A DNA stretch of 33,420 nt from an uncultured Flavobacteriales bacterium (GTDB taxonomy: Bacteria > Bacteroidota > Bacteroidia > Flavobacteriales_G > Salibacteraceae): NCBI GenBank assembly GCA_913057875.1, contig CAJXPI010000007.1, positions 1 to 33,420 of the forward strand, written 5' to 3'. The notes beneath the pieces are model-generated. The model was not told the DNA's origin and ran no database searches. It saw nothing but the letters and a program-made list of their open reading frames with translations. This document shows positions 1-33,420 of the stretch, in pieces; the stretch's first letter is position 1; each line of letters begins with the position of its first letter. The translations under genes were made by a program, and so were the position numbers.

Positions 1-26
1 CAGCGTCAGATGTGTATAAGAGACAG
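1..26. other. Nextera transposase adaptor remnant (non-genomic)
   Basis: Bases 8-26 are the 19-bp Tn5 mosaic end used in Nextera libraries (AGATGTGTATAAGAGACAG), and bases 1-7 are the end of the Read 1 adaptor that precedes it. Genomic sequence starts at base 27, where the YdjM-like reading frame runs cleanly up to the junction. This is untrimmed library sequence at a contig end, not a mobile element. Confidence 0.97.
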
Positions 27-195
27 GACCCCAAAAGCTTTCGTAAGGAATACCAAACTTAAAGGCCAACACATCGACATCAGGAAAAATAGAACACACA
101 ATTCCCAAAGTCCAGAATTTAGCCGATTTCATGTTTTTAGTAAAACTAGTTCCTAATGCTACTGATGCTAACGCGTGTCCGAATGCTGATGCCAT
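27..195 (-). CDS. YdjM-family membrane-bound metal-dependent hydrolase, N-terminal fragment
   Basis: The minus-strand frame starts at the ATG at 193-195 and is open to the adaptor junction, giving 56 residues and the first base of a 57th. It begins MASAFGHALASVALG and continues with FWTLGIVCSIFPDVDVLAF. The His after the initial Ala/Ser stretch and the hydrophobic ...FPDVDVL segment are typical of the DUF457/YdjM family (LexA-regulated inner-membrane hydrolase-like proteins). The last visible residues, ESFWG, fit the family pattern continuing into His-Arg, and the single leftover base is C, as a His codon would need. The substrate of the family is not well established. The gene is cut by the contig end, not by mutation. 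Confidence 0.75.
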
Positions 196-270
196 GAATT
201 GATTTGAAAAAGATTAAAAGGAAATTTTAAAATTCCATGACGAATATAACTTATTAAAACAAGAGTGGTT

Positions 271-618
271 TTAACTCCGTATTCTTAAGGTTTCCGGGTT
301 CATCTTGACAGGAAAAAAGTCGGTTATATACACCTTTCCTTGCTTTTCTGAGATGTAATAAATTATTTTGATTTCTAAGTTTCGAGATTCTTTGTGTAGA
401 ATAAACTTAAATTCATTTCGATGTGATTCTAAATACTTTTCACTCTTTCCTCTTCTAGGCAAAGTGGTTAATGAGCTTAAAGTTTTAGTAATATTTTCAT
501 CTATTTCAATACTTCGTTCTAGACTAAAATTCTCTAACAAATAAGAAAGGATTTCATATTGATATCGCTTTTGAGCGGGTAAAGATATTTCTATCTGATA
601 CTCTTTGACTCCATCCAT
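271..618 (-). CDS. ParE/RelE-superfamily toxin
   Basis: A 115-residue basic protein. The segment IEISLPAQKRYQYEILSYL is a typical ParE/RelE opening (beta strand, then a long helix that packs against the antitoxin). Further on are SLTTLPRRGKSEKYLE and a C-terminal beta region ending in YITDFFPVKMNP. RelE-type toxins cleave mRNA and ParE-type toxins poison gyrase; the sequence alone does not decide between them. The start overlaps the 3' end of the preceding small gene by 28 nt, as in antitoxin-toxin operons where translation is coupled. A slightly later start would remove the MDGVKE extension, but no in-frame ATG nearby supports that. Confidence 0.72.
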   Translation of the reverse strand: MDGVKEYQIEISLPAQKRYQYEILSYLLENFSLERSIEIDENITKTLSSLTTLPRRGKSEKYLESHRNEFKFILHKESRNLEIKIIYYISEKQGKVYITDFFPVKMNPETLRIRS

Positions 619-806
619 TCTTTGTTCCCTTTACTAAAATTTTCTAAAGTGACGGTTTGATTGTTTTCAATGGCTTGCATGGATTCTTCTGTACGCGTAA
701 ATAGCTGTGCTTCTATGAGTAACTGCTCATATTTTTTTAATACATCTTCTTCACGAACTTTCATTAATCGCTCAATTATGTCTAATTTCTTTGCCTCTAT
801 TCCCAT
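591..806 (-). CDS. Antitoxin partner of the ParE/RelE-like toxin
   Basis: A 71-residue, highly charged helical protein transcribed just ahead of the toxin and overlapping it. The N-terminal half (IIERLMKVREEDVLKKYEQLL) is predicted helix. The middle has a short ESMQAIENNQTVTLENF segment of the type seen in small Bacteroidota antitoxins that wrap around a RelE-fold partner, and the C-terminus is Trp/Lys-rich (NKEWMESKS). I see no classical ribbon-helix-helix or HTH domain, so autoregulation by this protein alone is uncertain. The assignment rests on size, gene order and overlap more than on family recognition. A TAnnTTTG promoter box lies 15 nt upstream of the start. Confidence 0.6.
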   Translation of the reverse strand: MGIEAKKLDIIERLMKVREEDVLKKYEQLLIEAQLFTRTEESMQAIENNQTVTLENFSKGNKEWMESKSIR

Positions 807-820
807 TTCTATGCTTTTTA

Positions 821-828
821 CAAAGCTA
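821..828 (-). promoter_or_regulatory. Putative promoter -7 box of the ParE-type toxin-antitoxin operon
   Basis: The minus strand reads TAGCTTTG, a full match to the Bacteroidota -7 pattern TAnnTTTG, and it would start transcription about 8 nt before the antitoxin ATG. No TTG sits at the usual -33 distance, so support is partial. Confidence 0.4.
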
Positions 829-880
829 ACTTTTTAAAATCATTTTTATTTTTAACTCTTTATTCTCTAAACGAATAAAC

Positions 881-3800
881 CTACCTCTTAACAATTCTCT
901 CCACACTTACCCCCAACTCATTCCTCAAAGTAACTACATACACCCCACTTGCCATTTTGGCCATGTTAATGGTTGTTATTTGGTCTTCCGTACTGGAATG
1001 GTACACTATTGCCCCTGCGCTGTTGGTAATGGTTATTTCTAACGAAACATTGCTTCCTTTGTCAATATGTAACGCATCGCTGGTTGGATTTGGATAAACA
1101 TTCACGCCCAACAATTGTGCTTGTTGTATGCCTACATTCGTTATTGAATAACAAGCCGATGTATCTACACATCCGTTTTGAGTTACCTCTACCTGATAGT
1201 TTCCATTTTGAGTGGCTGTGAATGCCGCATTGGTTTCACCGTTAATTTTACCATTATCGCAATCTATCCATTGATACGTAGCATTGGTGGCTTGAGCGGT
1301 TAGCGTTAGGTAATTTCTTATTACGGCTGTATCCACTTCCAGTAAAGTAAAATCTAAGGTAATTACACTATCACAACCTGCTGCATTTGGAATAGTGAAA
1401 GTAGGACCACTAATAGTTCCACTATACACATTTCCATCTATCCAGGTTATTTCGTTACATGAAGTAACTACATCTGTACCTGCGGTGGGTTGCAATAATG
1501 TAAAATCTAATGTGATTACAGAATCACAACCTGCCGAATTGGCAACGGTATGCGTTGCCGTGTTGTTGCTAGAAGAATAGGTGTTGCCATCTAACCAAGT
1601 GATTGGATCACACGAACTAATTACATCGGTTGCAGTAGTGGATGGTAAAATGGTTAAATCAAGAGTGATAATGCTATCACAACCAAAGGCGTTTACTAGT
1701 GTATCTTTTGCGGTATTGTTATTTGATGAATAGGTTATTCCGTTCCAGGTGTAGGTATCACATGCACTTATGGTTTCTGTTCCGTACGTGGTTACGTTAA
1801 TTGTTAAATTCAAGGTAACCACACTATCACATCCTAAATAATTAGTTAAGGTATGTGTAGCCGTATGGTTACTGGAAGTATACGTATTCCCATCAATCCA
1901 TGTATACGCGCTACAACTGTTAATTACATCTGTACTTGAAGAACTATTAACGGTTAGGTTTAGAGTAACCACGCTATCACACCCGTTGCTATTTCCGCCA
2001 ACAAGCGTATAAATAGCAGTTGTATTATTGGAATAATAGGTATTACCATCTATCCAAACTAGCGAATCACAAACTACATGGGTATCGGTGGCAAAAGTGC
2101 CTTGATGAATTTGGAGGTCTAAGTGCAAAATGCTGTCACATCCAATAGTCGAAGTGAAATTTTGTGTAGCCGTATTATTATCTGTCACATAAATCTGGCC
2201 ATTACTCCACATGTAAAACAAACAGGCCGAAACGTTATCTGTATCATGGTGCGATTGATTTACGGTTAAGTCTAAATTCACAATACTATCGCAACCATGC
2301 CTGTTGGCTAAAGTATCGTATATCATATTTGTACTAGAATAATACGTTACCCCATTTATCCATGTTAAACTGTCACAAACAGTATACACATCGCTCGTAA
2401 ATTCTGGTGCGTGTACTGTTAAATCAAGTATATAAATACTATCACAAACACCAACTACAGTTACCGTATCTCTTGCCGAATGGTTTGTTTGTGTATATGT
2501 ATTTCCATCACGCCAAGTAATAGAATCACAAGTTTCATACGTTTCTACTACGGTGTTAGTTACAGTTAGGTTTAATGTATAAATACTATCGCAACCGTTT
2601 GGAAATGAAACAATGTGCTGGGCAGTATTAGTACTTGCATAATATGTCACGCCATCACGCCAAGTATAACTATCACAGGTGGTAATAGTATCGGTAGCTC
2701 TGCAAGAAGTAAGGATGGTAAGGTTTAGGCTAGCTAAGCTGTCACAGCCCGCTGCGTTTACCGAGGTAAACACAATAGAACTATCTGTTTGCGTATATGT
2801 GTTTCCATCAATCCAGGTATAAGAATCATAGGCGGTAATCGTATCATGTTTAAAAGTTCTTGTACATGCCTCTGCTGCCCCAATTTCTCGAACACCAACA
2901 ATTGGCAAGTTTTGGGCATCACTCAAATCTAAAGGGTCACCTGCATCTATCGCAACTGAAGGCACCATAGGAGCCATTGTTGGAGTAGTTCCACCATTAT
3001 ATGATAAACTACCCAAATTTAATGAGGTGGAATCCACATTTAATTGATCTGTGGAAACAGAATTCAATACCGTACTATCACTAAAAATATTATAGCCTCC
3101 CGAAAAAGTTATTCCTGAATAGAAGGGAGCCATAAAACTCGTGCCATTTTTTGATAAAATACTCCCTGTTATACTTGTAAGGGATGTGCCAATTTGAGTC
3201 GTTCCATTAGAAATTCCACTGTTATTTGTAGGAGAAGTATTGTTCACCAAAGTGGAGTTTTTTATCCATATATTAGCACTTGCAGTGCCAAGAGTGGTAT
3301 TCTGCAAGTTAACAAAATTTTGGATAGCAGCACCTGTATATCCAGTGGGAATAGTACTACTGGATATAGTAGAATTTTTAATGGTTATCCATGACTTATG
3401 GTAAGAGTTAATGTGATTGGATGAATTTGGATCTAACCTAGCATTAATAGCTTGCCCATTAGAATTTGTAATGGTACTATTTTCAAGCAAAATATCTGAT
3501 TGTATTGACCCGGGAAATGCATGGGTAATAGTGTGACCCATTTGAACCTTGACTGCCCCAGTAATTCCATTTCCGTTTCCAGAAAAAAATGAATTCTTAA
3601 TTTCCAATTTAGAATTCAAATCTCCGTAATGCACCGCGCTGTTACCTTGCAGAATAATATCTACACCTATTCCATTATTTTCAAAAGAGGAGTTTGATAA
3701 TAGGGTTTCTATATAGGCTTGATTAGCTGTGTCGGGACGCATAGTAAGCCTACACCCTCGTGTATTACCATTAACATCAGAGCTGTCAATAATGATTCTA

Positions 3801-4480
3801 ATGGTATCCATTCCTTGAATAACCAAACCAGAACCTTCATTATTAGAAATATTGCTGTTTGAAATTTTCACCGTAATCAAATGCACATAGGTGTTTATAA
3901 CTGGCGCATCAATTTGCACCCCATTTCCACGATTGTCACTTATGTTTGAATTATATATTTCTAAGTATGCTTTACTATCATTGTCTGTAACCCCCGTTGG
4001 GTCCATATAAATACCATTTGAATTTTGTCCACCCTTTTGATTATTTTTAATCTCTGAATTTCGAACAATTAAACTATCTACGTGAGCAGTTTGAATACCG
4101 TAGCCAAAAAATGAATTAGATCCGGTAATACTTTTATTATCAAAAACAACTAAAGAGTCAAAAACAACCATAGACACATTACTAACCGTAAAAATATTAT
4201 CTGACGTTATACTAGAAATCACCAGTGTGTCACTCATATTGTAAAGGCCCTTTATGGTTAGAGACTTACTAAAAGAAATACTAGTAGCCAATACGATAGT
4301 ATCGCTACCATTGGCAATTAAATTTGTGTTGAACCGAATAGTATCTCCATTTGAGGCTAATGCTATTTTAGAACGCAAAGAACCTGTTCCGGCATCATTT
4401 AAACTATCTACCACATGCACCGTGGCTTGTGTGGTTATTCCTACTAAAATAAAACTGATTAAAAGGATTAGTTTTTTCAT
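881..4480 (-). CDS. Large secreted beta-helix protein with ten tandem Cys repeats and T9SS type A sorting domain
   Basis: 1199 residues. A Sec signal peptide (MKKLILLISFILVGITTQA, residues 1-19) is followed by about 500 residues of short Asn/Ser-rich strands (NSNISNN, IKNSTISSS) typical of right-handed parallel beta-helix surface proteins. That region ends in a segment like the choice-of-anchor Q domain (YNGGTTPTMAP...AIDAGDP, near residues 495-535). Residues ~539-1048 form ten divergent repeats of about 51 residues with the pattern C(D)S-x-TW-x-DG-x-TY ... GCDS-x-x-x-L-x-LT, each with a Cys pair. Then come an Ig/PKD-like unit with its own Cys and a C-terminal type A sorting domain (VYPNPTSDAL ... 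GVYVVTL, ending VKR). The expected fate is export by Sec, outer-membrane passage by T9SS and surface attachment or release. An adhesin role is inferred; no enzyme motif is visible. Confidence 0.88.
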   Translation of the reverse strand: MKKLILLISFILVGITTQATVHVVDSLNDAGTGSLRSKIALASNGDTIRFNTNLIANGSDTIVLATSISFSKSLTIKGLYNMSDTLVISSITSDNIFTVSNVSMVVFDSLVVFDNKSITGSNSFFGYGIQTAHVDSLIVRNSEIKNNQKGGQNSNGIYMDPTGVTDNDSKAYLEIYNSNISDNRGNGVQIDAPVINTYVHLITVKISNSNISNNEGSGLVIQGMDTIRIIIDSSDVNGNTRGCRLTMRPDTANQAYIETLLSNSSFENNGIGVDIILQGNSAVHYGDLNSKLEIKNSFFSGNGNGITGAVKVQMGHTITHAFPGSIQSDILLENSTITNSNGQAINARLDPNSSNHINSYHKSWITIKNSTISSSTIPTGYTGAAIQNFVNLQNTTLGTASANIWIKNSTLVNNTSPTNNSGISNGTTQIGTSLTSITGSILSKNGTSFMAPFYSGITFSGGYNIFSDSTVLNSVSTDQLNVDSTSLNLGSLSYNGGTTPTMAPMVPSVAIDAGDPLDLSDAQNLPIVGVREIGAAEACTRTFKHDTITAYDSYTWIDGNTYTQTDSSIVFTSVNAAGCDSLASLNLTILTSCRATDTITTCDSYTWRDGVTYYASTNTAQHIVSFPNGCDSIYTLNLTVTNTVVETYETCDSITWRDGNTYTQTNHSARDTVTVVGVCDSIYILDLTVHAPEFTSDVYTVCDSLTWINGVTYYSSTNMIYDTLANRHGCDSIVNLDLTVNQSHHDTDNVSACLFYMWSNGQIYVTDNNTATQNFTSTIGCDSILHLDLQIHQGTFATDTHVVCDSLVWIDGNTYYSNNTTAIYTLVGGNSNGCDSVVTLNLTVNSSSSTDVINSCSAYTWIDGNTYTSSNHTATHTLTNYLGCDSVVTLNLTINVTTYGTETISACDTYTWNGITYSSNNNTAKDTLVNAFGCDSIITLDLTILPSTTATDVISSCDPITWLDGNTYSSSNNTATHTVANSAGCDSVITLDFTLLQPTAGTDVVTSCNEITWIDGNVYSGTISGPTFTIPNAAGCDSVITLDFTLLEVDTAVIRNYLTLTAQATNATYQWIDCDNGKINGETNAAFTATQNGNYQVEVTQNGCVDTSACYSITNVGIQQAQLLGVNVYPNPTSDALHIDKGSNVSLEITITNSAGAIVYHSSTEDQITTINMAKMASGVYVVTLRNELGVSVERIVKR
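1337..2878 (-). repeat. Ten tandem ~153-bp repeats encoding CDS..W.DG..Y / GCDS units
   Basis: Within the large secreted gene, ten consecutive units of about 50-53 codons recur. Conserved positions are CDS(Y/I/L)TW, (I/R)DGNTY and GCDSVVTLNLT. One unit (near 2205-2260) has lost the DS and carries CLFYMW instead. The units have diverged at nucleotide level, so they are old or selected duplications rather than freshly expanded ones. Confidence 0.9.
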
Positions 4481-4512
4481 GTTTGGTAATTTTGGCTAGC
4501 TAAAAGGCTGAT
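4060..4512 (-). repeat. Duplicated 5' module, copy 1 (start of the large secreted gene)
   Basis: About 30 nt of leader plus roughly the first 140 codons resemble the sequence starting at 6262. Signal peptides are almost identical (MKKLILLISFI...GITTQATVHVV), and stretches such as TIRFN and FSKSLTI recur. Boundaries are approximate and were set by eye. Confidence 0.75.
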
Positions 4513-4720
4513 TTGTGATTGAGTCACGAAAATACAATTTTCCTTTATTTAAATAAAAGCTCATCACTATATAAAATGGTTATTTGCACCTAGTTAACGC
4601 AAGTAAATATAATCTTACTTCCATTTAATATTTAAGGCTTATGTGGTAATACCTCTGGGTTAAAATAAACTAAGAGTTAACCTGGGCAGTTTACTGTATT
4701 AAAAATGAAGGTTAACGCGG

Positions 4721-4747
4721 ACCTGCTTGCGGTAGGCAGGCTGCCGT
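4721..4747. repeat. REP-like GC-rich palindrome
   Basis: A G+C-rich island in AT-rich DNA. CCTGCTT and AGGCAGG pair around a GCGGT loop (seven pairs, one G-T), followed by a second nested palindrome GGCAG-G-CTGCC. It resembles short dispersed CCTGCC/GGCAGG palindromes seen in many Bacteroidota genomes. Only one copy is in this window, so repeat status is inferred. Confidence 0.4.
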
Positions 4748-4811
4748 GCTAAAAACGTTTGTACACGAATAAGCATGATTGAAAAAGTTTTTAGTGTAAA
4801 CTCAAGTGCAT

Positions 4812-4841
4812 AAAAAAACCACCAACATCTTTGTTAGTGGC
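4812..4841 (-). terminator. Intrinsic terminator downstream of the MORN-like gene
   Basis: On the minus strand a nine-pair stem (CCACTAACA / TGTTGGTGG, one G-T, 4-nt loop) is followed by seven T. It lies about 120 nt past the stop of the 4960-5604 gene. Confidence 0.8.
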
Positions 4842-4959
4842 TTCACTTTAATTTCTTACTTATTCTTTAATAACCCAGTTGCCATGAAGTTTTTCTAGTT
4901 TCTGCTAAAAAGCAGAATAGAAAACTAAAATATGACAACCTGCACCTATTCTCTATTTA

Positions 4960-5604
4960 TCATTTGGCGAGGTGCTGGGGGGGGGGGCATTCCTCAAAAA
5001 TTTTTATCTGTAAGAACCGCTGATTAAATTCCATTGAATCTTCTGAAAACTCAGATGAATATTTTTCATAATTTATTTTCGTAAACGGAACAATTTTATA
5101 TTCCGCTTTATAAATTATTCTTCCATCCAAATCAAATCCAACATAGACACCTTTTTTCATAGCTATTGAAACAGTAGAATACTTGGCATAAAGTGCTCCA
5201 TTTGGATAATACTCCAAAACATTACAATTATTATTAATACACGTACCCGTAGAATAAAAGCCATCCCGTCTGATATAAAAAAAAGGCCCATTTAATTTAC
5301 CATCCTTATGATACTCAAAGTATTCCGAAATCCCGCTTTTTGTATACATTATGCCAGTAAAAAGGCTATCATTTTTTTCAATCCTGAATGGCAATACGAT
5401 ATGAGCAATACTTCCCCTAATACTATCAATGTCAACCCTTAAATAACTTGAATTATTATCAAATTTTCTTTTAGTGATAACATCATGTGTTTCAAGCCAA
5501 TCCCCAGCAACAAATGCAATATCCTCTGGAGCAATACATTGACCATATAAACCAAAAAAACCTAATCCTTCTATGTATAGTACAAACACAATTAACCATC
5601 TCAT
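4960..5604 (-). CDS. Secreted MORN-like hypothetical protein with a poly-C tract
   Basis: 214 residues beginning with a hydrophobic Sec-type segment (MRWLIVFVLYIEGLGFFG, cleavage probably near GQC). The middle has repeated short Gly/Tyr strands such as YHKDGKLNGPFFYI, YYPNGALYAKYS and KKGVYVGFDLDG, which resemble MORN-variant repeats found in secreted Bacteroidota proteins. A function cannot be named. The start is 17 nt after the stop codon of the upstream disrupted gene, suggesting one transcript. Near the 3' end a run of 11 C (4977-4987 on the plus strand reads G) encodes three prolines; loss or gain of one base would only replace the last few residues. Confidence 0.65.
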   Translation of the reverse strand: MRWLIVFVLYIEGLGFFGLYGQCIAPEDIAFVAGDWLETHDVITKRKFDNNSSYLRVDIDSIRGSIAHIVLPFRIEKNDSLFTGIMYTKSGISEYFEYHKDGKLNGPFFYIRRDGFYSTGTCINNNCNVLEYYPNGALYAKYSTVSIAMKKGVYVGFDLDGRIIYKAEYKIVPFTKINYEKYSSEFSEDSMEFNQRFLQIKIFEECPPPQHLAK

Positions 5605-5621
5605 ATCCTATATTTTACAAA

Positions 5622-6229
5622 TTATTCCGTCTCGGTACAAATAGACACTTCACTACTAGCCTGATAAGTATAAGAATACCCATCACTTCCCGAAGTGGTG
5701 ATATTTACAGTACTCCCACCAGGAGCAAAAATTGTAAACTCCTCAGCCCCTCCAGCAACCCGCTTATTTTCAGAACCATAAAAAGTTCCATCAGCATTAA
5801 AAATTTCAAATGTAAAAGTAAATTCTTCACCACCGCACTGTCCACATTTTGGGCAAACACAGCCCCTCCGTCAAATACATCAAACCCATTTCTTAACACC
5901 AACGAATCAAAAACCACAAAAGTGGTGGTGTCAACTCTAAACATTCTGTTCGTTCCACCACCTGAAAGAAACAGGGTGTCGGTTGGGGTATATAGCCCTG
6001 TAATGGTGAGTGACTTTGAAAACGCTATTTCCGAATTCAATACAATACTATCACTGCCATTAGCTATTAGGTTGGGATTAAACCGAATGGTATCGCCACT
6101 TACTGCTGTAGCTATTTTAGAGCGTAAGGTACCCGTACCTGAGTTGTTTTTACTAGAAACCACATGCACCGTGGCTTGCGTGGTGATTCCTAATACAATA
6201 AAACTGATTAAAAGGATTAGTTTTTTCAT
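5622..6229 (-). pseudogene. Chimeric, frame-disrupted secreted protein related to the large beta-helix gene
   Basis: The frame from the ATG at 6229 encodes a signal peptide and about 135 residues closely matching the N-terminus of the 881-4480 product, up to NVDSAVVKN (VDSLIVRN in the paralogue). It then degenerates into a Leu-rich tail ending at 5705. In the next frame, open from 5870 to a TAA at 5622-5624, the translation is natural-looking: GGEEFTFTFEIFNADGTF, then AGGAEEFTIFAPGGSTVNI, ending SSEVSICTETE. The two parts meet around 5815-5840. Either a recombination joined a beta-helix N-terminus to an unrelated C-terminus and left a shift, or one base is wrong in the assembly and the true product is about 200 residues. 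No T9SS sorting domain is present. Confidence 0.7.
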
Positions 6230-6262
6230 GGTTGGTATTCTGGTTATCCAAAAGGCTATTAG
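5815..6262 (-). repeat. Duplicated 5' module, copy 2 (chimeric gene)
   Basis: Matches copy 1 at 4060-4512. Similarity includes untranslated bases just upstream of the ATG (an AAAAGGCT element at the same distance) and the signal-peptide codons. A coding-only constraint would not explain the leader match. Confidence 0.75.
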
Positions 6263-6349
6263 TTATTATTTATGCGAATATATTATTAATATTCAGAATA
6301 CTATCTATTCAAAAACGAGGTAACTCAATACTCCTTACCCAAAACTAAT

Positions 6350-7564
6350 CTACCTAATATTAAACCTACCTAAAACCACTCTAGAGGGCAACATGGCAGC
6401 TAAGCTTCCTATCACAATAATAATGGTGGAAATGGAGATTACATCCATTAACTGCAACTCTACGGGGTAATACTCTACTAACAATCCTTCTACAGGAATA
6501 AATCCAAATTGCGATTGTAAAAAGACCAATAAGATTCCTAATCCTAACCCCGTAAAACCACCGGTTAAAGAAATCAATAGACCCTCTACAAAAAAGATAC
6601 GTCTAATGGTTTTAAGGGTGGCACCCATACCACGTAAAACAAAAATATCACGCTTCTTATCCAGTATCAAAATGGTTAACGAGCCAATGACATTAAACGT
6701 GGCAATAAGCAGAATAAACGATAGAATTAAAAACGTGGCCCACTTCTCGGTATTATTGGTTTTGTACAGAATTTCGTTCTGCTGAAAACGGGTTTTTACT
6801 TCGTATTCCGAGCCTAGAATTTCTTGCAATTGCGCTTGAACCACTTTGGCCTTATTGGCATCATGCAACTGCAATTCATATGCGGTTACTTCGCCTGAGG
6901 TTTGCAACAACATTTCTACAAATTCAATGGGAGCTACCGTGTACTTGGCATCAATATCTTGATTTACCGCAAACACTCCTGATGGAGATATGCTCTCAAT
7001 GTAAAATGCATTTTCCAGGGTGGTACTTTTGGAGGCATCGCTTTTTGCCGCATACACAAACATGGGACGCAAAGCATTTTGAATGAACAGTCCCAGTTTT
7101 TCAGCCACAAAGTAACCCACCATTAGCTTTGGGTTTCCGTTTTCGGCATACAGTTCTGCATCTCCGGCCCACATCAAACTATCCATTCCGCTACGTGCCA
7201 TAAAGGTAGAATCTACCCCTTTAATCATGGCGGGAGTTTGACTGTCTTTGTACTTAATCAATACGGTTTCTTCTAAAGAACGTCCAATAATTGCCACCTC
7301 CTCTACCGAAAGAATTTTGGAACGAATCTCAGCATTATCGTAAAAGGTTTTAGAGTTAACCGCTTCTATTCGAATCTCAGCATCAAAGCTAGAATACAGA
7401 CCTTCTACCAGACTATTGATTCCGTTAAATGCAGATAGCACCATGATTAACGCCATAGCACCCACACCCACTCCAAACATGGAAACGAAAGAAATCAGGT
7501 TAATTACACTCTTTTTCTTTTTAGAAAAAAGGTATCGTTTAGCTATGAATAATGGGAGGTTCAA
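6350..7564 (-). CDS. LolC/LolE-type ABC transporter permease (FtsX family)
   Basis: 404 residues with the family layout: an N-terminal membrane helix after the MNLPLFIAKRYLF opening (residues ~20-45), a long periplasmic MacB-like domain (~45-270), and three membrane helices at the C-terminus (FLILSFILLIATFNVIGSL; EGLLISLTGGFTGLGLGI; the final helix ending AAMLPSRVVLGRFNIR). In LolCDE such permeases release lipoproteins from the inner membrane to the LolA carrier. Bacteroidota typically use one such permease with the ATPase encoded elsewhere. The start is TTG: the frame just upstream contains only two codons before the in-frame rbfA stop, and MNxPLFIAKRYL is the usual family opening. It follows rbfA by 6 nt. 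Confidence 0.88.
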   Translation of the reverse strand: MNLPLFIAKRYLFSKKKKSVINLISFVSMFGVGVGAMALIMVLSAFNGINSLVEGLYSSFDAEIRIEAVNSKTFYDNAEIRSKILSVEEVAIIGRSLEETVLIKYKDSQTPAMIKGVDSTFMARSGMDSLMWAGDAELYAENGNPKLMVGYFVAEKLGLFIQNALRPMFVYAAKSDASKSTTLENAFYIESISPSGVFAVNQDIDAKYTVAPIEFVEMLLQTSGEVTAYELQLHDANKAKVVQAQLQEILGSEYEVKTRFQQNEILYKTNNTEKWATFLILSFILLIATFNVIGSLTILILDKKRDIFVLRGMGATLKTIRRIFFVEGLLISLTGGFTGLGLGILLVFLQSQFGFIPVEGLLVEYYPVELQLMDVISISTIIIVIGSLAAMLPSRVVLGRFNIR

Positions 7565-7570
7565 ATGAAA

Positions 7571-7909
7571 CTACTCTTTCAAAAGGTTTTCAATTTCCTC
7601 TGCGTAATCCAGTGAATCATCGCCATAAAAAGCAAATTGAGGAACAATACGTAATTGGTGTCGGATACTTTTTCCTAATTGAAATCTTAACTGAGGCACA
7701 TATTGCGCTAATATAGCTACATCTTCTTTCAAATCTTCGGTAGGGAAAATACTCACGTACACTTTGGCAAAACTTAAATCTGGACTAATACGTACCGTAG
7801 TAACGGTAGTCATTTTACCGGGTAACATTTCACCTTCGTTACGTTGAATAATGGTACTTAATTCTCTACGTAATAACTCTGAAACTTTATCTTGTCTTAA
7901 TGAACTCAT
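7571..7909 (-). CDS. rbfA: Ribosome-binding factor A
   Basis: 112 residues from the chosen ATG at 7907-7909, close to family length. RbfA is a single KH-fold protein that binds the 30S subunit and helps mature the 5' end of 16S rRNA. Recognisable parts are the N-terminal helix RQDKVSELLRRELSTIIQR, the strand TVRISPDLSFAKVYVSIFP and the C-terminal segment LGKSIRHQLRIVPQFAFYGDDSLDYAEEI. A longer frame starts at 7933, but that ATG lies inside a -7 promoter box, while 7909 has AGGA upstream and the expected N-terminus. It is followed immediately by the LolC/E-like permease, a common Flavobacteriales gene order. Confidence 0.93.
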   Translation of the reverse strand: MSSLRQDKVSELLRRELSTIIQRNEGEMLPGKMTTVTTVRISPDLSFAKVYVSIFPTEDLKEDVAILAQYVPQLRFQLGKSIRHQLRIVPQFAFYGDDSLDYAEEIENLLKE

Positions 7910-7930
7910 TTTAATCCTATTTTGCAGCGG

Positions 7931-7956
7931 CAAAGATAAGCGAGTTTATTTGGCAA
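7931..7956 (-). promoter_or_regulatory. Putative rbfA-lolC/E promoter
   Basis: The minus strand carries TATCTTTG (7931-7938), a match to TAnnTTTG, and a TTG at 7954-7956. The spacing of 15 nt is short of the usual 17-23. It would start transcription near 7925 and so excludes the upstream ATG at 7933. Confidence 0.45.
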
Positions 7957-8047
7957 TAATTGGTTTTTACTGGACTTATTTCTTCTAGCTCTTCCTTCTT
8001 AATGGAGTTAGTTCTTTTTTTCTTTATAAACCAATGGTAACCCCTCA

Positions 8048-8470
8048 TTAAGAACGGTTTTTACCTTTCAAAAAGGTCTCAGGAGTTAAAACCGCTAAAT
8101 CACTAGTCTTAAAATCTTTAATATTTCTTGTTAGAATAATACTGATCTTTCCATTTTCCATAGCTGAAAAATTCTGAAGGGCGTCTTCAAAATCTTTAAA
8201 TTCAGAATTTAATGCATTCACCACAGAAGCTTTATCCATGTGAATGATATCAATTATTTGCAGCAACTGTTTTAATTTCTCAATAATGACATCATGCTTT
8301 GCGGTTTTCCTAAGTAAATAATAAACGTTAGAAATAATAACAGGCGTAGCATATCCTTTTATTTCATTTTCAGCACACTGGTTTAAAATCTGGGTCGAAT
8401 ATGTTTCAAATGGTTTTCTATCAAAGAAAAAATCAAGGAGCACATCCGTATCTATTAATACATGATTCAT
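8048..8470 (-). CDS. PIN-domain toxin (VapC-like)
   Basis: 140 residues of a PIN-domain ribonuclease. The opening VLIDTDVLLDFFFDRKPF supplies the first catalytic Asp. KDFEDALQNFSA carries the central acidic pair, and ISIILTRNIKDF matches the conserved (T)RNxKDF segment before the last strand. PIN toxins use a Mg2+-bound acidic cluster to cut RNA, often tRNA or 23S rRNA; the target here is unknown. All key acidic residues look intact. It starts one base after the stop of the antitoxin gene, so the two are translationally linked. Confidence 0.85.
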   Translation of the reverse strand: MNHVLIDTDVLLDFFFDRKPFETYSTQILNQCAENEIKGYATPVIISNVYYLLRKTAKHDVIIEKLKQLLQIIDIIHMDKASVVNALNSEFKDFEDALQNFSAMENGKISIILTRNIKDFKTSDLAVLTPETFLKGKNRS

Positions 8471-8471
8471 A

Positions 8472-8723
8472 CTATAGATACTTTTCCTCTAATCGCTTTC
8501 CAAGCTCCTTTTCATAGTCCATATCTTTTGGCATTTTGAACGAACCTTTGAGTGATTTAACAATAGGGTTAATAGCCTCAATATCCTGCTTATTATCATC
8601 CGAAGTAAGCATTTTAAGATAGTTCTCAATTATATCAGACAAACTACGATTTTTGTCTTTAGCATAATTTTTTGCTCTCTCAATAATCTCTTGCTCAATC
8701 GTTAATGTTAGCTTGGTATTCAT
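8472..8723 (-). CDS. DUF6364-type antitoxin of the PIN toxin
   Basis: 83 residues. The N-terminus (TKLTLTIEQEIIERAKNYAKD, then RSLSDIIENYL) is a short strand followed by two helices, the ribbon-helix-helix pattern that binds palindromic operators. This matches the DUF6364 antitoxins commonly paired with PIN toxins in Bacteroidota. The C-terminal half (LKGSFKMPKDMDYEKEL) is the likely toxin-binding arm. An inverted repeat overlapping its own promoter fits autorepression by the antitoxin or the complex. Confidence 0.82.
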   Translation of the reverse strand: MNTKLTLTIEQEIIERAKNYAKDKNRSLSDIIENYLKMLTSDDNKQDIEAINPIVKSLKGSFKMPKDMDYEKELGKRLEEKYL

Positions 8724-8736
8724 GATACTTGATTTC

Positions 8737-8751
8737 TTGGTTCACAACCAA
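8737..8751. promoter_or_regulatory. Candidate operator for the PIN toxin-antitoxin operon
   Basis: Perfect inverted repeat TTGGTT-CAC-AACCAA between the -7 box and the antitoxin start, overlapping the -7 box by three bases. Position and symmetry suit an RHH repressor, so binding here would block transcription initiation. Confidence 0.6.
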
Positions 8752-8777
8752 AAGTACAAAACTAATACGTGTTACAA
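8749..8777 (-). promoter_or_regulatory. Promoter of the PIN toxin-antitoxin operon
   Basis: The minus strand has TTG (8775-8777), an 18-nt spacer and TACTTTTG (8749-8756), a full match to the Bacteroidota sigma consensus. The antitoxin ATG follows about 26 nt downstream of the box. Confidence 0.65.
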
Positions 8778-8819
8778 AAAATTAATTTACACGTGTACCG
8801 GAATCGTCCCCTACCCTAA

Positions 8820-10520
8820 TTATTTAGCCAATTGCACTTTAGGCATAAATGATTGTACCAAAAGAGCTACCAATATCACCACTGAACTACCAATAACATT
8901 ATACCATAAATAGCCCAAATCAATGACTTCGTAAACGGTTAATAAATGTAATATCAATACCAACGACTGCCCAGTAAATGCACCTACTAACAAAGCTGTT
9001 TGCTTCACAAATTTCAAGAAAAACGCGACTAAGAAAATTCCTAAAATGGTACCGTAAAACAACGAACCTAGTATGTTCACTAACTGAATTAAATTCTCAA
9101 ATAAATGAGCCGATAAAGCAATACAAATGGCCAATAAGCCCCAAGCCACCGTTAACCATTTGGAAGCAGAAACGTAATGGGAATCTGATCCTTCCTTTTT
9201 GAAAAGTCGCTTATAATAATCTACCAAAGTGGTAGATGCCAAGGCATTTAACTCACTACTGGTACTGGACATGGCTGCCGATAAAATCACAGCGAGCAAC
9301 AAACCAATTACCCCATGAGGCATGTACTTTAAAATGAACGTGAGGAAGACATAATCAGTATCCTTACCATCTACATTTACATCGGCTTTTTTGATCACCT
9401 CACGCATCTCTTCACGGATGTCTTGCGATTGTTGATACAGTGCTTGTGCTTGACCTTTATACTGTTCCTTAGCCAAACCATCAGTTACCAAATAATTATT
9501 GATGGCTTCCTTTTTCTGGGTAAAGACTTCTGTGTAATTTGCTTCTAATTGTTTGAAATTATCGGCTTGTTCGGTTTGATAAATTTTGTTCTTTCCCGGA
9601 GAGTTAAAAAATGCGGGCGGCTCATTGAATTGATAAAACACAAATACCATCAGTCCTACAAATAGAATGAAGAATTGCATGGGTATCTTCAACACCGCAT
9701 TGAACATCATTCCCATTCGGCTTTCTTTGATGTTTTTTCCACCTAAATAACGTTGCACTTGACTTTGATCCGTACCAAAATAAGAAAGCGATAAAAAGAA
9801 CCCACCTAGTAAACCGGTCCAAATGGTATAACGATTACTCAAATCAAATTCAGTATTCACAATTTCCATTTTACCTAGCAGTCCACCCACATCTACCGCT
9901 TGCGAAAACGTTAGGTCTTCACCTAAGTAATCAATAATGAGAAAGAAAGCGGTAAACATACCAAACATGATAATTCCCATTTGCCATTTTTGAGTCAAAC
10001 TCACGGCCTTGGTCCCTCCCGAAACCGTGTATATAATAACTAGGATACCTACAAAGATGTTGGTTAAATCTAAATCCCAACCCAATAGAGAAGAGAGCAC
10101 AATAGAAGGCGCATAAATGGTAATTCCAGCCGCCAGTCCTCTAGAAATCAAAAACAAAAAGGCGGTAAACAAACGGGTATTTAAACCAAATCTATTTTCT
10201 AAATATTCATAAGCCGTAAAGACATTCAGCTTGTAATAAATAGGAATAAATACGGCAGAAACAATGACTAAAGCTAACGGCAGACCAAAGTAAAACTGAA
10301 TAAATCCCATCCCATTTTCGTAAGCCTGTCCAGGGGTGGACAAAAAAGTAATGGCACTAGCTTGGGTAGCCATAACCGACAAACCAATGGTCCATGCACC
10401 CATTTCATTATCCCCTTTCAAGTAACTCGAAATACTGGCGCTTTTACGGGTTTTCCATGCCCCGTACAACACAATAAACAATAAGGTGCTGAGTAGCACA
10501 ATCCAATCTAATGCTACCAT
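8820..10520 (-). CDS. SSS-family sodium:solute symporter
   Basis: 566 residues with about 13 predicted membrane helices. The family pattern is clear: an opening helix (DWIVLLSTLLFIVLYGAW), then SISSYLKGDNEMGAWTIGLSVMATQASAITFLSTPG, the VSGGTKAVSLTQKWQ segment of SLC5/SSS transporters, and ILSAAMSSTSSELNALAST, which holds Ser residues at the sodium site. A charged soluble loop at roughly residues 290-385 interrupts the membrane part and is rich in Gln, Glu and Lys. The substrate is unknown; coupling to a PIG-L deacetylase suggests a deacylated sugar or amino-sugar product. The start overlaps the stop of the 35-residue ORF upstream (ATGGTAG), so it is probably translated by coupling. Confidence 0.9.
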   Translation of the reverse strand: MVALDWIVLLSTLLFIVLYGAWKTRKSASISSYLKGDNEMGAWTIGLSVMATQASAITFLSTPGQAYENGMGFIQFYFGLPLALVIVSAVFIPIYYKLNVFTAYEYLENRFGLNTRLFTAFLFLISRGLAAGITIYAPSIVLSSLLGWDLDLTNIFVGILVIIYTVSGGTKAVSLTQKWQMGIIMFGMFTAFFLIIDYLGEDLTFSQAVDVGGLLGKMEIVNTEFDLSNRYTIWTGLLGGFFLSLSYFGTDQSQVQRYLGGKNIKESRMGMMFNAVLKIPMQFFILFVGLMVFVFYQFNEPPAFFNSPGKNKIYQTEQADNFKQLEANYTEVFTQKKEAINNYLVTDGLAKEQYKGQAQALYQQSQDIREEMREVIKKADVNVDGKDTDYVFLTFILKYMPHGVIGLLLAVILSAAMSSTSSELNALASTTLVDYYKRLFKKEGSDSHYVSASKWLTVAWGLLAICIALSAHLFENLIQLVNILGSLFYGTILGIFLVAFFLKFVKQTALLVGAFTGQSLVLILHLLTVYEVIDLGYLWYNVIGSSVVILVALLVQSFMPKVQLAK

Positions 10521-10621
10521 AATGACGACAGATATAAATACAAAATGATTTGAACGACTAGGAAACCTAGCACTCCTGCGTAAATCTTATTCCAATTGGT
10601 CTTTGACGGTTCGTTTTCCAT
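10514..10621 (-). CDS. 35-residue single-pass membrane microprotein between PIG-L and symporter genes
   Basis: The ATG follows the deacetylase stop directly (TAAATG), and its own TAG overlaps the symporter ATG (ATGGTAG). The product begins MENEPSKTNWNKIYAG and continues with one hydrophobic helix, VLGFLVVQIILYLYLSSLW. The soluble polar N-terminus with a single C-terminal helix suggests a small inner-membrane protein, perhaps an accessory subunit of the symporter. Exact stop-start coupling on both sides and codon-perfect fit make a chance ORF unlikely. It is short enough for standard gene callers to miss. Confidence 0.8.
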   Translation of the reverse strand: MENEPSKTNWNKIYAGVLGFLVVQIILYLYLSSLW

Positions 10622-13090
10622 TTACTTCTTTTCTGTTGCAGTTGGATTTTCAGCTCCGTAGCTTACCAAATTAGCAAATAATTTATAAGCACCTACCACA
10701 CCTGCTGGTAGTTGTCTAAAGAATGAAATTCCAGTAAAAACATATTGACCTTTACCGTAATCTGCCACTAACAACGAACCTTTTTTCAAGTCTTCGCCTG
10801 AATCATTCCATCCTAGAACGGCCGTGTATTTTTCATCCCATTCGCCAGCGAAATACAACCCACGTTCTTGTACCCAATTATCAAAATCAGCATCGGTAAT
10901 AACGTTAGGTGTTTTTAGTACGGGATGGTCTCTTTGTAAACGCACAACTTCGGCATCTTCTTCGGTTACTCGATCACGCGAAAGTTTGAACGGGTACGGA
11001 CCTAAGTCTTCGGTTTTCAATCCACGATTGGTATTGTATTGCACCATCACAAACCCACCGTTGAACACATACTTATTCAATAATGGCGAAGCACTTTTCA
11101 TGGCAGGTACGGAATTGTACGCACGAATTCCGACAATCACTCCATCCACTTGTTCTAAATCTTTCAGTGTCATTTTTGCCGGATCCAGTACGGTAACTTC
11201 ACAACCCATTTCTTTTAGAGCTACTGGAATTTCATCACCCGAACCTTTAATGTAACCAAAGTGATTTCTGGTTAATTGAATGTCTTCCTTAATCAAGGTC
11301 AACTTAGATTTTGGCATCACCACTTGGGTATACATATGCGGATACGCAATCTCAATTAATCCATTTTCATACTTGGAATTTTCCGCTTCCCACACTTTCA
11401 CATGCAAGGTATTTAAGCTCTCAAATTCGCCCGCTAATTGAAAGGTAATTGGCATAGACTGCCCTTCCATTAAAGACTCAATTTCAAACACTTCAGAACT
11501 AAACTGTTTATTTCCTCCCCAAGTTAATTGGGCTTTTAAATTCTTCGCTTCTTTGTTAGCTCTTACCCGAACTTGAATCTCGTTATTCAACGATAAAGTC
11601 ACCTTTTTGGAAAACGAAACCGACAAAGGTTCCACCACATTTACGGGGCGGTATAATTCTCCACGAACTCGATCAGTCCATTTGTAAACCAAAGGACGCG
11701 TATAGACTAAATCCCCCTTTAAAGTGCTAATCGTAAATGTAGCCTCTACCACCGCATCATTTTCCGGTTGACCAATTAAATCCGGATTTGGAACCGTAAA
11801 CGTATTGCCATCATTTTCCTCGGCTAACCAATACGGATTAGAAATGGTTGGAATACCCGGAAGCTCAGCCTCCACTTCGAAATACGTGTTTTTTAATCGT
11901 TCCGACATCGTTTTTTCAACCTCACCCATTTTTACCGAAGTCAATTCAAAAGGATAGTTGGTTTGCGAAATAATATACGCTTTCGCCTTGAAATCTTCAT
12001 TGACTACTAGTAATGGTTTCTCTGTTCTAAAGTCCATCCATAAACCGGCACAAGCCGCAATTATATCCTTAACCGATTCTGCTTTTTGTTTCTTAAAACG
12101 GTTATCTGGCATTTCATTTATGGCTACATATAAATCCATTAATGCGTCAATGCTATTAGAAGGATGGGTTACATCGTAATTTGAAACAATCTTGTCAAAC
12201 TGCTTCTGAATGGATTTTCCACCTTCTACATCCGACCAATATCTACGGTTATTTTGCAGCACGTCCGATTGCGTAGAATCGCCTTTAATAAGTTTCATGT
12301 ACTCTAATTTATCGCCACGTTGAATAGCCATTCCGAAACCTTGACTCTGATGCTGGCTTCTAGAAACCGAGGCAATTTCAGCATAAGACACCCCCAAAAC
12401 CGGATCAAACTGACCAAAGTTAGTAGTGGTATATTCGTCTTTATGTTCGTGAATGGTTTTGTTCCACCAAGAGCTTTCATTCCAGTACAATTTTTGTACT
12501 TGCCAAGCTCCAAACTCCTTAGCCGTTGCTGGGAACTGGTTTGGATCTGCCGCCAAATCGAAAGCCTCAGCTGCAATCATGGCCGATACGGTATGATGCC
12601 CGTGACCCGCTCTTGAATCAGGTGGAAAACGTGTCACAATTACATCGGGTTTAAACTTTCTAATTACCCGAACCGCATCTTCTAATAACACTTGTTTATC
12701 CCAGTGTTTATAGGTTTCTTCCGCAGATTTCGAGTACCCAAAATCAATAGCTCTACTAAAGTATTGCGTACCTCCATCCTCACGTCTGGCTTCTAACAAT
12801 TCTTGCGTACGAATCATGCCTAGTAACTCCCCTTTTTCATCACCAATAAGGTTTTGTCCTCCATCACCACGAGTTAAAGAGAAATAGGCCGTTTCCACGT
12901 TCATCCCTTTACTCAAATAGGCAATTAACCGGGTGTTTTCATCATCGGGATGAGCCGCAAAATAAAGCACTCTATTGAGCACTCCCACTTTTTGAATTTC
13001 CTTTAAAATTTCAGCGCCATCCAACGATTTTTGCTGAGAAAATACGGGTATGCTACTGATCCATACAATAGCTAAAAAAATATATTTCAT
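10622..13090 (-). CDS. Exported PIG-L family deacetylase with C-terminal accessory domains
   Basis: 822 residues with a signal peptide (MKYIFLAIVWISSIPVFSQ). The PIG-L/LmbE domain (about residues 38-300) has the zinc motif AHPDDE (46-51) and the HGHH motif (163-166), the metal ligands of N-acetylglucosaminyl deacetylases. The middle contains beta-sandwich segments (roughly 370-610), and the last ~200 residues look like a flavodoxin/GATase-like fold (DGVIVGIRAYNSVP, GGFVMVQYN). The family removes N-acetyl groups from GlcNAc-type substrates; being exported, this one probably acts on periplasmic glycans or glycosides. It heads an operon with the microprotein and symporter, suggesting release followed by uptake. 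The size is far above single-domain PIG-L proteins but usual for this Bacteroidota subfamily. Confidence 0.88.
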   Translation of the reverse strand: MKYIFLAIVWISSIPVFSQQKSLDGAEILKEIQKVGVLNRVLYFAAHPDDENTRLIAYLSKGMNVETAYFSLTRGDGGQNLIGDEKGELLGMIRTQELLEARREDGGTQYFSRAIDFGYSKSAEETYKHWDKQVLLEDAVRVIRKFKPDVIVTRFPPDSRAGHGHHTVSAMIAAEAFDLAADPNQFPATAKEFGAWQVQKLYWNESSWWNKTIHEHKDEYTTTNFGQFDPVLGVSYAEIASVSRSQHQSQGFGMAIQRGDKLEYMKLIKGDSTQSDVLQNNRRYWSDVEGGKSIQKQFDKIVSNYDVTHPSNSIDALMDLYVAINEMPDNRFKKQKAESVKDIIAACAGLWMDFRTEKPLLVVNEDFKAKAYIISQTNYPFELTSVKMGEVEKTMSERLKNTYFEVEAELPGIPTISNPYWLAEENDGNTFTVPNPDLIGQPENDAVVEATFTISTLKGDLVYTRPLVYKWTDRVRGELYRPVNVVEPLSVSFSKKVTLSLNNEIQVRVRANKEAKNLKAQLTWGGNKQFSSEVFEIESLMEGQSMPITFQLAGEFESLNTLHVKVWEAENSKYENGLIEIAYPHMYTQVVMPKSKLTLIKEDIQLTRNHFGYIKGSGDEIPVALKEMGCEVTVLDPAKMTLKDLEQVDGVIVGIRAYNSVPAMKSASPLLNKYVFNGGFVMVQYNTNRGLKTEDLGPYPFKLSRDRVTEEDAEVVRLQRDHPVLKTPNVITDADFDNWVQERGLYFAGEWDEKYTAVLGWNDSGEDLKKGSLLVADYGKGQYVFTGISFFRQLPAGVVGAYKLFANLVSYGAENPTATEKK

Positions 13091-13120
13091 AGAAAATTAT
13101 TCTCTGTTGAGTAGAAAACC

Positions 13121-13154
13121 CAAATATACATTCGCACTTTATTTAACCCATCAA
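13121..13154 (-). promoter_or_regulatory. Putative promoter of the PIG-L/microprotein/symporter operon
   Basis: The minus strand carries TTG (13152-13154), a 23-nt spacer and TATATTTG (13121-13128), agreeing with TAnnTTTG. Predicted start of transcription is about 25 nt before the deacetylase ATG. Confidence 0.55.
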
Positions 13155-13429
13155 TTTGCCGTTAAAAACATAACCTTAACAAAACGTTTTTGGGCACCCG
13201 AAACTGAAAACTTAACGTTTGAGTTACAGTTACGAAATTCACATTTCTAATATTTGTTCAATTCCGATAACAAAATTGAATATTAGCACAAATTTCAACC
13301 CCGTTTTCAACCTAATTTCCAGCTAAAAGCGTTGCAGTCACTTATAAGAACTCCAAAAACCAAACCTCTCTATTACGCTTTCTGACAGTGAATTAATAAC
13401 AAAAATAGGACAAAGTCCAAACCCATCTT

Positions 13430-13448
13430 ATTTAGAATCATTCTAAAT
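13430..13448. promoter_or_regulatory. Fur/PerR-like 9-1-9 palindrome upstream of the act operon
   Basis: Perfect palindrome ATTTAGAATCATTCTAAAT with nine-base arms around one central C. Its 7-1-7 core TTAGAAT-C-ATTCTAA has the architecture of Fur-superfamily operators (compare the Bacillus PerR box TTATAATnATTATAA). It lies about 55 bp before the actA -7 box. A near copy (17 of 19 bases) occurs at 26542-26560. Confidence 0.6.
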
Positions 13449-13504
13449 TAAAAATCCAATTGTCATATTTTTATCGTTTATTAACAACAATGTGGCCTTT
13501 CTAC

Positions 13505-13512
13505 TATTTTTG
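13505..13512 (+). promoter_or_regulatory. Putative -7 box of the act operon
   Basis: TATTTTTG matches TAnnTTTG and predicts a leader of about 50 nt before actA. No clear TTG occurs at -33; TTTA at 13477-13480 is the nearest and is too far, so an activator may be needed or the start may differ. Confidence 0.4.
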
Positions 13513-13569
13513 CGGGCAATAAAATCGCCTTTGCGAGAGAATTAAATTAAGCATTGAAATACGCTCCAC

Positions 13570-14841
13570 ATGAGTTTAAAAATTTCGATTAACAACATAA
13601 AGGTCCATTTAAGTGTCCTTTCTTTGTTTCTAGTTTTGGCCTTATCAGGCTATTCCCAAGACGGAAAAAATCTATTTAAAGCCAATTGTGCGGCATGTCA
13701 CAAGATTGACAAAAAACTTATCGGTCCAGCCCTTGCAGGCGTAGAAGATCGATGGGAAAGTAAGGAAAATCTTATTGCATGGATCGCCAATTCAGGTCAG
13801 TATTTAAAAGACAATCCAGGCGATTCTTACGCACAGGATTTGTTTAAAGAATACAATCAACTTCAAATGACAGCGATGCCGTTGAGCACTGCTGAAATTG
13901 AATCCATTTTAGGATACATTGCTGCTCCGCCAGAAACACCAAAAGTGGTTATTACTGATGCAGCACCTGCTGCTGCTCCTGCTGAAGACTACACTAACGT
14001 GTGGTTATTTGCATTTACAGTAATTTTCATTGTAGTGATCAGCGTCATCTTAAGTGTTAAAGCTTCATTAAAGAAAATTTTATTAGAACTTAAAGGTGAA
14101 GAAGGATTAGCTGCTATTGGTGAGATTAACGATATGGATTTATCGTTCTACCAACAATCCGTTCTTTGGGCTAACCGTAATACAAAATGGATGATCGTTA
14201 TTTCGATTTTCGCATTCATCGGTATTCTTTACATCCTTTGGTCTTCAATTTGGACCATTGGTGTGTACAAGGGCTATGCTCCAGAGCAGCCTATTAAGTT
14301 CTCGCACAAAATTCACGCAGGGGATGATGGTATTGATTGTGTATACTGTCACTCGGGTGCTGAAAAGAGTAAAACCGGAGGTATTCCATCTGTAAACGTT
14401 TGTATGAACTGTCATAAAGGAATTGAGTCAGGAAAACTTTATGGAACAGAAGAGATTGCTAAAATTTATGATGCTGCCGGTTGGGATTCTGAAAACCAGA
14501 AATACATTCCAAGAAACCAAGATCCAATTGAGTGGGTGAAAATTCACAACTTACCTGATCACGTTTATTTCAATCACTCTCAGCACGTAGTTGTTGGTCA
14601 AGTGGATTGTAAAGAATGTCACGGTGACGTAGCCACTTTTGAATACCCAATGCATCAAGAAAATGACTTGACAATGGGATGGTGTATTGAGTGTCACAGA
14701 ACCAAAGAAGTGAAAATGAACGGTAACCCTTACTATGATAAGTTACATGCTCAATTAGTTGAGAAGTACAAAAGCGAAGGTTTAGAGTCTTTCACTGTAA
14801 ACCAAATGGGTGGAATCGAATGTGCAAAATGCCACTATTAA
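13570..14841 (+). CDS. actA: Alternative complex III subunit ActA, fused mono-heme plus pentaheme cytochrome c
   Basis: 423 residues and six CxxCH heme motifs. CAACH (40-44) lies in an N-terminal cytochrome c domain behind a signal sequence (hydrophobic LSLFLVLALSGYSQ). CVYCH (257-261), CMNCH (278-282), CKECH (347-351), CIECH (372-376) and CAKCH (418-422) form the C-terminal pentaheme part. Two membrane helices connect them (about 145-165 and 208-228). ActA anchors the periplasmic heme wire that takes electrons from the menaquinol site toward the oxidase. It is the first gene of the operon; the last heme motif is only one residue from the C-terminus. Confidence 0.92.
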   Translation: MSLKISINNIKVHLSVLSLFLVLALSGYSQDGKNLFKANCAACHKIDKKLIGPALAGVEDRWESKENLIAWIANSGQYLKDNPGDSYAQDLFKEYNQLQMTAMPLSTAEIESILGYIAAPPETPKVVITDAAPAAAPAEDYTNVWLFAFTVIFIVVISVILSVKASLKKILLELKGEEGLAAIGEINDMDLSFYQQSVLWANRNTKWMIVISIFAFIGILYILWSSIWTIGVYKGYAPEQPIKFSHKIHAGDDGIDCVYCHSGAEKSKTGGIPSVNVCMNCHKGIESGKLYGTEEIAKIYDAAGWDSENQKYIPRNQDPIEWVKIHNLPDHVYFNHSQHVVVGQVDCKECHGDVATFEYPMHQENDLTMGWCIECHRTKEVKMNGNPYYDKLHAQLVEKYKSEGLESFTVNQMGGIECAKCHY

Positions 14842-14873
14842 TAAATTAGCCATAACGAGATAAGAAAAAGATT

Positions 14874-17800
14874 ATGAATAATTCAAGACAATACTGGCAA
14901 AGTGTTGAGCAACTAGAAAACAACGAGGAGTTTGTTGCTAAAAACAGCGATGAGTTCCAAGAGGAGTTGCCTCTAGATAAGTTTCTAGAGAAAGAAGAAT
15001 TAAGTACTTCTTCTACTTCAAGAAGAGATTTCTTAAAATTTGTGGGTTTTAGTGTTACAGCAGCAACTTTAGCAGCTTGTGAGGCTCCAGTAATGAAATC
15101 TATTCCTTACGTAGTAAAGCCAGAAGAAATTACTCCTGGAGTTGCTAACTATTATGCATCTGCATACTTTGATGGATTTGACTTCGCTCCTATTTTAGTA
15201 AAAACTAGAGAAGGTCGTCCAATTCACATTGAAGGAAATAAACTAAGTAAATTAACTAATGGTGGTGTGAACGCTCGTGTGAACTCATCATTATTAAGTT
15301 TATATGACGAAGCTAGAGTTAGAAACCCAAGATTAAATGGTGAAGAAACCAAATGGTCTAAGGTAGATAAAGCGGTGAAAGCAAGTTTAGCGGAAGCTAA
15401 AAACGTTCGTGTTTTATCTAGTTCTATCGCTTCCCCTTCTACGCAAGCAGCAATCGATTTGTTTGCTTCTAAATTAGGTACAGAAGAAGCTCCAGTAAAC
15501 TTTAAGCATGTTACTTATGATGAGGCTTCATCAGCAGGTATTATCAATGCTAACAAAAACTACTTTGGTAAAGCAGTAGTTCCTAACTACAACTTTGATA
15601 AAGCAAACGTAATTGTTGGTTTTGGTGCTGATTTCTTGTCTACTTGGTTAAATGCTAACCAATACGCAACAGCTTACGGAACACATCGTGCACCGCAAAA
15701 CGGTGAGATGTCTCGTCACTACCAGTTTGAGGCTAATTTTTCGTTAACAGGTACCAATGCTGATATTAGAGGAGCTGTTAGACCAAACGAAATTGGTTTA
15801 GCGGTAATAGACCTTTATAATGCAGTTGCTAAGAAAACAGGTAACGCTGCCATTAAAGGTGCTAAATACGATGACGATAACAACGTTGCTTCAAAAATCA
15901 AAAACGCAGCAAACGACTTAGTATCTCATAAAGGGTCTTCGTTAGTTGTTTGTGGTTCAAATGATGTTGCTACACAAGAGTTGGTAAACGGAATTAACCA
16001 AATGATTGGTTCTTACGGTACCACTATCGAAATTGACAAACCATTAAACATTCGTAAAGCAACCGATACAGACTTTATCAACTTGGTAAAAGAAATGAAG
16101 TCCGGTGCAGTTGATGCTTTATTTATCTACGGAGTAAATCCAGTATACAGCGCTCCAGCTGATTTAGGATTTGCAGCCGCTTTAGCTAAAGTGAAGACTT
16201 CGGTTTCTTTCAGCATGTTTGCTGACGAAACTGGATCTGCAACTACAGTTCTAGCTCCAGACAACCATTATTTTGAAAACTGGAATGACTATTCTCCGGT
16301 AGCAGGATCAATTTACATGGCTCAGCCAGTAATTCGTCCGTTGTTCTCAAAAACAGCAGCTCACCAAGGAACACGTCAAGCGCAAGAAAGTTTATTGAAA
16401 TTCGTAAAAGTGAAAACTAGCTTCTACGATTTCATGAAAGAAAACTGGTCTGCTACTATCCTTCCAAACCAAACCAAGTATTCTACTTTAGAAACACTTT
16501 GGAACAACACGGTTCACGATGGATTTGCAGATTATACTCCTGCTCCAGTACCCATGACATTGGAAATGACCATAGCTCCTGAAGCTTCTGTTTCTGCTTC
16601 TAATGTAGTGAAGAATTCAAAAGCTACTGGAATGGTAGCTGAACTATATACTGAAACCAACATGGGTATTGGTAATCAAGCAAACAACCCTTGGTTACAA
16701 GAACTACCAAACGTTATTACCAAGGTAACTTGGGATAACTACGTAGCTATGAACCCGAAGGACTGTAAAGAGAATGGTTACGCAACCAATTACGGTCAAC
16801 AATTACCCGCTTCATTGGTAAATGTAACTATTGGTGGCTCTACGGTTAAGTTGCCAGTAATTGCTACCCCAGGTCAAAAAGTTGGAGCAGTTTCTATTGC
16901 ATTAGGTTACGGTAGAACAAACGCTGGTAAAGTAGTTGAGCAAGGTGATATGTTTGCTGCTGACGGTACTACAAAGACTGTTGGAGCAAATGTTTTCCCA
17001 GGTGTTACTACTAAAAATGGAACTTTAAACTATTACGCTGAAGTAACTATTGAAAATGCAAACGAAGAGTATCCAGTAGGTCTAGCGCAAACGCACTTTA
17101 CGGAAATGGATCGTAAAATTGTGAACGAAACTTCGATTGCTACTTTCTTAAAAGGAAAAGACACTTACAATCCAGATCCAACAGTTGTTGACGCATACGG
17201 TGTGACTAAAACTGTAGATAAGGTTGACCTTTGGGCAGAGCAAGATATTAAGAATGGGCACCGTTGGGGTATGACTATTGATTTATCTAAATGTATTGGA
17301 TGTAATGCTTGTGTTACTTCTTGTCACTCTGAAAACAACGTTCCTGTTGTAGGTAAGGATGAAGTAAGAAGAAACCGTATCATGTCTTGGTTACGTGTAG
17401 ATAGATATTTCTCTTCTGACATGTCTAAAGCAACAGCTGGTGATACTGGAACCATTGACATGTACTCGCAAATGGAAGTTCCTTCAGAATATCCAGAAGC
17501 AGTTCACCAACCGGTAATGTGTCAGCAATGTAACCACGCTCCTTGTGAAACTGTATGTCCGGTAGCGGCAACAACTCACAGTGATGAAGGGTTAAACCAA
17601 ATGACGTATAACAGATGTATTGGTACTAGATATTGTGCGAATAACTGTCCGTATAAAGTAAGAAGATTCAACTGGTTCAACTATGTTGGTGATTCTAAAT
17701 TTACAGATGTAAATCCATCACAAAACGACTTAGCTCGTATGGTATTAAACCCAGACGTAGTAGTTAGAGCTCGTGGTGTAATGGAAAAATGTTCATTCTG

Positions 17801-18170
17801 TGTTCAACGTATTCAAACTGGAAAGTTAGATGCTAAGAAAGAAGGAAGAACGGTAAGAGATGGAGAAGTAGAAAGTGCTTGTGCTTCTGTATGTCCAACA
17901 AACGCAATTCAATTCGGTGACTTAAACGATAACCATACAACGGTTAAGAAAACGTCAGACGATGAAAGATCTTACCACTTATTAGAAGAAGTAGGTACAC
18001 AACCAAACGTGTTCTACCTAACTAAAGTGAGAAACATTGACGAAGAGCGTATTCCAGCTGGAATTGGTCATGGAGCAGCTCACGGTGATGATCATGGTGA
18101 CCATGGTCATGAAGATCAAGCTGAAGAGGCGCATGTAGATTCACATTCAGATGAGCATTCATCACATTAA
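14874..18170 (+). CDS. actB: Alternative complex III subunit ActB, iron-sulfur protein with molybdopterin-oxidoreductase fold
   Basis: 1098 residues. An internal Tat-type signal (SRRDFLKFVGFS, residues 49-60) runs into LAAC with Cys69, a possible lipid anchor. The large N-terminal part follows the molybdopterin oxidoreductase fold but in this complex carries no molybdenum cofactor. The C-terminal ferredoxin part has CIGCNACVTSC (from residue 807), CQQCNHAPCETVCP, CIGTRYCANNCPYKVRRF, CSFC and CASVCP, consistent with the three 4Fe-4S plus one 3Fe-4S clusters known for ActB. The C-terminus is a His/Asp-rich tail (GDDHGDHGHED...). It relays electrons on the periplasmic side next to ActC. Confidence 0.94.
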   Translation: MNNSRQYWQSVEQLENNEEFVAKNSDEFQEELPLDKFLEKEELSTSSTSRRDFLKFVGFSVTAATLAACEAPVMKSIPYVVKPEEITPGVANYYASAYFDGFDFAPILVKTREGRPIHIEGNKLSKLTNGGVNARVNSSLLSLYDEARVRNPRLNGEETKWSKVDKAVKASLAEAKNVRVLSSSIASPSTQAAIDLFASKLGTEEAPVNFKHVTYDEASSAGIINANKNYFGKAVVPNYNFDKANVIVGFGADFLSTWLNANQYATAYGTHRAPQNGEMSRHYQFEANFSLTGTNADIRGAVRPNEIGLAVIDLYNAVAKKTGNAAIKGAKYDDDNNVASKIKNAANDLVSHKGSSLVVCGSNDVATQELVNGINQMIGSYGTTIEIDKPLNIRKATDTDFINLVKEMKSGAVDALFIYGVNPVYSAPADLGFAAALAKVKTSVSFSMFADETGSATTVLAPDNHYFENWNDYSPVAGSIYMAQPVIRPLFSKTAAHQGTRQAQESLLKFVKVKTSFYDFMKENWSATILPNQTKYSTLETLWNNTVHDGFADYTPAPVPMTLEMTIAPEASVSASNVVKNSKATGMVAELYTETNMGIGNQANNPWLQELPNVITKVTWDNYVAMNPKDCKENGYATNYGQQLPASLVNVTIGGSTVKLPVIATPGQKVGAVSIALGYGRTNAGKVVEQGDMFAADGTTKTVGANVFPGVTTKNGTLNYYAEVTIENANEEYPVGLAQTHFTEMDRKIVNETSIATFLKGKDTYNPDPTVVDAYGVTKTVDKVDLWAEQDIKNGHRWGMTIDLSKCIGCNACVTSCHSENNVPVVGKDEVRRNRIMSWLRVDRYFSSDMSKATAGDTGTIDMYSQMEVPSEYPEAVHQPVMCQQCNHAPCETVCPVAATTHSDEGLNQMTYNRCIGTRYCANNCPYKVRRFNWFNYVGDSKFTDVNPSQNDLARMVLNPDVVVRARGVMEKCSFCVQRIQTGKLDAKKEGRTVRDGEVESACASVCPTNAIQFGDLNDNHTTVKKTSDDERSYHLLEEVGTQPNVFYLTKVRNIDEERIPAGIGHGAAHGDDHGDHGHEDQAEEAHVDSHSDEHSSH

Positions 18171-18202
18171 TTAGATTAGTATTACGATTAAAATAAAACC
18201 GA

Positions 18203-19588
18203 ATGGTTAAGGAAGCAGAAGTTAGAGATCCATTAATTCTTGGTAAGGACGTTACTTACCACAGCATTACTGAGGATGTATGTGCTCCAATTGAGGGTAA
18301 AGCAGGTAAATTATGGTGGGGCTTATTCAGCGTTGCAATTGTACTTGCAATCTGGGGTACCGGAATGATACTTTACACAATTGGACGTGGTATTGGTGTT
18401 TGGGGTCTGAACAACACAGTTGATTGGGCTTGGGATATTACCAACTTTGTATGGTGGGTAGGTATTGGTCACGCAGGAACATTGATTTCGGCTGTACTAT
18501 TATTATTCCGTCAAAAATGGAGAATGGCAATTAACCGTTCTGCTGAGGCGATGACCATCTTTGCGGTAATCATGGCAGCATTATTCCCAGGTATTCACAT
18601 GGGTAGAATTTGGTTAGCTTATTTCGTTTTCCCAGTACCAAATCAATTTGGTTCTTTATGGGTAAACTTTAACTCCCCTCTTTTATGGGATGTATTTGCA
18701 ATTTCAACGTATTTCTCTGTATCATTTGTATTCTGGTACATTGGTTTAATTCCTGATTTTGCAACCATTAGAGATAGAGCTAAAGGGCCAATGGCTAAGA
18801 AAATGTACAGCTTGTTAAGTTTCGGTTGGACCGGTAACGCGATGGCTTGGGTACGTTTTGAAGAGGTATCTTTAGTATTAGCAGGTTTAGCAACTCCATT
18901 AGTATTCTCGGTACACTCAATTGTATCTATGGATTTTGCTACTTCAGTAATCCCAGGTTGGCATACCACTATTTTCCCTCCCTATTTCGTGGCAGGGGCG
19001 GTATTCTCTGGATTTGCGATGGTTCAAACCCTTCTATTAGTAGTACGTAAAGTATTGCACTTCGAACACTACATCACTATTCAACACATTGAGTTAATGA
19101 ACCGTATTATTACCATTACTGGTTCAATTGTAGGAGTAGCATATTTATCAGAGCTATTCATATCTTGGTACTCAGGGGTAGAATATGAAGGATATGCCTT
19201 CTTGAATAGAGCAACTGGTCCTTACTGGTGGTCATATGCAATCATGATGAGTGCGAATGTTATTTCACCACAGTTATTCTGGTTTAAGAAATTAAGAACA
19301 AGTTTAGTGTTCTCATTCTTCTTATCAATTATCGTGAATATTGGTATGTGGTTTGAGCGTTTCGTAATTATTGTAACTTCTCTACATAGAGATTACATTC
19401 CATCTAACTGGTCTATGTTCCACCCAACATTTGTGGATATAGGTGTGTATTTAGGAACTATCGGAATCTTCTTCGTATTGTTCTTAGGATTTACAAGAGT
19501 ATTCCCAGTATTAGCATTAAACGAGTTGAAATCTATCTTAAAATCATCGGGAGAGTCTTACCGAGATAAAGATACTGGACACCACTAA
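18203..19588 (+). CDS. actC: Alternative complex III subunit ActC, NrfD/PsrC-type membrane subunit
   Basis: 461 residues, about ten transmembrane helices, NrfD/PsrC superfamily. The amphipathic start EAEVRDPLILGKDVTYHSI is typical of ActC, followed by helices such as LWWGLFSVAIVLAIWGTGM. Conserved WWVGIGHAGTLISA, FPGIHMGRIWLAYF and WFERFVIIVTSLHRDYIPS segments line the proposed menaquinol site and proton path. It lies between actB and actD with gaps of 32 and 23 nt. The structure of the Flavobacterium johnsoniae complex places this subunit under ActB at the quinol site. Confidence 0.94.
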   Translation: MVKEAEVRDPLILGKDVTYHSITEDVCAPIEGKAGKLWWGLFSVAIVLAIWGTGMILYTIGRGIGVWGLNNTVDWAWDITNFVWWVGIGHAGTLISAVLLLFRQKWRMAINRSAEAMTIFAVIMAALFPGIHMGRIWLAYFVFPVPNQFGSLWVNFNSPLLWDVFAISTYFSVSFVFWYIGLIPDFATIRDRAKGPMAKKMYSLLSFGWTGNAMAWVRFEEVSLVLAGLATPLVFSVHSIVSMDFATSVIPGWHTTIFPPYFVAGAVFSGFAMVQTLLLVVRKVLHFEHYITIQHIELMNRIITITGSIVGVAYLSELFISWYSGVEYEGYAFLNRATGPYWWSYAIMMSANVISPQLFWFKKLRTSLVFSFFLSIIVNIGMWFERFVIIVTSLHRDYIPSNWSMFHPTFVDIGVYLGTIGIFFVLFLGFTRVFPVLALNELKSILKSSGESYRDKDTGHH

Positions 19589-19611
19589 TAACCGTAGTTA
19601 AAGTAAGAAAA

Positions 19612-20163
19612 ATGACTAAAGAGAAATTTATATACGGAATGTACAATGATGACGACTTAATGATAGCCGGAATCAAACAGTTACAATCTAAAGGAATTCA
19701 CGTTAGAGATGCTTACTCTCCATTCCCGATTCACGGTTTGGAAGATGTACTAGGCATGAAATGGACTAGAATTGCAATTGCTGCATTTATTTACGGTATC
19801 ACTGGTTTAACATTAGCGGTAATCACAATTAACTATATGATGATTATGGACTGGCCATTGAATATTGGTGGGAAACCAAACTTCACCTTTTACCAAAACT
19901 TACCCGCATTTATTCCAATTATGTTTGAGTTTACGGTTTTATGTGCAGGTCATGGTATGGCAATTACATATTTCTTCAGAAATATGACTTTACCAGGTTT
20001 ACCGGCAAGAAATCCACATCCAAGAACTACGGATGATCATTTCGCGATTGAAATTGCTGAAAACGAAAACAAAAAATTCTCTAAAGAAGAAATTGAAACA
20101 ATGATCTCTGAATCAGGGACAGTAGCAGTTTTCGAAAAAGAGAGAATCGTTAAATTCCTATAA
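19612..20163 (+). CDS. actD: Alternative complex III subunit ActD (DUF3341)
   Basis: 183 residues with the DUF3341 signature: an N-terminal soluble part (IYGMYNDDDLMIAGIKQLQ, then DAYSPFPIHGLEDVLGMK), two membrane helices (~55-78 and ~98-122) and a charged C-terminal segment (ARNPHPRTTDDHFAIEI). ActD is a small peripheral-plus-membrane subunit that packs against ActC in the complex; no cofactor binds it. Only 10 nt separate it from actE. Confidence 0.92.
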   Translation: MTKEKFIYGMYNDDDLMIAGIKQLQSKGIHVRDAYSPFPIHGLEDVLGMKWTRIAIAAFIYGITGLTLAVITINYMMIMDWPLNIGGKPNFTFYQNLPAFIPIMFEFTVLCAGHGMAITYFFRNMTLPGLPARNPHPRTTDDHFAIEIAENENKKFSKEEIETMISESGTVAVFEKERIVKFL

Positions 20164-20173
20164 TTGACTAGAA

Positions 20174-20836
20174 ATGAAAAGAAAGGATTTAAATATTATG
20201 AATATCGCTAAGAAATTTTCAGGAGCTTTATTTATTGGTCTTATAGGATTGACCTTACATTCTTGTCAATCAGACCCAAATTCACCGGGTGTGGAGTACA
20301 TGCCAGACATGTACCGTTCAAGAGCTTTAGAGCCGAACATGCAACAACAGGATGAATATGCTGTAGATAGCCAAGAGGTTCGTTTACCAGCTGTAGGTTC
20401 TATTCCAAGAGGATTTATGCCATTCACCATTCCGGAGTCTAATGAAGGTTATGCAATGGCTGCAGATTTAAAGAATCCTCTTCCATATAGTGAGGAGACT
20501 TTAAAAGAAGGTAAAACTATTTTCGGGAAAATGTGTTCTCATTGTCACGGTAAAACAGGTAAAGGTGATGGTGGTGTAATTGGAAATTCAGAATATCCAC
20601 CACCACCAGCATACGATGGTGCAATTAAAGATCTTCCAGCAGGAAAAATTTTCTATTCTATAACATACGGAAAGAACATGATGGGTTCACATGCCTCTCA
20701 AATCTCTCAAGAGGATAGATGGAAATTAGTATTCTATGTTCAGAAATTACAAGGTCATGATGTGGCTAAGTTATATGCCGAGAAAGAAGATGTAGTAGCA
20801 ACCGAAGATGCAGTAGCTGAAGAAGCTGCTCACTAA
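20174..20836 (+). CDS. actE: Alternative complex III subunit ActE, mono-heme cytochrome c lipoprotein
   Basis: 220 residues from the first ATG. A second ATG at 20198 has AGGA at a better distance and gives a more ordinary signal (MNIAKKFSGALFIGLIGL, then TLHSC), so the true protein may be 212 residues. The lipobox Cys predicts lipidation. The heme motif CSHCH is at residues 121-125 of the longer form, with MMGSHA further on as probable Met ligand region. The C-terminus is Ala/Glu-rich. ActE passes electrons from ActA to the oxidase or to a mobile carrier. It is the fifth gene of the operon. Confidence 0.92.
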   Translation: MKRKDLNIMNIAKKFSGALFIGLIGLTLHSCQSDPNSPGVEYMPDMYRSRALEPNMQQQDEYAVDSQEVRLPAVGSIPRGFMPFTIPESNEGYAMAADLKNPLPYSEETLKEGKTIFGKMCSHCHGKTGKGDGGVIGNSEYPPPPAYDGAIKDLPAGKIFYSITYGKNMMGSHASQISQEDRWKLVFYVQKLQGHDVAKLYAEKEDVVATEDAVAEEAAH

Positions 20837-20870
20837 TACGAAGATTAATAATACAAGAAATAGTATATAA

Positions 20871-22052
20871 ATGGATCAATTCACATTTACAGACAAATCC
20901 AAAAAGATCTTCGGGGCGTTGATCTTGATTGGAATAGCTTCAATTGCCTATGGCATGTTTGATAGCTCAGTTACTGCGGACCGTATTTGGGTTAGCGCAT
21001 TAATTAACGGATGGTTTTTCTTCAGTATTGCATTAATGGCAACTACGTTTATTGCAATTAACTCGGCTGCACAGTCAGGTTGGTATGTGGCACTTAAACG
21101 TGTATTTGAAGCCGTAAGTTTATATGTTCCCGTTGGAGCGGTTACCTTATTGATTGTTTTCATTGCATCCGCAATGCACATGAACCATATTTACCACTGG
21201 ATGGATCCGGAAGCAGTAGCTCACGATGCATTATTACAACACAAGGAACCTTACCTAAATATTCCATTTTGGTTAGGTAGAGCTGTTGTTATGTTGGGTG
21301 TATGGACATTATTTACATTCATTTACCGTAAGAAATCTTTACAGGAAGATGCAGAAGGTGGAACTTCTATCTATAAGAAGAGTATGGTAACTTCAGCTTT
21401 TTTCTTAGTATTCTTCGGGTATACTTCAGTAGTAGCAGCATGGGATTGGTTTATGTCAATTGACGCACATTGGTTTTCTACTCTTTACGGATGGTACATT
21501 TTCTCAGGGATGTGGATTGCAGGTATGATCATGGTATTCTTGTTAACCCATTACTTAATGGGTAAAGGATACTTGAAAGAAGTAAACGCATCGCACATTC
21601 ATGATTTAGGTAAATTCATTTTTGGGGTATCTTTCTTGTGGACGTATTTATTCTTCTCTCAATTTATGTTGATTTGGTATGCTGATATACCAGAGGAGGT
21701 AACGTATTACATTCCAAGAATTAACGATTACACTTGGTCTTTCTGGTCCATGGTGTTAATAAACTTCTTAGTACCAATGTTATTCTTAATGTCTAAAACC
21801 ACTAAAAGAAACAGAAATGTTCTTGCAGTTGTTTCAGTAATTATTTTCTTTGGCCACTGGATGGATATCTATTTTATTGTAACTCCTGGAGTACTGAAAG
21901 ACCAAGGTCACATTGGTATTGTGGAGTTAGGAATGTTATTGGGTTATTTAGGAATGTTCTTATTTGTAGTGTTTAGAGAACTGGAGAAAGCACCGCTGAT
22001 GGTTAAAAACCACCCGCTGCTTAACGAAAGTACGCATCACCACATTAATTAA
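20871..22052 (+). CDS. actF: Alternative complex III subunit ActF, second NrfD-type membrane subunit
   Basis: 393 residues, about ten membrane helices, homologous in fold to ActC but shorter. Typical parts are GALILIGIASIAYGMF near the N-terminus, MHMNHIYHWMDPEAV after the third helix, and SVVAAWDWFMSIDAHWFSTLYGWYIFSG, which is strongly conserved in ActF of Bacteroidota. FGHWMDIYFIVTPGV sits in a late helix. ActF faces ActC in the complex and may contribute a proton channel. The end is His-rich (STHHHIN). It is followed by two hairpins before coxB. Confidence 0.93.
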   Translation: MDQFTFTDKSKKIFGALILIGIASIAYGMFDSSVTADRIWVSALINGWFFFSIALMATTFIAINSAAQSGWYVALKRVFEAVSLYVPVGAVTLLIVFIASAMHMNHIYHWMDPEAVAHDALLQHKEPYLNIPFWLGRAVVMLGVWTLFTFIYRKKSLQEDAEGGTSIYKKSMVTSAFFLVFFGYTSVVAAWDWFMSIDAHWFSTLYGWYIFSGMWIAGMIMVFLLTHYLMGKGYLKEVNASHIHDLGKFIFGVSFLWTYLFFSQFMLIWYADIPEEVTYYIPRINDYTWSFWSMVLINFLVPMLFLMSKTTKRNRNVLAVVSVIIFFGHWMDIYFIVTPGVLKDQGHIGIVELGMLLGYLGMFLFVVFRELEKAPLMVKNHPLLNESTHHHIN

Positions 22053-22063
22053 TAAATATACTT

Positions 22064-22103
22064 GGAAACACCAAATCGATTGATCTGGTGTTTCCTCTTT
22101 TTT
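22064..22103 (+). terminator. Intrinsic terminator after actF
   Basis: A ten-pair perfect stem GGAAACACCA / TGGTGTTTCC, with an inner ATC/GAT pairing in the 12-nt loop, followed by TC and six T. It should end or attenuate the act transcript before the oxidase genes. Confidence 0.85.
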
Positions 22104-22105
22104 AC

Positions 22106-22133
22106 CTCAAAGTTAGCGCTTTGAGTTTTGTTT
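22106..22133 (+). terminator. Second hairpin before coxB (terminator or attenuator)
   Basis: CTCAAAG-TTAGCG-CTTTGAG, seven perfect pairs, followed by TTTTGTTT. It begins two bases after the T run of the preceding terminator. A tandem terminator or an operator for coxB are both possible. Confidence 0.5.
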
Positions 22134-22156
22134 AAATTATAATTAAATCAAACAAT

Positions 22157-23356
22157 ATGGGCTTTTTATTAGGCTTTGCGGCCACGCTTTTAGCAGTGGT
22201 TTTAATTGTTCAAATCATCCGTGTATTTGAACTTACTTCCAAATTAAGTGGGAACGACCAATCTAAGGTTAGTTTCAAAGACAACAGAACCCGTGCTTTT
22301 TCATGGTTGTTGTTCATGATCTGGTATTTTGCGCTATTCATTTGGGTAGTTCAAAAATGGGGTCCTTTAGTATTACCAGAAGCCGCTTCTGTTCATGGTG
22401 AAACCATTGATTTCCTTTTCAACTTAAATTGGGTAATTATTTTAATTGCTTTTATTATCACTCACCTTGTACTGATTACGTTCATACTGCGTTATTATGC
22501 TCGTCCAGGTTCTAAAGCAGAATTCATTACCCATAACAACAAATTAGAAATGATTTGGACTGTGGTACCTGCGGCTGTTTTGGCGGTAATCATTATCTAC
22601 GGATTGAAAACTTGGGATGAATATAACGGTGATGTGGCAGGAGATGCCATCAACATTGAATTATATGCCAAGCAGTTTGATTGGACGGCACGTTTTGCAG
22701 GTGATGATGACCAATTGGGAAAAGCAAACTTCAATTTCATTAACACTTCTAATCCACTTGGTCTAGTTACCGAACAAACGATTAAGATTAGAATTCAAGA
22801 ATTGAATGATCAAATTGCAGAGCTTAAAGAAGAATTAAACCATGTACCAAAAGATGGTTTAAAAGAATCTCAAAAGTTAGCAGCTATTCATCATAAAGAA
22901 ACGCAACTTTCAAAAATTCACGCTTTCAGAAGAAACAACGAATTAGCGAAAAACGCAGCGAAAGATGATAAATTAGTTAAAGTTGAATTCCACATTCCTG
23001 TAGGACGTCAAGTGAACTTCTCTATGCGTTCTCAAGATGTGATTCATAGTGCGTTTATGCCTCATTTTAGAGCACAAATGAACTGTGTTCCAGGAATGGT
23101 TACAAGAATGCGTTTTACTCCAACAATTACTACGGCAGAGATGCGTAGAAAAACAGGTAATCCAGAATTTGATTACTTATTGTTGTGCAACAAAGTTTGC
23201 GGAGCTGCCCATTATAACATGCAAATGAATGTAATCGTAGATACTCCAGAAGATTACGCAAAATGGCTAGCTGAACAAACCACTTTCAACGCAAAATTAA
23301 TGGCCACTTTAGGCCTTTCAGAAACAGATAATCAATTAGCTCAAAACATCCAATAA
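22157..23356 (+). CDS. coxB: Cytochrome c oxidase subunit II (CuA subunit)
   Basis: 399 residues. There are three hydrophobic segments: an extra N-terminal helix (MGFLLGFAATLLAVVLIVQII) and the usual hairpin (~95-115 and ~137-155). The CuA site is complete: His297 in VIHSAFMPHF and the loop CNKVCGAAHYNM, giving Cys344, Cys348, His352 and Met355. Between strands, roughly residues 205-270, sits a Lys/Glu/Gln-rich coiled-coil-like insertion (IQELNDQIAELKEEL). There is no C-terminal cytochrome c domain, so this is aa3 rather than caa3 architecture; ActA/ActE hemes are the likely donors. coxA follows after 8 nt. Confidence 0.94.
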   Translation: MGFLLGFAATLLAVVLIVQIIRVFELTSKLSGNDQSKVSFKDNRTRAFSWLLFMIWYFALFIWVVQKWGPLVLPEAASVHGETIDFLFNLNWVIILIAFIITHLVLITFILRYYARPGSKAEFITHNNKLEMIWTVVPAAVLAVIIIYGLKTWDEYNGDVAGDAINIELYAKQFDWTARFAGDDDQLGKANFNFINTSNPLGLVTEQTIKIRIQELNDQIAELKEELNHVPKDGLKESQKLAAIHHKETQLSKIHAFRRNNELAKNAAKDDKLVKVEFHIPVGRQVNFSMRSQDVIHSAFMPHFRAQMNCVPGMVTRMRFTPTITTAEMRRKTGNPEFDYLLLCNKVCGAAHYNMQMNVIVDTPEDYAKWLAEQTTFNAKLMATLGLSETDNQLAQNIQ

Positions 23357-23364
23357 TATAAACT

Positions 23365-25141
<1,777 letters not shown>

Positions 25142-25155
<14 letters not shown>

Positions 25156-25813
25156 AAACATATTCTCTTACGAGATCAAGCCCTTGCATTTTTGCAAGGG
25201 CTTTTTTGTGTTTTTATTTATTTTCTGGGCGCAACTCAGCCAAGCCCAGTTTTTCGACTCCATTGAAACTAGCTTAACCTATAAACCTACCCTAGATCTA
25301 AAATTTGAATCTAGAAACTCCTTTTTCTCTAACGAATGGGCACTGATTAGAGGAATACGTGCGGGTGCCAATTACAACGATGTGTTTAAAGTAGGTGTGG
25401 GATACTCCTGGTTAGCTAAAGAAATTCAGCACACCATCACGGTACATGGAGAGAACAAAAATGCCGATTACTTTTTCCATTACGGAACCGCTTATGCGGA
25501 ATATACTTTCTATGATGTAAAACCCTTCTCTATGACCATTTTCGCCTCTGTAGGTGGCGGTCGTTCATGGGATAGATACATTGACAACAACGGGGAACGA
25601 CAAACGGCTAATAGCAGCTTTGTATTTGTGTATGAACCCTACATGACCGGAATGGTTGATGTGTTGAAATACTTTAAAGTAGGTGGCGGTATGGGATTTC
25701 GTTTAGCCGCTTCTGGCAATAAGTTCTCAAGGCAAAAATTAAATACCCTAATCTACGTTTTTAAGTTCCAAGTAGAGATTTCTAAAATACTGGATGATAC
25801 GGTGCGTAGGTAA
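25142..25813 (+). CDS. Probable outer-membrane beta-barrel protein; start region overlaps a terminator
   Basis: The protein is up to 223 residues. After a signal-like segment (GFFVFLFIFWAQLSQAQ) come alternating amphipathic strands (LTYKPTLDLKFESRN, IRAGANYNDVFKVGVGYSW, AYAEYTFYDVKPFSMTIFASVGGG), ending in a strand with FKFQVEI. This resembles an 8-strand barrel of unknown role. The ATG used overlaps the coxA stop, but codons 13-22 of that frame coincide exactly with a perfect intrinsic terminator. A TTG at 25184 or GTG at 25208 could be alternative starts; the TTG still lies inside the hairpin and the GTG directly after its T run. Expression from the cox transcript would need read-through. 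Confidence 0.65.
25178..25207 (+). terminator. Strong intrinsic terminator after coxA, inside the next reading frame
   Basis: An eleven-pair perfect stem AAGCCCTTGCA / TGCAAGGGCTT with a TTTT loop, continuing into four more T. It starts 23 nt after the coxA stop, the standard position for an operon terminator. Confidence 0.93.
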
Positions 25814-25874
25814 ATCTACCTAGTTATTTTTTTAGGAGAATTTACCTGTTTTTAATCCGTTTTCCATTATTTAT

Positions 25875-25905
25875 TTGAATCATTACTTCCAAAGGGATAC
25901 ATTTG
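25875..25905 (+). promoter_or_regulatory. Promoter of the 25933 lipoprotein gene
   Basis: TTG (25875-25877), a 20-nt spacer and TACATTTG (25898-25905): a textbook Bacteroidota promoter. Transcription should start near 25912, about 20 nt before the chosen ATG. Confidence 0.65.
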
Positions 25906-25932
25906 ATTATCAAGACCTTCTGGTACAACCAA

Positions 25933-26406
25933 ATGAAATACCTCCTACCAATATTAAGCTTCATAATTCTTTTAGGCTCCTGCAAAAAAGAAGCACAAAC
26001 TCAGACATGTCCAGAAATTGACGTACCGTATGAAAGCATCAAAACCTATGGAGAAATCGATAAAATGATACGCGTAGTAATCTATCATAAATCAACCATT
26101 AAGGATACAGAAGATAAAAATTTTGATGGTGTGGAAGGTCCTGAGTGTATTGGCACATTTATGAAAATAGAAGGATGGCAAGATTCTGATCCAAATATTC
26201 ATTTTTATAAAATCTCCAATGATTTACCTTCTTGGGTCATTGATAATACCAATTATGGTAACTCAGAATGGCTGGTTAACGTAAAATACCTAGGGGTTGG
26301 AATAGAATGCTATGTTGATGCCTTTTTAGTAGATCCTATGCCGGGGGGAGTAGTTTATAAAAATGAGGTAGAAATGGTAGAAATTACCCATATTGAACCT
26401 GCATAA
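25933..26406 (+). CDS. Small lipoprotein of unknown function
   Basis: 157 residues from the ATG at 25933. The N-terminus MKYLLPILSFIILLGSCKKE is a lipoprotein signal with lipobox LGSC. The rest (YGEIDKMIRVVIYHKS, ECIGTFMKIEGWQDSD, NSEWLVNVKYLGVGIECYVDAF) is a beta-rich soluble domain with three further Cys; I do not recognise the family. An upstream in-frame TTG at 25903 is excluded because it lies within the -7 promoter box and would spoil the signal peptide. The gene stands alone between its own promoter and terminator. Confidence 0.7.
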   Translation: MKYLLPILSFIILLGSCKKEAQTQTCPEIDVPYESIKTYGEIDKMIRVVIYHKSTIKDTEDKNFDGVEGPECIGTFMKIEGWQDSDPNIHFYKISNDLPSWVIDNTNYGNSEWLVNVKYLGVGIECYVDAFLVDPMPGGVVYKNEVEMVEITHIEPA

Positions 26407-26423
26407 TAGAAATTTTCTAAAGT

Positions 26424-26459
26424 AAAAGCAGCCTTGAATAAATCGAGGCTGCTTTTTTG
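26424..26459 (+). terminator. Intrinsic terminator of the lipoprotein gene
   Basis: An eleven-pair stem AAAAGCAGCCT / AGGCTGCTTTT with an 11-nt loop; the T run continues to 26458. Confidence 0.88.
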
Positions 26460-26505
26460 TTTCCCATAATTAATCTCGTTAATAAACTTTACCCACTTTT
26501 AGGTA

Positions 26506-26536
26506 TTGTCAACACTTTGTAAGTGTCACACTTTTG
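26506..26536 (+). promoter_or_regulatory. Putative promoter of the CbiX-like / NosR-like operon
   Basis: TTG (26506-26508), a 20-nt spacer and CACTTTTG (26529-26536), one mismatch from TAnnTTTG. Between the boxes lies an inverted repeat ACACTT-TGT-AAGTGT (26512-26526). The predicted start of transcription falls at the edge of the 19-bp palindrome at 26542. Confidence 0.45.
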
Positions 26537-26541
26537 TCCTT

Positions 26542-26560
26542 ATTTAAAATCAATCTAAAT
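26542..26560. promoter_or_regulatory. Second Fur/PerR-like 19-bp box, just before the CbiX-like gene
   Basis: ATTTAAAATCAATCTAAAT agrees with the act-upstream palindrome at 17 of 19 positions. It is extended symmetrically to 25 bp by flanking CTT and AAG (ten of twelve pairs match). It ends five bases before the ATG and covers the predicted transcription start, a repressor-like position. Confidence 0.6.
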
Positions 26561-26565
26561 AAGAC

Positions 26566-27468
26566 ATGAGCAAAATTATATACCTATTCGCATTTTCCCT
26601 ATTACTGATAAGCTGTGGAGAACAGGAACAAGAAACAAGTACTTCTGCCGAAGGAAAGAAAATTGGCGTACTTATCGTAAATCATGGTTCAGTAGCTGAA
26701 TCATGGAGAAACCAATTACTAGACATTGAAAAACATGTAGAGCCTGCCCTATTGGCCAATGAAAAGATTTCTGATGTAAAAACCGCTTTCATGGAATACA
26801 CCGAGCCATCTATAGCTACCCGAATGAAGGAATTTGATGAAGAAGGGTATGATGAAGTGGTAGTGGTACCGGTTTTCTTAACCGTGAGTTCTCATTATTC
26901 ACATGATATACCAGTAATTGTAGGTTTAAGTGCAGATCCTAAAATCAAGGAACAATTGAAAAAAGAAAAGATTGAAGTATACCGTTCTAAAGCCAAAGTA
27001 ACTATTGCTCCACCATTAGACTATTCTTCTATTCTAAAGAAAAACATTGAACGCAGAGTACAAGCATTAAGCGAGAATCCTGAAAACGAAGGCGTACTAT
27101 TAGTGGCCTATGGCGACCAACAATACAACCAGCAATGGGAAGAAATGGTAGAAGAAATTGGGAAATACTTAAAAATAAAAACGGGGCATAATGACATTGC
27201 GTACGCATGGTGTGGCCATCTAGTACATTACTCGCAAGAGCCTACCAAGAACGGAATTCTGAAATTACAAGAGCTCAACGACAACGTAATTGTGATTCCG
27301 GTATTGATTGCAAATGATCCGTATTTCCAAAAAGACATTATTCAAGGAGCGGTAGATGCCGTTGCTGTAGATGGAAACGTAAAATACATTCAAGACGCTA
27401 TTTTACCGGATGAGCCGCTAAATAAATGGGTAACTGATATTGCGATTAAAACCGCTGAATCACTTTAG
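26566..27468 (+). CDS. CbiX/CbiK-like tetrapyrrole chelatase as an exported lipoprotein
   Basis: 300 residues. The N-terminus MSKIIYLFAFSLLLISC is a lipoprotein signal with Cys17. Two CbiX-type halves follow. The first has IGVLIVNHGSVAESW, with His40 at the position of the metal-binding His, and VVVVPVFLTVSSHYSHDIP with further His. The second has LLVAYGDQQYNQQW, where the equivalent His is replaced by Tyr, then IPVLIANDPYFQKDI. Class II chelatases insert Co, Ni or Fe into sirohydrochlorin-type rings in the cytoplasm, so a membrane-anchored exported version is unexpected. Metal or tetrapyrrole handling outside the cytoplasm is inferred. The stop overlaps the start of the next gene by one base. 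Confidence 0.78.
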   Translation: MSKIIYLFAFSLLLISCGEQEQETSTSAEGKKIGVLIVNHGSVAESWRNQLLDIEKHVEPALLANEKISDVKTAFMEYTEPSIATRMKEFDEEGYDEVVVVPVFLTVSSHYSHDIPVIVGLSADPKIKEQLKKEKIEVYRSKAKVTIAPPLDYSSILKKNIERRVQALSENPENEGVLLVAYGDQQYNQQWEEMVEEIGKYLKIKTGHNDIAYAWCGHLVHYSQEPTKNGILKLQELNDNVIVIPVLIANDPYFQKDIIQGAVDAVAVDGNVKYIQDAILPDEPLNKWVTDIAIKTAESL

Positions 27469-28832
27469 TGAAATCCCTAAAAAATATACCATTAAAAAAA
27501 GCACTGACTACCTTGATAGTCGGTGCATTTTTTTTATTCTTTTGGATAAATGGGCCGCTTCAATTCACCGAAGTATTGGCGCATTTAGACCATATAGAAA
27601 CCCCATACTCGCAACCCAAAATTGTTGGCCAGCAAAAAGATACTAAAACCTACGGAGAAGTAGGTGAAGTAGAAACCCATGGCGAAGGTTGGCAACTCCT
27701 ACACAAAAACAACCAGAAAGAAACTGCAAATGTTGGCATGATTCAAATGGAGGAAGACCAATTGATCTTCTCAGATGAACATGCACAAACCCTTGAAAAA
27801 CATGTGGCGCTCTTACTGGATGGCAAACTAGAGGTTACTCCCAAAACCAATGAACACCTCTTGTACCTACAGGTAAAACGCAGCGGAGAGTTGTTCTACT
27901 ATTTTGAGAGTGTACCTACAATCACCCATATCAAAGGATATGCGGGTCCTATTAATATTGGCGTATTGCTCAATCAAAATGGCGAAATTGAAATGCTGCA
28001 ACATGTGAGCTCTAAAGAAACGGAGAGTTACCTACATAAAATTCAAAAAGCGGGTTACTACCATTCCTTTATTGGAATGCCCATTGAAAACACCCATGAT
28101 ATTGATGCCGTTTCGGGGGCTACCTTAACTACGGTATCCATAGCACAAACGGCTTCTGAAATTACCCAATTATTGGGCAATGATTTTTCGGAAACGTTAG
28201 ATGAAGATGTATTGATTTCTTCTTTTGAAGTGACGGCTTCCAATACCCTAACCTGGATCATTCATATCACCCTAATTGCGCTTCTGTTTACTTACGGCAT
28301 TCAAAAAAAATACAAGAAGAGCAAAAGAGATATTAGAATACTCAGTGTAGTGAGTGTACTTTACATTGGGTTCTTTATGAACAGTTCTTTTACCTATGTA
28401 AGTTTCATACATCCATTCTTAGGAACCGCTTTATCTCCGTTAATTGCTTTTTACGCTCTTTTTAGCTTGCTAGGAGCTATTTGGGGACATAATATATATT
28501 GTTCATACGTTTGTCCGTTTGGACACGCTCAGCGTCTTGCTTTGCAAGCATCCAATAAAAGGTTTACGGCTAAGTTCTTTTTAAGTAACAAATGGGTGGG
28601 ACACATTAGAAATGGCTTGGCATTAATTTTAGTAGTAGGCATACTTTTAGGAATAAGATCATGGGGGAATTTTGAAGTATTCCCAGACCTTTTTGGAATG
28701 GAGTTTAACTCGCTATGGTTTGGTATCTCCATTCTTATTATTCTAGTAAACTTACGCTACCCTTTTATTTGGTGTCGAATTGCTTGTCCTACGGGTGCTG
28801 TACTGGATGGGATTAGTAAGGGGTGTAAATAA
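27468..28832 (+). CDS. NosR-like membrane protein with flavinylated FMN-binding domain and 4Fe-4S motifs
   Basis: 454 residues, GTG start overlapping the upstream TAG. An N-terminal helix (~10-27) is followed by an extracytoplasmic region whose FMN-binding domain ends in DAVSGATLTT; by family knowledge Thr219 would carry covalent FMN added by ApbE. About five membrane helices follow, with CSYVCPFG (Cys345, Cys349) and CRIACPTG (Cys436, Cys440), the CxxxCP pairs of the NosR/NapH polyferredoxin type. The soluble CxxCxxC ferredoxin module of full NosR is absent; the protein ends at KGCK. The likely job is moving electrons through the inner membrane to an extracytoplasmic acceptor, probably linked to the CbiX-like partner. 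Confidence 0.85.
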   Translation: MKSLKNIPLKKALTTLIVGAFFLFFWINGPLQFTEVLAHLDHIETPYSQPKIVGQQKDTKTYGEVGEVETHGEGWQLLHKNNQKETANVGMIQMEEDQLIFSDEHAQTLEKHVALLLDGKLEVTPKTNEHLLYLQVKRSGELFYYFESVPTITHIKGYAGPINIGVLLNQNGEIEMLQHVSSKETESYLHKIQKAGYYHSFIGMPIENTHDIDAVSGATLTTVSIAQTASEITQLLGNDFSETLDEDVLISSFEVTASNTLTWIIHITLIALLFTYGIQKKYKKSKRDIRILSVVSVLYIGFFMNSSFTYVSFIHPFLGTALSPLIAFYALFSLLGAIWGHNIYCSYVCPFGHAQRLALQASNKRFTAKFFLSNKWVGHIRNGLALILVVGILLGIRSWGNFEVFPDLFGMEFNSLWFGISILIILVNLRYPFIWCRIACPTGAVLDGISKGCK

Positions 28833-28868
28833 TTACTTTTTAAATCAACCACTAATTTTAACTTTTCC

Positions 28869-29432
28869 TTATTTTTCAGTATTCGGCCAAAAGTCTCGCA
28901 TATCCAGGGAAACACAAACAACAGTAACATCCTCATGCTTTTTTAATTGTTCTACCCACTTTGCACTCAAATCTTTATTAAGTCTGCCAGCCCATGATGC
29001 CCAAAACACCACAGCTGTATAGGGTTTGTTATTTTCTAATACGCAAGGTGAGCCATCTAAATTCCTAAAATATGGATGAAAAGCATTCATACTATTTGTA
29101 TCTCTAAGGTAGGCATAATTTGTATCCCGAAAAACATCTATAAAATCAAAACTTGCACTACTACATGAATTTGTGTCCTCAGGTAAAACCAATTTTCCAT
29201 CTTTCGTATAAAGGAATATTTCATTGATATCCAAACCCTGAAGCATGTACTTGTGGTAACCCGTATCCGAAATAGCTAAAGAATACTCAGACTTCAATTC
29301 ATATTTTAAAATATGACGCTCCACTTTTTCCTGGGTAATAACCTTAGGTTTTGAAATGCCGTATGCCAGAAACATCACTTTAGTGCAACTGGAAAACAAA
29401 GCAATGAAGAGAAATAAAGAAAGGTTTTTCAT
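28869..29432 (-). CDS. Thioredoxin-fold lipoprotein lacking the CxxC active site
   Basis: 187 residues from the ATG at 29430-29432. MKNLSLFLFIALFSSC is a lipoprotein signal; the longer frame starting at 29480 would overlap the cyclo-ligase gene and bury the signal, so it was rejected. The C-terminal 60 residues look like a thioredoxin/TlpA fold: PYTAVVFWASWAGRLNKD, then DVTVVCVSLDM. Where active proteins have WCxxC this one has WAGRL, so thiol-disulfide chemistry through the usual pair is lost. The role could be structural or binding. It follows the cyclo-ligase gene with 31 nt between stop and start. Confidence 0.72.
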   Translation of the reverse strand: MKNLSLFLFIALFSSCTKVMFLAYGISKPKVITQEKVERHILKYELKSEYSLAISDTGYHKYMLQGLDINEIFLYTKDGKLVLPEDTNSCSSASFDFIDVFRDTNYAYLRDTNSMNAFHPYFRNLDGSPCVLENNKPYTAVVFWASWAGRLNKDLSAKWVEQLKKHEDVTVVCVSLDMRDFWPNTEK

Positions 29433-29463
29433 AAAAAGAGTTTGGGGCAAGATAATCGGATTT

Positions 29464-30039
29464 TTAATCTCCACCAACACGTACTTCAGGTTTAGGTGTC
29501 ACAATTACATCCAAATCTAAGTCATGTGCTTCTCTAGGTACCGCATCTACTTTCTGAAAATCATAAAACACACCCACTTTTAATGCTTCCGGATGCTGGC
29601 AAAGAAAATCATCATAGTATCCACCGCCATATCCTAATCGGTAATTGCTTTTATCAAATGCTAAACCAGGAACTATAATAAGATCGTACGTTCCGGTATA
29701 TACATTTTCAGCCTGAGGATGTTGCGTTTTCATGGGGCCATCTTCCAACTCATTTAATGAAACCAGGATTCTATTTTCAAGCTTCCGGTTCGGTAGCGTT
29801 TTAGGGCACACCACAGTAATACTTTTATGAAGTAAGATTTCGATCACCGGTAAAAGGTCTATCTCACTGTCCATGGGTAAATAAGTGTGCACAGCCAGAC
29901 TTTTTCTTTCGAGGATGATGTTCATTAATTTTTCACAAATCAATCCATCCAGTAACATCTTATTGGTAGGATCTAACGCATTGCGCTTAAATCGCATTTG
30001 CTTTCTAAGATTGCTTTTGTTTATCTGAACTTCTTCCAT
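29464..30039 (-). CDS. 5-formyltetrahydrofolate cyclo-ligase
   Basis: 191 residues. The family converts 5-formyl-THF plus ATP to 5,10-methenyl-THF, recycling stored folate in one-carbon metabolism in the cytoplasm. The N-terminal KSNLRKQMRFKRNAL contains the Arg/Lys residues that bind ATP phosphates; VHTYLPMDSEIDLLPVI is the conserved second strand region; LIIVPGLAFDKSNYRLGYG with GGGYYDDFL is the signature loop for Mg-ATP and folate. All motifs look intact and the length is normal. It lies 19 nt downstream of the propeller-like lipoprotein gene. Confidence 0.93.
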   Translation of the reverse strand: MEEVQINKSNLRKQMRFKRNALDPTNKMLLDGLICEKLMNIILERKSLAVHTYLPMDSEIDLLPVIEILLHKSITVVCPKTLPNRKLENRILVSLNELEDGPMKTQHPQAENVYTGTYDLIIVPGLAFDKSNYRLGYGGGYYDDFLCQHPEALKVGVFYDFQKVDAVPREAHDLDLDVIVTPKPEVRVGGD

Positions 30040-30058
30040 GCGCCATTAAAAATACAAT

Positions 30059-31174
30059 CTAATCTTTAAACTGATAAAAATACTCAATGGGTTTTCTAAA
30101 CAGTCCCGAAGTAGTAGAAACGTACACATATTCATTAAATAATTTTACATCCGTAATTTCATTATTTACCACCCCATCATTAACCAGTTCAAAATTCTTC
30201 CAATTGCCTGGGTTTTCAGGATCTTTATCAAATAAATGAAGTTGGTCTCTATAAGAGAATATCATTTTGCCCTCCACTACATTTAAGCTATGAAATGAGT
30301 TTCGGGAACCCTCTTGCGTTTGCACCCAGGAACGTCCCTTATCATACGAATGGAACACACTATAATAATCAAAAGCCCAAAGGGTATCATTAACGTTAAC
30401 CATATATTGTATCGAATTATTCTGAATGTTTTTTTCAATTCCCCAATACCAAGATCCATCAGGTTCTACCACTATTAAACCATTTCCAGTATTGGCAAAA
30501 AAACGTCCAAAATGGGTGAAGACATCTTGAGGTGAAAATGTTTCGTAACCACCCCACGGATCCAAACCGCCATCGTAATAGATACGGTGAACTGTATCTA
30601 CATTTACAGCGGGGTAGCCCAAATCATCCTTTAAAGAACACAAAAAATAATCAAAATGGCAATTCGCGCACCAACGTCCCGGGTGACTTACATAGGCAGA
30701 ATAAAGAAACTGTCCAGAGGCTCCATCAATTGCCGCGATTGTACCCATATAGCCAATATTCCAAGGAGCATGAGTAGAGGAATCTGGTAATAAGGCCTCC
30801 ACTCGATAACTAATCCCATTGGCCACCAAATCCCCTTTGTTTATGTCAAATAAAGTAACCCATTTCCTATCCATTGAATATTCCAAATAATAATTAGAAG
30901 ACATGGGAGCTCTTTTATTAAACTCTCCAGACATAAAATAGCCTGGATTAATACGGGTACCACTAGAATCTACAAAAAGCAATAAACCAGGAGTTCCAAG
31001 TGCAAGTTTATCAGATAAAACCTGCATATTCATGATGTAATTATCTACACCCAAATCTATCTGTTCCCAATCACCGGTTCCCCAATCTGAATTAACCGTA
31101 ATTAATTCTTGTTCAGGCTTTTTACAGCTATGAAGAAGGAAGACAATAAACAGAAAGAAGTACTGAGGTTTCAT
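30059..31174 (-). CDS. Lipoprotein with beta-propeller (Asp-box/BNR-like) features
   Basis: 371 residues with a lipoprotein signal (MKPQYFFLFIVFLLHSCKK). The body has recurring four-strand-like segments, one with an Asp-box-type turn (HSYDKGRSWVQTQEG) and another ending in TDVKLFNEYVYVSTTSGLFR, as seen in propeller domains of secreted Bacteroidota proteins. A Cys-x-x-Cys (GRWCANCHF) occurs mid-protein; CANCH fits the CxxCH heme pattern but sits inside a propeller-like sequence, so heme binding is doubtful. A substrate cannot be named. It precedes the cyclo-ligase gene on the same strand. Confidence 0.65.
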   Translation of the reverse strand: MKPQYFFLFIVFLLHSCKKPEQELITVNSDWGTGDWEQIDLGVDNYIMNMQVLSDKLALGTPGLLLFVDSSGTRINPGYFMSGEFNKRAPMSSNYYLEYSMDRKWVTLFDINKGDLVANGISYRVEALLPDSSTHAPWNIGYMGTIAAIDGASGQFLYSAYVSHPGRWCANCHFDYFLCSLKDDLGYPAVNVDTVHRIYYDGGLDPWGGYETFSPQDVFTHFGRFFANTGNGLIVVEPDGSWYWGIEKNIQNNSIQYMVNVNDTLWAFDYYSVFHSYDKGRSWVQTQEGSRNSFHSLNVVEGKMIFSYRDQLHLFDKDPENPGNWKNFELVNDGVVNNEITDVKLFNEYVYVSTTSGLFRKPIEYFYQFKD

Positions 31175-31254
31175 TTGTTAAGGTTTTAATTAAAGGATAA
31201 AAATAGGGATTCCTTCCCAATGATAAAAACCCGAAATACCAAATACTGTTCCAC

Positions 31255-31287
31255 AAAAAAGCCCCGATAACTTACGTTACCGGGGCC
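31255..31287 (-). terminator. Intrinsic terminator of the atp operon (after atpG)
   Basis: On the minus strand GCCCCGGTAAC / GTTATCGGGGC form eleven pairs (one G-T) with a 4-nt loop, followed by six T. It sits about 30 nt after the atpG stop. Confidence 0.92.
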
Positions 31288-31315
31288 ATTTATCTATTCG
31301 GTTTGAACTATCCTA

Positions 31316-32194
31316 CTAAGCGTTCATTGCCTCTGCACCAGATACGATCTCTAGGATCTCGGTGGTAATGGCCGTTTGACGTGCTTTGTTGTAAGTTAAC
31401 TTCAAATCTTTCAATAAGTCTGATGCATTATCTGTTGCTTGGTGCATAGCCGTCATACGTGCGCCTTGCTCGCCTGCAAAAGAATCTAATACCGCTTTAA
31501 AGATTTGCGTCTTTAAAGATTTTGGTACGATAACATCTAATATATCTTCTTTGTTTGGCTCAAAGATGTAATCTACAGAAGCACTGTTATCCGTGTTTTC
31601 TGGAGCTACTACAGGTAAGAATTGCTCTTTCACCACTACTTGAGTAGCTGCATTCTTAAATGTATTATACACCAATACAATCTCATCAAATTGACCGTTT
31701 ACGTACGAATCCATAACTTGTTGCGCTACTTTTTCAACGTTTGCATATGAAAGATCATCAAAAACGTGATTTGCGTTTTCTGGAATAGAACCATCCGTAA
31801 TTGTTAATCCAGCTTTAGACATAGCGTCCGAAACCTTTTTACCAATACCCATGATGTTCACATTCTTATCGGCATATTTACCGTTGATCAATTCATTGGT
31901 TGCTTTGATAATTTGCGAGTTAAACCCACCACATAAACCACGGTTTGATGTTACTGGAATTAACAACACATTATTCACTTCGCCACGAGGACCATAAGCT
32001 CCTTCTGAAGAATCTAAACTTGACGTCAAATTTGACAACACTTCAGATAACTTTTCAGAGAAAGGTCTCATTTGAGTAACAGCATCTTGAGCTCTTTTAA
32101 GCTTAGCCGCTGATACCATTTTCATGGCAGAGGTGATTTGCATCGTTGAATTCACCGATGTAATCCTGTTTCTTACCTCTTTTAAATTTGCCAT
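31316..32194 (-). CDS. atpG: F1F0 ATP synthase gamma subunit
   Basis: 292 residues. The N-terminal helix ANLKEVRNRITSVNSTMQITSAMKMVSAAKLKRAQ and the C-terminal ASDLLKDLKLTYNKARQTAITTEILEIVSGAEAM are the two helices that form the rotating coiled-coil shaft inside the alpha3beta3 head. The central Rossmann-like part contains TSNRGLCGGFNSQI. Length is normal. It is last in the operon: atpA lies 29 nt upstream and a strong terminator follows. Confidence 0.97.
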   Translation of the reverse strand: MANLKEVRNRITSVNSTMQITSAMKMVSAAKLKRAQDAVTQMRPFSEKLSEVLSNLTSSLDSSEGAYGPRGEVNNVLLIPVTSNRGLCGGFNSQIIKATNELINGKYADKNVNIMGIGKKVSDAMSKAGLTITDGSIPENANHVFDDLSYANVEKVAQQVMDSYVNGQFDEIVLVYNTFKNAATQVVVKEQFLPVVAPENTDNSASVDYIFEPNKEDILDVIVPKSLKTQIFKAVLDSFAGEQGARMTAMHQATDNASDLLKDLKLTYNKARQTAITTEILEIVSGAEAMNA

Positions 32195-32223
32195 TATTTA
32201 CGTATTAACGTTAATGCTACTTA

Positions 32224-33420
32224 TTAGTAATTAGATGTCATGTCTGCCGCTACTTTTTCAAGAACGTCAGTTTCAGCAGCAGTATATTTACCTGCACTTA
32301 ATGCATCTAAAGTAGTTTGGTGTGCTGATCTCATAAATTCTAAGAAATCTACCTCAAACTTCTTGATTTTATTTACTGGAACGGCTTGTAATAAACCTTT
32401 AGATCCTAAGTAAATAATAGCCACTTGCTCTCCAACGTTCATTGGTGAGTTTTGCGCTTGTTTCAAGATTTCCACGTTACGTGCACCTTTATCAAGTACG
32501 GCTTTAGTAGCTGCATCCAAATCAGAACCGAATTTAGAGAATGCCTCTAGCTCACGGTAAGATGCTTGATCTAATTTCAAAGTACCTGCTACTTTCTTCA
32601 TTGATTTAACCTGTGCAGAACCCCCAACACGAGATACAGAAATACCCACGTTAATTGCTGGACGAACACCTGCTAAGAACAAGTTAGACTCTAAGAAAAT
32701 CTGACCATCCGTAATAGAAATTACGTTAGTCGGAATATATGCAGAAACGTCACCCGCTTGCGTTTCAATAATTGGAAGTGCAGTTAATGAACCACCACCT
32801 TTAACTTTGTCTTTCAACGAAGGAGGTAAATCATTCATTGTTTTAGCTACCTCATCATCAGCAATTACCTTAGCAGCACGCTCTAATAATCTTGAGTGTA
32901 GGTAAAATACATCACCTGGGTATGCCTCACGACCTGGAGGACGTCTTAATAAAAGAGATACCTCACGGTAAGCAACTGCTTGTTTAGATAAATCATCATA
33001 AACAATCAAAGCTGGACGACCCGTATCACGGAAATACTCACCAATTGCAGCACCTGCCATTGGAGCGTATACTTGCATTGGAGCTGGATCAGATGCAGCT
33101 GCAGATACGATAGTTGTATATGCCATTGCTCCTGCTTCCGTTAAAGTCTGAACGATTTGTGCAACTGTTGACGCTTTTTGACCAATAGCTACATAAATAC
33201 AATATACAGGTTCTCCTTTATCGTAAAATTCTTTTTGATTGATGATCGCATCAATAGTTACCGTACTCTTTCCTGTTTGACGGTCACCAATAACCAACTC
33301 ACGTTGACCACGACCTACAGGAATCATTGCATCAATAGATTTAATACCTGTTTGTAATGGTTCTGTAACTGGCTCACGATAAATTACTCCAGGAGCTTTA
33401 CGCTCTAGTGGCATTTGGTA
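32224..33420 (-). CDS. atpA: F1F0 ATP synthase alpha subunit, 5' end outside window
   Basis: 399 codons including the stop are visible. The frame is open through the right edge ([11 protein letters not shown]), so the ATG at 33414 is an internal Met and roughly the first quarter of a ~525-residue protein is missing. The P-loop GDRQTGKST, the conserved [14 protein letters not shown] and [17 protein letters not shown] segments and [30 protein letters not shown] are intact; the Arg-finger region ([11 protein letters not shown]) is present. It forms the F1 head with beta and binds non-catalytic ATP. Confidence 0.97.

Follow-up and report, generated by a model that had tools for sequence, protein, structure and literature searches.

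A CbiX-like lipoprotein and a predicted flavinylated membrane electron carrier form a conserved gene pair linked by context to heme uptake

The window, that is, the whole stretch of 33,420 nucleotides analysed here, comes from an uncultured member of the Flavobacteriales. On its forward strand, the gene of an exported CbiX-like (class II chelatase-like) lipoprotein (26566..27468, 300 aa, Pfam CbiX) is followed by the gene of a membrane electron carrier of the NapH/PceC type that is predicted to be flavinylated (27468..28832, 454 aa, GTG start). A sequence-only reading of this DNA had described the two as a pair overlapping by one base, and we could confirm both open reading frames: the TAG stop of the first and the GTG of the second share a single base. 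Three nucleotides before the ATG of the cbiX-like gene there is a Fur/PerR-type palindrome, TTATTTAAAATCAATCTAAATAA, which forms a 7-1-7 inverted repeat (26540..26562, strand-neutral).

The product of the first gene matches Pfam CbiX (PF01903) with an E-value of 4e-17 and 62.9 bits, against a cut-off of 22. By direct reading it begins with a lipoprotein signal peptide (26566..26616, forward strand), in which Cys17 of the lipobox LISC is nearly invariant among 24 homologues, and its description as a CbiX-like protein with a lipoprotein signal was therefore correct. The N-terminal half carries a metal site (26683..26895, forward strand) made up of H40 (26683-26685), E77 (26794-26796) and H110 (26893-26895). 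All three residues are invariant in 36/36 family members, the distant branch included. This is the His-Glu-His site of the CbiX/SirB/CfbA branch of class II chelatases, and in a profile alignment H40 and H110 fall on the metal-binding histidines of CfbA and SirB. The exported CbiX-like proteins of f27 and f20, which are without H110 and E77 and sit on a very long branch, were not accepted as family members.

The C-terminal half has a signature of its own (27109..27219, forward strand), namely Y182 (27109-27111) and W215-C216-x-H218. These four residues are likewise invariant (36/36), and the AYG that stands in place of AHG in the second half is genuine. The loss of the second-half histidine had been taken to point to altered chemistry. 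We do not uphold this claim, since SirB also keeps its metal site in the N-terminal half only: in the B. subtilis protein the site consists of His10, Glu43 and His76, while the corresponding places in the second half are taken by Arg134 and Leu200 (PMC11301274). AYG alone is therefore the usual asymmetry and no sign of new chemistry. The combination of an invariant Tyr182 with WCxH in the C-terminal half is still distinctive. An alignment of the internal repeat (P 3.9e-6) pairs H40 with Y182 and puts C216 and H218 beside the mate of E77. Taken together with the invariance, this means that a distinct set of C-half residues should face the metal site; one possibility is that the Tyr/Trp-Cys-x-His set supplies axial ligands to heme.

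The AlphaFold2 model of the lipoprotein (pLDDT 84.6) predicts a chelatase fold. The top PDB match of the model is B. subtilis SirB, over the full length and with an E-value of 3e-8, followed by the ferrochelatase HemH and then by periplasmic CbiK. With a TM score of 0.56-0.68 and an rmsd of about 5.5 A, the domain arrangement is uncertain. In Pfam only CbiX, not CbiK, matched at E<=1e-3; the sequence-profile search returned no CbiK chain, and the CobN-Mg_chel domain of HmuS was not found in the pair. The best NCBIfam models, on the other hand, are sirohydrochlorin nickelochelatases, as one would expect if the lipoprotein were a biosynthetic-type sirohydrochlorin or cobalt chelatase that is periplasmic through mis-sorting or moonlighting. 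We find this hardly credible: the match, with 80.7 bits against a curated cut-off of 120, is far too low, the lipobox is conserved, the gene is strictly linked to membrane electron carriers, and no adjoining cobalamin or siroheme genes were recognised. Homologues beside such genes and without the membrane partner would, by the sequence-only reading's own account, have spoken against it; as far as genes could be identified in the 23 close loci, there is no such case.

The second protein is recognised by Pfam FMN_bind (5e-8) and Fer4_5 (1e-5). Its FMN_bind domain (PF04205, aa 157-228, 27936..28151, forward strand) has a profile that matches RnfG chains, and contains the motif D-x-x-S-G-A-T in the form DAVSGAT. 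The threonine of this motif, Thr219 (28122-28124), is invariant in 19/19 sequences and is the predicted site of covalent FMN attachment; one ApbE gene is present in the same genome. Two CX3CP motifs follow, C345-x3-C349-P and C436-x3-C440-P (28500..28790, forward strand), of which all four cysteines and both prolines are invariant in 19 sequences. From hydropathy and charge, an N-terminal transmembrane helix is predicted to lead into an FMN domain that is large, acidic and extracytoplasmic and is followed by five more transmembrane helices, with the CX3CP motifs on the cytoplasmic side; the structure model of the protein is of low confidence (pLDDT 66.5). The protein had been called a NosR-like FMN/4Fe-4S membrane protein. 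The FMN-binding part of this description stands and the [4Fe-4S] cluster is putative, but NapH/PceC-like is the better name: the NosR model gives 33 bits, where its cut-off is 1000, and the protein has the two CX3CP motifs and only five cysteines in total, which leaves it without the ferredoxin domain that NosR has at its C terminus. With an FMN_bind domain of this kind and a multi-TM CX3CP domain (PF12801), it belongs, as judged from its domains and motifs, to the class that Meheust and co-workers termed "NapH-like" (PMC8238504), with an architecture like that of PceC.

Is the pair conserved? A scan of 85,000 genomes yielded 23 homologous loci, which span the Flavobacteriales, other Bacteroidia and the Gammaproteobacteria (sponge-symbiotic Methylococcales, Thiotrichales, Chromatiaceae); among the carriers of the pair, Maribacter polysiphoniae DSM 23514 (locus L016) is a strain with a name. 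The FMN gene lies directly 3' of the cbiX-like gene in 21/21 loci with downstream sequence. The gap between the genes ranges from -35 to +14 nt in the copies with both genes called intact; a few copies, which are draft or frameshifted, have the FMN gene split or shortened. Furthermore, the evolutionary distances of the two proteins covary, with a Mantel rho of 0.86 (20 pairs) overall and a rho of 0.66 within the Bacteroidota, and in both cases 0/999 permutations gave a value as high. Both genes have therefore travelled together, and their pairing is far above chance. The spread of the pair is patchy: it was found in 4/42 genomes of the order, there are about 9 strong matches in 392 genomes of the phylum, and the 2 strong matches in 369 gammaproteobacterial genomes are both in genomes identified before. 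We rejected a broader gammaproteobacterial spread, since the other 48 matches are weak (<=50 bits) and mostly cover the N-terminal half only. Such N-half matches are as expected of small CbiX-type proteins.

Other Bacteroidota families have more distant relatives of the lipoprotein with the same metal site (L073-L079; E-values of 1e-83 to 1e-111), and these are not beside the FMN protein. Several of them adjoin instead the gene of a 187-aa PepSY_TM_like_2 or a 488-aa PepSY_TM protein, together with TonB receptors. HmuY is also present with these PepSY-type relatives in f19 and f16, as is an iron-dependent repressor in f19; the f21 genomes are without HmuY. One locus, L075, has the order TonB receptor-HmuY-CbiX and no visible electron carrier. 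PepSY proteins are transmembrane electron carriers that have been linked to extracytosolic iron reduction (PMC8238504). That non-homologous carriers accompany one lipoprotein family argues that the electron supply matters to the work of the lipoprotein.

Next, we asked in which company the pair is found. After clustering and scanning the neighbouring genes, we found a TonB receptor in 17/23 loci. A HmuY-family protein is present in 15/23 loci. The commonest arrangement runs hmuY-cbiX-FMN-[hemerythrin-like, DUF6686]-TonB receptor-hmuY, where the first HmuY has a type IX secretion tail and the last is a lipoprotein; it is seen in L003, L004, L008, L009, L023 and L081. The last of these loci is from G015, which belongs to the window's family and in which the pair is part of the heme-uptake operon. 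The aligned receptors mostly carry FRAPSLKELYFxFVDINHNIxGNxDL, that is, a FRAP...His...GNxxL box, which we take to be a heme-receptor-like signature. HmuY was present in 20/20 pair-bearing Bacteroidota genomes tested (16 behind the Bacteroidota loci and G000, G008, G009 and G015), compared to 137/392 (35%) genomes of the phylum and 15/38 order-mates that lack the pair. Common descent inflates this association; the co-localisation is further evidence. In the window itself there are no heme-uptake genes beside the pair, which stands apart in this genus (G000, G008). The own genome does have an hmu-type uptake system with HmuY and a TonB receptor, since its contig C2 carries hmuY-TonB receptor-feoA-feoB-hmuY, and G008 shows the same split arrangement, with hmuY-TonB receptor-feoA-feoB apart from the pair. 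In summary, the genomic context supports that the pair belongs with heme uptake.

Since HmuY is missing from four of the six gammaproteobacterial genomes as well as from the f21 genomes, while TonB receptors are mostly present in them, the ligand could also be another extracytoplasmic carrier of iron or cobalt, such as a ferric siderophore, cobalamin or another tetrapyrrole, that enters by TonB receptors and is freed of its metal by reduction. Flavin- and PepSY-linked reductases have indeed been tied to siderophore iron (PMC8238504). Nevertheless, we consider this unlikely, given the HmuY protein in every Bacteroidota genome with the pair and the receptor box described above; moreover, siderophores need no tetrapyrrole-chelatase fold.

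HmuS, the CobN-type protein of heme use, has no homologue in the own genome. The 15 order-mates that have HmuY and not the pair also lack CobN; order-mates with hmuY operons but with neither cbiX nor CobN imply that other routes of heme use exist. In 3/5 examined order-mates without cbiX, DUF6607 or a similar gene lies near the hmuY operon, and in one of these three a free FMN_bind protein does. Mutual exclusion between the pair and HmuS was discarded as a line of evidence: it is uninformative within the order, where no order-mate has CobN. Three pair-bearing Bacteroidota genomes have a CobN homologue.

The palindrome upstream of the pair differs by 2 mismatches from the 23-bp palindrome TTATTTAGAATNATTCTAAATAA, the core of which, TTAGAATNATTCTAA, we take to be the 7-1-7 form of Fur/PerR boxes. 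Of the 19 Bacteroidota loci that could be evaluated, 16 have TTATTTAGAATNATTCTAAATAA just 5' of cbiX or of the gene that opens its operon, and the palindrome precedes hmuY operons as well in 4/5 examined order-mates without cbiX; at that score, 2.4 sites are expected by chance in 559 kb. Upstream of the own hmuY-TonB receptor-feoAB operon no clear copy was found. Together, the sites support a putative, conserved Fur/PerR-like operator common to the pair and to many hmuY operons. Another operator candidate upstream of cbiX, ACACTTTGTAAGTGT, was dropped as it is present only in the window's own sequence.

In the window, the 23-bp palindrome occurs twice (0.00 expected), at 26540-26562 and at 13428-13450, and the second copy precedes the genes of alternative complex III. 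The pair adjoins these genes, being directly downstream of act/cox in the window and in G008. Having the same palindrome and the same neighbourhood, the pair might serve the alternative complex III and cytochrome oxidase, for example by inserting metal or heme outside the cytoplasm. We judge this to be very improbable. Among the examined loci the act/cox neighbourhood is confined to the genus of the window; the other loci have no adjoining act/cox genes, and most of them have genes for TonB receptors or HmuY.

How could the two proteins act in heme uptake? In B. fragilis, iron is removed from heme in the periplasm, and FeoAB is required (PMC6460266), and the dechelation by HmuS requires a reductant (PMC12583661). 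It seems fairly probable to us that the pair provides the iron-extraction step of the HmuY/TonB heme-uptake route, that is, an electron-driven de-metallation of heme in the periplasm that would feed FeoAB. Secreted and surface-bound HmuY-family proteins would catch heme, which we infer to be the substrate, and the TonB receptor would carry it into the periplasm, where the lipoprotein, presumably facing the periplasm, would hold it between its two domains. Electrons would probably pass the inner membrane by the helices bearing the CX3CP motifs and reach the predicted covalent FMN on Thr219, and the flavin protein would reduce the iron of the heme to Fe(II), either directly or in a complex with the lipoprotein. 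The H40/E77/H110 site could then extract the weakly held, reduced iron, in what would be a ferrochelatase-like reaction in reverse, and FeoAB would take up the Fe(II) released.

The earlier idea of an electron-coupled metal chemistry outside the cytoplasm, acting on a heme-type ligand, is thus backed by the TonB/HmuY/FeoAB context, the operator and the exchange of carriers; the insertion of metal, which it had allowed for, is not. It has to be said that class II chelatases usually insert metal, which counts against release by the lipoprotein. As for the location, the lipobox of most HmuY lipoproteins of the HMUYlip type is followed by C-x-[KR]-[DE]-[DE], presumably a signal of the surface-export type, whereas this motif is absent from every CbiX lipoprotein compared. 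This fits a HmuY on the surface and a CbiX-like protein facing the periplasm. On the other hand, by gammaproteobacterial sorting rules the lipoprotein would end up at the outer membrane, whereas the flavin domain is at the inner one, and this speaks against the proposed mechanism. So do the position of the pair apart from the TonB receptor and hmuY genes in the window's genus, the lack of a clear operator copy before the own hmuY-TonB receptor-feoAB operon, the order-mates that have HmuY but neither the pair nor CobN, and the four gammaproteobacterial genomes without HmuY.

Potentially, the lipoprotein could be a heme chaperone or relay without chelatase activity, with the flavin protein keeping heme reduced until an importer or cytochrome maturation takes it over, and with iron being removed elsewhere. 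The context backs the handling of heme rather than de-metallation as such, and the C-half residues could be the axial ligands of such a carrier. However, a full metal site that is invariant in all 36 members across the swaps of partner would be superfluous in a pure carrier, and feoAB inside the own hmuY operon fits a release of Fe(II) in the periplasm. We therefore hold the chaperone to be a rather unlikely explanation, if somewhat less so than a ligand other than heme. Returning to de-metallation, we would give an even chance to a bolder reading: that there is a hitherto undescribed, HmuS-independent removal of iron from heme outside the cytoplasm, by a class II chelatase working in reverse, which receives electrons across the membrane via a covalent flavin, and in which the carrier (FMN/CX3CP or PepSY) is exchangeable and the lipoprotein is kept.

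A class II chelatase analogue had been thought to be new in this setting. This is not so: exported class II chelatase-like proteins in a heme context (IhtB, PMC10913741) and the structure of a periplasmic CbiK (2xvz) are already known, as are flavinylated NapH-like carriers (PMC8238504). For the strict pairing of the two in heme-uptake loci, we found no description in a literature search by title and abstract. The transfer of electrons to HmuS in vivo is stated to be unresolved, and membrane flavoproteins may serve (PMC13227078, PMC12583661); likewise, for most flavinylated carriers of the NapH-like class the reaction is unknown (PMC8238504). The pair is a candidate electron source for periplasmic heme de-metallation, and joins the question of the HmuS donor and that of the NapH-like carriers in one testable unit. 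If our reading is true, the pair would be a second type of de-metallase for heme, one whose supply of electrons is genetically encoded.

Finally, we compared the pair with known systems. SirB/CbiX_L and CfbA (CbiX_S) share with the lipoprotein PF01903, the two-domain fold and the N-half His-Glu-His site (PMC11301274), but they are cytoplasmic and put metal into sirohydrochlorin, whereas the lipoprotein is exported, has Tyr182 and WCxH in its C-terminal half and stands in a different gene context. The periplasmic CbiK of Desulfovibrio vulgaris (PDB 2xvz, 2xvx) resembles it as an exported class II chelatase of similar fold. It belongs to the CbiK family, however, handles cobalt and was matched by fold only. 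We know of no TonB, HmuY or flavin partner of this protein. On the side of the carriers, NosR and PceC, like the membrane protein of the pair, have an N-terminal extracytosolic FMN_bind domain and a multi-TM CX3CP domain (PMC8238504). The membrane protein differs from NosR in having no C-terminal ferredoxin domain, and from NapH-like carriers in that its partner is a chelatase-like lipoprotein and not an enzyme for N2O, organohalides, nitrite or alcohol. The PepSY_TM/FoxB-VciB iron reductases are transmembrane electron carriers as well, and several distant relatives have such a protein encoded next to the lipoprotein; these reductases are heme-based and have no homology to the FMN/CX3CP protein. 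IhtB/FetB of Porphyromonas gingivalis is, like the first protein of the pair, a chelatase-like lipoprotein of a TonB heme locus, and the removal of iron from heme has been proposed as its role (PMC10913741), yet it is CbiK-like and its locus was described with an ABC transporter, whereas the lipoprotein described here is CbiX by Pfam and has a flavin-protein partner. HmuS, in turn, is what the pair would resemble in its function, working with HmuY and a TonB receptor in the periplasm in a reductant-dependent release of Fe(II) for FeoAB (PMC12583661, PMC13227078). While HmuS is of the CobN type, a large membrane protein of class I, the pair consists of a class II lipoprotein of about 300 aa and an electron carrier of its own.

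At window positions 13428-13450 we found a second copy, with one mismatch, of the Fur/PerR-type palindrome that directly precedes the cbiX-like gene, and the alternative complex III operon starts about 120 bp past it. This placement suggests that the cbiX-FMN pair has an iron-type regulator in common with the genes of the respiratory complex. Elsewhere in the window, the N-terminus of a 1199-aa repeat-rich secreted protein (881-4480, downstream) recurs in a 174-aa ORF (5705-6229), which looks like a truncated duplicate.

Several cbiX-FMN operons of other genomes contain inserted genes for hemerythrin-like and Cys-containing DUF6686 proteins (L004:10320-11260, L009:8580-9534 and L016:11514-12597), whose products are possible iron-handling accessories. 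Additional cbiX-like copies also occur. One is the second, diverged copy that comes after the FMN gene in a genome of the Thiotrichales (L021:6857-9667). At L076 and L077 two tandem cbiX-like lipoprotein genes, the second strongly diverged, flank a PepSY_TM_like_2 gene; TonB receptor genes lie near both tandems, and exbB/exbD-like genes near that of L077.

The exported CbiX-like proteins of loci L085 to L091 form a second, very divergent family. They have no clear lipobox, and both half-motifs retain His, while E77 and H110 of the main family's metal site are gone. HmuY and TonB receptor genes adjoin the second-family genes (HmuY at L085 to L090), a PepSY_TM gene does so at L091, and at several of these loci genes for PepSY_TM and a DtxR-type regulator are close by.

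Finally, near the hmuY-TonB receptor operons of genomes from the same order that have no cbiX-like gene of the pair, we see DUF6607 genes, confirmed as PF20311 at L096:4390-5370 and L099:12421-13365 and recognised by resemblance at L100:14110-15027, where a free FMN_bind protein is additionally encoded. The DUF6607 protein is a candidate for an alternative heme-processing protein in these genomes.
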